Part shown: positions 1-64,000 of the stretch, piece after piece
Position numbering within the stretch: position 1 is the first letter of the stretch
Layout: every line of letters starts with the position of its first letter
Assembly (NCBI RefSeq): GCF_947493125.1
Contig: NZ_CANLQB010000004.1
Location: 248,001 to 312,000, forward strand
Source of the DNA: an uncultured Roseobacter sp.
GTDB taxonomy: Bacteria > Pseudomonadota > Alphaproteobacteria > Rhodobacterales > Rhodobacteraceae
Direction: 5' to 3'
Length of the DNA stretch: 64,000 nt
Made by a program: the position numbers and the translations under genes
Notes under the pieces: generated by a model
What the model was told of the DNA's origin: nothing
Databases searched by the model: none
What the model saw: only the letters and a program-made list of their open reading frames with translations

Positions 1-1229
1 TGACCGACGAGGGCGCCCTCAAGGCGGAGGTGGGGCGTGGGACCTTTGTTGCCGTGCCGCGCCCGGTGCTCGTGGACACGGACCCGATTGAGATCGACGT
101 GATCCCTCATCGGAAGGAGGAGGATGGCGATCAGTACAACGTCAATCTGTTCTCACCGCATTTGCCATGTGTTGGTCAGGACAAGCTGGTCCGGCAATTG
201 ATGGCGCAGGTTGCGCAGAATCCACCCTCGGGCGTGATGCATTACCCCAGCCGCAGCGGTGCGCGTGCGGCACGGGAGGCTGTGGTTCACTGGCTGAAGG
301 GGACGCCGCTGGGGCCGTTGCGGGAGCGCGATGTGGTTCTGTGTCATGGAGGGCAGAATGGGATCATGTTGATACTGCAGTCCATCTTGGAAGGCCGCGC
401 ACCCACTGTATTGATCGAGGACTTGGCGTATCCGGGCTTTCGAAAGGCGGCGGAGCTGTTGCGCGCCGAGGTCGTTCCGGTCGCCATGGACGAGGATGGG
501 ATCATTCCCGAAGCGCTCGAGGCCGCAGCAAGGGCGCATGACGCGCAGGTTCTGTGCACATCTCCGGAGGTCCATAACCCGACCTGCGGGTTCAGCCCGA
601 TCGGACGGCGTGAGGCGATTGCCGAGATCGCCCGCAGATATGACTTCCAGATTGTCGAGGATGACTGCTATCGCATGGGCGTGAACCGCGCCCCGTCCTA
701 TCGCATGTTGGCGCCGGGGCGTGGCTGGTATGTGTCATCCATTGCCAAGACGATCACACCATCGCTTCGCTTTGGCTATGCGATCGCGCCTGAAGGGAAG
801 TCGTCTCTGCTGCGGCGGGCCGCGGAGCACAGCTTCTTTGGTATGGCGACGCCGCTGACGGATCTGTGCAGCGCGCTCTTGACCCATCCGGACATGGACG
901 CGCTGGCGGACGCCACCCACAAGGCCTTCAATACTTACGTCCAAAGCGCCGTGAATGTTCTGGGCGCCTATGATCTGGTCTGGCGGCCCGGTGTGCCCTT
1001 TTTATGGCTGCGGTTGCCGGTGGGATGGCGCGCCGGGGCGTTTTGCCAGGCAGCGGAAGCTCAAGGCGTCCAGATCCGCTCAGCCGAAGAATTCGTCTGC
1101 CGCGACGCCCGGGCGCCGCATGCTGTTCGCATGGCGGTCAACGCCGGTGTGTCGCTGAAGAGTTTCGAGGCGGCGATGCTGAGGTTGCGGGATCTTCTGG
1201 ACAGCCCGCCGGAGCAGTTGGGCGTCTGA
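1..1229 (+). CDS. MocR-type regulator, GntR HTH plus aminotransferase domain (5' end missing)
   Basis: The reading frame is open from the first bases of the window, so the true start lies outside it. The first residues visible (ending VGRGTFVA) match the tail of a GntR winged helix, where the wing normally ends in G-x-GTFV. The remaining ~390 residues form a class I/II aminotransferase fold; SSIAKTITPSLRFGY near base 735-775 holds the probable PLP-binding lysine. MocR proteins are PLP-responsive transcription factors, not usually enzymes, and often control nearby amino-acid or vitamin genes. Its natural target is probably upstream and not visible. An AT-rich palindrome lies just after the stop codon. 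Family assignment is firm; ligand and target are unknown. Confidence 0.88.
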   Translation, partial: TDEGALKAEVGRGTFVAVPRPVLVDTDPIEIDVIPHRKEEDGDQYNVNLFSPHLPCVGQDKLVRQLMAQVAQNPPSGVMHYPSRSGARAAREAVVHWLKGTPLGPLRERDVVLCHGGQNGIMLILQSILEGRAPTVLIEDLAYPGFRKAAELLRAEVVPVAMDEDGIIPEALEAAARAHDAQVLCTSPEVHNPTCGFSPIGRREAIAEIARRYDFQIVEDDCYRMGVNRAPSYRMLAPGRGWYVSSIAKTITPSLRFGYAIAPEGKSSLLRRAAEHSFFGMATPLTDLCSALLTHPDMDALADATHKAFNTYVQSAVNVLGAYDLVWRPGVPFLWLRLPVGWRAGAFCQAAEAQGVQIRSAEEFVCRDARAPHAVRMAVNAGVSLKSFEAAMLRLRDLLDSPPEQLGV

Positions 1230-1243
1230 TTTATTGGGGTAAA

Positions 1244-1259
1244 ATAATACCTGTATTAT
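1244..1259. repeat. AT-rich 16-bp palindrome
   Basis: ATAATAC and GTATTAT form a perfect 7-bp inverted repeat around a 2-bp centre (CT). It sits 15 bases after the MocR-type gene stop and about 40 bases upstream of the rplM promoter. It lacks the GC-rich stem and U-run of an intrinsic terminator, so it could be an operator or chance. Confidence 0.4.
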
Positions 1260-1299
1260 AACTTACTGTTTTTGGTTACTTTTATATGTATTCCGCTGC

Positions 1300-1327
1300 T
1301 TGACGCCGCTGTTTTGTCACGTATAAC
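1300..1327 (+). promoter_or_regulatory. sigma70-type promoter of rplM-rpsI
   Basis: The -35 box is TTGACG (1300-1305) and the -10 box TATAAC (1322-1327), with a 16-base spacer; each matches the consensus at five of six positions. Transcription would start near 1334, giving a leader of about 58 bases before rplM. This fits a strong housekeeping ribosomal-protein promoter. Confidence 0.7.
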
Positions 1328-1391
1328 CCCCCAATCGAATTCAGGCCGCAGCGCGACAGCGCGGGCTGCTCTCTCAAACGGGGAACCGTCC

Positions 1392-1853
1392 ATGAAAACC
1401 TTTTCTGCAACACCCGCAGATATCGACAAGAAGTGGATCCTGATTGACGCCGAGGGTGTCGTTCTGGGCCGCCTTGCGTCGATCGTGGCCATGCGTCTGC
1501 GTGGCAAGCACAAGCCATCGTTCACTCCGCATATGGATATGGGCGACAACGTAATCATCATCAACGCTGACAAGGTCCAGCTGACCGGCAAGAAGCGCGA
1601 AGAGAGCCATTACTGGCATACGGGCCACCCGGGTGGGATCAAGTCGCGCACCAAGGCGCAGATCCTCGAAGGCGCGCACCCTGAGCGGGTCGTGACCCTA
1701 GCGGTCAAGCGCATGCTGCCCGGCAACCGCCTGAGCCGCAAGCAAATGACCAACCTGCGCGTCTATGCAGGCGGCGATCACCCCCATGAGGCGCAAAGCC
1801 CCGAAGTTCTGGATGTGAAATCCATGAACAGCAAAAACACCCGGAGTGCATGA
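1392..1853 (+). CDS. rplM: 50S ribosomal protein L13
   Basis: This 153-residue protein is a large-subunit ribosomal protein that binds 23S rRNA early in assembly. The sequence [20 protein letters not shown] and the stretch around [20 protein letters not shown] are typical of bacterial L13, and the length is normal. An in-frame ATG-like extension begins at 1272 but would overlap the promoter at 1300-1327, so I take the ATG at 1392. It is the first gene of the conserved rplM-rpsI operon; its stop overlaps a possible ATG of rpsI. Confidence 0.97.
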
Positions 1854-1855
1854 GC

Positions 1856-2344
1856 ATGGCTGAAGAAATCAATACATTGGAAGAGCTTGGCCAAGCTGCT
1901 GGTCTTGAGGCAGCTCCCGAAGTGGTGGAAACGCCCCGCGAGCCGGTCCGTGACGACCTCGGCCGGTCCTACGCCACAGGCAAGCGGAAAGACGCGGTCG
2001 CCCGCGTCTGGATCAAACCGGGCTCCGGCAAGGTGACCGTGAACGGCAAGCCGCAGAACGATTACTTTGCGCGCCCCGTGCTGCAGATGATCCTGGCACA
2101 ACCGTTTTCGGTGTCTGGCACGGAAGGTCAGTTTGACGTGGTTGCCACTGTGAAAGGCGGCGGTCTCTCCGGCCAGGCCGGTGCGGTCAAGCATGGCATC
2201 TCCAAAGCGCTGCAGCTGTATGACCCGTCCTTGCGCGGCGCGCTGAAGGCCGCAGGCTTCCTGACCCGCGACAGCCGTGTGGTCGAGCGCAAGAAATACG
2301 GCAAGGCCAAGGCGCGGAAGAGCTTCCAGTTCTCCAAGCGCTAA
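1856..2344 (+). CDS. rpsI: 30S ribosomal protein S9
   Basis: S9 is a small-subunit protein whose C-terminal tail reaches the P-site tRNA. The conserved GRRK-type core ([15 protein letters not shown]), the loop [16 protein letters not shown] and the basic end [11 protein letters not shown] are all present. The N-terminal ~35 acidic residues are an extension common in alphaproteobacteria. I prefer the ATG at 1856 because GGAG at 1843-1846 is then nine bases away; an ATG at 1850 overlapping the rplM stop is the alternative. It is co-transcribed with rplM and followed by a terminator. Confidence 0.96.
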
Positions 2345-2360
2345 AACTCTACGATATCCC

Positions 2361-2397
2361 AAAGGGCTGCCCACCGAGGCAGCCCTTTGTATTTTTG
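2361..2397 (+). terminator. intrinsic terminator of rplM-rpsI
   Basis: AAAGGGCTGC (2361-2370) pairs perfectly with GCAGCCCTTT (2379-2388) across an 8-base loop and is followed by a T-rich run (GTATTTTTG). It begins 16 bases after the rpsI stop. Confidence 0.9.
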
Positions 2398-2553
2398 ATC
2401 TCCGCGTTCTGCATTTCTTGAGTGGCCGGGCGATCAAACCTCGCCAGAACGGCGTTCATTCCGCAACAGAGCAGTGTTTTGACGGATCGGGGGCTTCGCG
2501 CTGCCGGAATTCTCGGCTACGGTCCTCAAAGCCTGACACAGAGGGAGATCGTC

Positions 2554-3585
2554 ATGGTGCTCAGAACCTTCGTGGCGTTTGACAGCGAGAATCTCGTCGT
2601 CACGTCCAGCAGCAATACGGGCCTCATTGGCAATCCGATCATCAACAACTCCAGCACCCCGAACGGGACGATCTTTCAGTTCAGCGCCGGAAGCGGCGAG
2701 GCGATCACGCTGAACGATACCGGGGGCAACCGGAACGTCTTCGAAGATGATCGTCCCAACCAGCATCGTATCGTGGATGGCAAGGGGCTGGTTGCAGACG
2801 GGACGCGGGTCGAATCCGAGTCCATCATCAGGCTGCGTCAACTGGACGACGACGGGGACCCCACAGGCCCTGTCATTACGCTCAATGTCTACTCGCAGAA
2901 CGGAAACACGAGCGATATCTGGGGCTATTCCACCACGAGTTTGCTCCAAGATGGCGCGTCCTACGTCAAGGTCAGCGGCAGTAACAACGGCTCGTCCGCT
3001 TACAACACCTTCGTGCCATGTTTCGCGGAAGGAACGCAGATCGAGACCGCCGATGGCAGCGTGGCGGTTGAGGATATCGAGGCTGGCCTGGAGATCTGGA
3101 CGAAGGACACGGGCCCACAACCGGTCCGCTGGGCGTCGAGCACCACAGTGGAGGGGCAGGGGGACTACGCCCCGGTGGTGATCGAACCTGGGGTGTTCGG
3201 CAACCACAGCGCGCTTGTTGTGTCGCAGCAGCATCGCATGTGGGTCGAGACACCAATGGCGGAGCTGCTCTTTGGCAGGTCGGAAGTCCTGATCGCTGCC
3301 AAGCATCTGATCGGCCTGCCGGGCGTCAGCCTGCAGCCGCGGGATCGCGTCTGCTATACACATTTCATGTTCGACAACCATCAGATCGTGCGAGCCAATG
3401 GGGCGCTGACCGAGAGCTTTTTCTACGCAGAGGTATCCATCGGTTCGCTGGAAAGCGCCCAACGGGCGGAACTGGAAGCCTTGTTTCCCACCTTGCCGAG
3501 GGTGTTTGAGCAATTCGGCGCAACGGCCACGATGACGCTGAATCGCCGCGAGGCGGAGGCGTTGCGTCCCTACCTTGCCGCCTGA
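2554..3585 (+). CDS. Hint (hedgehog/intein) domain protein
   Basis: This 343-residue protein has an N-terminal region of about 155 residues that I do not recognise (rich in Asn, Thr, Ser and Gly), followed by a Hint domain starting at VPCFAEGTQIET with the potential nucleophile Cys156. The stretch VSQQHRMWVETPMAELLFG, with its conserved His, is typical of the bacterial Hint_2 family. Hint domains can cleave or rearrange the peptide bond before the first Cys; in bacteria they often sit on secreted or surface proteins. No signal peptide is visible. The ATG at 2554 follows GAGGGAGATC; an in-frame start at 2422 lacks support. It stands alone between rpsI and a convergent tetR gene. Confidence 0.85.
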   Translation: MVLRTFVAFDSENLVVTSSSNTGLIGNPIINNSSTPNGTIFQFSAGSGEAITLNDTGGNRNVFEDDRPNQHRIVDGKGLVADGTRVESESIIRLRQLDDDGDPTGPVITLNVYSQNGNTSDIWGYSTTSLLQDGASYVKVSGSNNGSSAYNTFVPCFAEGTQIETADGSVAVEDIEAGLEIWTKDTGPQPVRWASSTTVEGQGDYAPVVIEPGVFGNHSALVVSQQHRMWVETPMAELLFGRSEVLIAAKHLIGLPGVSLQPRDRVCYTHFMFDNHQIVRANGALTESFFYAEVSIGSLESAQRAELEALFPTLPRVFEQFGATATMTLNRREAEALRPYLAA

Positions 3586-3594
3586 GGTTGGCCT

Positions 3595-4212
3595 CTAATC
3601 GTCGGGGCTGATCAGCCCCAGGCCGCGCAGGTAGATCCCAAGACCCGATTCCAGTAGATCATCGGCCGGAAAGGGGGACGCACGCCCCGGTGAGTTTCGG
3701 GCGAACAACTCCACAACGCCGTGACTGAGCGCCCAGATGTGGGCTGAAAACATCGACGCGGGCGGCCGCTTGTCTTCAGGAATATGTTGGCTGAGATCGG
3801 TCGCGGCCTTCTCGAGGACATCATTGGCGCGTGTGGCCGCTGCCGCCAGCTCTGGCGTTCGGTTGACGGAGATGCCGCTTTCGAACATCGCGATGTAATG
3901 GCCGGGATACTTGCGGGCGAAGGCCAGATACGCGCGACCGGTCGCGGAAAAAGCGGCCAGGGCAGATGGCTGGCCCTTGTCGTAGGCATATTGCATGAGA
4001 TCTCCGAAAATCTCGTATCCCTGCAGGGCCGCCTCGGCGATGAGGTCCTCGCGCCCTTCAAAGTGCCGATAGACGGCGGCCGGGGTCACGCCGGCTTGTT
4101 TCGCCGCTTCCGACAGGGTGAAGCCCATCGGGCCACGTTCCTCAATCAGCTGCAGGGCGGCCTCGATGAGGGCCTGCCGGAGATTGCCGTGATGGTAGCC
4201 GCGCTTAGGCAT
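3595..4212 (-). CDS. TetR/AcrR family transcriptional regulator
   Basis: The protein has 205 residues. An N-terminal helix-turn-helix lies at about residues 25-50 ([20 protein letters not shown]), preceded by the typical [20 protein letters not shown] helix. The YHHGNLR opening and the C-terminal region resemble the WHG-type TetR subfamily (TetR_C_13). The ligand is unknown. Its start overlaps the 3' end of ppk2 by 8 bases, so the two are translated from one transcript. TetR regulators often control neighbours, so ppk2 or the gene set upstream of it is a possible target; this is inference. Confidence 0.9.
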
Positions 4213-5074
4213 CCCAGATATCCGGTCCGCCGCAGATGGACGTGTCTATCTTGCCGATGGCCGTGGTATCCTTGCGCGCGTAGTCGAGCCCGTGCAGGAC
4301 GGTTCGAATGGCGGCGAGGCGGGCGCGGCGCTTGTCATCGGAGCGCACGATGGTCCAGGGGGTTACATCGGTGTGGCTCTTGGTCAAAGTCTCATGGATC
4401 GCGTCGGTGTAGGCGTCCCAGCGCTTGAGGCCTTCAACATCAATCCAGCTGAGCTTCCATTGCTTGAGCGGGTCTCGCTCGCGGGCGAGCAGGCGGCGCA
4501 GTTGCTCCGCGCGTCCGACGTTCATCCAGAACTTGAAGAGAAGCACACCGTCATCCACCAGCATCTCCTCGAAGGGATTGACCTGACGGAAGAACTCGCT
4601 GCGCTGGCTGTCTGTGCAGAACTCAAAGACCTTCTCGACAACACCCCGATTGTACCAGCTGCGGTCAAAAAAGACGATTTCGCTTTTGGTCGGCAGCTGG
4701 CTCGCATACCTCTGAAAATACCACTGACCGGCCTCCGCATCGGTCGGTTTGGACAGAGCGACGATCCGCGCGCCACGAGGATTGAGGTTGGCCCGGAACC
4801 GCTTGATTGTGCCACCTTTTCCCGCGCCATCACGCCCTTCAAACACCATGACAACGCGCGCCCCGCTCTCCCGAACCCAAGCCTGCATCTTCACCAGCTC
4901 GATCTGCAAAGCCTCCAGCGCGGTCTCATACGGTTTGCGAGCGAGCCGGTCCGCGTGGGGGTAGCTGGGGGAGAGAACATCGCCTTTTTCTGCGCCCTGG
5001 ATGGCATCGCGGATCGGCTGCGGTGCGTCGGTTTCGAAAAAGCTGCTGATTGCGCCGTCGAATGGCAGATTCAT
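4205..5074 (-). CDS. ppk2: polyphosphate kinase 2 (PPK2 family)
   Basis: PPK2 enzymes transfer phosphate between polyphosphate and nucleotides, usually making GTP or ATP from the diphosphate. The Walker A loop [15 protein letters not shown] lies at residues 79-93 and the Walker B/lid region includes [18 protein letters not shown]. The length (289 residues) suits a single-domain class I enzyme. The frame stays open far upstream but that part is antisense shadow of the hydrolase gene; the ATG at 5074 is preceded by GGAGGG in the correct place. It is followed by an overlapping tetR gene. Nucleotide preference cannot be read from the sequence. Confidence 0.94.
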
Positions 5075-5123
5075 GAGCCCTCCAGGGCAGTGTTTCTGCA
5101 GCCAATATGGGATGTTAAAGGGC

Positions 5124-6116
5124 TTAACGCAAACCCGCCCGGGCCGCGGCGCGGTCAATCGCGGCTTCGACGTCATCGGGAACGACGTGTTGTGGCATAT
5201 GGCCCACACCGTCGAGCCGCGTGAGCACGGCACCCGGGATTTGCCGAGCAAGCGGCTCACTGTGGATGCGCATCGGCACGATCTCATCCGCAGTGCCGTG
5301 CAGGATTTCGAAAGGCATTCGGAGACTTGGATAGCGCTGCGACATCTCCACCACATGCGGGCGCAAGCCGTTGATCTGCTCGGCGTTCGCGCGAAAGGTC
5401 TTTCTGCGCAACGTAAGATCCGCGCCGATATGCTCCAGATACCCCTCTGGCATAGTCTGAGGGGCGAAAATCGCCTCCACATTGCTGCGCACAAGAGGAT
5501 CGGGCGCAAAGGCTGCGACGAGCGGCGGCACCATAAGATGGCCCAGAGCGGTGTCCATGATGCGGTACTGCCAGTCGAGCTCCCCGGGCCAGGGTTGTGA
5601 AACCCCCGCGACCATGACGACAGCAGCGGTGTCTTCGGGGCGGGAGAGAGCCCAGGCCATGGCCACCGCACCACCGAAGGAGTGCCCGAGGACAATGGGG
5701 TTCTCGACATCCAGCGCATCCGCGGCCACTTGCAGCATCGCGGCCTGCTCGGCGGGTGATTCCGCGGCACGGTTCAGGAGGCCCTGCACATCGTCCGATG
5801 CGCGGTCGGTCCATCCCAAGCCGGGCCGGTCCAGCAGCACGACCCGGTAGCGATCTTTCAACCGATGCGCGAGATCGAAGGTGAACTCCCGCAAACTGCC
5901 GGAGGCGCCGTGGATCAGGATCAGATCGGGCCCGTCCCCCATCACCTCGGCGTGGATCTGGCGGGAGCGGTGGGAGATGAGTTGGCCGGATGGCGGATAG
6001 GTTTCGGCGACGCGCGCCTCGCGTGCTGCTGCGCGCCACTGAACCACCGCGACGAGCGCCAAGGCGATCAGCAGCGCAAAGACCACGGCCCTACTGCCCG
6101 ATCGCATTAATATCAT
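5124..6116 (-). CDS. alpha/beta hydrolase, membrane-anchored
   Basis: A hydrophobic N-terminal segment (about residues 9-26, [18 protein letters not shown]) is a signal anchor. The hydrolase fold follows: the oxyanion-hole motif HGASG at 69-73, the nucleophile elbow GHSFGG with Ser146, an acidic residue in [10 protein letters not shown] and the catalytic His in GVGHMPQH. Total length is 330 residues. The start at 6116 lies inside the end of metA (26-base overlap); ATG at 6107 is an alternative. The overlap suggests translational coupling to metA, but the hydrolase need not act in methionine synthesis. Substrate unknown; esters or lactones are typical for the family. Confidence 0.85.
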
Positions 6117-7008
6117 ACGGCGTATCCTGATACACCTCCGTGAGCCAGTTGCCATAGAGCAGGTGCGCGTGGCTGCGCCAGCGGTTGAGCGGCACTTGGG
6201 TTGGGTCGTTGTCGGGATAGTAGTTCAGGGGCACATTGATCGGCGTGTTGCTTGCGACATCCCTGTCGTACTCCTGTTTGAGCGTATCACTGTCGTATTC
6301 GAAGTGATTGAAGATGTAGAGCGCACGGCGGCCGCTGTCCTCCACCAGGCAGGGGCCGGTTTCAGGGCTGCCCAGAAGAGTTGTCAGCCCATCGACCGCG
6401 TCGATTTCGTATTGCCGCATCTCCGTCCAGCGGGAGACGGGGATCACGCAGTCGTCCGAGAACCCGCGCAGATAGGGTGACCCAGGCGCCATGTTGCGAT
6501 GCCGGAAGCAGCCGAACAGCTTGGCGTCCAGCATGTGTTTCCGCACACCGTGGAAATGGTTGATCATCGCCATGCCGCCCCAGCAGACGCCGAACGTCGA
6601 CTGCACATTTGTCTGGGTCCAGTCCATCACTTCGCGCAGCTCATCCCAATAAGTCACTTCCGCGAAGGGAAGATGCTCGATTGGGGCTCCGGTGATGATC
6701 AGACCGTCGAACTTTTCATGCTTCACCTCCTGGAAAGGGCGATAAAAGCTTTCCATATGCGCGGCGGCCGTGTTTTTGGTTTGATGTTCGGACATCCGGA
6801 TCAGGCTCAACTCGATCTGTAGCGGCGTGGCACCGATCAGCCGAGCGAACTGGTTTTCGGTCTGGATCTTCTTTGGCATCAGGTTCAGCAAGCCGATCCT
6901 GAGCGGGCGGATGTCCTGCCGCGCAGCCTGGTCTTCGTCCATCACCATCACACCTTCGCGCGTCAGCACGTCATAGGCGGGCAGGTTGGCAGGGATCTTG
7001 ATGGGCAT
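6091..7008 (-). CDS. metA: homoserine O-acyltransferase (MetA), predicted acetyl-CoA type
   Basis: MetA activates homoserine for methionine synthesis. The 305-residue protein has the catalytic Cys142 in [17 protein letters not shown] and the downstream HFEYDSDT with the conserved His and Glu. In this family residue 111 is known to set acyl-CoA choice: Gly in the succinyl-using E. coli enzyme, Glu in acetyl-using enzymes. Here the motif TGAPIEHL places Glu at position 111, so acetyl-CoA is predicted. The start ATG at 7008 follows the normal MPIKIP opening. I looked for a SAM riboswitch in the 90-base gap upstream and did not recognise one. Confidence 0.95.
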
Positions 7009-7098
7009 GGGTCTTTTCCGGCGTCTGAACAGAGCAGTCAGATAGCCTCTCGGCTGAGGTGTCTCAAGGGGCGGACGCTCACAGCTCGGTGACGCATC

Positions 7099-7947
7099 TT
7101 ACAAGCGGCTCGCGATCAGGTCGTTGAAATCCTCGGGACTGCGAAGGGCGGCCACTTCATCCGCTGTCACCGTCACCCCCCAACGCGCCATTGCCTCATA
7201 GCGCGGCTGGCGGTGGGCGAGCGCCCGGGCATAGGTGAAGCGGACAAAAGCATCCGGATCAACGTCGTCTTCTTGCAGATTGGTTTCATTGAGATAGTCT
7301 TCCCAAATCCGCGTCAGGAACGCAGGTTGATAGGCCATGGGTTTCGGTGCCCGATCAAACCGACTGATCAGCTCTTGTGTATGCGCCTCATCGCCCTTGA
7401 TCCAGATCAGCAGGCAATGCTGAGCCAGCTCGGAGAGGATTGGATCAGCGTCATCCGCCGGGTCGACCCACTCGCAAATCGAGCCGCCGGTATCGCAGAT
7501 GAAATGCGGATATCCGTAGAGCGCTTCGGCGCGCTTGGCAAAGTGCACCGTGTCGTGGAGGGCGGCGATCTCTGCCTGTCGAAACTGCTCTTGTCGCTGC
7601 CGGTAGGTGGCTATGGGCAGTCCACCCTGCGCCGGATTTCCGGGCTTGCCGAGATAGGTCGCCACCGGCGCCAGGTTTTCGAAGGTGATGTTGGAGCCAA
7701 TGTAGATGCTGTCGCTCATCAGCAATTCGCGCAGGAAGGGCACTTTCATCGCTTCGGCCTTAGCGTTGTCCGCGATGTATTCGCCCATGTATCTGGTGCC
7801 GATGCGGTAGTCGATGGAATAGTGGAACCACTGGCCGCTGCTCCGCAGCAGGTTCGACATATGGGTCTTTCCCAGACCGGACATGCCATAGACCAGCACG
7901 GATTTGCGCGAGGCAGCGCGCCAGTCGGCGGCGGAGGAGTAGAGCAT
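7099..7947 (-). CDS. P-loop ATPase/kinase-like protein of unknown function
   Basis: The protein (282 residues from the ATG) opens with a P-loop, YGMSGLGKTHMSNLL (residues 20-34), followed by a conserved region with RIGTRYMGEYI and, later, HFICDTGGSICEWVDP, which could be a Walker B or substrate motif. I recall homologous proteins in Rhodobacteraceae annotated only as ATPase, with the same gene context near methionine genes. No membrane segment is seen, so it is likely cytosolic. A GTG at 7995 would add 16 residues; the ATG at 7947 is chosen by homologue memory. It reads in the same direction as metA with a 90-base gap. Confidence 0.75.
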   Translation of the reverse strand: MLYSSAADWRAASRKSVLVYGMSGLGKTHMSNLLRSSGQWFHYSIDYRIGTRYMGEYIADNAKAEAMKVPFLRELLMSDSIYIGSNITFENLAPVATYLGKPGNPAQGGLPIATYRQRQEQFRQAEIAALHDTVHFAKRAEALYGYPHFICDTGGSICEWVDPADDADPILSELAQHCLLIWIKGDEAHTQELISRFDRAPKPMAYQPAFLTRIWEDYLNETNLQEDDVDPDAFVRFTYARALAHRQPRYEAMARWGVTVTADEVAALRSPEDFNDLIASRL

Positions 7948-8008
7948 GAGGCGCGTCCTGACGGCTGAGTTGGGCTTCAGTCCTAGCGGCCTCACCTCAC
8001 AGGGTCAA

Positions 8009-8923
8009 TCACGCCGCCACCTTTCGCCGACGCCGCAAAATGCGCCCATCCAGTATGATCAGCCCCGCAGCGAGAATGACAAAGCCGAGATAGGCGTTGG
8101 GGTTGAGCGTTTCGTCCCGGAAAAGAGCCCCCAGAAGGATTGCCACGGGAGCGATCAGGAGGGTCACGAGCAGAAGGTTTCCGCTGCCCGCGCGGGCGAG
8201 CACGTAGTAGTAGAGCAAGTAAGCGCCAGCAGTCGCGACCACTGCATAATACCCGATGGCGGTAAGGGTCGCGAGGGCCAGATCAAATTGCATCGGGCCC
8301 TCGAAGATCAGCGCCAGTGGCAGTGTCACGATGGTCGATCCCGTGAGCATGCCTGCTGCCGCGACCTGGGGGGATAAGCCTGCGAGCGTCTTGCGGCCCC
8401 AAACTCCGGCGAGAGCGTAGGACACGGTCCCCGCCAGAATTGCAAGCTGTGCGAGGGAGCGGACATCGAAGTCGCGCATGTTGTCCAGGCCGATTGCGGT
8501 TGCAACGCCCAAGAAGCCAAGCCCCACGCCCACGACCTTCCGTACGCTCAGACGTTCGTCCGCAAAGAAGACAGCAGCGGCAATGACCCCGAAGACGGCC
8601 GTCGCGGCATTGAGGATCGAGGTGAGCCCGGTTTCGACGTAGAGTTGGCCCCAGGCCATGAGCCCGAATGGGATGGCATTGTTGAGCAGGCCCATGACCA
8701 GAAACGCGCCCCAGGTTGCCGGATCTTGAGGCACGGGCAAGCGCATGGCCCAGACCACGGCCCAAAGCACCAGCATGGCCCAGAGGGTCCGGTGTGCGAC
8801 CACCGTCAGTGGACCGATCTCGTCAAGAGCCACGCGGATTGACAGAAAGGAGCCGCCCCAGATCAGGGCCAGCAGCAGAAGCGCGCTCCATGCTTTCGGT
8901 GAGAGAGACATCTGATCGGTCAT
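8009..8923 (-). CDS. EamA/DMT family transporter
   Basis: This 304-residue integral membrane protein has about ten hydrophobic segments arranged as two EamA repeats, which is the hallmark of drug/metabolite exporters. The first repeat includes LLALIWGGSFLSIRVALDEI, a typical start. The substrate is unknown; members export amino acids, nucleobases or organic cations. It reads away from the FadL-type gene behind it and ends 61 bases before the P-loop gene. Confidence 0.93.
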   Translation of the reverse strand: MTDQMSLSPKAWSALLLLALIWGGSFLSIRVALDEIGPLTVVAHRTLWAMLVLWAVVWAMRLPVPQDPATWGAFLVMGLLNNAIPFGLMAWGQLYVETGLTSILNAATAVFGVIAAAVFFADERLSVRKVVGVGLGFLGVATAIGLDNMRDFDVRSLAQLAILAGTVSYALAGVWGRKTLAGLSPQVAAAGMLTGSTIVTLPLALIFEGPMQFDLALATLTAIGYYAVVATAGAYLLYYYVLARAGSGNLLLVTLLIAPVAILLGALFRDETLNPNAYLGFVILAAGLIILDGRILRRRRKVAA

Positions 8924-8971
8924 TGCCGGACCTTAGGCGGGCGGGATCACGTGAGCCACCCGGATCATGCG

Positions 8972-9007
8972 CGAAAGCCCCGCAGAGATGTCTCCACGGG
9001 GCTTTCG
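8972..9007 (-). terminator. hairpin terminator downstream of the FadL-type gene
   Basis: CGAAAGCCCCG (8972-8982) and CGGGGCTTTCG (8997-9007) form a perfect 11-bp stem; the loop can add a short AGA/TCT pairing. The GC core flanked by AAA/TTT is the usual form, though no long U-run follows on either strand. Confidence 0.65.
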
Positions 9008-9029
9008 TGTGTGTTCGGAAGTCTAGAGA

Positions 9030-10139
9030 TTAGAACGTATAGCCGATCTTCACGCCCAAGGCGATAGCGTCGTTGCCGTTGAACTCCGCTCCCGGATTAC
9101 CCGAGACGGCTGTCGTGGTATCCCCAATTCTGAGGTAGCGAATACCAGTGGTGATCTTCATATTGCCTTGCGTATAGATCGCGGCAAGATTTAGGCTTTC
9201 GCCACCATCCGCTGGTCCAAGGTTGGTGAACAAGTTGCCGGTGTTCTCCTCATAGCCAATTGAGGCTGCAACAGACCAGGTGTCGCTCAAGCGGCGCCCG
9301 ACGCCGATCCTGTAGGTAATAGTATCGTCAACGTAGCTCAGGAGCGGCTGATTGGTGGCGGCGACATAGCGCTCTGGCGACAGGTCAAAGTCCGACCAGT
9401 CCACCCAGCGGACCCCGCCGAACAGTAGTGTGTCTGTCGCGATCCCGGTTTGGAACTCGAGGTTGACCGACTGCGGTGTCTCGAATTCCGCTACGCTGCC
9501 CGGAAACGTCACCGCGCCATTCGAAAATGTTTCCGTGACGTCGTTGGAATGCGCAATTTCTGAACTATAGGTAAGCGATACTCGCAACGCGATTTCGGGT
9601 CTTTCGTAGGCGATGCCTGCGACAGCACCGACGCCCCAGTCACCATCTGCTACAACGTCATAGTTGCTGACAAATCCGATTCTTGCACTTGCGTCTGAGT
9701 TCTGGAAACGGGGACCACCATATATGGAGAATCCATTCGGCATATTGTACTGCAAAAGCGCTGTTACGGCGTAGGAATCGAACTGCGCGTTAGATCCTTG
9801 CGCGAAGTAGCCGGTGCCCGCCGCGTACTCGACCTCTGCCTTGAAGGGCTGGTCGACGATGAGCGCATAGGACCAAGTGTCGTTCAGGTCGGCTTTATAG
9901 GCGGCACCGAAGTTGAAGTTGCTCAACCCGATGTCACCCGAAGCTGTCCCGATGGCACCTAGACCAGCGTTGATGTTCCGCCCCTGCACATCGGGCGAGA
10001 TATAACCAAGGCTGAACTCTGCATACCGGCCCTGCTCAAAGAGCACTTCGATCGATTGTCCCGTCCGGTCCAGAGCACCTGCATGCGCGCCCCCTGCGGC
10101 CAGACACATTGCCGTTACACTTGTAAGATACTTTTTCAT
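9030..10139 (-). CDS. OmpP1/FadL-type outer-membrane transport protein
   Basis: The protein has 369 residues. A clear signal peptide (MKKYLTSVTAMCLAAGGAHA) precedes a mature part rich in alternating polar/hydrophobic strands and ends in an aromatic Phe (IGYTF), as outer-membrane beta-barrels do. The FadL/TodX family moves long-chain fatty acids or other hydrophobic compounds across the outer membrane. The start is set by a strong GGGGAGGAG ribosome site seven bases upstream; the longer upstream frame has no support. It is monocistronic, with a terminator after it. Substrate is inferred only from the family. Confidence 0.88.
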   Translation of the reverse strand: MKKYLTSVTAMCLAAGGAHAGALDRTGQSIEVLFEQGRYAEFSLGYISPDVQGRNINAGLGAIGTASGDIGLSNFNFGAAYKADLNDTWSYALIVDQPFKAEVEYAAGTGYFAQGSNAQFDSYAVTALLQYNMPNGFSIYGGPRFQNSDASARIGFVSNYDVVADGDWGVGAVAGIAYERPEIALRVSLTYSSEIAHSNDVTETFSNGAVTFPGSVAEFETPQSVNLEFQTGIATDTLLFGGVRWVDWSDFDLSPERYVAATNQPLLSYVDDTITYRIGVGRRLSDTWSVAASIGYEENTGNLFTNLGPADGGESLNLAAIYTQGNMKITTGIRYLRIGDTTTAVSGNPGAEFNGNDAIALGVKIGYTF

Positions 10140-10271
10140 TATTATCTCCTCCCCAGAAGATGACCCTGCGGTTGTTGACGCTGTGTTGAGCAGGCGTCGG
10201 CACCTAAGCACGATTCCGTCACCGGTCAATTATTGACGCAGGGGCAAGTGTAGGTGTGACCTGACGTAAAA

Positions 10272-11135
10272 TCAGGCTTTTTGTCGTGTCTCGGCCCAAA
10301 TGTTCAAATAGTTGCCGGCAAAGATGATCGCGGCACCAAGAAACACGAAGAGCTCGAGCGGCTCGGAATAGAGCAACATCCCGATCACGGCGATGGCGGG
10401 CAGGCGGACAAAATCAATAGGAACGACGACCGTGGCCGGCGCCAGAGCCAGCGCATTGGTCATGCAATAATGCGCCAACAGGCCGGCGATCCCGATCATG
10501 ACCACATAGGGCAGACTGGCCGCGCCGGGCAACGCGATGTCGCCATCGTATCCTGCCGCGACCAGCCCCATCACAAGCTGCATCGTCGTCAGGTAAAACA
10601 AAATGCAGGTGATCGACTGGCTCCGGGTCAGGCGCTTGGTGAACATGATCGTCAGCGCAAAGAAAATGGCAGATGACGCCGCGGTGACCACACCGGCGTT
10701 GACCCCAGCCATATCGGGGCGCGCGACAATGAGGATGCCAATGAAACCGAGGATCGCCGCAAGCGCGCGCACCCGGGTCAGCCTCTCTCCGAGGATCAGA
10801 GGCGACAGGACGATCACCCACAGCGGTGAGGTGAATTCCAGCGCAAAGACCTGCGCCAACGGGATCACGGTCACGGCATAGAACCACAGGTTCTGGCCCG
10901 TGAAATGCGCGAGGTTCCGGACAACATGCGTGCCGAGGCTGTCGCGGTTGATCTCGCGCCAGGTGCCGGTCATCCCCGCCATCGTGACAACCACGATCAC
11001 ACCGATCAGGCTGCGGTACATCATGATTTCGAAGGTATCGAGTTCTGCGCCCGCTTCCCGGCCCGCGACGGCCATGGTCGAGAAAGAGGTGATGGCACCG
11101 CTCATCCAGAGCGTGGCCTTGAGAATGGGGGACAT
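10272..11135 (-). CDS. EamA/DMT family transporter (second copy)
   Basis: At 287 residues with about ten hydrophobic segments in two repeats, this is another drug/metabolite-family exporter. It is not a recent duplicate of the 8009-8923 gene: the sequences differ throughout. The C-terminal half includes IDFVRLPAIAVIGMLLY, typical of the RhaT/EamA group. It lies between guaA and the FadL-type gene, all on the minus strand, with a 97-base gap to guaA. Substrate unknown. Confidence 0.92.
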   Translation of the reverse strand: MSPILKATLWMSGAITSFSTMAVAGREAGAELDTFEIMMYRSLIGVIVVVTMAGMTGTWREINRDSLGTHVVRNLAHFTGQNLWFYAVTVIPLAQVFALEFTSPLWVIVLSPLILGERLTRVRALAAILGFIGILIVARPDMAGVNAGVVTAASSAIFFALTIMFTKRLTRSQSITCILFYLTTMQLVMGLVAAGYDGDIALPGAASLPYVVMIGIAGLLAHYCMTNALALAPATVVVPIDFVRLPAIAVIGMLLYSEPLELFVFLGAAIIFAGNYLNIWAETRQKA

Positions 11136-11232
11136 GAGATAAACCTTGATGCAGGGGATGCGGAACAGGCGACGGCAGGGCTAGTGTTTGAGCCCCGGTA
11201 GTCGCCATAGCTGCAGAACCGCATGCATCATC

Positions 11233-12795
11233 TTATTCCCATTCAATCGTGCCCGGAGGCTTCGACGTGATATCGTAGGTGACACGGTTAATACCTGGCA
11301 CCTCATTGATGATCCGCGTCGCCGTCTCGCCGAGAAACTCGTGCGAAAAGGGGTAGTAGTCTGCGGTCATCCCGTCAACCGATGTCACGGCCCGCAGAGC
11401 GCAGGCGTAGTCATAGGTGCGCCCATCGCCCATGACACCCACGGTCCGAACCGGCAGAATCGCAACAAAGGCCTGCCAGATGTCATCATAAAGCCCGTGT
11501 TTCCGGATTTGGTCGATGTAGACCGCGTCCGCTTCGCGCAGGACGTCGAGCTTGGCCCGCGTAATTTCGCCAGGGCAGCGGATGGCGAGCCCTGGTCCTG
11601 GGAAGGGGTGGCGGCCGATGAAGCTCGGCGGCAGTCCCAATTCGCGACCGAGCGCGCGCACTTCGTCCTTGAAGAGTTCACGCAACGGCTCGACCAGCTG
11701 CATGTTCATCCGTTCCGGTAGACCGCCCACGTTGTGGTGCGATTTGATCGTCACAGAGGGTCCGCCAGAGAAGGAGACCGATTCGATCACGTCGGGGTAA
11801 AGCGTGCCTTGAGCGAGAAAATCCGCGCCGCCGATCTCTTGCGCATGTTTTTCGAAGACGTCGATGAAGAGCCCACCGATGATCTTGCGTTTTGTCTCGG
11901 GGTCAGAGACGCCTTCGAGCTTGCGAAGGAAGAGCTCGGATTCGTCTGCGTGGATGAGCGGCAGGTTGTAGTGTTCGCGGAACATGCCGACGACCTGCTC
12001 GCTTTCGCCTTTGCGCATAAGGCCATGATCAACATAGACGCAAGTGAGCTGGTCACCGATGGCCTCATGGATCAGCACAGCTGCGACCGAACTGTCGACA
12101 CCACCTGACAGCGCGCAGATCACCTTGCCATCTCCCACCTGCGCACGGATCCGGTTGATCGCCTCCTCGCGGTAAGCGCCCATGGTCCAGTCGCCAGTGA
12201 AGCCCGCAAGCCGCACGAAATTCTCATAAAGCTTGGCGCCATTGGGCGTGTGATGCACTTCGGGATGGAACTGCACGGCATAGAAGTCACGGTCGACGTC
12301 AGCCGTGATGGCAAAGGGAGCGTTGGGCGATGTGCCGTAAACCTCAAAGCCGGGCGCGATCTGGCTGACGTGATCGCCATGGCTCATCCAGACCTGCTCG
12401 CGGTCCGCTTCGAACCAGCCTTGCAGCAGGGCCAGCTGGCGCGCCTCGGGCGTCACATAGGCGCGCCCGAACTCCGCGGTGCCATGGCCGCGCTCCACCT
12501 TGCCGCCGAGGCAGTGCATCATCACCTGCTGACCATAACAAATACCCAGAATCGGAACGCCGAGCTCAAAGACTGACCTCGGCGGCATGGGCGCCCCATC
12601 CGCAAAGACCGAGGCCGGACCACCGGAAAAAATCACCGCCTTGGGAGAGAATTCGCCAAGAAATGTCTCGTCAACCGCGTTGAACGGGTGGATCTCACAA
12701 TAGACGTTCAGTTCTCGTAGCCGCCGCGCAATCAGTTGCGTCACCTGGCTGCCGAAGTCGATGATGAGAAGTCTGTCGTGATGGGATGTGCTCAT
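11233..12795 (-). CDS. guaA: GMP synthase (glutamine-hydrolysing)
   Basis: GuaA converts XMP, ATP and glutamine to GMP in purine synthesis. The N-terminal class I amidotransferase domain carries Cys86 in [11 protein letters not shown] and the His-x-Glu pair in QFHPEVHHT. The ATP-pyrophosphatase domain begins with the PP-loop [15 protein letters not shown] near residue 230. The C-terminal GMP-synthase domain ends in KPPGTIEWE, the conserved terminus. The length of 520 residues is standard, and no residue appears to be missing. Confidence 0.98.
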
Positions 12796-12994
12796 GATGG
12801 CTGATTAGGCGGGCCGGCGGCCGGTGGCAAGGGTCGGAGTGACGGCGGGCTGCGGGATACGCGGTGTATTTGGGTCAGAACGACCGAGGGACGGGATCCA
12901 TGTCGCTTTTTTCCCTGCGAGGCCGTTATGCGGATGAGATAACCGTCCGGAATGGGATAGCACCGGGCGCAAGCAAAGCAGCGGGAGCTATGGG

Positions 12995-14539
12995 ATGTCG
13001 GAAGCAGCACAACGCAGACGGGCGCGCGGTGGTGGCGGGGCGGCGCGTCGAGCGGCCCGCAGTGCGGTGTCCTTCGAGACCGCCCGTTACATCGAACGGA
13101 ACATTCCGAACTTCGAGGTGCTGACCAAAGAAGCATTGGAAATCATCGAAACCAACGCGGAAACTGTCTTGGAAGAGATCGGCGTGAACTTCGTTGAGAA
13201 CCCCACCGCTCTGGCGCGGTGGCGCGAGGCGGGCGCCGATGTCAGCGGCGAGCGTGTACGGATCCCGCGCGGCCTTGCGCGTGCGCTCTGCAAGACGGCA
13301 CCATCGAGCTACGTTCAGCATGCTCGAAATCCGGAGCGCAATGTGGTCGTGGGCGGAAAAAGCCTCGTGCTGGCTCCGGTCTATGGGCCACCTTTCGTGC
13401 GCGATGCCGTGGGCGGACGGCGCTATGCCACGATGGAGGATTTCCGGAAGTTCGTGAAACTGGGGTATATGTCCAAGTGGCTTCATCACTCGGGCGGGAC
13501 GGTCTGTGAGCCCACGGACCTGCCGGTGAACAAACGTCACCTGGACATGCTGCATGCGCATATGACCCTCAGCGATAAGCCCTTCATGGGATCGGTGACG
13601 GAGCCCAGCCGGGCCCAAGACAGTGTCGATATGTGCGCGCTGCTGTTCGGTGAGCAGTTCGTGCAAGACAACACCGTGATGACCTCGCTGATCAACATCA
13701 ATTCGCCGATGACCTTCGATGACGTGATGATGGGCGCGCTGGAGGTCTACGCCAAAAACAACCAGGCCTGCATCATCTCCCCCTTCATTGTCGGCGGAGC
13801 CATGGCGCCGGTGTCGGTGGCTGGCACGTTGACGCAGGTTCTGGCCGAAGTGCTGGCGGGGATTGCCTACAGCCAGCTGATCCGTCCGGGTGCACCGGTG
13901 ATCATGGGGGCCTTTGTAACGTCCATCGACATGAATTCCGGCGCCCCGACCTTCGGCACGCCCGAGGCAGCGCACATCACCTATGGCGCGGGTCAGTTGG
14001 CGCGCAGGCTTGGTTTGCCCTATCGGTCCGCGGGGTCGTTCTGCGGGTCGAAGCTGCCCGATGCACAGGCGGCCTATGAAACCTCAAACAGCCTCAACAT
14101 GGGCCTCCTGGCCGGGGTGAACTTCATGTTGCACTCCTGCGGCTGGCTGGAAGGGGGTTTGGTGTCGTCTTTTGAGAAGTTTGTGATGGATGCCGATCAG
14201 CTGGGAACTCTGCATCATCTGGCGCAAGGCGTGTCTGTCGATGACAACGCGCAGGCTATGGATGCGATACGAGAGGTGGGGCCTGGCGGTCATTACCTCG
14301 GCTGCGCGCATACTCAAGAGAACTTCAAGTCAGCATTTTGGAAGTCTGATCTGCTCGACTACAAGCCCTATGAGACCTGGGAGGACGAGGGCGCGCGTGA
14401 CACACAGACCCTTGCCAGTCTGCGTGTCGAGAAGATGCTTGGCGACTATCAGCAGCCGGCACTCGATCCGGCGATCAACGAGGCTCTTTCCGACTACATT
14501 GCACGACGGAAAGCGGAAGAACCCGATAGTTTCATGTAA
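12995..14539 (+). CDS. trimethylamine methyltransferase (MttB) family protein, non-pyrrolysine
   Basis: This 514-residue protein belongs to the MttB superfamily, which moves methyl groups from methylated amines to a corrinoid protein. It has no in-frame TAG, so it is of the non-pyrrolysine branch. That branch includes glycine-betaine methyltransferases, but most members are uncharacterised. The arginine-rich start (RRRARGGGGAARRAARSA) is a basic extension before the barrel; recognisable parts include PVYGPPFVRD and HSCGWLEGGLVSSFEKFVMD. No corrinoid-protein or reductive-activase gene is nearby. The ATG at 12995 has GGGAG upstream. Roseobacters carry many such genes, so the substrate is uncertain. 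Confidence 0.88.
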   Translation: MSEAAQRRRARGGGGAARRAARSAVSFETARYIERNIPNFEVLTKEALEIIETNAETVLEEIGVNFVENPTALARWREAGADVSGERVRIPRGLARALCKTAPSSYVQHARNPERNVVVGGKSLVLAPVYGPPFVRDAVGGRRYATMEDFRKFVKLGYMSKWLHHSGGTVCEPTDLPVNKRHLDMLHAHMTLSDKPFMGSVTEPSRAQDSVDMCALLFGEQFVQDNTVMTSLININSPMTFDDVMMGALEVYAKNNQACIISPFIVGGAMAPVSVAGTLTQVLAEVLAGIAYSQLIRPGAPVIMGAFVTSIDMNSGAPTFGTPEAAHITYGAGQLARRLGLPYRSAGSFCGSKLPDAQAAYETSNSLNMGLLAGVNFMLHSCGWLEGGLVSSFEKFVMDADQLGTLHHLAQGVSVDDNAQAMDAIREVGPGGHYLGCAHTQENFKSAFWKSDLLDYKPYETWEDEGARDTQTLASLRVEKMLGDYQQPALDPAINEALSDYIARRKAEEPDSFM

Positions 14540-14544
14540 GCCGA

Positions 14545-14835
14545 TCAGGCGGCCTGCGACGCGCGCAAAACGCGGGCTTCGCCCAGCATCGCAATCAGCA
14601 CGTCCACGTGGCGAATAAGGCTGTAGCTCGTGTCGCCTCCAGTCCGCTGCGCATTCAGGTCTGCTTCGAGTTCGATCAGCTTGAACAGAGCGGCGCCGTG
14701 CCTCGGCAGAACGCCGTACCCCAGAAGCCGTGGCAGATGCACGGAGCGCCGGTAGTCTTCAGCACCGATGCGGGCAGCCCGCATCAGAAGTGGTGGCCTG
14801 CGGATCGCGTGCAGCATTGAGATCAGATCTTGCAT
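14545..14835 (-). CDS. small DUF6477-family protein
   Basis: The 96-residue protein includes RRPPLLMRAARIGAEDYRR and HVDVLIAMLGEARVLRA, a pattern I associate with DUF6477 proteins of Rhodobacteraceae. No function is known. It is probably cytosolic and helical. The ATG at 14835 has AAGGAAG eight bases upstream. It converges on the MttB gene (five bases between stops) and diverges from the DUF6456 gene across a 372-base gap that contains near-CtrA sites. The family label is from memory. Confidence 0.7.
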   Translation of the reverse strand: MQDLISMLHAIRRPPLLMRAARIGAEDYRRSVHLPRLLGYGVLPRHGAALFKLIELEADLNAQRTGGDTSYSLIRHVDVLIAMLGEARVLRASQAA

Positions 14836-14944
14836 TGTATCTTCCTTTGTACCGTATTCCCCGTGAGCGTTCTGCCCAGCTGTGGCGATACTACACCCCG
14901 AACAACGGCCGTTGCGTTGTCTCTGCGTTTCACGCACGGGGTGT

Positions 14945-14959
14945 TTAGGGAGTTGTTAA
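14945..14959. promoter_or_regulatory. near-match CtrA box TTAG-N7-TTAA
   Basis: The two half-sites are TTAG (14945-14948) and TTAA (14956-14959) with exactly seven bases between; one position differs from the alphaproteobacterial CtrA consensus. A GACTC (GANTC, the CcrM methylation site) follows directly at 14960-14964. Confidence 0.35.
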
Positions 14960-15121
14960 GACTCTGAGATCACGCGGCTTTATGGCGAAGATGCAGGACG
15001 TGCGCCTTTGCCTGCCTAGTCGCACCCCGGCGTCCTCCCGTTGCGTTCAAGGCGCCTTCGCCGTTCGCCGGTGTAAAAGGTGTTTATGGTTTAGCAGCAA
15101 TAATTCCCAAATCAGAAACTG

Positions 15122-15136
15122 TTAACGAACGGGTAA
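15122..15136. promoter_or_regulatory. near-match CtrA box TTAA-N7-GTAA
   Basis: TTAA (15122-15125), seven bases, GTAA (15133-15136); one mismatch from TTAA-N7-TTAA. It lies 72 bases upstream of the DUF6456 gene start, where an activator or repressor site would be expected. Confidence 0.35.
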
Positions 15137-15207
15137 CTAATGCAGCTTTAGGTTGTGCAATATGAAATGCCACAACTAAAGAATGTTATGATATTGGATC
15201 GGACCCC

Positions 15208-16386
15208 ATGACGGAGCTGGAATTGTCATCTTCACCTACCTGCGATGGAGCTGAGGTTGGACTGCCAGATTGGGTGCCGGCCGCAGCTCAAATGTATCTC
15301 GCACATACAGAGGCGGGGTTGCCCATTCGCGCCTTGGCGCGCGCCGCTGGATGCCACGCTTCGACAATCTTGCGGCAAATCCGACGGGTCGAGACGCGGC
15401 GTGACGATCCACTAGTGGATGCCGCGCTCAAGACCCTGGGTGCGGCCCATTTCGTTGCTCGTTCGGAGACAGGCCATGTCAACCAGAAGGACATTTCGCG
15501 CATGAGTTTCCAAGACCGCATAGCGGCCCCGTCATCTGCCGATGAGCACCCACCGAGCGAAGCGAAACTCAAGGCGGAAGGGGTCCGCGTTCTGCGCCGA
15601 CTCTGTGAAACCGGCGCCGTGCTCGCCGTGGCCGCTGAAATGGAAAAAGCGGTCATTGTCCGCGACGGGGCGGGGGGGCAGGCCACCCGGACCGGTGTCG
15701 TCTCCCGCCAGGTGGCCGAGGCCATGGCGCTCAAAGACTGGATATCGGCACAGACCACCGGGAAAATTACGCGCTATACGATTACGCCTGCGGGGCGTGC
15801 AGCCCTGGAATCGATGCTGGACGAGGAGGGCTGCACCACAGCAGGTGGGTTCTCCGATGTATCGGCTGATTTTGCCGGGCACCACCGCGTTTGGGGCGAG
15901 AAAACTCTGCCGGACACCGAGACCGGCCGGCCCCGCCGCATGCGGTACAACCTCGCCGAGAGCCCGCTCACGGCCTTGGCGCGGCGGCGCGACAAGAACG
16001 GCGAGCCTTTTTTGACCGACGATCTTGTGACCGTCGGTGAGCGTCTTCGCGAAGACTTCGAATTGGCCCAGATGGGGCCGCGCGTTGCGCAGAACTGGGA
16101 CCGCTTTCTGACGTCGGGCGGACGGGCGAGCTTTGTTCCGGATACCGATGCGCGGGATGGGCCGTCTGACGCGCGCAAACGTGTGGCCGATGCGCTGACC
16201 GATCTTGGTCCAGGGTTGTCTGACGTGGCTTTGCGGTGCTGCTGTTATCTGGAAGGTCTGGAAACAGCGGAGAAGAAGTTGGGCTGGTCCGCGCGGTCGG
16301 GAAAGATCGTTCTGCGAATCGCGTTGATGCGCTTGAAGCGGCACTATGACGAAACCATTGGCCCGGGCGGCCCTCTCATCGGATAG
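15208..16386 (+). CDS. DUF6456 protein with N-terminal helix-turn-helix
   Basis: At 392 residues the protein has an N-terminal HTH-like segment (about residues 35-60, LPIRALARAAGCHASTILRQIRR) and a C-terminal block I associate with DUF6456 (DVALRCCCYLEGLETAEKKLGW and a following ARSGKIVLRIALMRLKRHY). It resembles a DNA-binding regulator restricted to Rhodobacterales. It faces the DUF6477 gene across a gap carrying possible CtrA sites. Target and ligand are unknown; the family name is recall. Confidence 0.7.
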   Translation: MTELELSSSPTCDGAEVGLPDWVPAAAQMYLAHTEAGLPIRALARAAGCHASTILRQIRRVETRRDDPLVDAALKTLGAAHFVARSETGHVNQKDISRMSFQDRIAAPSSADEHPPSEAKLKAEGVRVLRRLCETGAVLAVAAEMEKAVIVRDGAGGQATRTGVVSRQVAEAMALKDWISAQTTGKITRYTITPAGRAALESMLDEEGCTTAGGFSDVSADFAGHHRVWGEKTLPDTETGRPRRMRYNLAESPLTALARRRDKNGEPFLTDDLVTVGERLREDFELAQMGPRVAQNWDRFLTSGGRASFVPDTDARDGPSDARKRVADALTDLGPGLSDVALRCCCYLEGLETAEKKLGWSARSGKIVLRIALMRLKRHYDETIGPGGPLIG

Positions 16387-16415
16387 TCGGCACGACGGCA
16401 AACAGAAACCAGCTT

Positions 16416-16450
16416 GGGGGCGTGCTTGAACGGCGCGCCCCCTTTGCTTG
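16416..16450 (+). terminator. intrinsic terminator after the DUF6456 gene
   Basis: GGGGGCGTGC (16416-16425) pairs with GCGCGCCCCC (16433-16442) with one G-U pair and a 7-base loop. A short TTTGCTTG follows. Confidence 0.7.
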
Positions 16451-16578
16451 TGCGCCTGTAGCAATGCGGCCTTGCGTCATGCGACCGGCCGCCCGGTTGA
16501 ACGTGCTGTCCTACATCGTCTAAACAGGAAGCAACTGGCGGATGCTACATGCAGCCCGCATCTCAAGGAGCACGTCTC

Positions 16579-17538
16579 ATGGCCCCACGCGATCTCAAGA
16601 TCCCGGCACAGCGCCATCCGGAGAAAGCCCGCCGCCCGGACAATCCTCAGCCCAAGAAACCGGATTGGATCAGGGTCAAGGCGCCGGGCGGGCAGGGCTA
16701 TGCCGAAACGGCACGCATCATGCGAGACAACAACCTCGTGACCGTGTGCGAGGAGGCCGGCTGTCCGAATGTGGGCGAATGCTGGAGCCAAGGCCATGCA
16801 ACCATGATGATCATGGGAGAGGTCTGCACCCGCGCCTGCACCTTCTGTAACATCGCGACAGGCAAACCGCCCGAGGCGTTGGACGCGTTTGAACCCGGGC
16901 GCGTGGCACATGCCGTGGAAAAACTGGGGCTCAATCACGTTGTCATCACGTCGGTGGATCGGGATGATGTGGACGACGGCGGAGCAGATCACTTCGCACA
17001 GACCATCCGCGCGATTCGGCACCGCAGCCCGGGCACGACCATCGAAATTCTTACACCCGATTTCATCAAGTGCGGTCCCGAGGCTTTGGAAGTGGTCGTC
17101 GAAGCCAGACCGGATGTGTTCAACCACAATCTGGAAACAGTTCCCGGCCTCTATCCGGAAGTGCGACCGGGCGCGCGCTACTTCCATTCGCTCCGGCTGC
17201 TGCAGCGGGTGAAGGAGCTTGATCCCGCTATGTTCACGAAATCGGGTATCATGGTTGGGCTTGGAGAGGACAAACAGGCCGTCATGCAGGTGATGGAAGA
17301 CATGCGGGCGGCTGACATCGACTTTTTGACCATTGGACAGTACCTTCAGCCAACGCCGAAACACCACCGCGTGGACCGTTTCGTGCATCCCGATGAGTTC
17401 GCAGCCTATGAAAAGGCCGCCTATGGCAAGGGGTTTCTGATGGTCTCGGCAACGCCACTCACGCGATCATCCTATCACGCGGGGGATGACTTTGCTCGGC
17501 TCCGCGCGGCCCGAAATCGGAAACTGGGCATCGCGTAA
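16579..17538 (+). CDS. lipA: lipoyl synthase
   Basis: LipA inserts two sulfur atoms into protein-bound octanoyl groups, completing lipoic acid on 2-oxo-acid dehydrogenases and the glycine cleavage H protein. Both iron-sulfur clusters are visible: the auxiliary cluster cysteines 57, 62 and 68 ([12 protein letters not shown]) and the radical-SAM cysteines 83, 87 and 90 (CTRACTFC). The 319-residue length is usual. The ATG at 16579 has AAGGAG eight bases before it; the upstream in-frame ATG at 16549 does not. It is a single gene with a probable terminator downstream. Confidence 0.97.
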
Positions 17539-17562
17539 AGCAAAGTGACGTTGCGTTATCGG

Positions 17563-17594
17563 GGGAAAGGACAAGGTCCATTCCCGTATTATTT
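17563..17594 (+). terminator. probable lipA terminator
   Basis: GGGAA/TTCCC and GGAC/GTCC (17563-17585) stack around one A-A mismatch with a three-base loop, followed by TATTATTTA. The hairpin begins 25 bases after the lipA stop. Confidence 0.5.
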
Positions 17595-17652
17595 ATCGTG
17601 ATAGTTGTGTAGTCCGGCCTAAGAAATTCTTTCACATCCCAAGGCTGATCCG

Positions 17653-17832
17653 ATGACCGATATTCACTGGGCAATTCTTGCCCTGCGCGACATCAATTGT
17701 GCGCTAGACCGCACCCGCTACGACGTCGCCTCTCACCACATTGATGATGCAATCTTTGCGATCATGGCGCGCGACTCCCAGGACGCGGTGCCGCCAGCGC
17801 GGAGCGTGTCGCACGGGCGCGCAAAGACCTGA
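17653..17832 (+). CDS. possible small protein (59 aa)
   Basis: An ATG frame of 59 codons begins MTDIHWAILALRDINCALDR and continues with DVASHHIDDAIFAIMARDSQ, a composition that looks helical and protein-like. An AAGG sits at about the right distance upstream. It lies in the otherwise empty gap between lipA and the convergent hpt gene, whose stop is 11 bases away. I recognise no family. It could also be chance. Confidence 0.4.
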   Translation: MTDIHWAILALRDINCALDRTRYDVASHHIDDAIFAIMARDSQDAVPPARSVSHGRAKT

Positions 17833-17842
17833 CAGGCCGCCG

Positions 17843-18391
17843 TCAGGATTGCATGTCCGTAAAGCGCACCTTGCCAATGAATGGCAGGTTGCGATTGCGC
17901 TGAGCGAAATCGATTCCATAGCCAACCACAAACTCATCCGGGATTTCGAAGCCGGTCCAATCCGCTTTGAAATCAACCTCCCGGCGACTGGGCTTATCGA
18001 GCAGGGCGATGGACTTCAACCGGGCGGGCAGGCGGCTGGTCAGCAGTTGCGTGACGTGGTTCAGAGTATGGCCGGTGTCGACAATATCCTCGACGACCAA
18101 GACATCGCGTCCTTCAATGGCCCCGCGAAGGTCCTTCAGAATCCTGACTTCCCGGGAACTCTCCATGCCGTCGCCATAGCTTGAGGCTTCAAGAAAATCG
18201 ACCTCGATGGGCAGGTCGAGCTCGCGTACCAGATCGGCGATGAAGACAAAGCTGCCGCGCAACAGCCCGACAACGACCAGCTTGTCGGTGTCTTCGAACT
18301 CGTCGTGTATCTCGCGGCACAGCGCTTCGATGCGTGCCGCAATCGCCTTGGCCGAGATCATTTCATCTATGACATAAGGACGCGCGGACAT
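17843..18391 (-). CDS. hpt: hypoxanthine phosphoribosyltransferase
   Basis: Hpt makes IMP (and GMP) from the free base and PRPP in purine salvage. The PRPP loop [14 protein letters not shown], the early [19 protein letters not shown] segment and the C-terminal [20 protein letters not shown] are all typical. The length is 182 residues, as expected. It is transcribed alone on the minus strand, divergent from the Coq10-like gene 69 bases away. Confidence 0.95.
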
Positions 18392-18460
18392 GGGTTAGAC
18401 CTTGATCTTGGACAGGGAAAGCAGCACATGGATGGCTAGCTGCCACGAACTGACAAATCA

Positions 18461-18910
18461 ATGCCCACTCACGCCGAAACTCGAACGCTGCCCTACAGCG
18501 CCCAACAAATGTACGACCTCGTGGCCGATGTGGACAGCTACCCGAAGTTTCTGCCATGGTGTTCGGCGGCCCGCGTTAAATCAACAACGCCACACGGAAA
18601 AACCGAGGTCATGGAAGCGGATCTGATCATTAGCTTCAAAGTGTTTCGCGAACGGTTCACCAGCCGGGTTGTTCTGATGCCCGAAGACAAGAAGATCGAT
18701 ACAGAGTATCTCGACGGGCCGTTTCGATACATGAAGTCAAATTGGGGCTTTCGTGATGTTGAGGGTGGCTGCGAGGTAAGTTTCTTCGTCGATTTCGCGT
18801 TTCGAAACATGATCCTGCAGCGCCTGATCGGCGTCGTTTTCAACGATGCGATGCTGCGGATCGTTCGCGCGTTCGAAAGTCGCGCTAAAGAGCTCTATGG
18901 CGCGCCCTAG
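18461..18910 (+). CDS. Coq10/RatA-like START-domain (polyketide cyclase) protein
   Basis: At 149 residues this is a single lipid-binding START-like domain of the COQ10/RatA family (YSAQQMYDLVADVDSYPKFL near the start is the signature; SFFVDFAFRNMILQRLIG near the end). Eukaryotic COQ10 binds ubiquinone; E. coli RatA has been described as affecting ribosome association. A quinone-binding role is the likelier one in alphaproteobacteria, but this is inference. It converges on the cinA-type gene with 16 bases between stops. Confidence 0.88.
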   Translation: MPTHAETRTLPYSAQQMYDLVADVDSYPKFLPWCSAARVKSTTPHGKTEVMEADLIISFKVFRERFTSRVVLMPEDKKIDTEYLDGPFRYMKSNWGFRDVEGGCEVSFFVDFAFRNMILQRLIGVVFNDAMLRIVRAFESRAKELYGAP

Positions 18911-18926
18911 GCGCGGACGTCGACCC

Positions 18927-19391
18927 TCAGAGATGATCTATCAACAATCGCAACGCATGATCCCGTGCCGCGGCACGGACTTGCGCGCGTCCCAACGCGC
19001 CAAATTCAACCGTTTGCGTCGCCAGGCTTCTTTCAGTGCAGATACAGAAACACACCCGCCCTTCCGGTTTGTGCTCGGATCCTCCTGGCCCGGCGATCCC
19101 GGTCACCGACACCGCAATCTGCGCACGCGATTTCTCAAGCGCACCTCTCGCCATCTCCGCAGCAACCTCTTCGGAAACGGCGCCATGCGCGTCCACGCTT
19201 GATGGTGAGACGCCCAGCATATCGACCTTGGCCTCGTTGGAGTAGGTGACGAAGCCTCGCTCGAACGCCGCGGAAGACCCGGCGATGTCTGTCAGCGCCG
19301 CCGTGATCATGCCACCGGTGCAACTCTCCGCCGCCGTGACCGTCTTTTTCGAGCATTTCGCTTTTTCGATAACCTCCGCTGCGAGGCTCAT
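18927..19391 (-). CDS. pncC: CinA C-terminal domain protein, nicotinamide-nucleotide amidase
   Basis: This 154-residue protein is the stand-alone CinA C-terminal domain, known in other bacteria (PncC) to deamidate NMN in pyridine-nucleotide recycling. The motifs TAAESCTGGMITAALTDIAG and AVSVTGIAGPGGSEHKPEGR are clear. The frame runs on upstream as shadow of pgpA; the ATG at 19391 overlaps the pgpA stop (ATGA), so it is the last gene of an ispD-ispF-pgpA-pncC operon. Confidence 0.92.
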   Translation of the reverse strand: MSLAAEVIEKAKCSKKTVTAAESCTGGMITAALTDIAGSSAAFERGFVTYSNEAKVDMLGVSPSSVDAHGAVSEEVAAEMARGALEKSRAQIAVSVTGIAGPGGSEHKPEGRVCFCICTERSLATQTVEFGALGRAQVRAAARDHALRLLIDHL

Positions 19392-19885
19392 TGCAGCACC
19401 CCGTGATAGAGCCAGGCAAGGGCAAGCACACCGATTGCGGCGAAGATGCCGGCAATCACATCGTCCAGCATCACTCCAAGGGCGTCCCCGCGGCGGTCTG
19501 CCCAGCCAACGGGGCCGGGTTTGAGTATGTCGAAGAGGCGGAACAGCAGAAAGGCGGCGATCCACCCAGGCCACATGGCCAGAACGTCGATACCACGGGA
19601 CCAGGCCGCATAGGACAGCGGCAGCAATGCGATCCATTGGCCGACAACCTCATCAACAACGACTTCGGACGGGTCACTCTCTGTGCTGTCCTTGGTCATG
19701 ACAGCGGTGGCCCACCAGCCTTTGGCAAAGGCTGCGATGATGGCCATCAACAGGAGTGGAAGTCCGCCAAGCAAATGCAGAAGCCATGCCCAGGGCAAGG
19801 CAACAAGAGAGCCCCATGTGCCGGGCGCTGGACGAATATATCCGATGCCCAAAACCGTACCGATCAGACGCGCGATGCCCGTCAT
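19388..19885 (-). CDS. pgpA: phosphatidylglycerophosphatase A
   Basis: PgpA removes a phosphate from phosphatidylglycerol phosphate in membrane lipid synthesis. The protein of 165 residues has the family opening [19 protein letters not shown], the acidic [16 protein letters not shown] segment and the [14 protein letters not shown] motif, with about four membrane-spanning stretches. The ATG at 19885 overlaps the ispF stop (ATGA); a start at 19915 inside ispF is less likely. It sits between ispF and pncC. Confidence 0.94.
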
Positions 19886-20361
19886 GGCTTGAGCAGCGCC
19901 GTTGTGGCGAGGCAAGCAATCCCTTCGCCCCGACCGGTGAAGCCCAGCCGCTCGGATGTGGTGGCCTTAACCGAAATTCGGTCTTTCGCGAGGTTGGTGA
20001 TCATCCCAATCTGATCGCGCATATTGTCCGCGTGCGGCTCAATTTTGGGCTGTTCGCAGATAATGGTGCAGTCAATATTTGAGATTTCGAAACCCATATA
20101 CGCGGCCAGATCGACCGCATGACGGAGGAAGACATCGCTGGCAGCACCCTTCCATTCCGGATCGCTGGGAGGGAAGTGCCGTCCGATATCTCCCTGCGCC
20201 AATGCGCCATAGATCGCGTCGGTAATGGCATGCAGCGCCACGTCGGCGTCGGAATGTCCGACCAGACCATGGGTGTGCGGCACTTCAATGCCGGCCAGAA
20301 CAACGCAGTCGCCGGGCCCGAAGGCATGCACGTCAAATCCGTTACCCAGTCTGATGTCCAT
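19882..20361 (-). CDS. ispF: 2-C-methyl-D-erythritol 2,4-cyclodiphosphate synthase
   Basis: IspF forms the cyclic diphosphate in the MEP isoprenoid pathway. The N-terminal metal-binding motif GNGFDVHAF, the [20 protein letters not shown] stretch and the C-terminal [14 protein letters not shown] are standard; length 159. It is a separate gene here, not fused to ispD as in some alphaproteobacteria, but its start overlaps the ispD 3' end by 20 bases, so the two are coupled. Confidence 0.97.
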
Positions 20362-21016
20362 GTCGCTCTCTCAAAATGCGTTCCGCCCGTTCGAAGTCCT
20401 CAGGCATGGTGATTTTCAGATTGTCGTCGCTCCCGGGAGTGATCGCAACCGACAAACCTGCGCGGCACGCCAGTTCCACATCATCCGCCGCGCCTTCAGG
20501 GTAGGCTCGATGTGCTTCAAGAATACGTTTGAGATCAAAACCCTGGGGCGTCTGCGCCCGATAAAGCCCGTCCCGCGGGACGAAGCCGGCGACGTGGTCG
20601 TCTTTACCGCGCCACAACGCGTCGACAACGGGCACAGCCGGAGCTGCAGCAGATGCGGTCTCCAGTGCCGCAATCACACCATCAATGACCGCCGGAGAGA
20701 CGCAGGGGCGCGCCGCATCGTGGATCAAGACGTGATCGGCATCACCCTCCACCACCTCAAGCCCCGCCCGGACCGATGCGCTGCGCGTGCTGCCGCCAGC
20801 TACTACATCCGCAACCGGTTCACTTGGCCAGAGGCTCGAGGAGATATCATCGGGATGCAGGACCAGCACAAGACGATCCACCCGCGGGTGGTCTGCAAAA
20901 GCGCGGAGGGCGAAGTAAGCACTGGTTTGTCCCGCCAAAGGCTGCCACTGCTTCGGTCGATCTCCGCCCGCACGTACGCCTCGGCCGGCGGCTACAATGA
21001 CTGCCGCAATTGTCAT
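20342..21016 (-). CDS. ispD: 2-C-methyl-D-erythritol 4-phosphate cytidylyltransferase
   Basis: IspD couples CTP to methylerythritol phosphate in the MEP pathway. The nucleotidyltransferase signature [21 protein letters not shown] lies at the N terminus, and [17 protein letters not shown] and [17 protein letters not shown] follow. The length is 224 residues from the ATG at 21016; an upstream in-frame start at 21043 would add nine polar residues. It is first in the ispD-ispF-pgpA-pncC operon and divergent from dusB. Confidence 0.96.
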
Positions 21017-21197
21017 GTCGCTATCGCTGTCCTCATCATGCACTGTCTATGGGTTTGGCGACGCACAGGCAATCAACCTTCCTATCTGCCTAAAAAATAA
21101 GCATCCGATCTGTGGTACAAGAGCGAGAGACCTTTGGAATATTGAGAGAATACCGCTCAATTGGTACATGATTTTGCGATGCCCAAGGATTAAGCAT

Positions 21198-22181
21198 TTG
21201 ACCTCGACCACATTCCCCTTCGATTTGAGCCCGCCGGTGCTTCTGGCACCGATGGCGGGCATAACGGATTTGCCGTTTCGCACAGTGGTTGCATCCTTCG
21301 GTGCTGGGTTGGTGGTATCCGAGATGGTGGCCAGCCACGACATGCTGAATGCCCGACCCGGAAGCCGGGAAAAGGCCGAGCTCGGCCTCGGGCACGTCGG
21401 CACTGCGGTGCAGCTTGCAGGACGCGAAGCGGCCCCTATGGCCGAAGCTGCACGGATGGTCGAAGGGCAGGGCGCACAGGTCATAGACATCAACATGGGC
21501 TGCCCGGCGAAGAAAGTGACACAGGGGTACTCAGGTTCGGCCTTGATGCGGACACCGGATCACGCCCTCACATTGATCGAAGCTGTCGTCAATGCCGTAC
21601 GTATTCCGGTCACCCTGAAGACCAGGTTGGGCTGGGACGATCACATGCGCAATGCGCCGGAAATAGCGCGGCGCGCCGAAGCTGCCGGCATTCAACTGAT
21701 CACGATACATGGGCGGACGCGGTGTCAGTTCTACAAGGGATCGGCGGATTGGGCCGCGATCCGCGAGGTCAAAAAATCCGTGGATATTCCCGTGATCGCG
21801 AATGGCGACATCGTCGATGCAAGCTCCGCGCGGCAGGCGCTTAGGGCTTCTTCGGCAGACGGGCTGATGGTTGGGCGGGGCGCACGCGGGAAGCCTTGGG
21901 TTCTTGCGCAGATCGCGCATGACCTCTTTCAGACCCCCAAGCCCGATGTTCCGAACGGCCGCGCATTCGCGGATATGGTTGCGGCCCATTACGAGGCGAT
22001 GATCCGATTCTATGGAGACGAACTGGGGCTGCGTGTCGCTCGGAAGCATCTGGGCTGGTATATGGACAGATGCAATACCCCTGAGCCGCTGCGACGTGCT
22101 GTTCTGACAGCAGCAGAGGTCAAGACGACGCTGGGGTTGATCCCGCAGGCTTGTCACGCAGATGACCTGGTGGCCGCATGA
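21198..22181 (+). CDS. dusB: tRNA-dihydrouridine synthase (NifR3/DusB)
   Basis: The FMN enzyme reduces uridine in tRNA D-loops. The motif VLLAPMAGITDLPFRTVV, the catalytic-Cys region DINMGCPAKKVTQG and the later TIHGRTRCQFYKGSADW are typical, and 327 residues is normal. I place the start at TTG 21198 because AAGGAT lies seven bases before it and the product then starts MTSTTFPFDLSPPV as in relatives; ATG 21168 is the alternative. In Rhodobacter capsulatus the homologue nifR3 is the first gene of the nifR3-ntrB-ntrC operon, and the same order is seen here; its stop overlaps ntrB (ATGA). Confidence 0.93.
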   Translation: MTSTTFPFDLSPPVLLAPMAGITDLPFRTVVASFGAGLVVSEMVASHDMLNARPGSREKAELGLGHVGTAVQLAGREAAPMAEAARMVEGQGAQVIDINMGCPAKKVTQGYSGSALMRTPDHALTLIEAVVNAVRIPVTLKTRLGWDDHMRNAPEIARRAEAAGIQLITIHGRTRCQFYKGSADWAAIREVKKSVDIPVIANGDIVDASSARQALRASSADGLMVGRGARGKPWVLAQIAHDLFQTPKPDVPNGRAFADMVAAHYEAMIRFYGDELGLRVARKHLGWYMDRCNTPEPLRRAVLTAAEVKTTLGLIPQACHADDLVAA

Positions 22182-23251
22182 CATCTGATCGTGCCATCTG
22201 GGCCAGCCTGCCGGTGCCGACACTGATTATCGGGCCGGACGATCGGATCGTAGAGATCAACTCGGCCGCGGAAGGGTTTCTCAACGTTTCATCGAAATCC
22301 GTGCGTGAGATACCGGTCTGGGATCAGATTGCGGTCAACGACCCCTTGGAAGCCGCGTTCGAGCGGGCCCGGAACAGCGGCACGCCCCTGTTCGTCAATG
22401 ATGTCGATGTGGGCAGCGGCGAACGTGCGCCCATGCAATCCGATCTTCAGGTGGCGCCCCTGGTTGGACATCCCGGGCACATGATCCTGATGATCTCACC
22501 GCGCGAACTGGCAGGCCGGATGACGCAGAACCATTCTGTGAAATCTGCGGCAAAGTCTGCGATTGGTATGGCGGAGATGCTGGCGCATGAGATCAAAAAC
22601 CCCTTGGCCGGCATCACGGGCGCGGCACAGCTTCTCAGCATGAACCTCAAGACAGAAGATCTTGAATTAACTGATCTTATTGTCGAGGAGAGCAGACGAA
22701 TTGTGAAGCTTCTGGGGCAGGTGGAGCAATTCGGCAATTTGTCCGTACCGGATTTCCAGCCTGTGAATGTGCACGACGTGTTGGATCGTGCCCGGCGGTC
22801 TGCGCTGCTCGGGTTCGGCGCGCATATGAAGATCGTCGAGGACTATGACCCATCGCTGCCGTTGGCCTATGGAGACCCTGATCAACTTTTGCAGGTTGTT
22901 CTCAACCTGCTGAAGAATGCGGCGGAAGCGGCGGGTAAGGTAAAGGGAACGATCCGGCTGCACAGCTATTACGAGCATTCCTTTCGATTGCGCCGCGCAG
23001 ATGGGTCCGGACAATCACTGCCCCTGCAGATTGAAATCATTGACGATGGACCAGGGCTGCCGGAAGCGATCAAGGGCGATGTGTTTGACCCCTTTGTCTC
23101 CGGCCGGGAAAACGGGACCGGGCTGGGACTGGCTCTGGTCAGCAAGATCATTTCAGACCATGGCGGTTGGATTTCGGTGACCTCAGTTCCCGGAAAGACC
23201 GTGTTTCGTATCTCACTGCCGCGCGCGCCCAAAACCGCGCAGCAGTCATAA
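22178..23251 (+). CDS. ntrB: nitrogen regulation sensor kinase NtrB (NR II)
   Basis: NtrB phosphorylates NtrC when nitrogen is scarce; PII protein controls the switch. The 357-residue protein has a PAS-like N-terminal sensor (residues 10-110), a HisKA domain with His137 in MLAHEIKNPLAGITGAAQLL, and a HATPase domain with LLKNAAEAAG (N box), DDGPGLPEA (G1) and GTGLGLALV (G2). No membrane segments, so cytosolic. The start overlaps the dusB stop by four bases, and ntrC follows after 16 bases. Confidence 0.96.
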   Translation: MTSDRAIWASLPVPTLIIGPDDRIVEINSAAEGFLNVSSKSVREIPVWDQIAVNDPLEAAFERARNSGTPLFVNDVDVGSGERAPMQSDLQVAPLVGHPGHMILMISPRELAGRMTQNHSVKSAAKSAIGMAEMLAHEIKNPLAGITGAAQLLSMNLKTEDLELTDLIVEESRRIVKLLGQVEQFGNLSVPDFQPVNVHDVLDRARRSALLGFGAHMKIVEDYDPSLPLAYGDPDQLLQVVLNLLKNAAEAAGKVKGTIRLHSYYEHSFRLRRADGSGQSLPLQIEIIDDGPGLPEAIKGDVFDPFVSGRENGTGLGLALVSKIISDHGGWISVTSVPGKTVFRISLPRAPKTAQQS

Positions 23252-23267
23252 AGAGGAGAGCTGACCG

Positions 23268-24632
23268 ATGGACGGCACAATACTTGTTGCTGATGACGAC
23301 AGAACGATCCGCACCGTTTTGACACAGGCTCTGACGCGAGCAGGGTGCAAGGTGCACGCGACATCCAGCCTCACCACACTGATGCGCTGGGTTGCGGAAG
23401 GCAAAGGTGATGTTGTGATTTCCGACGTCATGATGCCGGATGGCAACGGCCTCGAGATGCTGCCAAAGATCGCCGAAGACCGGCCCGGTCTGCCCGTCAT
23501 CGTGATCTCCGCTCAAAACACCATCATGACGGCGATCAAGGCGGCCGAGGCAGAGGCCTATGACTACTTACCCAAACCATTTGACCTTCCGGATCTGATG
23601 AAACGTACGGCACGGGCACTTGAGACACGCCCCCAGAACAGGCGCGTGACCGAAGACGCGGAGGCACGGCCGGACGATTTGCCACTGGTCGGGCGGACTG
23701 CGGTGATGCAGTCCCTCTACAGGGTCGTCGCGCGAGTGATGAACACAGATCTGCCGGTCTTGATCTGGGGCGAGTCCGGCACGGGGAAGTCTCTGATCGC
23801 GCGCGCCATTCATGACTTCTCTGACCGCCGGAACCTACCGTTTATCACGGCGTCATCTGAGGATCTGCAGGATCTGGAGGGGCCGGCACGTCTGCTTGCA
23901 CGGGTGAAGGGCGGCACACTGCTGGTGGAGGAGGTGTCCGACCTGCCGGCAGAGTTGCAGGCACGGCTCGTGCATATGATGGACACGCCCGGAGAGTATG
24001 CGCCACGGTTTCTTGCGACGAGCCAGACCGACCTCAACTCCGACATGGAAGCGGGTCAGATGCGAAAGGACCTCTACTATCGCCTGAGCGGTGCGACGCT
24101 CAGCGTTCCGGCCTTACGCGAAAGGGTCGACGATATTCCGATCCTGGCAGCACATTTTCTCGCCAAGGCCGAAGCCGCAGGTGCCGCGCCGCGTGAACTG
24201 TCTCGCGAGGCCAGCGACATTTTCCGAAACTACTCCTGGCCCGGAAATGTGCGACAGTTGGAAAACGCGATCCGACGGCTCGGTCTGACGAGCCGCGCCG
24301 CCGAGATTGCCGCCAGTGAGGTCGAACAGGTGTTGGGCGCTCAGCCGGACCTCGAACCTATGCGGGCTGCCGGCAATACCGAGAAACTCGGCGCCTCCGT
24401 AGAACGCCATCTGCGTCGCTACTTCGATCTGCACGGTAACATGTTGCCGCCCGCCGGCCTCTATGCGCGGATATTGCGCGAGGTTGAAGCGCCGCTGATC
24501 GAGATTTCGCTGGAAGCGACCGGCGGAAACCAGGCAAAATGCGCCGATTTGCTCGGGATCAATCGCAATACCTTGAGAAAGAAGATTACCGACCTCGATA
24601 TTGAGGTGACACGGCGCCGCAAATTGATGTAA
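23268..24632 (+). CDS. ntrC: nitrogen response regulator NtrC (NR I), GAFTGA-less
   Basis: The 454-residue protein has a receiver domain with Asp53 ([13 protein letters not shown]), an AAA+ domain with Walker [17 protein letters not shown] and Walker [14 protein letters not shown], and a C-terminal Fis-type HTH ([20 protein letters not shown]). The region between Walker A and B is short and has no GAFTGA loop, which sigma54 activators need to contact sigma54. Rhodobacter capsulatus NtrC also lacks it and works with the sigma70 holoenzyme, so the same is expected here. It would control nitrogen-assimilation genes. The start ATG follows AAGAGGAGAG. Confidence 0.96.
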
Positions 24633-24734
24633 AACCGCCACACAAAGCGTGGCCATTGGGGGACACCCCTGATCAGGACCACAAGATAAGGCGGTACGGC
24701 GCTCTTTGCGCCACATCATGAGTGAGGGCATCGG

Positions 24735-26981
24735 GTGAACCCCCGTGTAGAAAGGTCACTTTGGCTTCGGCTCGGGCGTCTGCGCCGCATGCGGCGGATG
24801 CGCAACTTCGCGACCTTGGGACTTGTGGTCTTGGGCCCTGTCTTGGCGCTGTGTACTTACTTGGTTCTCGGCCCCTTTGGTCAGACCGGCAACACGCTGG
24901 GCCTGCGTCTGATCCTGCTCGCCGATCTTGTTTATATCCTTGTGCTGGCCGCGCTGGTTCTGGCCCAAGTCGGGCGATTGATCGCGGCGCGAAGAGCAAA
25001 ATCTGCAGGATCGCGATTACACTTGCGATTGACCGGGGTGTTCGCTCTCCTGGCGCTGATCCCGACTGTGACGGTCGCGATCTTTGCGGGACTCACTGTG
25101 AATGTAGGCCTCGAAGGGTGGTTTTCCGACCGCGTACGAGAGGTGGTCGGCAGCTCGCTCGCAGCGGCACAAGCGTATGAAGAAGAGCAGCGGATTGATC
25201 TTGCCGAAGATGCGCTGGCCCTCGCGCGCAGCCTGGATGCCGCGCGGCGGTCGGGCACCAATGTCTCGGACAGTGAACTGCTTGGCGAACGGCAGCGTCA
25301 AATTCAGCGCGGGCTGCGCGAGGCATACCTGATAGACGGAACGCGGGAAATTCGAGCGCGAGGAGACAGATCGTATCTGTTTGATTTTGAACCGCCGTCT
25401 GAAACGGAAATGCAGCAGGCGGACGAACAGGACGTTGTTGTCATAGAAGATTGGGATAACAACGAGTTCCGTGCGCTGGTGCGGCTGTCTGCTTTCGTTG
25501 ACAGGTTTCTGTACATCAGCCGCGAGGTCGACGGCGAAATCCTGTCGCTTCTCGACGAAACCAAGGAAACCGTGCTGTTCTACGAGCAGCTCGAAAGCGA
25601 GCGCGGTCGCCTGTTGTTCGACTTCGGACTGCTTTACCTCGCTTTCGCGCTGATCCTGATCCTGGCGGCGATTTGGCTAGGGTTGTGGTTTGCAGAACGG
25701 CTTTCGGTGCCCGTTGGCCGCCTGACGGGCGCAGCCCAGCAGGTTGGCGCAGGAGATCTGGATGTGCAGGTTCGTGAGGATGAGGGCGATGACGAGATCG
25801 CCATGCTCGGGCGGTACTTCAATCAGATGACGCGCCAGTTGAAAGCGCAGCGCGAGACGCTCATAGAGAACACCGAGCAGATCGAACGACGCCGCCGCTT
25901 GTTCGACTCCGTTTTGAGCTCGGTCACATCAGGTGTTGTCGGCCTCGACCCGCGTGGCCGGGTGACCTTCGTCAACCCAGCGGCGGAACGGCTGCTGGAC
26001 TGGCAGGGAGGGCAGGAGTTTCTAGCGCTGAAAGTGGTCGTGCCGGAGTTCGGGCCGATGTTCGAGACGGTCGTCAAATCCCGCAATGAGATGGCGCAGG
26101 GTGAGGTGAAGGTTTCGCGCCAAGGTCGGCAGGAAAACCTTCTGGTCCGGATGGCGACGCGGCGGTCACAAGACGGCACCCTGGAAGGTTATGTGGTCTC
26201 TTTTGACGATGTGACGGATTTGGTGAGCGCGCAGCGGATGGCGGCCTGGGGCGATGTGGCCCGCCGGATCGCGCATGAGATCAAGAATCCCCTGACGCCG
26301 ATCCAGCTTTCCGCTGAACGGATAAAGCGAAAGTTCTCCCCCAGGGTGGGGGATGACAGCGAGGCACTGGACCAGATGACCGATGTCATTGTGCGCCAGA
26401 CCACGGACCTGCGCCGCATCGTAGACGAATTTTCGAAATTCGCTCGGATGCCCGAACCGGAACGCACAGCTATCGACCTGAACTCGGTGGTCCGTGATGC
26501 GGTATTGCTGCAACAGACAGGTCAGCCGGACGTCCAAATCGAGATCGATCTGCCGGATCGTGTCGTGACGGCGGACTTGGATGCGACAATGATCAGCCAA
26601 GCCTTGACGAATCTGATCAAGAATGCCGGGGAAGCTATTGAAACTTTGTCCAAAAAGGGCACACCCGAAGGCTACGTACCGCAAATACATGTGACGCTGG
26701 AAGCCGACGAGACCCAGGCGACGATTTTGATCTCGGACAATGGTATTGGCCTTCCAGAAGACCGGGCGCGCCTCTTCGAACCCTATGTTACCACGCGAAG
26801 CGAAGGCACGGGGCTCGGGCTGCCCATCGTCAAGAAAATCATTGAGGAACATGGCGGAAGCCTGTCTCTCGAAGATGCGCCGATCTTCAACGGCCAAGAC
26901 CATTTCGGCGCCATGGCGGTCATCACGCTGCCATGCAAGGCGGGCGCCGTGACGTTATCCCCTGAGCAGGAAGGATTATGA
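24735..26981 (+). CDS. ntrY: nitrogen regulation sensor kinase NtrY
   Basis: NtrY is a membrane-bound histidine kinase of 748 residues. It has two hydrophobic segments near the N terminus and one near residue 100, a periplasmic region, a further membrane segment around residues 297-318 (LLYLAFALILILAAIWLGLW), a HAMP linker, a PAS domain (about 380-490), the H box RIAHEIKNPLTPIQL with His near 514, and a HATPase domain (LIKNAGEAIE, SDNGIGLPEDRARLF, GTGLGLPIV). The start is GTG 24735 with GAGGG upstream; no ATG is available. It signals to NtrX, the next gene, three bases away. The stimulus is unsettled: nitrogen and redox have been reported in relatives. Confidence 0.95.
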   Translation: MNPRVERSLWLRLGRLRRMRRMRNFATLGLVVLGPVLALCTYLVLGPFGQTGNTLGLRLILLADLVYILVLAALVLAQVGRLIAARRAKSAGSRLHLRLTGVFALLALIPTVTVAIFAGLTVNVGLEGWFSDRVREVVGSSLAAAQAYEEEQRIDLAEDALALARSLDAARRSGTNVSDSELLGERQRQIQRGLREAYLIDGTREIRARGDRSYLFDFEPPSETEMQQADEQDVVVIEDWDNNEFRALVRLSAFVDRFLYISREVDGEILSLLDETKETVLFYEQLESERGRLLFDFGLLYLAFALILILAAIWLGLWFAERLSVPVGRLTGAAQQVGAGDLDVQVREDEGDDEIAMLGRYFNQMTRQLKAQRETLIENTEQIERRRRLFDSVLSSVTSGVVGLDPRGRVTFVNPAAERLLDWQGGQEFLALKVVVPEFGPMFETVVKSRNEMAQGEVKVSRQGRQENLLVRMATRRSQDGTLEGYVVSFDDVTDLVSAQRMAAWGDVARRIAHEIKNPLTPIQLSAERIKRKFSPRVGDDSEALDQMTDVIVRQTTDLRRIVDEFSKFARMPEPERTAIDLNSVVRDAVLLQQTGQPDVQIEIDLPDRVVTADLDATMISQALTNLIKNAGEAIETLSKKGTPEGYVPQIHVTLEADETQATILISDNGIGLPEDRARLFEPYVTTRSEGTGLGLPIVKKIIEEHGGSLSLEDAPIFNGQDHFGAMAVITLPCKAGAVTLSPEQEGL

Positions 26982-26984
26982 ACC

Positions 26985-28400
26985 ATGAGCGACATTCTTA
27001 TCGTAGATGACGAACGCGACATTCGCGAATTGATCTCCGATATCTTGCAGGACGAGGGGTTTGCGACCCGGCTGGCGGGCAACTCGGACGATGCGATGGC
27101 GGCGATCAACGCCGAAGCGCCAGCGCTGATCGTTCTCGATATCTGGCTGAAAGACAGCCGGATGGACGGGATCGATATTCTCAAGACGGTCAAGCGGGAT
27201 AATCCGGACGTCCCCGTTGTCATCATTTCCGGCCACGGGAATATTGAGATCGCTGTCGCTGCGATCAAGCAGGGTGCCTACGACTTCATTGAGAAGCCCT
27301 TCAACATCGATCAGCTGCTGGTCGTGATCCGACGGGCGATGGAAACCTCGCGTCTGCGTCGCGAAAATCAAAGCCTTCGCCGACGAGACGTCACGAAATC
27401 CGAGATGATCGGTCACTCGGCGGCCTTTCGGTCATTGGTCGGGCAACTCGACAAGGTGACGAGGTCAAACGGGCGCGTCATGCTCACCGGGCCCGCGGGA
27501 TGCGGCAAGGAAGTGGCGGCGCGGTACATCCATGCGAATTCAAACCGCGCCGCAGCGCCCTTTGTGACGGTGAACTGCGCAGGCGTCGCCCCGGAACGCA
27601 TGGAAGAGGTGCTTTTCGGCCGCGAGACGCCCGAACGTGGCGTTGAGCCCGGCCTCCTGGAGGAGGCGCATGGCGGCGTGATCTATTTCGATGAAGTTGC
27701 AGATATGCCGATCGGGACCCAGTCGAAGATCTTGCGTGTCCTGGTGGATCAGCAATTCCAGCGGGTGGGCGGCAATGACAAGGTCCGCGTGGACCTGAGG
27801 GTGATTTCCTCCACCAATCGCGATCTGCAACAGGCCATTCTCGCCGGAACCTTCCGGGAAGAATTGTACCACCGCCTGAATGTCGTGCCGATTGCTGTCC
27901 CGTCGCTGGAAGAGCGGCGTGAGGACATCCCCGCATTGGCCGAGCACTTCATCAGCGAGATGAATGCAACCCAAGGCCTGCCGCAACGCAGCTTGAGCGA
28001 CGATGCCGAAGCGTTGATGCAAACCATGGTCTGGCCGGGAAACGTGCGTCAACTCAAGAATCTGGTCGAGCGGGTGCTCATCCTCGGCGATGAAACGGGA
28101 CCCATCCAGGCACGTGAGCTTCCCGGCTCGGATGACAGCAGCGGTGATGAGAATCGCGTCGTTCTTTCAGGGGCACTGGCGACATTGGCCTTGCGGGAGG
28201 CTCGCGAGGCGTTTGAGCGAGAATATCTACTCACCCAAATCAATCGCTTTGGGGGCAACATCTCGCGAACGGCGACATTTGTGGGTATGGAACGGTCTGC
28301 GTTGCACCGAAAGTTGAAGTCACTGGGTGTTGTGACCTCCGCAAAGTCAGGCGCGCGGGTCGCGCATGTGGACGAAGTGGAGACGGACGCCGCGGAGTAG
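26985..28400 (+). CDS. ntrX: response regulator NtrX
   Basis: At 471 residues NtrX has a receiver domain (Asp52 in IVLDIWLKDSRMDG), an AAA+ domain and a C-terminal Fis-type HTH (FGGNISRTATFVGMERSALH). Walker A is changed to TGPAGCGKEVAARYIH, and where GAFTGA should stand the sequence is FGRETPERGVEPGLLEEAHG, so this protein also lacks the sigma54-contact loop. That absence is common in alphaproteobacterial NtrX. The start lies three bases after ntrY. It is the last gene of the ntr cluster and converges on the SnoaL-type gene one base away. Confidence 0.95.
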   Translation: MSDILIVDDERDIRELISDILQDEGFATRLAGNSDDAMAAINAEAPALIVLDIWLKDSRMDGIDILKTVKRDNPDVPVVIISGHGNIEIAVAAIKQGAYDFIEKPFNIDQLLVVIRRAMETSRLRRENQSLRRRDVTKSEMIGHSAAFRSLVGQLDKVTRSNGRVMLTGPAGCGKEVAARYIHANSNRAAAPFVTVNCAGVAPERMEEVLFGRETPERGVEPGLLEEAHGGVIYFDEVADMPIGTQSKILRVLVDQQFQRVGGNDKVRVDLRVISSTNRDLQQAILAGTFREELYHRLNVVPIAVPSLEERREDIPALAEHFISEMNATQGLPQRSLSDDAEALMQTMVWPGNVRQLKNLVERVLILGDETGPIQARELPGSDDSSGDENRVVLSGALATLALREAREAFEREYLLTQINRFGGNISRTATFVGMERSALHRKLKSLGVVTSAKSGARVAHVDEVETDAAE

Positions 28401-28401
28401 T

Positions 28402-29427
28402 CTAAATCGCAATCTCCGCCAGTATGTCGACGCCTTGCATCTTGAAGAAGTGCAGCATGTCGATGAACACCCAGTTTTCGGCGAGCCGGTCGCCTTCGCG
28501 GCGGTAAATGTCGACCACGCGCATGTCGGCACGGGCGTCATTTGCCGCCACGCCCATATAGCCACCGGTGTTGGTCAGCGTCAGGTTTGGCCAGCCAAAG
28601 AAACCGCCATATCTGCCTTCGGCCATGCGGCAGACATGTCCATTGAAGGCTCGTCCGGACAAGCCGCGCCGAAATGGCCCCTGGTGTTGCTCGATATAGC
28701 GGTCAATCGTGTAGCTCGCCCCGATACCCGCTGGGCCCCACCAGATCATGTCGTCCACCCAGTCCCGCGCGAGTTCTTCTTCTGGAGGCAGCCGGAGGTT
28801 GGGCCCATTGGCCTGTGTGATGGAGCCGATCATCATGTTGATGCGTGCAAGCGTACGATCTGTTTCGTCTCTCTCCTGCGGCGCACGTAACAGCCCATCA
28901 TGCGTCATCGGCCCCGGCTGGACGAGATGTTGTCCGGTTTGATCTGCATGCAGTGGATTGAGTCCAACTTGTAGCATCAGATGGAGAAGGTCCACGGAGA
29001 GGGCTGTTTGGGTGATGTGGCCCGCTTCGATCTTGTTGAACTCGGCATAGCGTAGAAATGCCATCTTTCGCGTGGCCGGGATGCTCAGGAACGGTCTGTC
29101 AAACAGCCCCATCAGATGGCCCATGGAGCAGGTCCATAAGCCGTCAAATCCGTCGATCTCATTGAGACCGGAGAAGAAGATATCCTCGCGCCGTTGGACG
29201 CGGTTAAAGGCTGTCAGAAAGGGGATCCAGAAAACGTCAGCAATTGCACCCGGTCCGATCTGTTCGTGAAACGGGTGCATACCGTACCAACGACAGTCCG
29301 AGGCCAGGCGTTCGCGCAAAATGTGGGTGACGGTTTGGGGCGTAGCACGTGAGAGAGCCGCGTAGTGCTCTTCAACGAGCCGCTTTGCTGGTTGGAGGCC
29401 GGGCATAGGCAGTGTTGATACATTCAT
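28402..29427 (-). CDS. SnoaL-like / NTF2-fold protein, probable tandem repeat
   Basis: The 341-residue protein has about twice the length of a SnoaL-type domain, with two similar-looking units: the first around GPGAIADVFWIPFLTAFNRVQRR and the second around GPFRRGLSGRAFNGHVCRMAEG. SnoaL/ester-cyclase proteins have an NTF2 fold and often bind small polyketide-like or steroid-like molecules. No catalytic site can be asserted. It ends one base from the ntrX stop on the other strand. The role is unknown; the family is probable. Confidence 0.75.
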   Translation of the reverse strand: MNVSTLPMPGLQPAKRLVEEHYAALSRATPQTVTHILRERLASDCRWYGMHPFHEQIGPGAIADVFWIPFLTAFNRVQRREDIFFSGLNEIDGFDGLWTCSMGHLMGLFDRPFLSIPATRKMAFLRYAEFNKIEAGHITQTALSVDLLHLMLQVGLNPLHADQTGQHLVQPGPMTHDGLLRAPQERDETDRTLARINMMIGSITQANGPNLRLPPEEELARDWVDDMIWWGPAGIGASYTIDRYIEQHQGPFRRGLSGRAFNGHVCRMAEGRYGGFFGWPNLTLTNTGGYMGVAANDARADMRVVDIYRREGDRLAENWVFIDMLHFFKMQGVDILAEIAI

Positions 29428-29481
29428 GATGCCAAGCTGTAGAAAGCGTCTGGTCGGACTTCCAGCCCAAATGCGACGCGG

Positions 29482-29964
29482 TTAGCCTGCCTGGTTCACA
29501 ATTTGCCACGAGCCATCCTGATAGCGAACTGCGCAACTCCGATCCGTCAGGCGGGGAAGTACCGTCGTGCTTGCTTTCGGCACGGCCCGAAAGACGCTGT
29601 TTGGGCAGTTCGCTACGGTAACGGGCGCATACCCTTGATTGGCCATGCACGACGTTTCGGCTCGGGTTCGCAAATCGGCGTTGACGTCGACGGTGTAGAT
29701 ACGTCCCTGCTCGAAGTAGCCGCCCCGCGTGTAGCAGTGTCCATTGGTGTTGCAGTATCGGCGCGCGGGAATGTAGATCGGCGGCTCTTGGCGGATCTGG
29801 TTGTTCACAGGCACGTCCGCAAGTGCGGCAATCTCGCAAGACAAAAGATCAGATTCCATTTTAGAAACCTCTGCACCCGGGCGGTGGTAGATCGACAGCG
29901 GGGCGCAGGCCGTCAAAGCAAGGATGGCAGAGAGCAGGAGAGGCCGGGAGCAGACGGGCAACAT
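29482..29964 (-). CDS. hypothetical lipoprotein
   Basis: A 160-residue protein starts with a lipoprotein signal, MLPVCSRPLLLSAILALTAC, with the lipid-modified Cys at residue 20. The mature part contains several Cys residues (for instance YCNTNGHCYTRGG), suggesting disulfides. No family is recognised. The ATG at 29964 gives a good signal peptide; the frame starting at 30030 does not. It is divergent from trkA, 104 bases away. Confidence 0.72.
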   Translation of the reverse strand: MLPVCSRPLLLSAILALTACAPLSIYHRPGAEVSKMESDLLSCEIAALADVPVNNQIRQEPPIYIPARRYCNTNGHCYTRGGYFEQGRIYTVDVNADLRTRAETSCMANQGYAPVTVANCPNSVFRAVPKASTTVLPRLTDRSCAVRYQDGSWQIVNQAG

Positions 29965-30068
29965 GCGGTCAGTCTGCCGCCATTTCTGCCGAAGGACAAT
30001 TGAATTGACCGCTCTTGGGCCATCTGCCATTCAGAAGGTCGCGGAATGGCTCGAAGGACCCCGGACGC

Positions 30069-31445
30069 ATGAAGGTGATTATCTGTGGCGCGGGACAGGT
30101 GGGGTGGCAGATCGCCCGCCATCTGTCGGGCGAGCGCAACGATGTCACGGTCGTCGACAACAACCCCGACCTTGTGCGCCGCGCCACTGATACTCTCGAC
30201 GTGCAGGGGATCGCTGGTTTTGCAAGCTATCCTGATGTTCTTGAGCGCGCGGGTGCACGCGACGCCGAAATGGTGATCGCGGCAACCTATTCCGATGAAG
30301 TCAATATGGTCACTTGCCAGGTGGCGCATTCAGTTTTCGGGATCAATCGCAAGATCGCACGTCTGCGAAGCCAGTCCTATCTGGACGCGATTTATTCCGA
30401 TCTCTATCGCCGCGATCATATGCCGATCGACGTGGTGATCAGCCCGGAAAAAGAGGTTGCCGCCGCCGCCTTGCAACGACTTTCAGCGCCTGCCGCCTTT
30501 GATACCGAGATTTTCATGAAGGGGCAGGCGCATTTGATGGGCATCACCATCGAAGAGGAATGCCCGGTCGTGAATACCCCGTTGCGGCAGCTCACAGACC
30601 TCTTTTCCACATTGCGCGCAACGGTGGTGGGTGTTCGGCGCGACGGTACATTGTTCTCCCCTGAGGCGAAGGATCAGCTGTTCGTAGGCGATGACTGCTA
30701 CGTCTTCACCCACGTCGACGACATCCCGCGCACGCTGGAAATCTTCGGCAAGAAGGTGACGAAGCAGGAGCGAGTGGTGCTCGTCGGGGGAGGCAACGTG
30801 GGCCTTGCGGTCGCACAGGCCCTCGAAGCCCGCGCAAAACGCGTGCGGGCCAAGGTCATCGAAAAAAGCCGCATCTGCGCAGAGCGCGCGGCGGAAGCTC
30901 TGGAGCGCACCATCGTGCTGAATGGCGACGGGCTGGACGCCGGTCTTCTGGCCGAGGCGGGTATCGCGCGCGCCGATGCGATGTTGGCCATCACCGATGA
31001 CGACAAGACCAATATGCTCGCCTGTGTGCGGGCAAAGGCCGAGGGCTGCCCCTATACGATTGCGTTGATCAACGACCCCACGCTGGTGCCTCTGATGTCT
31101 CCCTTGGGCATCGATGCTTACATCAACCCGCGCGCCACAACTGTGAGTTCGATTTTGAGGCACATCCGGCATGGGCGCGTCCGGGCGGTCTATTCCATAG
31201 GAGACGCAGAAGCCGAGGTGATCGAAGCGGAGGTCCTGTCGACGTCCCCCCTGGCGGGAAAGCGGATCAACGAGATCGATTTTCCCGAAGGCGTGCTGAT
31301 CGGCGCCATTCGCAAGGGCGACGACGTCATCAGACCGCTCGGCTCCACACGGATTGACGAGGGGGATGTGGTGGCCATTTTTGCGCTGGCCGGTGATGTG
31401 CCGGAAGTGGAGCGGCTGATGCAGGTCTCCATCGACTTTTTCTAG
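30069..31445 (+). CDS. trkA: Trk potassium transporter regulatory subunit TrkA
   Basis: TrkA is the cytoplasmic NAD(H)/ATP-binding subunit gating the TrkH potassium channel. The protein of 458 residues has two RCK halves, each with a Rossmann motif: GAGQVGWQIARHL at 7-19 and GGGNVGLAVAQAL near 240. The ATG at 30069 fits the MKVIICGAGQVG start of the family; an upstream frame is shadow. The trkH gene follows after three bases. Confidence 0.97.
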   Translation: MKVIICGAGQVGWQIARHLSGERNDVTVVDNNPDLVRRATDTLDVQGIAGFASYPDVLERAGARDAEMVIAATYSDEVNMVTCQVAHSVFGINRKIARLRSQSYLDAIYSDLYRRDHMPIDVVISPEKEVAAAALQRLSAPAAFDTEIFMKGQAHLMGITIEEECPVVNTPLRQLTDLFSTLRATVVGVRRDGTLFSPEAKDQLFVGDDCYVFTHVDDIPRTLEIFGKKVTKQERVVLVGGGNVGLAVAQALEARAKRVRAKVIEKSRICAERAAEALERTIVLNGDGLDAGLLAEAGIARADAMLAITDDDKTNMLACVRAKAEGCPYTIALINDPTLVPLMSPLGIDAYINPRATTVSSILRHIRHGRVRAVYSIGDAEAEVIEAEVLSTSPLAGKRINEIDFPEGVLIGAIRKGDDVIRPLGSTRIDEGDVVAIFALAGDVPEVERLMQVSIDFF

Positions 31446-31448
31446 GGC

Positions 31449-33002
31449 ATGGCTCGAGCCCCCCAGATCGAAAGGCGCCGCAGTGCATGGGAACAGCTCA
31501 TGGATTTGCCGCTGTTCCTTCTGATCTTCGGGCTCGCCTCAGTGGCAATGCTTGTCCCCGCCGTCCACGGCGGGACCGTGCGAAACATCGACACGGCACG
31601 TATGTTTTTCTATAGCGGCATTCTCGGCCTGACGCTCTTCTCGCTGATTGCAATTGCTTTGGCGGGGCGGCGTCCAAAGCACGGGGCGCTTGGCACGCTG
31701 CTGTCCCTCTTCTCGACCTTCGTCTTTCTGCCGGCCTTTCTTGCAGTCCCATTTTTTGAGGGGCTTGGGACCACCACATACGTCAATGCCTACATGGAGA
31801 TGGTCAGTGCGATCACGACGACCGGTGCGACACTTTTCGTCGATCCGGAGCGGCTTGACACCACATTGCACCTTTGGCGCGCGCAGGTCGGGTGGATGGG
31901 CGGTGCGGTCATGTGGATTGCGGCATCTGCCATCCTCGCGCCGTTGAATCTGGGTGGTTTCGAAGTCACCGCACAGGCGGAGCCGGGGCAGCGGGAAGCG
32001 CTTTCGAGCCTGATTGGACGGGCTGATCCAAGAGAACGGCTGTTGCGCGTGTCGTCAGCGCTTCTCCCAATCTACATCGGCCTCACAGCGCTGCTTTGGG
32101 TGCTGTTGATGATCAGCGGCGATGCATCCTTGGTGGCTTTGTGCCACGCGATGGCGGTGATGGCGACCTCGGGCATCTCTCCGGTGGGCGGCATTGAGTT
32201 CAGCGGGTCGGGCATCACCGGAGAGGCGCTGGCCCTGCTGTTCATGTTCTTTGCGCTGTCCCGCCTGACGTTTTCATCCGATACGATCACGGCGACCCAG
32301 GGGGGGTTACGAACCGATCCGGAGTTTCGCCTCGGCCTGGTCTTTATACTTGGTGTCCCACTTATTCTCTTCGCAAGGCATTGGTTGGGCGCGTTTGATG
32401 TCGCCGCCGAGGACGATCTGACCCAAGCGGGCCGCGCACTGTGGGGATCCATATTCACGGTGATGTCTTTTCTGACGACCACAGGATTCGCCAGTGACTA
32501 CTGGGCGCAGACCCAAGCCTGGTCCGGGCTCGAAACCCCCGGGTTGATCCTCATGGGATTGGCCTTGATCGGTGGGGGGGTGGCAACCACCGCAGGAGGA
32601 GTGAAACTGCTTCGGGTGTTCGCGCTCTACCTCAACGGGTTGCGTGAGATGGAGCGCTTGGTACATCCGTCGTCGGTCAGCGGAGCCGGCACGGATGCAC
32701 GCAGGCTTCAGCGCAATGGGGCGTTTATCGCATGGATTTTCTTCATGCTCTTTGCATTGACGCTGGCGGCTCTGACCATCTTGCTGGCCCTACTGGATGT
32801 CTCCTTCGAAAATGCGCTGGTCCTCAGCATTGCGGGGCTGTCGACCACCGGCCCACTGATCAGCCTCGCGGCAGACGAGCCCATTCTTCTGACAGAACTG
32901 AGCACGGGCGCGAAGGCGGTTTTTTGCGCAGCCATGGTTCTGGGTCGTCTTGAAACCCTTGCCATCATTGCGCTTTTGACGCCCGATTTGTGGCGCAGCT
33001 GA
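31449..33002 (+). CDS. trkH: Trk potassium uptake channel TrkH
   Basis: At 517 residues with about ten membrane segments, TrkH forms the pore. Filter-like segments of the four P-loops can be seen: SAITTTGATLF, MATSGISPVGG, TTTGFASDYW, and GLSTTGPLISL. It follows trkA in the same operon and is followed by a probable terminator. Together they import potassium. Confidence 0.97.
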   Translation: MARAPQIERRRSAWEQLMDLPLFLLIFGLASVAMLVPAVHGGTVRNIDTARMFFYSGILGLTLFSLIAIALAGRRPKHGALGTLLSLFSTFVFLPAFLAVPFFEGLGTTTYVNAYMEMVSAITTTGATLFVDPERLDTTLHLWRAQVGWMGGAVMWIAASAILAPLNLGGFEVTAQAEPGQREALSSLIGRADPRERLLRVSSALLPIYIGLTALLWVLLMISGDASLVALCHAMAVMATSGISPVGGIEFSGSGITGEALALLFMFFALSRLTFSSDTITATQGGLRTDPEFRLGLVFILGVPLILFARHWLGAFDVAAEDDLTQAGRALWGSIFTVMSFLTTTGFASDYWAQTQAWSGLETPGLILMGLALIGGGVATTAGGVKLLRVFALYLNGLREMERLVHPSSVSGAGTDARRLQRNGAFIAWIFFMLFALTLAALTILLALLDVSFENALVLSIAGLSTTGPLISLAADEPILLTELSTGAKAVFCAAMVLGRLETLAIIALLTPDLWRS

Positions 33003-33017
33003 TCATGCCATTTTTTA

Positions 33018-33039
33018 GGTCCGTAACGGACTGTTTTTT
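33018..33039 (+). terminator. probable trkAH terminator
   Basis: GTCCG (33019-33023) pairs with CGGAC (33027-33031) around a TAA loop, followed by TGTTTTTTG. The stem is short, so efficiency is uncertain. Confidence 0.5.
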
Positions 33040-33132
33040 GGGGTGGAATCTCCGGACGGGGCACTTCATAATTGCGCCACGAGGGGCGGGCTCGATCTGC
33101 GGGCTCCGGCAAGAAAAAAGGCGAGTGCTAAA

Positions 33133-33372
33133 ATGGCGTCGGACAGACAGAACCTTCAGGATGCGTTCCTGAACCATGTTCGCAAGACGAAAGTTCCTGT
33201 GACAATCTTCCTGATCAACGGTGTGAAGCTGCAAGGCGTGATCACCTGGTTCGACAATTTCTGTGTGCTTTTACGTCGGGATGGCCAGTCCCAGCTTGTC
33301 TACAAACACGCGATTTCGACCATCATGCCGAGCCAGCCGATCAGCCTGTATGAGGGCGAAGACGCTTCTTGA
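33133..33372 (+). CDS. hfq: RNA chaperone Hfq
   Basis: Hfq binds small RNAs and mRNAs as a hexameric ring. The 79-residue protein has the Sm1 region ([20 protein letters not shown]) and the Sm2 motif [10 protein letters not shown]. The ATG at 33133 starts [13 protein letters not shown], as relatives do; the in-frame ATG at 33043 would give an unrelated extension. It sits upstream of hflX, the widespread hfq-hflX order. Confidence 0.97.
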
Positions 33373-34667
33373 GTAAAGCGCCGTTTCAAGTCGACAACAC
33401 TGATGCAAGCCGAGTGACTCGGGCCTGGGTGCTGCATCCGGATATCAAATCTGACCCAAATCGCCGCCTCGCCGATCATGGATTGGCCGAAGCCATTTCG
33501 CTCGCTCACGCTCTGCCGGAGCTTGAGGTGGTCGGCGGCGAGGTAGTTCCTCTGAAATCAGTGCGAGCGGGCATGCTGTTCGGCAGCGGGAAGATCGACG
33601 AGATCAAGGCCGCACTGGAAGAGCGCGAGATCGAACTCGTTTTGGTCGATGGCCCCGTCAGCCCAGTACAGCAGCGCAATCTCGAGAAGGCCTGGGGCGT
33701 CAAGCTGCTCGACCGCACCGGGCTGATCCTGGAGATTTTCAGTGACCGGGCTGCCACCCGCGAGGGTGTTCTGCAGGTCGAAATGGCAGCGCTCAGCTAT
33801 CAACGCACACGGTTGGTGCGCGCCTGGACGCACCTGGAGCGTCAGCGCGGTGGCCTGGGTTTTGTGGGGGGGCCTGGTGAAACGCAGATTGAGGCGGACC
33901 GCCGCGCAATCGACGATCAACTCGTGCGGCTGCGGCGTCAGCTCGACAAGGTGGTGAAAACACGCGCGCTGCACCGTGCAGCCCGCGCCAAGGTCCCGTA
34001 CCCGATTGTGGCGCTGGTCGGCTACACCAATGCCGGAAAGTCGACGCTTTTCAATCGTTTGACGGGCGCGGAGGTGATGGCCAAGGACATGCTCTTCGCG
34101 ACGCTCGATCCGACGATGCGGCGCGTACAATTGCCGGACGGACCGGAGGTTATCCTCTCTGACACGGTGGGTTTCATCTCCGATCTGCCAACCGAACTGG
34201 TGGCAGCGTTCCGTGCCACGCTCGAAGAGGTGCTTGCTGCGGATGTGATTTGCCACGTGCGCGACATCTCGCACCCCGAAACGGAGGAGCAGTCCCAGGA
34301 TGTGCGCGAGATCATGGGTTCTCTTGGTGTGGACGAGGAGCGCCCCAACTTCGAGGTATGGAACAAGCTCGACCGTCTTGATGCCACTGCCAGAGCTGCG
34401 GTGCAGGTCCGGGCGGACAGGGACGATCATGTCTTCGCCATCTCTGCACTGACAGGTGACGGAACCGATGCGCTGTTGGCCGCAATCAGGAAACAGCTGC
34501 AGGGAGCCAAGCACGAAAAGCACCTGCATCTCGATTTTTCGGATGGCAAGAAACGTGCCTGGCTCTTTGATCATGAATTGGTCGAGGCGGAGCGGCAGAC
34601 GGAGAGTGGCTTTGATCTGACAGTGCGCTGGACCGCTCAGCAGGAGGCCCAGTTTGAGCGGCTGTGA
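33369..34667 (+). CDS. hflX: GTPase HflX
   Basis: HflX is a ribosome-associated GTPase that splits stalled or stressed ribosomes. The 432-residue protein has the HflX N-terminal domain with [13 protein letters not shown], then the G domain: G1 [12 protein letters not shown]3 DTVGF, and G4 NKLD. The start appears to be TTG 33369, overlapping the hfq stop (TTGA), with GAGGG upstream; no nearby ATG gives a full protein. Overlap with hfq implies coupled translation. Confidence 0.94.
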
Positions 34668-34796
34668 CACTGAAAAGCGCTTCCTCTCGAGCCCGGATCG
34701 CCTACCGCTACCTGAAGGCGGCAATTTCAACGCGCTAAGTGGTGTTCGATGTATCACCTCAAGCGCAGAAGGCTATCACCGGCAGGTGCGGTGGGC

Positions 34797-35360
34797 CTAT
34801 GGGCCACCGTCGGTGGCAAATCGCCAAGCGCCGGGGGTGAGGTTATTGAGCGCCCAGGATCCCACCTGAACCCGGATCAACCGCAAACATGGTAACCCAA
34901 CATGCGCCGTCATGCGCCGGACCTGCCGGTTGCGCCCTTCACGAATCGTGATCCGCAGCCAGGCGTCCGGAACCGATTTGCGAAAACGAACCGGTGGGTC
35001 CCGGGGCCAGAGCGGCTCCGGCGGATCAATCTCGGCGACCTCGGCCGGTTTGGTCTGCCCGTCCTTCAGCGTCACACCTCTGCGCAACCGGTCGAGTGCA
35101 AACGCGTTAGGCCGGCCTTCGACCTGAACACAATAGGTCTTTGCCATCTTGTGTTTCGGATGGGCGATGCGCGCTTGCAATTTGCCATCATCCGTCAGCA
35201 CGAGCAGCCCTTCGCTGTCCTTGTCGAGCCGTCCCGCCGGGTAAACCCCGGGCACGTCAATATATGCCGACAGCGTTGGTCTGGCGGACCCGTCTGCCCC
35301 CTTGTCCGTGAATTGCGACAACACCCCATAGGGCTTGTGAAACAGAATAACCCGAGCCAT
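34797..35360 (-). CDS. rluE: RluE/RsuA-type pseudouridine synthase
   Basis: The 187-residue protein is a short RsuA-family rRNA pseudouridine synthase without an S4 domain. The catalytic Asp is in [17 protein letters not shown], the fold signature [14 protein letters not shown] opens the protein, and [20 protein letters not shown] follows. RluE of E. coli modifies 23S rRNA U2457. It lies 4 bases downstream of the penicillin-acylase gene stop and may be co-transcribed with it. Confidence 0.9.
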
Positions 35361-35364
35361 TGGC

Positions 35365-37830
35365 TCAGCGCTCAGGGCGCAGAACGGTTACGCCCACCGA
35401 TGCGGCGCGCGCGAGCCCTTCATCCAAGGACATCGGGATATACTCACCGCGCCGCCAAAGCTGCGCCAGGTCGTCATAGTGGCGGGACAGGAAGTGTCCC
35501 GATTGACCTGTCGAGGTAATAAAGACGGAGCTATCCGGGTCGGCAAAGTCATAGACCCCCCGGTAGGCAGCGCCATGGGTGTTGTGGAACGGATCGGGGC
35601 CCGTGCCCTTAGTCAACCCGCGCTGCAACGTGTTGTCGCCGCCGTTGGTCGATTGCCGGATATTCACAAAAAACCGCAGGATCGGCACCTCCCCGAGCAC
35701 CGCGTGATCGTGGGTGGCCTGGTGTGCGTCGCCCCAGCGCAGAGTTTCGAGTGCCGGCCCCCAGGTCTCCTCGATCCAGATCAGCGCGTCGTCCAGAGCC
35801 AGCCGGGCCATATCCGCACAGGTCTCCACAGGGGCAGATTGGATCACGTCACACCAGACCGATGCGCCGTCGATGTCGCGAAAGGCGCGTTCGATGAACA
35901 GCGGCTCCACATGGGTCATCTCGCTGGCGAGCGGGCCAAGGTCGTCTCTGATCATCCGCTCCTGCAAGCGCTGCAACCATGCCGCGTAGATCAGCGGTTC
36001 GGGCATATGCTCGTTCATTTCCCCGGACCAGCCGGCCAGCAGGGTCAAGGCGCGTTGACGCTGGCGCAAGGGTGTGCCCTCGGGTGCAGCTTCACCAGTG
36101 AACCATAGCTCCGCGCCGATCAACGGTAGCAAAGAGCGCGCTGTGAAGCTGACCGTGTCCAGTTGCGCTTCTATGAAGCTGTCACGTGTGTGGACTTCAC
36201 GGGCCTGCATCAGCCGTTGCCATCGCTGAATTCGCTGGGTGTCCCCCCAGTCAAAGGACACATGGTTCGGAAAGGGTCTGTCCACGGTCTTGTTGTTCGT
36301 ATTCCCGAGTATCCCGCCGTTGGGGGCAACGAACTCCGGATTTGACGTATAGGGCAGGCGCCCTTGCCAGCGATTGCTCTCGATCCAGCCTGGACTGGGC
36401 AGCCGCCCCTGGCTCTGATGCCGCGCATCACGTCGCGGCATGGCGCCGATCATCTTCATCGCAATTTCGTTGCGGTCAACCAACATAAGGTTCATCGCCG
36501 GGGCCAAGTAAGGCTCGCTGACCTCGATCGCCTCCCGGACGGATTTCGCCTCCATCAATCGCAGTGCCGCGCCCATGGAAGTGTCGTTGGAGCTCAAGAC
36601 GGTCCAAGCAAGGGAAGCGACATGCCCGGGTGGCGTGATCGTGGCCAGATTGTAGTGTGTGCCGGGAAGAACCGGGCCATTATCGGTCCAGCGGAGCGTG
36701 ATGGTGATTGGCGTCGCATCCTTGATGTTGATGATGGACCCGCGGCTTTCGAAGGGTTTGAACCCGTCGGGCGTCTTGTACTCTTCAGGATTGTCTGGAT
36801 TCAGCTGCTCGATATAGGCGTCCTGATCATCCATGTAGGCGTAAGTCAGGCCCCACCCGAGCGCTTCGCTTCGGCCCGTCAGCACCAGCGGCATGCCGGG
36901 AATCGTGCCACCAATGACGCCGCCTGACTGCAATTCCAGACGGGCGAGATACCAGATCGCAGGTGCGGTGAACTCCAGATGCGGGTCGTTGGCGAGGAGG
37001 GTTCCACCTGAGGCCGAGCGCGAGGGAGCTGCGGCCCAGGCATTCGAAGCCCCTGCAAACATGCGCCGCTTGAAGGGAGACAGCGAGTGTGCCGGCGGCA
37101 AGGTATTTTCCGTGAAGCGGGGCACGCCTGGAACAAGTGCCGCATATTCCGGCAAGGCTGCAACACCACTCCCGGGTGCGTCAGGCAAGATGTCGGAAAG
37201 CCGCTGCGCGTCGGGAAGTGCCAGCGACATGCGGGCACGAAGGACTTCTTCGTCGAGGTGACCCGCCAGTTGCAGCCCCATCAGCTTGATGATCGCCAGC
37301 GAGTCTGCTGGGCGCCAGGCCGAGACCGGTGCGTTGAAGAGAAACATCTCGGGTGCACCGCGTCCCAGGGCGTTTTCGTTAATCTCATCCAGCCGCGCGT
37401 TCACCCCCGTCGCATAGGCGCGCAAAAAGAGCATCGTCTTTTCATCCTGCGCGTCCACCGACGCAACAGCGCGGGTGTAGATATCGAGCCGCCGGATCAG
37501 TTTATCAATGTTCACAGTGGCGGCGCCGAAGACCTCCGAAAGCCTGCCTTGCGCTGTCCGCCGCAGCATCGTCATTTGCCAAAGTCGGTCCTGCGCATGC
37601 GCATATCCCAAGGCGTAAAAGACGTCCTGATCACTCTCGCCGAAGATATGCGGGACGTTTGCATTGTCGCGGACGATCTCCACCTCGGCTGTGAGATATG
37701 CCAGCTCCAGTGTCTTGTCGTAGTCGGGCAGGGAGCGGGACGCGAGGTAGTAGACGAGACCAACGCCCAGGACGACCAGAATGACCGCTGTGGCCGTCAG
37801 TCGCATTAACCATTTGAATACCAACGCCAT
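35365..37830 (-). CDS. penicillin acylase family protein (Ntn hydrolase)
   Basis: At 821 residues, this exported or membrane-anchored protein has an N-terminal hydrophobic segment (residues about 11-31) and an alpha/beta precursor organisation. The autocatalytic nucleophile is Ser262 in [12 protein letters not shown]. The family cleaves itself there to give two chains and hydrolyses amide bonds in penicillins or acyl-homoserine lactones. Substrate cannot be told here; quorum-signal degradation is an option. It is followed closely by rluE and is divergent from the dehydrogenase at 37935. Confidence 0.92.
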
Positions 37831-37934
37831 ACCTGCCTACCGCTCGTGCTGCGCCGCTTTGTTGACCCCTGCGTTCTGACTGTTAGGTAGGAGGGCAACG
37901 TAAAGCAACACGGAAAAAGAGAAGGACAAATCAT

Positions 37935-38804
37935 ATGGCCAAGCTGGCGTTTTTGGGATTGGGCGTGATGGGAGGCCCGATGGCTGGCCATCTGCAGAAA
38001 GCAGGCCACGATGTGACGGTCTATAACCGGACCATCTCGAAGGCCGAGGACTGGGCCAAGACGACTGGAGGCGCCATGGCCGCTACACCCCGCGAAGCAG
38101 CGACAGCGGCTGATTTCGTCATGGCCTGTGTGGGCAACGATGATGACCTTCGTTCGGTCTGTCTCGGCCCTGACGGCGCATTCGCCGGCATGGGTTCAGG
38201 ATCGGTTTTCGTCGATCACACCACCGTTTCCGCTGCGGTGACCCGTGAGCTCTATGCGGCGGCCAACGAAAAGCAGGTCAGCTTCGTGGATGCGCCCATC
38301 TCAGGCGGGCAGGCCGGGGCGGAAAACGCTGCACTCTCGATCATGTGCGGCGGAGATGAAGGCGCCTATGAACGTGCGCTGCCAATCATGGAGGTCTATT
38401 CGAAGATCTGCCGCCGGATCGGTGAGAGCGGTGCGGGACAGATGACTAAAATGTGCAACCAAATAGCAATCGCCGGATTGGTTCAGGGGCTAAGCGAAGC
38501 CCTGCATTTCGCCGACAAGGCTGGTCTCGATGGGCGCGCTGTCGTTGAGGTGATCAGCCAGGGTGCGGCCGGCAGCTGGCAGATGAACAACCGATACGAG
38601 ACCATGCTGGATGATCACTTTGATCACGGTTTTGCCACCGACTGGATGCGAAAGGACCTGGGGATTTGTCTTTCGACTGCTGATGAAACAGGCGCCAGCC
38701 TTCCAGTCACGGCGTTGGTCGATCAGTTCTACAAGGATGTGCAGAAGATGGGTGGAGGCCGATGGGACACGTCAAGTCTCTTCAAGCGCCTGCAAGCTCT
38801 TTGA
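37935..38804 (+). CDS. NAD(P)-dependent beta-hydroxyacid dehydrogenase
   Basis: The 289-residue enzyme belongs to the 3-hydroxyisobutyrate dehydrogenase family. The Rossmann motif FLGLGVMGGPMAGHL lies at residues 6-20, the substrate loop APISGGQAGAENA near 123, and the catalytic Lys in GAGQMTKMCNQI near 174. It could reduce succinic semialdehyde, glyoxylate or tartronate semialdehyde; the substrate is unknown. The ATG at 37935 has AGAAGGAC upstream. A bidirectional terminator follows. Confidence 0.92.
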   Translation: MAKLAFLGLGVMGGPMAGHLQKAGHDVTVYNRTISKAEDWAKTTGGAMAATPREAATAADFVMACVGNDDDLRSVCLGPDGAFAGMGSGSVFVDHTTVSAAVTRELYAAANEKQVSFVDAPISGGQAGAENAALSIMCGGDEGAYERALPIMEVYSKICRRIGESGAGQMTKMCNQIAIAGLVQGLSEALHFADKAGLDGRAVVEVISQGAAGSWQMNNRYETMLDDHFDHGFATDWMRKDLGICLSTADETGASLPVTALVDQFYKDVQKMGGGRWDTSSLFKRLQAL

Positions 38805-38817
38805 CAACCAAATGAAG

Positions 38818-38844
38818 AAAGCCCCGCAGGACGCGGGGCTTTTT
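38818..38844. terminator. bidirectional terminator
   Basis: AAAGCCCCGC (38818-38827) pairs with GCGGGGCTTT (38833-38842), a perfect 10-bp stem with TTTTT on the plus side and AAA on the minus side. It serves the dehydrogenase gene and the convergent SYLF gene, whose stop is a few bases away. Confidence 0.85.
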
Positions 38845-38847
38845 CAA

Positions 38848-39414
38848 TCAGGGAATGATGCGGTTGTACTTCGTGCCCTGTAACGTGGCTCCGATGAGCA
38901 GGCCGGCCCTGCCAAAAACGGCGGCTTGGACCGGCGATAGCGCCGTTGTGCTGTCAGCCTTCACCCCATCGCCCTGATCGGAGATGACGTACTCCACATC
39001 CCCTCCGACAGCCCATCCGGGCGACCGGCGGAAATTCGTCAGCGCCTCGTCGGTCAGGAAGAACAGGACATGGGTGTACTGCTGTGCCCCAATCTGCAAA
39101 CCGCCCGAGAGCTGCGTGCTCGAATAATAATCGACCGTCACATCGTTCACCCGCAATGCACCGCGTCCATAGGCGCCGCCAAACCCGAAACCTGCCTCGG
39201 TGATGAGCGGCATCACCAGGATACCACTGGATTTCTGGCCCAGGTTCACGGTGTTGGGGTAGCGCCGGTACATTTCTTCAAGCGTCGCGTCGACCCGCGC
39301 ATCGATATTTGCTGCTCCGCGGGACCCGATCCCGTTGCCACAAGCTGCGGTCACCGAAACGCCCGCGAGCGCGCCGAGGGTAAATCCCCTACGGGAAAAT
39401 CTGATCTTGTTCAT
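38848..39414 (-). CDS. SYLF-domain (Ysc84-type) lipid-binding protein
   Basis: The protein has 188 residues. An N-terminal RRGFTLGALAGVSVTAACG segment looks like a Tat signal with a possible lipobox Cys. The rest is a Ysc84/SYLF fold (SSGILVMPLITEAGFGFGGAYGRG, GLQIGAQQYTHVLFF). SYLF domains bind phosphoinositides in eukaryotes; bacterial members are exported and uncharacterised. It is separated from hemB by 107 bases. Confidence 0.85.
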   Translation of the reverse strand: MNKIRFSRRGFTLGALAGVSVTAACGNGIGSRGAANIDARVDATLEEMYRRYPNTVNLGQKSSGILVMPLITEAGFGFGGAYGRGALRVNDVTVDYYSSTQLSGGLQIGAQQYTHVLFFLTDEALTNFRRSPGWAVGGDVEYVISDQGDGVKADSTTALSPVQAAVFGRAGLLIGATLQGTKYNRIIP

Positions 39415-39521
39415 GTCATCCGCCTGTATTCATGTTGCTCTTGTGTCGGTTAGTCCGACTTATGCGCGAACATACGCCGATTGGCGGGACCTGTCACTCA
39501 AAAGCTCGGCGATTGCGCGGG

Positions 39522-40526
39522 TTACCGCTGCGCTTGCAGAAGCCGGGCAGCTGCCGGCGCAAAATAGGTCAGGATGCCGTCACATCCCGCTCGCTTGAAA
39601 GCCATCAGGCTTTCCATCATCACCTTCTCGCCATCAATCCAGCCGTGTTGGGCGGCGGCCTGGATCATGCTGAACTCGCCCGAGACCTGGTAGGCATAGG
39701 TGGGCGCCCCAAACGCCTCTTTCACCCGCCTGCAGATATCGAGATAGGGCAGGCCTGGCTTGACCATGACCATATCGGCCCCTTCTCGGAGATCACGTTC
39801 GATCAGCCTCAATGCTTCATCGGAATTGCCCGGGTCCATCTGATAGGTCTTCTTATCGCCCGTCAGCGCCCCCGACGCGCCGACTGCATCGCGGAACGGA
39901 CCGTAAAAGGCCGACGAATACTTCGCCGAATAGCTCAGGATCATGACGTTCTGATGGCCTGCAGCTTCAAGTGCACTGCGCATGGCACCGACCCGTCCAT
40001 CCATCATGTCGGAGGGTCCGATGATATCGGCACCTGCATCGGCCTGCGCCAGCGTCATTTTCACCAGAGCCTCGACCGTCCGATCATTGACGATTTCTCC
40101 GTTCTCCACGAAACCATCATGTCCATTGATATTGTACGTATCGAGCGCAACATCGGTCATTACCGCGACCTCAGGAACCGCTGCTTTGATCGCGCGAATG
40201 GCCCGGTTGGCATGGTTCTCCGGATCCCAGGCCCCTGCGCAATCCTCCGTGCGTTCCTCGATGCCTGTGTAGGGAAAAATGCAAATTGCGGGAATTCCAA
40301 GATCTGCCGCCTCTCGTGCGGCATCGACGATCTTGTCGACCGATCTGCGATAAACGCCTGGCATGGAAGGCACCGGTTCCTCAATGCCTTCGCCCGAGCG
40401 CACGAACACTGGCCAGATGAAGTCGTCCACGCTCAGGCTGTTTTGCCGCGTGAGCGCCCGTATCGCAGGACTCTGGCGGAGACGCCGTAGACGGGTTTCA
40501 GGAAAGGAGCTTTGGGTCGGGCGCAT
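39522..40526 (-). CDS. hemB: porphobilinogen synthase (delta-aminolevulinate dehydratase)
   Basis: HemB joins two ALA molecules in tetrapyrrole synthesis. The 334-residue protein has the Schiff-base lysine regions ILSYSAKYSSAFYGPF and MVMVKPGLPYLDI. The metal site reads DVALDTYNINGHDG, not the Cys-rich DVCLCEYTSHGHCG of zinc enzymes, so this is a Mg-type enzyme as in other alphaproteobacteria. I take ATG 40526 (MRPTQSSFPETRLRRLR); GTG 40565 is an alternative. Confidence 0.96.
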   Translation of the reverse strand: MRPTQSSFPETRLRRLRQSPAIRALTRQNSLSVDDFIWPVFVRSGEGIEEPVPSMPGVYRRSVDKIVDAAREAADLGIPAICIFPYTGIEERTEDCAGAWDPENHANRAIRAIKAAVPEVAVMTDVALDTYNINGHDGFVENGEIVNDRTVEALVKMTLAQADAGADIIGPSDMMDGRVGAMRSALEAAGHQNVMILSYSAKYSSAFYGPFRDAVGASGALTGDKKTYQMDPGNSDEALRLIERDLREGADMVMVKPGLPYLDICRRVKEAFGAPTYAYQVSGEFSMIQAAAQHGWIDGEKVMMESLMAFKRAGCDGILTYFAPAAARLLQAQR

Positions 40527-40646
40527 GAAATGTGTCCAGTTTGAATGACAGCTCATCAGTGCCACTTATTTTTCATCAAGCCAAGGGTAGGAATTAGGGT
40601 CCAGCCTCGCTAAGAGGATCAAAACAAGTGACAAAAGCAGACCCCC

Positions 40647-41174
40647 TTGGACTTTTATCAAAACGTTTTTGAACTGATAGACATGCGGTCGTTTTCGAAC
40701 CTGTGGTTCTGGATCGCGTTGGCTGTTTTGTGGTCGACCGCAAGCCACTGGGTAATCGGTGTGCCCTATGACATGGTTTTGCGCGCGCGGAGATACGGTG
40801 GTCAGGCCGAGCAAGATCTCGAAGATATGGTTCGCATCAACATCAATCGGCTGCTCTTTATCGCCAATGTGTCCGGGTTGTGGCTGCTCGGTCTTGGATG
40901 CTTCTTGCTCACGGCACTCGGCGTCTTGGGTTTCTTTTACGCGGTCGAGATCGCGCAAGCGCTCTTTCTGCTGGGCTTGCCGATGTGCATCGTAGGTCTT
41001 CTGTCTTTGTCGACGGCACGTCTGATCTATCAGGAAGGTGCCGTTGGAGACGTGCTGCGCCGCCGATTGTCGCGGCACAGGCTTTATGTCCAGATCACTG
41101 GGATGATCTCGATTTTCGTGACGGCGCTCTGGGGCATGTATCAAAACCTTGCCATTGGCCCGTTGGGCGGTTGA
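40647..41174 (+). CDS. integral membrane protein of the type labelled SufBCD component
   Basis: The protein of 175 residues has four hydrophobic segments (about residues 18-36, 71-90, 95-120 and 150-166). I recall near-identical proteins (MDFYQ...FELIDMRSFSNLW) in Rhodobacteraceae annotated as component of SufBCD complex; no suf genes are near, so that label should not be trusted. The start is TTG 40647, by homologue memory; ATG 40683 is the alternative. It is upstream of mfd by 33 bases and likely shares its transcript. Confidence 0.7.
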   Translation: MDFYQNVFELIDMRSFSNLWFWIALAVLWSTASHWVIGVPYDMVLRARRYGGQAEQDLEDMVRININRLLFIANVSGLWLLGLGCFLLTALGVLGFFYAVEIAQALFLLGLPMCIVGLLSLSTARLIYQEGAVGDVLRRRLSRHRLYVQITGMISIFVTALWGMYQNLAIGPLGG

Positions 41175-41207
41175 CACCCTGCGTCTGAATCCCAATTGAA
41201 GCATCCA

Positions 41208-44200
41208 ATGGCCAATCCATCGCACATCACAGTGTCCGGCGTGCCCGAAGGGTATGACGCGCGGTACTTGCTCAATGAGCTAGAGACACAGGGACGTCCG
41301 ATCCTGCATGTCGCGCGGGATGACAAGAGGCTGGCGGCCATGCGAGCAGCCTTGCGCTTCTTTGCACCGAATATCCCGGTGATCACCTTCCCGGGGTGGG
41401 ACTGTTTGCCTTATGATCGCGTATCGCCAAACGCCGACATCTCGGCACAACGCATGGCAACGCTCGCCGGGCTGGTACACGGAATGCCGGCGCAGTTCAT
41501 CCTTCTGACGACGCTGAATGCTGCCATGCAGCGCGTTCCGGCGCGCACGACCTTGCGGGAAGCCGCATTCAGCGCACACGTAGGCGACCGGGTCGACGAA
41601 GAGGGGTTGCGCCGCTTTTTGGTGCGTATGGGATTTGTCCAAAGTTCGACCGTGACCGAGCCGGGCGACTATGCCATTCGGGGTGGCATCATCGACATAT
41701 TTCCGCCCGGGGATCTTGGGCCGATCCGGCTCGACTTCTTCGGTGATGTGCTCGACGGCGCACGGCGGTTCGACGCCGGAACCCAACGTACGATCGACAA
41801 GCTTACAACCGTCGAGCTTGCGCCCGTGTCCGAGGTGATCCTGGATGACGCCGCGATCCGGCGGTTTCGCCAGAACTACCGGATCGAGTTTGGGGCGGCA
41901 GGCACGGATGACCCGCTCTATGAAGCTGTCAGCGCCGGTCGAAAGCATCAGGGTGCGGAGCATTGGTTGCCATTTTTTCACGATCAGTTGGAAACGCTGT
42001 TTGATTATCTCCCCGACGCGCTGATTACTCTGGATGATCAAGTCCCGGCTGCCAGATTGGCACGGTGGGACAGTATTGCCGATCAATATGAGACGCGGCG
42101 CCTGGCAATGGCAAATCGTTCGAAGATGGACAGCGTCTACAAGCCTTGTCCGCCCGATCGGCTGTATTTGAATGACACGGCCTGGGTGACGGCGACGGAG
42201 GCGCGTCGGGTCTTGCAGTTGACGCCCTTGCCGCAACCGACAGGGTTATCCGTCATCGACGCGGGCGCGCGGATCGGACGTAACTTTTCGCCAGAACGCC
42301 AACAAGAGTCGCTCAGTCTCTTCGGCGCGCTGGCGAGCCATATCAAGGTGAAGCTTGATAATGGCCCCGTGCTGGTCGCCAGCTATTCCGAGGGGGCGCG
42401 CGAGCGGCTCACCGGGCTGATTGAAGACGAGGGGCTTGCTGAAGCTATCCCGGTGCCGGATGCGACGCGCATCGGCAAGCGAGGGCTGCATCTGGCTGTG
42501 TGGGCATTGGAGCACGGGTTTGAGGCACCTGGTCTTACCGTGATCTCCGAGCAGGACGTGCTGGGAGATCGGCTCATCCGCAGGCCGAAACGCAAGCGGC
42601 GGGCTGAGAATTTCCTGACGGAGACGCAGGCCCTCAGCCCCGGGGACCTGATCGTCCATGTTGACCACGGGATCGGTCGCTACAAGGGTCTGGAGGTCGT
42701 CACAGCCGCCGGTGCTGCGCATGAGTGCATCCTGCTCGAATATGCAGAGGGGTCAAAGCTCTACCTTCCGGTCGAGAATATCGAACTTCTATCCAAGTAC
42801 GGTCATGAAGAAGGGTTGCTTGACCGGCTGGGCGGTGGTGCCTGGCAAGCCAAGAAGGCTCGTCTGAAAGAGCGCATCCGCGAGATGGCGGACAAGCTGA
42901 TCCGAATTGCCGCAGAAAGGGCCTTGCGCAAAGCCCCTGTACTGGAACCACCACCAGGTATGTGGGACGCCTTCTCCGCGCGATTTCCTTATCAGGAAAC
43001 AGATGATCAGCTGCGCGCCATAGAGGAGGTGATCGGTGATCTGACTTCCGGAAACCCGATGGATCGCCTGGTCTGCGGCGACGTCGGTTTCGGCAAGACT
43101 GAGGTGGCAATGCGTGCTGCGTTCGTGGCTGCAATGTCTGGCGTGCAGGTGGCTGTCATTGCGCCGACTACGCTGCTCGCCCGCCAACACTTCAAGAGCT
43201 TCGCCGAGCGGTTTCGCGGTTTTCCGATCAATGTGCGGCAGCTGAGCAGATTTGTATCCACCGGCGAGGCCAATGCCACCCGAGATGGCCTGTCGCGCGG
43301 CACGGTCGACATTGTGATCGGAACGCATGCGCTGCTGGCCAAGAGCGTTCGTTTCCAGAATCTTGGGCTTCTGGTGATCGACGAGGAACAGCACTTCGGC
43401 GTCGCGCATAAGGAGCGGCTGAAACAACTGCGCAGTGACGTACACGTGCTCACGCTCACCGCGACGCCGATTCCACGGACGCTGCAGTTGAGCCTGACTG
43501 GGGTCCGCGATCTCAGCATTATTGGTACCCCTCCGGTTGATCGCCTCGCAATCCGAACCTATGTGAGCGAGTTCGATGCGGTGACATTGAGAGAAGCACT
43601 GCTGCGCGAACATTATCGAGGCGGGCAGTCGTTCTATGTTGTGCCAAGAATATCGGATTTGCCGGAGATCGAAGAGTTTCTGAAGGAACAGCTGCCTGAA
43701 CTGACCTATGTCGTGGCCCATGGGCAGATGCCGGCAGGTGAGCTCGATGACCGGATGAACGCATTTTATGACGGGAAATTCGATGTGCTGCTGGCAACGA
43801 CAATTGTCGAATCTGGCCTCGACATTCCAACAGCCAATACAATGGTCGTGCATCGCGCCGACATGTTCGGGCTGGCCCAACTCTATCAGATCCGGGGTCG
43901 GGTCGGGCGCTCCAAGACGCGGGCATACGCCTACCTGACGACCAAACCGCGCACCAAGTTGACGGATACGGCCGAGAAACGCCTGCGGGTGCTGTCGAGC
44001 CTCGACACGTTGGGCGCCGGCTTCACGCTGGCCAGCCAAGACCTCGACATTCGAGGGGCCGGCAACCTTCTGGGCGAAGAGCAGTCGGGCCAGATGCGCG
44101 ATGTGGGCTTTGAACTCTACCAATCCATGCTGGAGGAGGCGATTGCAAAGATCCGCGCAGGTGAGATGGAGGGGCTCAGCGACGCCGACGATCAGTGGGC

Positions 44201-44672
44201 CCCGCAGATCAATCTAGGGGTGCCTGTGCTGATACCGGAGGACTATGTGCCGGATCTGGATGTCCGGCTCGGTCTCTACCGACGCTTGAGCAGCCTGAGC
44301 AGCAAGGTCGAACTGGAAGGTTTTGCGGCAGAGCTGATCGACCGTTTCGGAAAGCTGCCGCGGGAAGTGAACACATTGATGTTGGTGGTTCGTATCAAGG
44401 CTATGTGCAAGAAGGCTGGGATCGCCAAGCTGGATGGTGGCCCCAAAGGCGCGACCATCCAGTTTCATAACGACAAGTTTGCCTCACCACAGGGGCTGGT
44501 CGAGTTCATCCAGGATCAGCGTGGCCTCGCCAAGGTCAAGGACAACAAGATCGTGGTTCGGCGCGACTGGAAAGCGGACAGCGACAAGATCAAGGGGGCC
44601 TTCGCGATTGCCCGGGATCTGGCGGAGAAGGTTGTTGCCGAGAAAAAGACAAAACGCGCGAAAGCTGGGTAG
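41208..44672 (+). CDS. mfd: transcription-repair coupling factor
   Basis: Mfd removes RNA polymerase stalled at DNA damage and recruits UvrA. At 1154 residues it has the UvrB-like N-terminal part, the CarD/RID polymerase-binding domain (SPGDLIVHVDHGIGRYKGLE), the RecG-like helicase with Walker A CGDVGFGKTEVAMRAA and Walker B LLVIDEEQHFGV, and the C-terminal TRCF domain. The length is normal. ATG 41208 starts MANPSHITVSGVPEG; a TTG four codons upstream is possible. Its stop abuts the convergent MFS gene. Confidence 0.97.
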   Translation: MANPSHITVSGVPEGYDARYLLNELETQGRPILHVARDDKRLAAMRAALRFFAPNIPVITFPGWDCLPYDRVSPNADISAQRMATLAGLVHGMPAQFILLTTLNAAMQRVPARTTLREAAFSAHVGDRVDEEGLRRFLVRMGFVQSSTVTEPGDYAIRGGIIDIFPPGDLGPIRLDFFGDVLDGARRFDAGTQRTIDKLTTVELAPVSEVILDDAAIRRFRQNYRIEFGAAGTDDPLYEAVSAGRKHQGAEHWLPFFHDQLETLFDYLPDALITLDDQVPAARLARWDSIADQYETRRLAMANRSKMDSVYKPCPPDRLYLNDTAWVTATEARRVLQLTPLPQPTGLSVIDAGARIGRNFSPERQQESLSLFGALASHIKVKLDNGPVLVASYSEGARERLTGLIEDEGLAEAIPVPDATRIGKRGLHLAVWALEHGFEAPGLTVISEQDVLGDRLIRRPKRKRRAENFLTETQALSPGDLIVHVDHGIGRYKGLEVVTAAGAAHECILLEYAEGSKLYLPVENIELLSKYGHEEGLLDRLGGGAWQAKKARLKERIREMADKLIRIAAERALRKAPVLEPPPGMWDAFSARFPYQETDDQLRAIEEVIGDLTSGNPMDRLVCGDVGFGKTEVAMRAAFVAAMSGVQVAVIAPTTLLARQHFKSFAERFRGFPINVRQLSRFVSTGEANATRDGLSRGTVDIVIGTHALLAKSVRFQNLGLLVIDEEQHFGVAHKERLKQLRSDVHVLTLTATPIPRTLQLSLTGVRDLSIIGTPPVDRLAIRTYVSEFDAVTLREALLREHYRGGQSFYVVPRISDLPEIEEFLKEQLPELTYVVAHGQMPAGELDDRMNAFYDGKFDVLLATTIVESGLDIPTANTMVVHRADMFGLAQLYQIRGRVGRSKTRAYAYLTTKPRTKLTDTAEKRLRVLSSLDTLGAGFTLASQDLDIRGAGNLLGEEQSGQMRDVGFELYQSMLEEAIAKIRAGEMEGLSDADDQWAPQINLGVPVLIPEDYVPDLDVRLGLYRRLSSLSSKVELEGFAAELIDRFGKLPREVNTLMLVVRIKAMCKKAGIAKLDGGPKGATIQFHNDKFASPQGLVEFIQDQRGLAKVKDNKIVVRRDWKADSDKIKGAFAIARDLAEKVVAEKKTKRAKAG

Positions 44673-45908
44673 CTATTCAGCTGGCAAACGGGCCTCGACC
44701 CGGCCCATGTAGCGCATCACAACAAAAGCCATCAGGGCCATCACAAAAACTGCACCAATCAGTGGCCGGATGGTTCCATCAAACAGGAGGCCGATTGGTG
44801 ACGCGATCATGGCAGCCAAGACGGTCGAGACCGCACCGATGACACTCGCGGCCATGCCGGCGATATGTCCCATGGGCTCCATCGCGATGGCATTCAAATT
44901 GCCTATGGTGAGCCCGGCCTGAAAAAAGACGTAGGCCTGCCAAATCGCAAAGACGAAAAACGCACTGGCGCCAAGTGTTTCGTTGTGGAGGAGCACGGTC
45001 ACAGACAACACGATCTGTATGGCCAAGGCCATTGTAATCAGGCGTCGCATGCCCAAGCGCATCACCAACATCGCATTGAGAAAGCTGGCGAGGGCCGACA
45101 CCAAGGCAATGCCACCAAACCAGAAATGGAACGTGTCCTGCTTGTCATAGATCTGTTCGTATACCGGTTGTATCATCATCAGCACCGTAAACAGGATCGA
45201 CATGCAAAGGGTCTGCACGACAATCGACAGGCGCACGATCGGATGCGCAAACATTTCGCCGACGGCGGTTATCATCAAGCGTGGACGGAGGGGGCGTCGA
45301 TCCTCGCGCGCGAGGGTCTCGGGCAGGCGCAGGCCAAGCCATAGAACAGAAATCGCGGAGAAAACCATAAAGGCTGCAAAAATCCCCCGCCAGCCACCCG
45401 TGGAAATGATGAGGTATCCCAGGGTCGGCGCAAAGCCGGGCACCAAGGTGAAAATCATCATCACAATTGACACGATTTTTGCCATCTCGCGACCCGAGTA
45501 GAGATCGCGGATGACCGCGATGGACACCACTCTGGGACCGGCGGCTCCAATGCCTTGAACGACCCGCGCGGCCAGCACAACTTCGAAAATCGAACTTGCC
45601 CAAGCGATGGCGGAGGCTGTGATGTAAAGCCCTGCACCGCAGATCATGATGCTGCGCCGGCCAAAGGCATCCGAAAGGGGGCCCATGAAGAACGTCCCAA
45701 TGCCCATGCCGAGCACGAAGGCCGTCATGATCAGAGGTGCGCGTGTTGGATCGTCAGGCGTGAGCTCATCCGCGATATCGGGCAAGGCTGGTAGCATCGC
45801 GTCAATCGAAAATGCGATCGTCGCGAACATCATGGCCATCAATGCGATGAATTCGGCGCGCCCCATCACGGGGTGCGATGCAGACTGCGGCACGCGACAT
45901 ACTCCCAA
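44673..45908 (-). CDS. Bcr/CflA-type multidrug efflux MFS transporter
   Basis: The protein has 411 residues and 12 membrane segments. The early segment IALMAMMFATIAFSIDAMLPALPDIA matches the Bcr/CflA subfamily and the loop GPLSDAFGRRSIMICGAGLY is the MFS signature (motif A). Members export drugs or small metabolites by proton antiport. TTG 45908 gives 14 residues before the first conserved part; ATG 45866 is the alternative. The stop is next to that of mfd. Confidence 0.92.
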   Translation of the reverse strand: MGVCRVPQSASHPVMGRAEFIALMAMMFATIAFSIDAMLPALPDIADELTPDDPTRAPLIMTAFVLGMGIGTFFMGPLSDAFGRRSIMICGAGLYITASAIAWASSIFEVVLAARVVQGIGAAGPRVVSIAVIRDLYSGREMAKIVSIVMMIFTLVPGFAPTLGYLIISTGGWRGIFAAFMVFSAISVLWLGLRLPETLAREDRRPLRPRLMITAVGEMFAHPIVRLSIVVQTLCMSILFTVLMMIQPVYEQIYDKQDTFHFWFGGIALVSALASFLNAMLVMRLGMRRLITMALAIQIVLSVTVLLHNETLGASAFFVFAIWQAYVFFQAGLTIGNLNAIAMEPMGHIAGMAASVIGAVSTVLAAMIASPIGLLFDGTIRPLIGAVFVMALMAFVVMRYMGRVEARLPAE

Positions 45909-46012
45909 CTCGCAAGTGCTCCAAGAGCATGTTGCGACCGTTTTGGTGTAACCTACAGTTGTGGATGCGACAACGTCACATTTTTACACAATTGTGCGTG
46001 CGCGCCCGCGGA

Positions 46013-46654
46013 TTAAGCAGCAGCGCTTAATTCGCGGATCACACGGGCCCAGAGCTCGGGTGGTTGCGCCCCGGGTACAGCGTGCTTTTGCGCCACGATG
46101 AAGGTCGGGACAGAATTGACTCCCATACTCCGGCTATGTGCGTCACGATCCCGAATACCCTGCGCATCGGCGTCCGACTGGAGCAATTTCCGCACAACCG
46201 CAGCATCCATATCAATGCCGTCAGCCACGTCAGCAAGCACATCGTGATCGCCGATGTCTCTGGCCTCGACAAAATAGGCCTCAAAAAGAGCGGACACAGC
46301 CGCGGTCTGCCGTCCCTCTATCCCGGCCCAATGAATGAGCCTGTGTGCGTCCAGCGTGTTGGGGGTTCGCGTCATACCCTCGAAGTCTATCTTGAGACCT
46401 GCCGCCTCCGCATGTTCGAGCACTGGTGCATAGGCTCGTATGGCGCCCTCTTTTCCGCCGAACTTTCCTTCGAGATAGGCGCGACGATCCATGCCCTCGG
46501 GTGGCATGTCCGGGTTGAGCTGGAAAGGGTGCCACTCAATTTGGAAAGGATGGCCAGGCTGATCAGCCAAGGCTTTGTCGAGATGTGTCTTGCCGATGTA
46601 GCACCATGGACAAATCGGATCAGACATTATGTCGAGCTTGACGATCTCGGTCAT
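46013..46654 (-). CDS. DsbA family (FrnE-like) oxidoreductase
   Basis: At 213 residues this thioredoxin-fold protein has a CPWC redox motif (Cys15 and Cys18 in DPICPWCYIG) and the late GVNSVPTFIV with the cis-Pro. There is no signal peptide, so it is cytoplasmic, unlike DsbA itself; the FrnE/2-hydroxychromene isomerase group fits. It overlaps the 3' end of the acyl-CoA synthetase gene (ATGA) and is co-translated with it. The substrate is unknown. Confidence 0.9.
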   Translation of the reverse strand: MTEIVKLDIMSDPICPWCYIGKTHLDKALADQPGHPFQIEWHPFQLNPDMPPEGMDRRAYLEGKFGGKEGAIRAYAPVLEHAEAAGLKIDFEGMTRTPNTLDAHRLIHWAGIEGRQTAAVSALFEAYFVEARDIGDHDVLADVADGIDMDAAVVRKLLQSDADAQGIRDRDAHSRSMGVNSVPTFIVAQKHAVPGAQPPELWARVIRELSAAA

Positions 46655-48165
46655 GGATGGTCCCCAAATCTTGCCTGCAGCGCTTGTCGCCGAACTTTGC
46701 CATTCGCGCCCACAGGCAGGTCCGGCACATGAATATAGAGACGCGGCTGCTTGTATCGCGCCAGTTTCATGCTGACATATGTGCGCAGATCCGTTTCGTC
46801 CAGTTCTGCAGCAGCCGTATAGAACGCGGCGATCACGCGAACATCTGCTTTGAGTTGAACATCCGTGACTGCGACACTGAGAAGGTCCGGTATCTCGGCC
46901 AACACGGCCTCTACTTCCAGGGGTGAAACACGGATACCACCGGCGTTCATCATGTCATCATTCCGACCGAGATAGGTGATCTGCCCATCCGGTGACATGA
47001 TGGCCTGATCTCCCGTCAGAAACCACTCTCCCTGCTGGCGTCCGGCAGTCTCCGTCTCGTCATTTAGATATTCCAGCATGAGACCGGGGTCTGTGCGGTG
47101 GATCGCAATGGTCCCTTCCGTCTGGATCTTGACCGGCCCGCTCTCTCCGAGCAGCGCAACCCTTCGTCCTGCCTGCGGACGCCCAAGGGCATCTGGCGCC
47201 GCGACACGCCCCGGTGCGCCCGAAATAAACGTCGAGCATTCCGACATCCCGAAGGCTTCGTAAATTTCGGTGCCGGTCGCCCTCCGCCACGCGTCTGCCA
47301 GGCGCCTTGAGAGTTTCTCTCCGGCGCTGAGCCCGTGGCGCAGCGAAGGACTTCCGAAGTTCTGTTCGGACTTCAGTACTTGACGATAAATGCCCGGAGA
47401 TGCGGCAAACATGGTGACATCATGTTCCGTGATCAAATCCGGCAAATCGGCTGCCTGAGCCTCCGGGGCCGGGATCATGGCGGTCGCTCCCCGTGTCCAG
47501 GGGTCCAACAACCCCGTGCCCAGCGTATAGGTCCAGTTGAATGACCCCGCATGCAGAAGCCGGTCATCGGGGCGCAGGGCATACCAATCGTCAAACATCA
47601 TCTGTCGGGCCCAACAGGCGCGATGGGCATGAACGACGGCCTTCGGCTTTCCCGACGTTCCGGACGTGAAGATGATATAGGCTGGTCGGTTCGGATCATC
47701 GAAGTCGTATGGCGCGGGCTCCATGTCTCGAAAACTACGCAGGCGGGTCAGGTTAATCGTGAGGGAGTGATCAGCACATGCGACGGCAGGATCACGCAGA
47801 ACTGCGCTCGGTGCGATCTCTGCGATGGCACGTTCGGTCTCGAAGGCGGTCAGAGCGGGCGATGTCGGCACGGGAATAAGACCAACGGCCACCGCGCCAA
47901 GATAGGCAATCGGAAAATCAACGGTATTGCCGAGGCGCATCAACACCCTGTCGCCGCGTTCAAGTCCCAGGTTCAGCAATCCGGTTGCCGTGCCGCGAAC
48001 CGCATGCTCGAGCATTGAAAACGACCAACGTTCGGCCGCATCGGCACCCAGGACAACAAGTGCATCTTTTTCAGGCGTCCTGCGACCTGCAGCGAGAACG
48101 TAGGCTGCCATGTTGAAGGACGCCGGGCAGGGGGGTGGCGGCCCTTCATCAAAGATGGACATCAT
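46651..48165 (-). CDS. AMP-forming acyl-CoA synthetase (ANL superfamily)
   Basis: The 504-residue enzyme activates a carboxylic acid as acyl-AMP and then a CoA thioester. The P-loop-like motif YIIFTSGTSGKPKAVVHAH, the hinge region DQAIMSPDGQITYLGRNDDM and the C-terminal Lys in VGANGKVRRQAL are all present. The closest well-known relatives are benzoate-CoA ligases and similar ring-acid enzymes, but substrate assignment is not possible here. It is divergent from the XRE-cupin regulator with 64 bases between starts, a layout suggesting local control. Confidence 0.92.
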   Translation of the reverse strand: MMSIFDEGPPPPCPASFNMAAYVLAAGRRTPEKDALVVLGADAAERWSFSMLEHAVRGTATGLLNLGLERGDRVLMRLGNTVDFPIAYLGAVAVGLIPVPTSPALTAFETERAIAEIAPSAVLRDPAVACADHSLTINLTRLRSFRDMEPAPYDFDDPNRPAYIIFTSGTSGKPKAVVHAHRACWARQMMFDDWYALRPDDRLLHAGSFNWTYTLGTGLLDPWTRGATAMIPAPEAQAADLPDLITEHDVTMFAASPGIYRQVLKSEQNFGSPSLRHGLSAGEKLSRRLADAWRRATGTEIYEAFGMSECSTFISGAPGRVAAPDALGRPQAGRRVALLGESGPVKIQTEGTIAIHRTDPGLMLEYLNDETETAGRQQGEWFLTGDQAIMSPDGQITYLGRNDDMMNAGGIRVSPLEVEAVLAEIPDLLSVAVTDVQLKADVRVIAAFYTAAAELDETDLRTYVSMKLARYKQPRLYIHVPDLPVGANGKVRRQALQARFGDHP

Positions 48166-48229
48166 GAGGGGGTGCTAGCGTGCGACCCGCTGCGTTGCAA
48201 GCCCGCCCGCTTGGTTCTATAGCTGTCCA

Positions 48230-48853
48230 ATGGCCAATGCAGACCCCAAGACCCTGATCAAGATTGCAAGAGAAAGCGGAAGTTCGGAAGAAGGCGCACC
48301 CGTCGATCTTGGCCAGCGCGTTCGCGAATTGCGCAAGGCGCGTGCCTGGACCTTGGAGCAAGCTGCAAGTCAGGCCGGTCTGGCGCGCTCAACGCTGAGC
48401 AAGATCGAAAACGGTCAGATGTCTCCGACATATGACGCATTGAAGAAGCTGGCTATCGGGCTGGAGATTTCAGTGCCGCAGCTCTTTACACCTCCGCGCG
48501 CAGGTCAGGTAAACGGGCGTATGTCGGTGACCAAATCGGGGCAGGGCGCAGCGCAAGCCACCGTGACATACGAACATGAGTTGCTTGCCGAGACACTGAC
48601 GAAGAAGCAGATGCTGCCCTATCGGGCACGTGTCCGCGCGCGAAAGATGGAAGAGTTCGATGGGTGGGTCCGTCACGATGGTGAAGAATTCCTCTATGTC
48701 CTGACGGGGGTGATCCGGCTTTACACCGAATTCTACGAGCCGATCGAAATGCGCAGGGGGGACAGCGCCTACTACGACGCGGCCATGGGTCACAACGTGG
48801 TTTCAGTCAGCGAAGAGGACGCCAACATCCTCTGGGTGACATCTCTGGTCTAG
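48230..48853 (+). CDS. XRE-family regulator with C-terminal cupin domain
   Basis: The 207-residue protein joins an XRE helix-turn-helix (residues 27-80, including RVRELRKARAWTLEQAASQA and LARSTLSKIENGQMSPTYDA) to a cupin (from about 125; DGEEFLYVLTGVIRLYTEFY and RRGDSAYYDAAMGHNVVSVS). The cupin of such PuuR-like proteins usually senses a small metabolite. It faces the acyl-CoA synthetase gene, its likeliest target, across 64 bases. It then converges on the substrate-binding protein gene. Confidence 0.93.
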   Translation: MANADPKTLIKIARESGSSEEGAPVDLGQRVRELRKARAWTLEQAASQAGLARSTLSKIENGQMSPTYDALKKLAIGLEISVPQLFTPPRAGQVNGRMSVTKSGQGAAQATVTYEHELLAETLTKKQMLPYRARVRARKMEEFDGWVRHDGEEFLYVLTGVIRLYTEFYEPIEMRRGDSAYYDAAMGHNVVSVSEEDANILWVTSLV

Positions 48854-48859
48854 AACCGG

Positions 48860-50677
48860 CTAAGACGGATCGTACCACCAGACCTGCGGCATATACTCCG
48901 GGCCGTCACCGTAGAGCGGCAGTGTCTCGGGAAACTTCATTTCCTTCACATGCGCGATGCGCCCGTTTGTATATTGCCAGAAGGGGATCACATAGCGCCC
49001 GGCGGTCAACACCCGATCCAGCGCACGTACAGCCGTGCTGAAATCTTCCTCGGTTGTCGCCGACAGCATCGCATCAATCATGCTGTCAACGGCAGGAGAG
49101 GCGACCCCCATCAGATTTCGAGACCCTTCCTGCGTCGCCGAACCCGACCCCCAATAAAACCTCTGCTCATTGCCGGGTGAGAGCGACACAGCGCGCCGGA
49201 AGGATGTCATATCGAAGTCGAACGCCGCCTCGCGCTCAGTGTACTGTGCGCTGTCCGTCGTCTCGATGCTTACATCCACACCGAGTCGCTCAAGCGCGCC
49301 GACATAAAGGTCCGCAATTGCGAGATCTTGCGCATTATTCTGTTCAAGCAGAATGGTGAACTGCAGCGCCTCTCCAGCAGCGTTTTGCATGACCCCGTCT
49401 TTGGGGGACCAGCCCGCCTCCTCAAGAAGCTTCATGGCCGCCCGAATGCCCCGGCGGTTGCGCAGCGAACCGTCGCTTACGGGCAGGTCGTAGCCGTCGA
49501 GCGCGCCGGGCGGCAGGCTGTCGGCATAGGGTGCAAGCAGAGCTGATACCCTTTCATCCGCTGGACCCGGCCGCATTGCGAGGCTTGAGTTGGAAAAATA
49601 CGAGGTGATGCGCGGCTGTGCCCCGCCTGTCAGCGTGTCGTTGATATATTCAAAATTGAATGCCTGGATCATTGCTTCCCGAACGCGCCAGTCGTCAAAG
49701 GGCGGCGTGCGGGTGTTCATGACAAACCCGGTCATCCCAGAGGGTTTTTGGTGCGGCAGTTCGGATTTCACCACATCGCCACGCGTGACTGCCGGAAAAT
49801 CGTATTGTGTTTCCCATTTCTCGGCGTTGAACTCTCTCACCGCCGAAATCTCGCCCGCTTTGAAGGCTTCGAAGAGGACAGACGTGTCACCGTAAAAATC
49901 GAGTTTCACCGCATCAAAATTGAAGGTCCCGCGCCGAAACGGAACCTCTGCGCCCCAGTAGTCCGGGTTTCGTGTCAGCTGCACGAAACGGCCCGCCTCG
50001 TAGTCTGACACCACATAAGGCCCCGTTCCCAGTGGAACGTCTGTAAGGCCCGCGTTGGCGAAGTCTTTGCCATCCCACTGTGCTTTGCTCAATATCGGGC
50101 GCATTCCGGCAAGCAATGCCAGTTCCCGGTTATCTGTGTTGAACTCAATTCGCAAAGAGCGCGGACCCGTCTGGGTGATCGTCTCAATCTGCTGCGCCAG
50201 GCCGAGATAACGCGGATGCCCTTCGCGGCCGAGGGTCTCATAACTGAAGATAACGTCTTCAACGGTAACGCGCGACCCATCGGAAAAGCGCGCTTCCTCG
50301 CGCAGAGTAAACTCAACCCATGATCGATCTTCGGGGACTTCCACCGATTCGGCCAGAAGGCCGTACAGCGTGAATGGTTCGTCCCATGATCGCCCCATCA
50401 GGCTCTCGTGGGTGAGAAACCGAAGCTGCCACGGAACAGTCCCCTTGCGAATGAATGGGTTGAGGCTGTCAAACCCGCCCGAATTGCCAAGCATGATACG
50501 ACCGCCCTTGGGGGCGTTCGGGTTCACATAGGGCAGCGACACAAAATCGGGTGGCAAGGCGGGACTGCCATACATAGATATCCCATGTGTCGGCTGCGCG
50601 ACGCCGCTGTGTGACCAAAGAATCGCTGCAAAAACCGCCAGGAACCGCAAAACCGGGCGGAAAAAAACAGTACCCAT
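48860..50677 (-). CDS. ABC transporter substrate-binding protein, family 5
   Basis: This 605-residue protein has a signal peptide (MGTVFFRPVLRFLAVFAAIL, cleaved after SGVAQ) and the family 5 fold; YejA/oligopeptide-like, judging from GGFDSLNPFIRKGTVPWQLR and the length. Family 5 proteins bind peptides, nickel or similar ligands and deliver them to an ABC permease. No permease or ATPase gene lies next to it, so it is an orphan or partners elsewhere. Its 5' end faces the sRNA candidate region. Confidence 0.92.
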   Translation of the reverse strand: MGTVFFRPVLRFLAVFAAILWSHSGVAQPTHGISMYGSPALPPDFVSLPYVNPNAPKGGRIMLGNSGGFDSLNPFIRKGTVPWQLRFLTHESLMGRSWDEPFTLYGLLAESVEVPEDRSWVEFTLREEARFSDGSRVTVEDVIFSYETLGREGHPRYLGLAQQIETITQTGPRSLRIEFNTDNRELALLAGMRPILSKAQWDGKDFANAGLTDVPLGTGPYVVSDYEAGRFVQLTRNPDYWGAEVPFRRGTFNFDAVKLDFYGDTSVLFEAFKAGEISAVREFNAEKWETQYDFPAVTRGDVVKSELPHQKPSGMTGFVMNTRTPPFDDWRVREAMIQAFNFEYINDTLTGGAQPRITSYFSNSSLAMRPGPADERVSALLAPYADSLPPGALDGYDLPVSDGSLRNRRGIRAAMKLLEEAGWSPKDGVMQNAAGEALQFTILLEQNNAQDLAIADLYVGALERLGVDVSIETTDSAQYTEREAAFDFDMTSFRRAVSLSPGNEQRFYWGSGSATQEGSRNLMGVASPAVDSMIDAMLSATTEEDFSTAVRALDRVLTAGRYVIPFWQYTNGRIAHVKEMKFPETLPLYGDGPEYMPQVWWYDPS

Positions 50678-50756
50678 TTTGGAGACAATCTCCTGCTGCC
50701 CTTGTTTTCTTGGTCGCCAGACTAGTGAGGTATTTACGTCTTATCAAACTTTTAGC

Positions 50757-50785
50757 TTGGCCTACGGCGCGAGATTGCTTATAAC
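50757..50785 (+). promoter_or_regulatory. promoter of the small RNA candidate
   Basis: The -35 box TTGGCC (50757-50762) is four of six consensus, the -10 box TATAAC (50780-50785) is five of six, and the spacer is exactly 17 bases. Initiation would fall near 50792. Confidence 0.55.
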
Positions 50786-50791
50786 CAAGTT

Positions 50792-50868
50792 ACTGCTCGA
50801 TAGGTTTCTTGCCTGTATGAAACCTGCCTCAATAACTTAACGCCTGCCTCGTGCAGGCGTTTTTTTTT
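50792..50868 (+). ncRNA. candidate small RNA or attenuated leader
   Basis: About 77 nucleotides lie between the promoter and a strong intrinsic terminator. The first hairpin pairs AGGTTTC (50802-50808) with GAAACCT (50819-50825) over a 10-base loop. A linker AATAACTTAA leads to the terminator hairpin (50841-50859) with nine T. The octamer CCTGCCTC occurs twice, at 50823-50830 and 50843-50850, the second in the terminator's 5' arm. A 7-codon frame MKPASIT ends with TAA at 50838-50840, just before the hairpin, so a leader-peptide attenuator for bdhA is an alternative. I match it to no known RNA family. Confidence 0.5.
50841..50868 (+). terminator. strong intrinsic terminator
   Basis: CGCCTGC (50841-50847) pairs with GCAGGCG (50853-50859) across a CTCGT loop, followed by nine T (50860-50868). 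No gene on this strand lies within 1 kb upstream other than the convergent-side regulator, so it must end a short transcript. Confidence 0.85.
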
Positions 50869-51015
50869 GGCACACTTCTGTTTGCGAACTTCTACAGGTT
50901 TGGCGGGTGTTTTCCGGCCAATCGCAACTGTGAGGGCAAAACCCGTTTCCTTTGCATGCGCAGCAAGGCATGATGCATGCACTGCAGCAATTGGCATCTT
51001 TCGGAAGGGGCGTTC

Positions 51016-51801
51016 ATGGCATTCGAGATTTCACTGACGGGCAAAACAGCCGTTGTCACCGGATCGAATTCAGGCATCGGACTGGGCATCGCGTGGGAGT
51101 TGGCCCGGGCTGGCGCGAATGTCGTGCTGAACTCATTCACAGACTCAGAAGATGATCACGCCCTTGCACAACAGATTGCCGATGAGACAGGAACCAAAGC
51201 CCGTTACATTCAAGCGGACATGTCGAAGGGCGAGCAGTGCCGGCGCCTCATAGAAGAGGCGGGTGTGTGCGATATTCTGGTCAACAATGCCGGTATCCAG
51301 CATGTTGCTTCAATCCCTGAATTTCCCGCCGAGAAATGGGATGCGATCATCGCGATCAACCTGAGTTCTGCCTTTCATACCTCGGCGGCCGCCTTGCCGA
51401 TGATGCGCAAGGCAGGCTGGGGTCGTGTGATCAATATCGCGTCTGCGCACGGGCTGACCGCTTCGCCTTATAAATCGGCCTATATTGCCGCGAAACACGG
51501 GATTGTTGGCCTGACCAAGACAACAGCCTTGGAGACCGCAAAAGAACCGATTACGGCCAATGCTATCTGCCCCGGCTATGTGCTCACACCGATTGTCGAG
51601 AAACAGATCCCGGACACCATGAAGGAGTACGATATGAGCCGTGAAGAGGTCATCGAAAATGTGATGCTCACGCGACAACCGTCGAAAGAGTTCGCAACGG
51701 TTGAGCAGATGGGGGGGACAGCCACCTTCTTGTGCTCCAGCGCGGCGGCGCAGATCACCGGAACCACGATCAGTGTCGACGGCGGGTGGACAGCGCTCTA
51801 G
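51016..51801 (+). CDS. bdhA: 3-hydroxybutyrate dehydrogenase
   Basis: BdhA oxidises 3-hydroxybutyrate to acetoacetate, a step in polyhydroxybutyrate breakdown. The short-chain dehydrogenase signature TGSNSGIGLG is at residues 15-24, the NAG motif LVNNAGIQHV follows, and the catalytic Tyr and Lys are in SPYKSAYIAAKHG. The length is 261. ATG 51016 has GGAAGGGG upstream. The family also contains cyclohexanol-type enzymes, but HBDH is the best fit. A patatin-like gene follows after 41 bases, which fits a lipid or PHB context. Confidence 0.9.
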   Translation: MAFEISLTGKTAVVTGSNSGIGLGIAWELARAGANVVLNSFTDSEDDHALAQQIADETGTKARYIQADMSKGEQCRRLIEEAGVCDILVNNAGIQHVASIPEFPAEKWDAIIAINLSSAFHTSAAALPMMRKAGWGRVINIASAHGLTASPYKSAYIAAKHGIVGLTKTTALETAKEPITANAICPGYVLTPIVEKQIPDTMKEYDMSREEVIENVMLTRQPSKEFATVEQMGGTATFLCSSAAAQITGTTISVDGGWTAL

Positions 51802-51842
51802 CACCCGCGTTTGCTGGGTCAGGCTAAGGAGAATGAGGCACT

Positions 51843-52880
51843 ATGACAGTTAAGCGTATCAATCTTGCCTTGCAGGGCGGAGGTGCGCATGGCGCTTTCA
51901 CCTGGGGCGTTTTGGACAGGCTGCTGTGTGAGGAGGATCTCCACATTTCAGCGATTTCCGGAACGTCAGCCGGCACCCTCAATGGCGCGGCGCTCAAGGC
52001 GGGTATGATCGAAGGTGGTCGACAGGGCGCTCGTGATCGGCTGGACTGGCTCTGGACAGAGGTCGGCGCCCGGCCAGACCTGCACATCCCCGCATGGATG
52101 CTGCCGTTTTCGTTGTCTGATTTCAGTCAGGCGCTTGAGTATTCCTGGCCGGTTATGGCCGCTGACGCCTGGTCGCGCGCCGTATCGCCTTACGTCTATG
52201 GGCCGTTCTATCGGAATCCGCTGCGGGATATTGTTGAGCAATTTGACTTTGACGCGGTGCATGAAGAGGGGGGGAAGGGGCCTTGCCTGTTCATCTGCGC
52301 CACCCGTGTGCGGAACGGTAAGGTCCGGGTGTTCAAGGACAGCGAAATCGGCACGAACGCAATTCTTGCCTCTGCCTGTCTGCCGACGATTTTTCAAGCC
52401 GTCGAAGTCGAGGACGCCGAGACTGGTTTGACCGAAGCGTTCTGGGATGGCGGCTACACCGGTAACCCCGCGCTCTTTCCACTGTTCAACCCGTCGCTGC
52501 CCGATGATATCTTGATCATTAACATCAACCCCCTTGAACGAACAGAACTTCCGCGTACGGCACAGGCCATCCAGAATCGGATCAACGAGATCAGCTTCAA
52601 TTCGTCGTTGTTGCGGGAATTGCGCGCGATTGAGTTTGTCCAGAGACTGCTGAACCGCGGGACCTTGTCGACAGATCAGAAAAGCCGCGTACTCATTCAC
52701 ATGATTGCAGATGACGCGTTGATGAACGAGCTCTCGGTAGCGACCAAGCTGGTCCCCACGCCCTTTACGCTCGCCCGTCTAAAGGAGGCAGGGCAGAGAG
52801 CCGCCGAAGAATTCCTGACCCACCATAAGCAGGACCTGAACAAGCGCAGTTCAGTCGATCTGGTCGAAATGTTCCAATAG
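51843..52880 (+). CDS. patatin-like phospholipase
   Basis: The 345-residue protein has the patatin dyad: glycine-rich oxyanion motif QGGGAHGAFTWG (residues 11-22), nucleophile Ser42 in GTSAG, and Asp near residue 202 in DGGYTGN. It has no signal peptide, so it acts inside the cell or on the inner membrane. Homologues act as phospholipases or as PHB-granule esterases. Pairing with bdhA suggests a PHB or lipid-turnover role, which is inference. Confidence 0.9.
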   Translation: MTVKRINLALQGGGAHGAFTWGVLDRLLCEEDLHISAISGTSAGTLNGAALKAGMIEGGRQGARDRLDWLWTEVGARPDLHIPAWMLPFSLSDFSQALEYSWPVMAADAWSRAVSPYVYGPFYRNPLRDIVEQFDFDAVHEEGGKGPCLFICATRVRNGKVRVFKDSEIGTNAILASACLPTIFQAVEVEDAETGLTEAFWDGGYTGNPALFPLFNPSLPDDILIININPLERTELPRTAQAIQNRINEISFNSSLLRELRAIEFVQRLLNRGTLSTDQKSRVLIHMIADDALMNELSVATKLVPTPFTLARLKEAGQRAAEEFLTHHKQDLNKRSSVDLVEMFQ

Positions 52881-52881
52881 C

Positions 52882-53604
52882 TTATGCGCTGGTGGAGGTC
52901 GCAGGCTGGGTGGTGTCTTTTCCGTTCGGATAGACCAGCCCCGCCGAGATGACCAGTTTTGCTGCATCTTCCACCGTCATGTCGAGTTCGATCACGTCAT
53001 CCGATGGAAAGAACAGCAGGAACCCGGATGTGGGGTTGGGTGTGGTAGGTACAAAGACGCTCAACATCGGCTGACCGTCATTACCTCGCATGGCGACCTC
53101 GCCCTTGGTCGTTGTCGAGATAAAGCCGATCGCCCAGATCCCACGCCGGGGGTATTCGATCAGGCAGGCCTTTTCGAAAGACCGTTCGGATTGGGCAAAC
53201 ACCGTCTCGGAGATTTGCTTGATGCCCGAATAGATGGTTCTGACGACAGGTGTACGCTCCACAAGGCTTTCGCCGTATCGGATAAGGGAACGCCCGATGA
53301 TGCCCTTGGCCATCCACCCCACCAGAACCGTGAAGACCAAAAAGATGACCACGCCAATGCCACGGATGTTGATCTGGGTTTCCGGGTCGAGACCCAGCCA
53401 CGCCTGAAGCAGTCGATCCGGCTGGTAGGCCCCGGGCACCAATGGCAACACGAACCCGTCGATCCAGCCAACAACCGACCAGATCAACCAAATGGTCAGC
53501 CCTACAGGCGCAATAACAACGAGACCCGTCAGAAATGAGGCGCGCAACCAGGAGATCAAACTACGGCGGGACACAGGTGGTTCGGGGTCAAACGGGGTAT
53601 TCAT
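52882..53604 (-). CDS. DUF502 family membrane protein
   Basis: The 240-residue protein has two membrane segments, about residues 21-46 (FLTGLVVIAPVGLTIWLIW) and 78-100 (IRGIGVVIFLVFTVLVGWMA), then a cytoplasmic region with PTTPNPTSGFLLFFPSDDVIE. These are typical of DUF502, a conserved protein of bacteria and plants (COV/LCV) thought to affect membrane traffic or envelope function, though its role in bacteria is unknown. It stops two bases from the patatin gene stop on the other strand. Confidence 0.9.
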   Translation of the reverse strand: MNTPFDPEPPVSRRSLISWLRASFLTGLVVIAPVGLTIWLIWSVVGWIDGFVLPLVPGAYQPDRLLQAWLGLDPETQINIRGIGVVIFLVFTVLVGWMAKGIIGRSLIRYGESLVERTPVVRTIYSGIKQISETVFAQSERSFEKACLIEYPRRGIWAIGFISTTTKGEVAMRGNDGQPMLSVFVPTTPNPTSGFLLFFPSDDVIELDMTVEDAAKLVISAGLVYPNGKDTTQPATSTSA

Positions 53605-53680
53605 AACACTTCTCTAACTGGCGCCTCACGTAGTTAGGTGCAATGCGCGGGTGGCACAATGGATTTGCGCATCGACACTG

Positions 53681-54613
53681 TTAACTTCCCGCATCACGAG
53701 TAAGTGTGACCAATTCCGAAGCGATCTCGGCGGCAAGCCTCGCATTGTTCCGGACCAGCGCGATATTGGCCGTCAAGGAGCGTCCTTTGGTCAGCTCAAA
53801 AATGCGCTGGAGAAGATAGGGCGTAACCGCTTTTCCCTTGATCCCGTGCTGGTCGGCGTCCGATTGTGCTTGAGCAATAATCGGCGCCAGTTCAGGCGCC
53901 GCGATCTCGTCCGCTATGGGGATAGGATTGGCCACCAGCTGACCGCCAGGTAGGCCAAGCCTGACACGCATGTGGTGCGCGCGCGCAATTTCCGCTGCGG
54001 TGTCCATCCGCAATGGAGCCTGCAGCGGGGACTGAGCGCTCCAGAATGCGGGAAAACTGTTCTGCCCGACGGCAATGACCGGAACGCCCTGGGTTTCGAG
54101 AACCTCCAAGGTTTTGTCCACATCAAGTATGGCTTTTGCGCCGGCAGCGACAACAGTGACCGGGGTTTGAGCCAGTTCCATGAGGTCGGCAGAGACATCG
54201 AAACTGTCTTCCGCGCCACGATGCACGCCCCCAATGCCGCCTGTGGCAAAGACCTCTATATCGGCCAGTCGAGCAGCGATCATCGTGGCTGCAACAGTGG
54301 TGGCACCTGTACCGCCGGTCGCCATGCACGCGGCAAGGTCTGCACGAGATAGCTTTGCGACCGACTTCGTTTGCGCGAGGCGCTCAAGCTGCGTCTCATC
54401 AAGACCGATGTGCAGGGTCCCCTCGATGACAGCGATCGTCGCAGGTGTCGCTCCTGCGGCGCGGATATCGTTCTCGACCAGCCGCGCGACATCGAGGTTT
54501 TGCGGATAGGGCATCCCGTGGGTGATGATGGTACTCTCAAGTGCAACGATGGGTTTTGCGGTCGCAACCGCCGCTGAAACTTCTGCCGAGCGCACGAGGG
54601 GTAGGGGGGTCAT
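53681..54613 (-). CDS. psuG: pseudouridine-5'-phosphate glycosidase
   Basis: PsuG splits pseudouridine 5'-phosphate into uracil and ribose 5-phosphate. The 310-residue protein opens the conserved PIVALESTIITHGMPYPQN, with later GGTGATTVAATMIAARLADIEV and AVGQNSFPAFW. The length is usual. Its start overlaps the psuK stop by four bases (ATGA), so the two genes form the pseudouridine catabolism operon. Confidence 0.96.
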   Translation of the reverse strand: MTPLPLVRSAEVSAAVATAKPIVALESTIITHGMPYPQNLDVARLVENDIRAAGATPATIAVIEGTLHIGLDETQLERLAQTKSVAKLSRADLAACMATGGTGATTVAATMIAARLADIEVFATGGIGGVHRGAEDSFDVSADLMELAQTPVTVVAAGAKAILDVDKTLEVLETQGVPVIAVGQNSFPAFWSAQSPLQAPLRMDTAAEIARAHHMRVRLGLPGGQLVANPIPIADEIAAPELAPIIAQAQSDADQHGIKGKAVTPYLLQRIFELTKGRSLTANIALVRNNARLAAEIASELVTLTRDAGS

Positions 54614-55503
54614 AAGCTTGTTTCTCCTGAAACATAGGTGGCGGCGGCTTGGAGAGCGCTGGCAAGTGCGTCTTCTGGCGAGGCCCCTCCGGCGTCCGCC
54701 GCAATATGCGAGGCCATGAAGGTGTCGCCCGCTCCGGTCACACGGGCCACCAGCACTTGGGGTGGCGTCTGGGTCAGCAGCCCATCCTGCCGACCTTCCG
54801 TCGCATCCGCACCGCCATCCGTGACCAGAACGCGTGTGGCGCCGCGCGACAGTAACCCCTCCGCCGCCGCACGCGAACCCGTGAAGGTTCTGTTGCAGAG
54901 GAGACCGGCTTCTTCCAGATTGAGATAGAGCGTCCCGCGTTGCCCGGACAGGAAGGGTGTCAATCGCTCCGCCTTGCCCGGTGAGGCGGGTGCAATCCGC
55001 AGATCCGCCTGGGCAAAGAGGGAACTCCGGGCGATTTCAGTCAGCAGATCGAGCGTCAGATTTCCGTCGAGAGCGACGATTCCGTCAAACGGACTGTCGG
55101 CAGATGCAACACGTCCGTCAGAGAGCGGGCCAAGTATCTTCGGCCCAGCCGCTTCTAGGGAGTGGGCGTCCGCTATGGCCGCGATCAAACCGTTGGCACC
55201 CTCGACAGCCATGTAGATATCCGTTGGCAGATCGTCAGAGCGGTAGATCGTGTCGGTGATCATGCCGCGCGCCGCGCAGGCCGCCACCAGTTCGTCACCC
55301 TCTGCGTCTCTCCCAATCGCCGTCAGCAGAGCCGGGGTCATCCCGAACCGCACGAGGGTCATTGCGATGTTCATCGCAACACCACCCGGTACTCGTGTGA
55401 TACGGCCCGGTACATCTGATCCTTGCCGCATCGCACTCGCCGAGCGACCAATCACATCCCAAAGGACGGAGCCGATGCAGAGAATGTCGGGTGCCGCAGT
55501 CAT
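54610..55503 (-). CDS. psuK: PfkB-family kinase, probable pseudouridine kinase
   Basis: A 297-residue PfkB sugar kinase, with the signature VTGAGDTFMASHIAADAGG near its end and GGVAMNIAMTLVRFG near the start. Position next to psuG predicts pseudouridine as substrate, giving the 5'-phosphate for PsuG. It is the upstream gene of the pair. The family call is firm, the substrate call is by context. Confidence 0.88.
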   Translation of the reverse strand: MTAAPDILCIGSVLWDVIGRSASAMRQGSDVPGRITRVPGGVAMNIAMTLVRFGMTPALLTAIGRDAEGDELVAACAARGMITDTIYRSDDLPTDIYMAVEGANGLIAAIADAHSLEAAGPKILGPLSDGRVASADSPFDGIVALDGNLTLDLLTEIARSSLFAQADLRIAPASPGKAERLTPFLSGQRGTLYLNLEEAGLLCNRTFTGSRAAAEGLLSRGATRVLVTDGGADATEGRQDGLLTQTPPQVLVARVTGAGDTFMASHIAADAGGASPEDALASALQAAATYVSGETSL

Positions 55504-55545
55504 GCCTGTCTTGTGGCGGGGAACACGTCGGGGTGCAAGGGCTGC

Positions 55546-56358
55546 TTATGGTGGTACGGAGAAGGTGAGTGCGGCCCAAAGGCTTTCCCAGACAGGCGCC
55601 CGCTCGCTTGAGCCAGCCTCGGGACTGGGACGCAGGACGACGGCGTCGAAGAGGTAGCGGTGTCCGGTTTTCACTGGAACAGCCACCTCGCCATGACCAT
55701 CCGTGCGGAACAGGCTGACGATCACCTCTCCTGCGGGCGACAGATCAAAGACCTCCACCTGCGCATCCGCACGCGGTTGAGCGTCGTAAAGGAGCCGCAC
55801 CTGCATCGTGCCGTCAAAACCAGCCGCATAAGGATTGCTGAGCGCGACAAACTCTGTCGTCAGGCCAAAAGCCCGGTCCTGACCTTCGCCGGAACCGATC
55901 GCGATCAGAGACTTCGCGTGGCGGGTATAGCTCTCACGGAAGCCCTCCATCGGCCATCCCGCTGACTTGTGGATCTGCGCTGCATCCGGGAAGTCCTTGT
56001 GCTCCGCAAACTTGAGGAACTTCTCCCAAACCTTATACGTCAGGCGTGACGGTTCCGTTTCATGCAGTACGACCAACAATCCGTCCTCGCGTTGCGCCGT
56101 CATCTGCAAAGCGGGTGTGTCTCCCGCACGTCCGGTTACGGGTTGCACAACGTCGCCGAATGCAGCCTCAAAACGGCTGAACCGGTTGTCAAACCATGCA
56201 AGCTCAATTCCCTTGAAGTTCTCGCCGTTCCGTAGACGAGCGGTGACGGGCGCACCCGGCTCGACCTGATAATGGTCCGGATCAATCCAAAACTCATGGC
56301 CAACAACCGGCTGAGCTAGTAGCACTAGCACGGCAAACACATAGCCTGAGATTCTCAT
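55546..56358 (-). CDS. DUF4198-type exported protein (NikM-like)
   Basis: The 270-residue protein has a signal peptide (MRISGYVFAVLVLLAQPVVG) and the family opening HEFWIDPDHYQVEPGAPV, with an Ig-like later part. DUF4198 proteins are often associated with nickel or cobalt uptake genes. The start at ATG 56358 lies on the opposite strand from, and overlaps, the hupE-type start at 56357; a longer version from 56370 is possible. It faces that gene, which suggests a joint function. Confidence 0.8.
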   Translation of the reverse strand: MRISGYVFAVLVLLAQPVVGHEFWIDPDHYQVEPGAPVTARLRNGENFKGIELAWFDNRFSRFEAAFGDVVQPVTGRAGDTPALQMTAQREDGLLVVLHETEPSRLTYKVWEKFLKFAEHKDFPDAAQIHKSAGWPMEGFRESYTRHAKSLIAIGSGEGQDRAFGLTTEFVALSNPYAAGFDGTMQVRLLYDAQPRADAQVEVFDLSPAGEVIVSLFRTDGHGEVAVPVKTGHRYLFDAVVLRPSPEAGSSERAPVWESLWAALTFSVPP

Positions 56359-57502
56359 GACGTCGCCCATTTCACTTTCAACAATCAAGCTGTTGCTTTT
56401 GATGGTTTTGTCAACCACTGCGCTGGTCGCCACCAGCAATCGTCTGCACGCCCACGAAATAGAGCCGACAATTGCGGATCTGTCAGTGACGGAAGGCGGA
56501 GTTATTCATCTTGACCTCCGCATCAATTTGGAGGCGTTTCTGGCCGGGGTCGATCTGGACGCCGTCGAAAACACAAACGATGATGACGCGGGCTCCACGT
56601 ATACCGACTTGCGTGCGCTTTCTGCGGACGCGTTGGCCGAGCGTGTCCCCCAGCTTGTCTCCAGATGGAACGCTGGTCCGCTGGCAAGCGCTGGTGTGCC
56701 GCTCGAACTTCGGCAAAACGGTCTGGACATTCCCAATGACCTTGGCCCCGATCTGCCCCGGATCTCGGTTCTTAGGTTGACGGCAGCAATGCCCGATGAG
56801 GCGTCACAGATTGAAATCAGTTGGCCAGTCGGCGCAGGCGCTCTCGTGTTACGTCAACAGGGCGTCGAGGACCCTTACACCGGCTTTCTGAGTGGTGGCG
56901 AGACGAGTCCAAACATCGACATTGGCGGCGGTGGCGCGGCGTCGGGCTGGCAAGCCTTCGCCGACTACATCCCCGTCGGATTTGACCATATTCTGCCGAA
57001 AGGGCTCGATCACATTCTGTTTGTCCTCGGCCTCTTCTTCCTGAGCACACGGCTCGCACCACTGGTTTGGCAGGTCAGTGCCTTCACCTTGGCGCACACC
57101 GTGACCCTGGCTCTGGGCGCTCTTGGTTGGGTCAACGTGCCAGGTAGCATCGTGGAGCCGCTGATTGCAGCATCCATCGTGTATGTCGCCATCGAAAATG
57201 TCTTCACATCAGGTCTCAATCCCTGGAGACCAGTGGTCATCTTCGGATTTGGCCTGTTGCACGGACTTGGGTTTGCCTCCGTTCTCGAGGACTTCGGCTT
57301 GCCGGATGGGCAATTCATACCCGCGCTCATTGGCTTCAATATCGGCGTCGAGATTGGCCAGCTGACCGTGATCGCCATCGCGTTCCTGCTCGTGGGGTGG
57401 TTTGCCCGGCAGTCGTGGTACCGGTCGCGTATTGCGGTACCGGCATCCTGCGTTATCGCCGCAGTCGGCGCCTATTGGTTTGTCGAACGCGTTTTCCTTT
57501 GA
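56357..57502 (+). CDS. HupE/UreJ family membrane protein
   Basis: The 381-residue protein has a signal peptide (MTSPISLSTIKLLLLMVLST, cut near LHA/HEIEP), an exported domain of about 180 residues, and a C-terminal HupE/UreJ_2 membrane domain with about six segments. The motif FDHILPKGLDHILFVLGLFF is diagnostic, and AFTLAHTVTLALG and LLHGLGFASVL follow. HupE/UreJ proteins are nickel or cobalt permease candidates. An in-frame TAG at 56342 forces the start to 56357 or later. It converges on the ThiE-like gene. Confidence 0.88.
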   Translation: MTSPISLSTIKLLLLMVLSTTALVATSNRLHAHEIEPTIADLSVTEGGVIHLDLRINLEAFLAGVDLDAVENTNDDDAGSTYTDLRALSADALAERVPQLVSRWNAGPLASAGVPLELRQNGLDIPNDLGPDLPRISVLRLTAAMPDEASQIEISWPVGAGALVLRQQGVEDPYTGFLSGGETSPNIDIGGGGAASGWQAFADYIPVGFDHILPKGLDHILFVLGLFFLSTRLAPLVWQVSAFTLAHTVTLALGALGWVNVPGSIVEPLIAASIVYVAIENVFTSGLNPWRPVVIFGFGLLHGLGFASVLEDFGLPDGQFIPALIGFNIGVEIGQLTVIAIAFLLVGWFARQSWYRSRIAVPASCVIAAVGAYWFVERVFL

Positions 57503-57505
57503 AAC

Positions 57506-58126
57506 TCAGGACAGTGACGCAATCAAATCGGCCAGAGCTGCGGCCGGGTCTTCAGAGGCCCAAATCTCCGATCCTATGCCAAAGAAGTCGGTGAAAGGGG
57601 CCAGTTGAGCCACCTTGGTTTCGTCAAGTGCACCTTCGGCAACCACCGGAACCTCAATCATTTCCGACCACCATTCAAAGAGATCTTGTTCCGCAAAACG
57701 GCCATCTCCGAGCTTTGACGCCTGCACCGGACCAAAACTCACGTAGTCCGCACCTGCCTCGCCGGCAGTCATCCCGTCGTGCCGGGAGGTTCCACAGAAG
57801 GTTCCGACAATCGCATCGTCGCCAAGCGTTTTCCGCGCCTCCCGCACGGACCGTGCGGCATCGACAAGATGCACGCCGTCCAGGCCAAGTTGGTGCGCCA
57901 GCAGACTGTGATCTGTTACCACCAAGGCAATGTCGCGCGTATGGCTGACTTCCCGCAGCGCATCGGCCGCGCGGGCCACGCGATCTTCGTCGCGCGTTGA
58001 AAGATCAAGCCGGACGCAGGCAATCGGATGGGTGTCCAGAACAGATGCCAAAACGTCTGGAAATGTTCCAAGCTCAAACTCCGGTGGCGTAATCAGGTAG
58101 AGCTGCGGCTGCTCGGGCATATCCAT
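57506..58126 (-). CDS. ThiE/TenI-type protein with altered catalytic residues
   Basis: The 206-residue TIM-barrel protein resembles thiamine phosphate synthase: VTDHSLLAHQLGLDGVHLVD matches the (V)ND-R-LA-GADGVHLG region, and GTFCGTSRHDGMTAGEAGAD matches the GVS-H region. But the usual QLR-x-K pyrophosphate-binding lysine is replaced (VRLDLS), and the GVHLG glycine is V. Activity as true ThiE is therefore doubtful. ATG 58126 has GAGGAC upstream; the frame further up is shadow. It converges on the hupE-type gene. Confidence 0.8.
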   Translation of the reverse strand: MDMPEQPQLYLITPPEFELGTFPDVLASVLDTHPIACVRLDLSTRDEDRVARAADALREVSHTRDIALVVTDHSLLAHQLGLDGVHLVDAARSVREARKTLGDDAIVGTFCGTSRHDGMTAGEAGADYVSFGPVQASKLGDGRFAEQDLFEWWSEMIEVPVVAEGALDETKVAQLAPFTDFFGIGSEIWASEDPAAALADLIASLS

Positions 58127-58269
58127 GCGCTGTCCTCTTGACGTCTTTTTTCGAGCAGTAGCGGATGTGATCTGGAATGAAAACGTCTTTGCTCGACAGT
58201 GACCAACGGTTGCGTTGTCGCGCCACAGACCTGCTTGCGGCGCGCATGCCGGCACCGTAATAGGCGCCC

Positions 58270-59034
58270 ATGAACCAATTTGTTGAGCCCCCTGAGGCCC
58301 CGGCCTTTGTCCTCGTTCGTCCGCAAATGGGCGAGAATATCGGCGCCGCGGCGCGTGCAATGTGGAATTTCGGTTTGGACCGCATGCGGATTGTGGCGCC
58401 GCGAGACGGCTGGCCAAACCAAAAGGCCGTCGCCATGGCAAGCGGTGCTGGACGCCTGCTTGATGACGCTCGCCTGACCGACGATCTGGCCGAAGCGGTT
58501 GCCGATTGCACATTCGTGTTTGCCACAACCGCGCGGTCCCGCGATTTGACCAAAACCGTCTTCAGCCCCGAAGAGGCGATGCGCCACGCTGCAAGGAGAA
58601 TTGCGGACGGCCAACGGATTGCGGTGCTCTTCGGGCCTGAGCGGGCCGGGCTTGAGAATGATGATGTCGCGCGCGCCAACGCGATCATCTCAGTTCCAGT
58701 GAACCCGAAGTTTCGGTCCCTCAATCTCGCGCAGTGCGTGCTGCTTGTGGCGTATGAGTGGCGGCGGGCAACCGCGGGGGTCACCGCCGAAGTCACTGAA
58801 ATGGCTGGAACAGAATGGGCTGACGCGACGGAGATCGAGCATCTCGCCGCCCACTATGAGGATAGAATGGAAGCAGCTGGCTTCTTTTTTCCTCACCATA
58901 AGGCAAGCTCTATGCGCACCAACCTGCGCAATATGTGGAGCCGAATGCCGCTCACGCGGGCTGATGTTCAAATGATGCACGGGATGCTGCGCCAGTTGGT
59001 TCGGCGGGGAACGCGCGACGACGAGACGCGCTAG
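58270..59034 (+). CDS. TrmJ-type tRNA/rRNA 2'-O-methyltransferase
   Basis: At 254 residues it is a SPOUT (SpoU/TrmH-like) RNA methyltransferase. The motif 1 region FVLVRPQMGENIGAAARAMW, the middle IAVLFGPERAGLENDDV and the knot region SLNLAQCVLLVAYEW are all clear, matching TrmJ, which methylates tRNA position 32. The C-terminal part is less conserved. It is followed by ctaA after 57 bases. Confidence 0.9.
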   Translation: MNQFVEPPEAPAFVLVRPQMGENIGAAARAMWNFGLDRMRIVAPRDGWPNQKAVAMASGAGRLLDDARLTDDLAEAVADCTFVFATTARSRDLTKTVFSPEEAMRHAARRIADGQRIAVLFGPERAGLENDDVARANAIISVPVNPKFRSLNLAQCVLLVAYEWRRATAGVTAEVTEMAGTEWADATEIEHLAAHYEDRMEAAGFFFPHHKASSMRTNLRNMWSRMPLTRADVQMMHGMLRQLVRRGTRDDETR

Positions 59035-59091
59035 ACGCGGTGTGGCGATGGATTTAGATATGCAACGCCAGATCAGCACAAGGACACCCGT

Positions 59092-60240
59092 ATGAGCAAG
59101 CGCAAGCTCTTCGAAGAGGTTGGCGAGACGACCGACACGCGACCCGCCGCCCGACCCGGTGGGATTGATCAGGCGCGCAGCGGTGCACGTGGTGCGATCC
59201 GGATCTGGCTGATGATCCTTTTCGCGCTTGTGGTCCTGATGATCGGCGTCGGCGGTTTGACCCGCCTCACAGATAGCGGCCTCAGCATCACTGAATGGCG
59301 CCCAATCACGGGCGCTTTGCCACCGATGTCGGCATCCGACTGGGAAAGCGAGTTCGCAAAATATCGTGCGATCGATGAGTTTCAGATCCAAAACCAGTGG
59401 ATGGATCTGGACGACTTCAAGGTCATCTATTGGTGGGAATGGGGGCACAGGCAACTCGGCCGTGTGATTGGTCTCGTTTGGGCACTTGGTTTTGGCTGGT
59501 TCGCCATCCGCCGCCAGATACCACCAGGTTGGACCCCCAGGCTTCTTTTTCTTGGCGCACTCGGCGGCGCGCAAGGCGCTATTGGTTGGTGGATGGTGGC
59601 CTCCGGCGTAACCCAAGGCGAAGGTACGACCGATGTCGCCAGTTACCGGTTAGCCACGCATCTGGGGCTCGCCTTCGTGATCCTTGGCTACATTACGTGG
59701 TTTGTTCTGAAGTTGGGGCGCACATCGGGTGATCTGATGCAAGCAAGACGCGCAAAGGAAACAAAACAGTGGGGCATGGCGACGGGACTTCTGCATCTGG
59801 CCTTCCTGCAGATCCTGGTTGGAGCGCTTGTCGCGGGTATCGACGCGGGACGAAGCTACACGGATTGGCCGCTCATGGGGGGGCAAGTCTTCCCCGCAAG
59901 CGCATTTGTGCTCGATCCGGTCTGGCGTAATTTCTTCGAGAGCCCCGGGCTCGTGCAATTCATTCACCGAGTGACCGGATATCTGCTTGCGGCGTTTGCA
60001 CTTGTGATTTGGCTGCGCGGGCGCAAGTCGTCCCACGCCGCCACACGATTTGCCTTCAATGCAGTCTTGGCGGCAGTTGCGCTTCAGGTCGTGATCGGGA
60101 TCGGCACGGTGCTTTACGGCGCGCCAGTTCATATCGCGCTGGTGCATCAGTTGATGGCCGTCATCTTGTGGGTTCTGATCCTGCGTGCACGGTTCTTGAG
60201 CGGTTACCCGATCGCAACATCGCTGAGAGGAGATCGCTGA
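59092..60240 (+). CDS. ctaA: heme A synthase
   Basis: CtaA (COX15) oxidises the heme O methyl to form heme A for cytochrome oxidase. The 382-residue protein has about eight membrane segments and the conserved GLTRLTDSGLSITEWRPITG and WMDLDDFKVIYWWEWGHRQL (with a heme-ligating His). Length is typical. ATG 59092 has AAGGAC upstream. Its stop overlaps the M32 gene start (TGATG). Confidence 0.96.
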   Translation: MSKRKLFEEVGETTDTRPAARPGGIDQARSGARGAIRIWLMILFALVVLMIGVGGLTRLTDSGLSITEWRPITGALPPMSASDWESEFAKYRAIDEFQIQNQWMDLDDFKVIYWWEWGHRQLGRVIGLVWALGFGWFAIRRQIPPGWTPRLLFLGALGGAQGAIGWWMVASGVTQGEGTTDVASYRLATHLGLAFVILGYITWFVLKLGRTSGDLMQARRAKETKQWGMATGLLHLAFLQILVGALVAGIDAGRSYTDWPLMGGQVFPASAFVLDPVWRNFFESPGLVQFIHRVTGYLLAAFALVIWLRGRKSSHAATRFAFNAVLAAVALQVVIGIGTVLYGAPVHIALVHQLMAVILWVLILRARFLSGYPIATSLRGDR

Positions 60241-61715
60241 TGGGTCCCTATGAAAAACTGATGGCCTTTACCCGTGAAACAGAGGCGCTCGCACAAATTT
60301 CAGGTCGGTTGGACTGGGACCAGGAAACGATGATGCCCAAAGGCGCCGCCGCCCAACGGAGTGAAGAATGTGCGGCAATCGCGGGTGTCTTGCATGCGCG
60401 TCGCATTGACTCTCGCGTGGGTGACTGGTTGGCAGAGCTGAAGCAGGCTGCGCTCGACCAGACTTCCAGGGCGCAGTTGCGCCATATCCAACGCAGCTAT
60501 GACCGCAACAGCAAGGTCCCCTCTGAACTCGCAAGCCGAATTGCGCGTGTCACGTCGGAGGCGCAAGGCATCTGGGCAGAGGCGCGCGCGCAAGACGATG
60601 TAGCGGCCTTCACCCCGATTTTGTCCGAAATCATTCGCTTGCGCCAAGAGGAAGCGCAGGCCCTGTCCGACGGTGGTGATCTCTATGACGCGCTGCTCGC
60701 GGACTATGAACCTGGAACGAGCGGAGCCGATTTGGAGGCGATGTTTGGCGCCCTCCGGCCAGAGCTTGCAAATCTGCGTGCCGCTGTGCTTGATGCCGAA
60801 GCCCCACCACAACTTGCCGGGCGGTTCGATGAGGCCGTGCAAATGAAGCTCGCCCGCCAGCTCGCGACGACTTTCGGCTATGACATGGCATATGGGCGCG
60901 TGGACAAAGCCGTTCATCCCTTCAGTTCCGGCTCGGGCCTTGATGTACGGATTACCACGCGGACCAATGTCGAAGATCCGTTCAATTGCTTCTATTCAAC
61001 GATTCACGAAGTGGGGCACGCGGCCTATGAGCAAAACATTGATCGCGGATATCACCTGACGCCGCTAGGCCAGGGCGTTTCCATGGGGGTCCACGAAAGT
61101 CAAAGCCGGATCTACGAAAACCAGATCGGACGAAGCCGCGCCTTTACGTGCTGGCTCTTTAGTCTAATGTGCGATGCTTTCGGTGACTTCGGTATCGCGG
61201 ATGAAGACACATTTTACGCCAGCGTAAACCGAGTGTCGGATGGATACATCCGGACGGAGGCAGATGAATTACAGTACAACCTGCATGTGCTGCTGCGCTT
61301 CGATCTGGAGCGTGCACTTGTCAGTGGCGACTTGCAAGTATCCGATCTTGAAGTCGCCTGGAATGATCGTTTCAGAACAGACTTTGGATTCGCTGTCGAC
61401 AAGCCATCGAACGGGGTGTTGCAGGATGTGCATTGGTCCGTGGGGCTCTTTGGGTATTTTCCGACCTACAGCCTCGGCAATGTCTACGCCGGCTGCCTGT
61501 ACGAGGCACTGCGGGTGGCGGTGCCGGCACTCGACAGTCAACTGGCGAAAGGGGACACCTCAGGCGCAACCGACTGGCTGCGCCAGAATGTGCAGGTTCA
61601 CGGTGGGCTTTATGAGCCGCGTGACGTCATTGCGAAGGCCTGCGGGCTGGAGCCCTCGGAAGCGCCATTATTGAACTACCTCAAGAGAAAGTTCTCAGAC
61701 ATTTACACACTTTAG
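60240..61715 (+). CDS. carboxypeptidase M32 (thermostable carboxypeptidase 1 family)
   Basis: The 491-residue metallocarboxypeptidase has the zinc motif HEVGH in FYSTIHEVGHAAYEQNI (near residue 257) and a later Glu-containing MGVHESQSRIYENQIG. The opening LAQISGRLDWDQETMMPKGA is typical. It releases C-terminal amino acids from peptides. A longer upstream frame from 60009 is within ctaA and not real. It is translationally coupled with ctaA and converges on the small gene 61720. Confidence 0.94.
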   Translation: MGPYEKLMAFTRETEALAQISGRLDWDQETMMPKGAAAQRSEECAAIAGVLHARRIDSRVGDWLAELKQAALDQTSRAQLRHIQRSYDRNSKVPSELASRIARVTSEAQGIWAEARAQDDVAAFTPILSEIIRLRQEEAQALSDGGDLYDALLADYEPGTSGADLEAMFGALRPELANLRAAVLDAEAPPQLAGRFDEAVQMKLARQLATTFGYDMAYGRVDKAVHPFSSGSGLDVRITTRTNVEDPFNCFYSTIHEVGHAAYEQNIDRGYHLTPLGQGVSMGVHESQSRIYENQIGRSRAFTCWLFSLMCDAFGDFGIADEDTFYASVNRVSDGYIRTEADELQYNLHVLLRFDLERALVSGDLQVSDLEVAWNDRFRTDFGFAVDKPSNGVLQDVHWSVGLFGYFPTYSLGNVYAGCLYEALRVAVPALDSQLAKGDTSGATDWLRQNVQVHGGLYEPRDVIAKACGLEPSEAPLLNYLKRKFSDIYTL

Positions 61716-61719
61716 AAGG

Positions 61720-62070
61720 TCAGAGCAGTGCCATACGCTCCGCTCTTTCGAGATCCGGATAGGGCCTGTAGAGTGCAAATTCGGCAGTTGCGATCAGATC
61801 ATTCACGGCCCGGTGCATCTCGCCCACATCGTCGTCATGCGTGCCGGTCAGTCGAAACGCATCGTCCAGTTGTGAGAGGCCATCCACTTCGATCTCCAGC
61901 ATGAAATCGCGATAGCAATCCGCCGCCAGATTAAGTTTGCGACGCATCAGCCGCCAGCCACCGATAACGCCATTGGCATGCAGATGTCCCATCCAGTCGT
62001 CCAAAGCCTTGGCAAAAAGCAGCGCTTTCGCATCGTCCTTCAACGTGATCATGCAGCAGTACAAATTCAT
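61720..62070 (-). CDS. small DUF6614-type protein
   Basis: The 116-residue protein includes CMITLKDDAKALLFAKALDD, LMRRKLNLAADCYRDFMLEI and, at the end, PYPDLERAERMALL. I associate this pattern with a Rhodobacteraceae family labelled DUF6614, from memory. It resembles a small ferredoxin-like (dimeric alpha/beta barrel) fold, but this is weak. It is a single gene converging on the M32 gene. Confidence 0.65.
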   Translation of the reverse strand: MNLYCCMITLKDDAKALLFAKALDDWMGHLHANGVIGGWRLMRRKLNLAADCYRDFMLEIEVDGLSQLDDAFRLTGTHDDDVGEMHRAVNDLIATAEFALYRPYPDLERAERMALL

Positions 62071-62429
62071 AGATACACCTCTTGCGCGATACGAGTGAAG
62101 TGTGCGCCGAAATGCTTGCTGCTACGTTAAGAGGATTGCGTGGAGCAAAAATTGCACCGGTCTGCTTCGGAAACCGGCGGTCCGTTGTGACCTAGGAGAC
62201 GTCGAACACCTTATTTCATGTTTCTCGGACATACATACGGCGTACCGTGATCATGACCGATTTATCCCGGCCACCAATGGTGATGCCATCGAGCAAAAGT
62301 TCGGCAGCGGCATTGACCACATAAACGACCGCTCTTTGCCCTTTTGCATTTCCAAGCCCACCAGCGCGCGCCAACTACGACGGCGCCGAAGAGACACGTT
62401 AAAGCCGAGCCACTTAGGTCGACACAGAA
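62071..62429. other. 359-base gap between DUF6614 and gyrA
   Basis: No established gene. The plus-strand and minus-strand frames over 100 codons are low-complexity and basic, and look like shadows. One 52-codon minus frame (62216-62374, TTG start) looks more protein-like and is listed separately. The gyrA stop is at 62430. Confidence 0.6.
62216..62374 (-). other. possible short protein or gene remnant
   Basis: The frame opens at TTG 62374 (no ATG), runs 52 residues, and includes QRAVVYVVNAAAELLLDGIT and SVMITVRRMYVRET before TGA. The pattern of hydrophobic residues looks protein-like for an intergenic frame, but there is no ribosome site and a stop lies just upstream. It may be the 3' end of a decayed gene, or chance. 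Confidence 0.2.
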
Positions 62430-64000
62430 TTAGCTCTCTGGAGCGTCCTCCGCATCCTCGCCTTGGTCGGCGATCCACGCCACGCTGACAACCTCCTCGC
62501 CAGGGCCAGTGTTGAAGACCTTTACGCCGCCGGCAGATCGGGACCGGAAGGATATTCCCTCTACAGGCACGCGGATTGATTGCCCCTTTGACGTGGCAAG
62601 CATGATTTGATCGTCCAATTCCACCGGGAAGGAGGCAATGAGCGCGCCACCGCGCATCGCCTTGTCCATCGCTTGGACTCCCATACCGCCGCGACCGCGC
62701 ACGGGGTAGTCATGGCTGGAGCTCAACTTGCCTGAACCGCTGGATGTCAGAGTCAGGATCAGGTTTTCGGCTGCTGACATCTCCGCGTAGCGGTCGGGGC
62801 TTATGGTCGCGTTTGCGCTGGTTTCTTCCTCATCCGATGCACCATTGTCGCCATCATCAGCAATGCCGGCCATCGCACGCCGCATCTTCAGGTAAGCGGC
62901 CCGCTCGTCAGCCGTCGCGTCGAAGTGTCGGATGATCGACATTGAAACAACTCTGTCATTGCCACTCAGCTTGACGCCGCGCACGCCGACAGAGCTGCGC
63001 GAATTGAACACGCGCACATCGGTCGACGGGAAGCGGATCGCCCGACCGGAGGCCGTCACAAGCATCACATCTTCGTCCGGTGAGGCGATGCGAGCATTGA
63101 TCAGGGTTGTCTCGGCGTGCTCGCCTTCGAACTTCATCGCGATCTTGCCGTTAGATTTCACGTTTGTGAAATCGCTCAGAGCGTTGCGCCGAACTGTTCC
63201 CGCAGATGTTGCAAAAACGATCTGTAACTCTGACCAATCCTTCTCATCCCGATCAATCGGCAGGATTGCCGCCACCGACACACCGGACGGGATCGGCAGA
63301 ATGTTCACGATCGCCTTGCCCTTCGATGTCCGCCCGCCTTGCGGCAAGCGCCAGGTCTTCAGCTTGTAGGCCATGCCGTCCGTCGTGAAAAAGAGGAGTT
63401 GGGTGTGTGTATTGGCCACAAAGAGCGTGGTCACAACGTCCTCTTCTTTGGTCTGCATGCCTGCGAGGCCTTTCCCGCCGCGTCGCTGGCTGCGGAAATC
63501 CGCCAAGGGTGTGCGTTTGATGTAGCCACCCGCCGTCACGGTCACCACCATATCCTCGCGTGCGATGAGGTCTTCGTCCTCCATGTCGCCAGACCAGTCG
63601 ACGATCTCGGTGCGGCGCGGAACTGCGAAGAGATCACGCACCTCGCGCAACTCATCCGCGATGATGGCCATAATCCGCTCACGACTGCTCAAAATATCGA
63701 GGTATTCCTTGATCTTGCCGGCAAGCTCTTCCAACTCATCGGTGACTTCTTTCACACCGATCTGGGTGAGTCGTTGCAGTCGCAACTCCAAAATGGCCCG
63801 AGCCTGCATCTCCGAGAGGTTGTAGGTCCCGTCCGGATTGGCGGTATGTGTCGGGTCATCAATCAGCGCGATGTAGTCAAGGATCTGTTCCGCAGGCCAG
63901 CGGCGAGTCATTAGCTTTTCACGCGCTTCAGCCGCATCGGCAGACGCGCGAATGGTTGCAACCACCTCGTCGATATTTGTGACCGCAACTGCAAGACCAC
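62430..64000 (-). CDS. gyrA: DNA gyrase subunit A (5' part beyond window)
   Basis: The frame stays open to the end of the window, so the N-terminal half with the catalytic Tyr is missing. What is visible is the end of the breakage-reunion domain (AEQILDYIALIDDPTHT), the coiled-coil (LRLQRLTQIGVKEVTDELEEL) and the C-terminal beta-pinwheel with the GyrA-box SQRRGGKGLAGM. The GyrA box confirms gyrase rather than topoisomerase IV. The insert rich in Asp/Glu around residues GDNGASDEEETSAN lies between blades. The C-terminal tail is acidic. Confidence 0.97.
   Translation of the reverse strand, partial: GLAVAVTNIDEVVATIRASADAAEAREKLMTRRWPAEQILDYIALIDDPTHTANPDGTYNLSEMQARAILELRLQRLTQIGVKEVTDELEELAGKIKEYLDILSSRERIMAIIADELREVRDLFAVPRRTEIVDWSGDMEDEDLIAREDMVVTVTAGGYIKRTPLADFRSQRRGGKGLAGMQTKEEDVVTTLFVANTHTQLLFFTTDGMAYKLKTWRLPQGGRTSKGKAIVNILPIPSGVSVAAILPIDRDEKDWSELQIVFATSAGTVRRNALSDFTNVKSNGKIAMKFEGEHAETTLINARIASPDEDVMLVTASGRAIRFPSTDVRVFNSRSSVGVRGVKLSGNDRVVSMSIIRHFDATADERAAYLKMRRAMAGIADDGDNGASDEEETSANATISPDRYAEMSAAENLILTLTSSGSGKLSSSHDYPVRGRGGMGVQAMDKAMRGGALIASFPVELDDQIMLATSKGQSIRVPVEGISFRSRSAGGVKVFNTGPGEEVVSVAWIADQGEDAEDAPES

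Follow-up and report, generated by a model that had tools for sequence, protein, structure and literature searches.

The gap between positions 50678 and 51015 of the window (the whole 64,000-nucleotide stretch of DNA analysed, from an uncultured Roseobacter sp.) raises the question of whether the promoter-like elements, hairpin and terminator on its + strand make up a gene for a small RNA, a leader controlling the downstream gene bdhA, or a short coding RNA, and, if the first, which small RNA it might be. The evidence strongly supports 50792-50866 on the + strand as a real, free-standing small regulatory RNA (sRNA) gene of about 75 letters. We consider it, with a probability of roughly 0.9, to be the orthologue of StsR (formerly RSs0827), a stand-alone, trans-acting sRNA that is induced by stress and in stationary phase, pairs with the leader of mraZ and helps RNase E to cut it.

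The sRNA gene, its promoter and its neighbours

The features of the locus and its surroundings are as follows.

48860-50677, - strand: divergent gene for an ABC transporter substrate-binding protein, resembling substrate-binding families, all below their cut-offs
50744-50753, + strand: upstream box TCAAACTTTT, with CAAACTTTT in 29/35 genomes
50756-50762, + strand: -35 element CTTGGCC with a TTG core (TTGGCC is 50757-50762); CTTG here in 33/35 genomes
50780-50785, + strand: -10 element TATAAC, 17 bases after TTGGCC; TATAA in 30/35 genomes
50792-50866, + strand: sRNA gene (probable StsR orthologue), from the start of the conserved block and as matched by covariance model R1
50792-50830, + strand: near-invariant 39-nt block, the same in 34/35 genomes
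50793-50799, + strand: nt 2-8 of the sRNA, antisense to CGAGCAG (site B of the mraZ leader)
50801-50826, + strand: first hairpin, stem 50801-50808 with 50819-50826, its pairs invariant
50810-50827, + strand: nt 19-36 of the sRNA, antisense to site A of the mraZ leader
50839-50868, + strand: intrinsic terminator with nine T
51016-51801, + strand: bdhA, 3-hydroxybutyrate dehydrogenase (NCBIfam TIGR01963, 360 bits, cut-off 307), the downstream neighbour, outside the sRNA

The original prediction, which placed the 5' end of a free-standing sRNA near 50792 and put its length at about 77 nt, agrees well with these features, in that conservation starts exactly at 50792 and the gene has its own conserved promoter and terminator; the parts from which the prediction was built are all present in the sequence, namely TTGGCC and TATAAC with 17 bases between them, the hairpin and linker, and the terminator stem with nine T. 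The R1 match, at 298792-298866 of contig C4, corresponds to window positions 50792-50866, and the length of 75 nt is counted to the seventh U, the U-tract extending to 50868. The region 50792-50869 has a predicted folding energy of -23.5 kcal/mol, compared with -13.0 +/- 2.5 for 200 shuffled sequences (z -4.25), none of which was as stable. An A/U-rich linker separates the first hairpin from the terminator, the stem of which (AACGCCTGC/GCAGGCGTT) pairs 50839-50847 with 50853-50861, the nine T occupying 50860-50868. The description of this terminator as the strongest in the window is correct with respect to its U-tract, but not with respect to stem length. Counting both strands, the window has only two runs of at least seven T, the second, at 50667 on the - strand, being preceded by a weak fold (-6.3 vs -14.6 kcal/mol for the sRNA terminator); longer stems, e.g. 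12 bp at 2360-2389 and 11 bp at 38842-38818, are without an unbroken T tract. A gene for Hfq, as had been reported, is encoded in the window (33133-33372, + strand, NCBIfam Hfq above its cut-off), about 17.7 kb from the sRNA gene.

The upstream box, when joined to CTTGG, has an exact match at the sRNA gene only, in each of six genomes searched; with two mismatches allowed, its frequency is about that of a reversed control. It is possible that the box is an UP element or the site of a dedicated regulator. A scan with the sigma-70 consensus did not report the sRNA promoter. PMC3441632 describes TTG as typical of RpoH promoters, with T-9 assigned to RpoHI and C-14 to RpoHII. If +1 is taken as 50793, the TTG is at -36 to -34 and C-37, T-13, A-12 and T-11 are present, T-9 and C-14 being absent. 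Thus, as judged from sequence, the TTG and spacing appear compatible with an RpoH promoter, the missing T-9 and C-14 counting against this assignment.

The arrangement of neighbouring genes bears on the possibility that the region controls bdhA, as a transcription attenuator or leader element. The substrate-binding protein gene lies upstream and divergent in 35/35 relatives, and in 107 of the 118 named contigs among the matches listed. A same-strand bdhA lies downstream in 30/35 relatives and in 89 of those 118 contigs, 105 of which have at least 600 nt downstream; an alternative CCTGC/GCAGG pairing can also be drawn in the window's own sequence, as attenuation would suggest. However, the sRNA is kept in 5/35 relatives with no downstream bdhA match, the alternative pairing is absent from the predicted fold, and in relatives the two arms of the terminator covary, whereas the first CCTGC never changes, so that the antiterminator pairing is not conserved. 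Control of bdhA by attenuation is consequently very improbable, and the sRNA is independent of bdhA. The related claim that the octamer CCTGCCTC is present twice is true of the window's sequence, but only 4/35 relatives have two copies.

It has likewise been noted that a 7-codon frame (MKPASIT) ends just before the terminator. This frame is open in the window, but its stop is at that codon in only 26/35 genomes, being earlier in two and not there in seven; furthermore, the block is invariant at the nucleotide level, including at third codon positions, and a Shine-Dalgarno sequence before the ATG is not evident by eye. That the transcript is a short coding RNA for this peptide is, therefore, extremely improbable.

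Conservation across the Rhodobacteraceae

The conservation of the promoter and sRNA in close relatives, the lack of which had been named as grounds for refutation, is extensive. BLAST with 50740-50880 gave a match in each of the other 34 family genomes (59 genomes being searched), with a worst E value of 4e-16; outside the family five genomes gave matches, all with E above 0.005, as was also the case for short second places. Of the 35 aligned genomes, which represent 17 genera, 34 share the same first 39 nt, the exception (L032) having A for T at nt 19. An exact 36-mer occurs in at least 118 contigs of named genomes, with Roseobacter, Ruegeria, Sulfitobacter, Paracoccus, Leisingera, Rhodovulum and Neomegalonema among the matches listed. 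Covariance model R1 matched 294/296 family genomes, all at least 90% complete and drawn evenly from the family; G521 and G540, drafts of 310 and 370 contigs, respectively, gave no R1 match, including with laxer filters. An order-wide draw gave R1 matches in 196/196 genomes, with every row labelled Rhodobacteraceae, and is therefore uninformative on other families; in a class-wide draw there were 5/385 matches, all five in the window's own or the same family, with 360 non-matching rows unlisted.

The check for covariation that had been proposed gave a clear result for the terminator, which varies yet stays paired: in a comparison of 21 sequences, both partners have changed in 5/9 of its pairs. 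The first hairpin is invariant, and so gives covariation evidence in neither direction. In G652, a degenerate second copy of the sRNA (L177 1501-1574, contig C15; E 1e-8) is located about 1.7 kb from the intact copy, and looks like a decaying duplicate.

CcsR-type sRNAs, which are stress-linked RNAs of the same bacterial group, carry CCUCCUCCC loops; the sRNA gene here is without CCUCCUCCC, in agreement with the earlier remark that its motif differs. In a search of Rfam 15, nothing in the window reached a gathering score. The best weak score was for BjrC1505 (RF02356, 26.9 of 50 bits); this family, mmgR/suhB (RF00519, 20.1 of 41 bits) and RyhB (RF00057, 23 of 55 bits) share a stem-loop and terminator outline with the sRNA, in each case below the gathering score.

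Probable relationship to StsR and predicted pairing with the mraZ leader

The assignment as StsR proceeds from a genome, G449, in which the same 39-nt block (C4:1443997-1444071) has a bdhA homologue downstream and a substrate-binding protein upstream. We take G449 to be Rhodobacter sphaeroides, since its PufL has the same sequence as the reaction-centre L subunit of R. sphaeroides. The presence of the same gene, with the same neighbours and leader complementarity, in what is presumably R. sphaeroides points to StsR, and we infer that StsR and this R. sphaeroides gene are one and the same; the single mismatch in site A of the R. sphaeroides leader counts against this reading. In R. sphaeroides, StsR is a 72-nt RNA, induced in stationary phase by RpoHI/RpoHII, that binds UpsM and the dcw leader, leading to RNase E cleavage (PMC8307010, PMC11354728); it also binds Hfq and targets rpoE mRNA (PMC8307010). 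Under its former name, RSs0827, it is described as induced by prolonged singlet oxygen and iron limitation (PMC3688512, PMC3413700). UpsM is 206 nt long, starts 268 nt upstream of mraZ and is cut to a 130-nt fragment, with its type of leader being confined to the Rhodobacteraceae (PMC5089854).

The sRNA resembles StsR in being short and stand-alone with an intrinsic terminator (75 nt predicted here, 72 nt published), in its complementarity to the mraZ/dcw leader and in the occurrence of the same gene at the same place in the R. sphaeroides genome; it differs in that the match to the target is perfect over 18 nt here, compared with one mismatch there. On the basis of the published description and of the R. 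sphaeroides counterpart, it is very probably StsR as it occurs in this genome. The sRNA gene itself is not UpsM, which is the partner RNA, derived from the leader upstream of mraZ; that leader, in which sites A and B are found, is another locus (G000 contig C1). Fragments of the sRNA core, sought as oligonucleotides in open papers, led to no Rhodobacter paper by title among the papers listed, and nothing on StsR across the Rhodobacteraceae or Rhodobacterales was found in the set of papers searched.

The target relationship emerged from the short second BLAST places, which lie on the strand opposite mraZ and so reveal nt 19-36 of the sRNA as antisense to GCAGGTTTCATACAGGCA (site A); in the window's own genome the match to the mraZ leader is Watson-Crick over all 18 nt. 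In order to avoid leaders chosen by BLAST, 31 family genomes were drawn evenly, of which 30 have mraZ and 29 have a testable leader. The longest Watson-Crick run (11-18 nt) exceeded that of all 50 dinucleotide shuffles in 26/29 leaders, the genome's own sRNA being used for 16 leaders and the canonical sRNA for 13; the remaining three, of G032, G033 and G428, had runs of 9, 11 and 10 nt, respectively, that were not above all shuffles. The same loci supplied 58 control stretches, in which no run was longer than 9 nt. An earlier, hand-picked set gave 27 of 35 leaders above all 60 shuffles, this set being biased both ways (seven leaders picked by BLAST match, 11 by weak model scores), so that the figure from the even draw is to be preferred. 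The leader of G419 is truncated by a contig end.

Site B is present in 24/29 leaders of the even sample, beginning 44-60 nt past the start of the longest run. In G019, G022 and G032 there is no site B, yet the 5' end of the sRNA is fixed, and site B may be kept for a hairpin of the leader itself; pairing at site B is for these reasons suggestive. Between the sites, nt 12-18 can pair with AGAGATC, a motif found in 14/35 hand-picked leaders. The complementarity overall suggests that the sRNA pairs with the mraZ leader by nt 19-36, and perhaps by nt 2-8 in most genomes.

Exchanges of sRNAs and leaders between genomes gave signs of co-variation in some cases. The G494 sRNA gives -32.5 with its own leader, compared with -29.7 and -26.9 in swaps with the window's genome, though it fits the G452 leader even better (-33.4). 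The 5' end of the G428 sRNA gives -14.4 with its own leader, compared with -11.3 and -9.9 in swaps; nt 19-42 of the same sRNA fit the G428 leader badly (-14.4 vs -27.7 with the leader of the window's genome). For G456 the swap test gave no sign of co-variation. Co-variation of sRNA and leader is thus suggestive in G494 and in the G428 5' end, cases that were picked after inspection and carry little weight.

The 39-nt block is fixed while target sites A and B drift, such that the sRNA is conserved beyond what the known target requires, which counts against the StsR assignment. It may be that the sRNA mainly serves another regulon, with the mraZ leader being one of several targets; the report that R. 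sphaeroides StsR also targets rpoE mRNA (PMC8307010) would be in accord with this. Against it, a search of seven genomes for long site-A-like matches, with at most two mismatches allowed, gave no further conserved site. On balance, a different principal regulon is unlikely. With regard to rpoE, the target is not confirmed, the calculation being of a single duplex, without shuffles, with the rpoE homologue of the window's own genome. A query close to R. sphaeroides RpoE gave matches of only 24-33% identity in G449, and rpoE, although known in R. sphaeroides, was not found there; a stretch examined for this target held a different sigma-factor-like ORF.

Proposed mechanism and implications

If the sRNA is StsR, it would be induced from its own promoter by stress and in stationary phase, and would pair with the long 5' leader of mraZ, the source of UpsM, through nt 19-36 at site A and perhaps nt 2-8 at site B. 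Pairing would help RNase E to cut the leader in the segment between the two sites; levels of UpsM and dcw mRNA would then fall, so slowing division when growth stops. The gene, its conservation, synteny and complementarity are established in the present analysis; control by RpoHI/RpoHII, binding to UpsM, RNase E cleavage and the effect on dcw are established in R. sphaeroides (PMC8307010, PMC11354728). Operation of the same mechanism in the window's organism, together with the two-site geometry, can be inferred by combining them.

Placing the published 206 to 130 nt conversion of UpsM on the R. sphaeroides leader puts the cut at nt 76/77, within CTTTCATC (76-83), i.e. past site A (54-71) and ahead of site B (107-113). 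When the R. sphaeroides leader is free, this segment is predicted to pair with GATGAGA. The cut segment has a mean unpaired probability of 0.13 both in the window's genome and in R. sphaeroides, and on cofolding with the sRNA this value reaches 0.57 in the former and 0.36 in the latter; with shuffled sRNAs (20 each), the mean was 0.34 and the maximum 0.71 in the former, and 0.16 and 0.32, respectively, in the latter. The energy gain on cofolding was -18.3 kcal/mol in the window's genome, beyond all 60 shuffles; the gain in R. sphaeroides (-11.3) was matched by 15/60 shuffled sRNAs, which counts against the proposal. Among six other genomes a rise was predicted in G030 (0.20 to 0.43) and G023 (0.00 to 0.22), with the other four being without clear opening. 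The models thus make it plausible that the published RNase E mechanism acts in the window's organism.

A more elaborate proposal is that StsR, near-universal and near-invariant in the Rhodobacteraceae, expressed with the aid of a dedicated box and co-evolving with its target, clamps the leader of the division operon through nt 19-36 and nt 2-8, and possibly through nt 12-18 as a third site, such that the RNase E site is looped out. This proposal is tentative, and somewhat less probable than its converse; if true, it would imply a family-wide RNA brake on division, switched on via a box found only at the StsR promoter.

The sRNA is of a known kind, absent from Rfam 15 and remarkably conserved, and its target relationship is seen across the family. 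StsR is described as damping the cell-division (dcw) genes in growth arrest (PMC8307010, PMC11354728), and the StsR work cited concerns one phototroph, R. sphaeroides. What is new here is the extent of the sRNA, the possible second pairing site and the stsR-specific upstream box. The data indicate that, in a bacterial family both large and abundant, the sRNA gene belongs to the core genome, and that it has long matched the leader of the division genes, making the control of division in growth arrest testable in many further genera.

The mraZ leader of the window's own genome (L036 2084-2101 and downstream) carries, after site B and ahead of mraZ, a hairpin that resembles a terminator; an UpsM-like RNA is therefore likely to be made in this organism.
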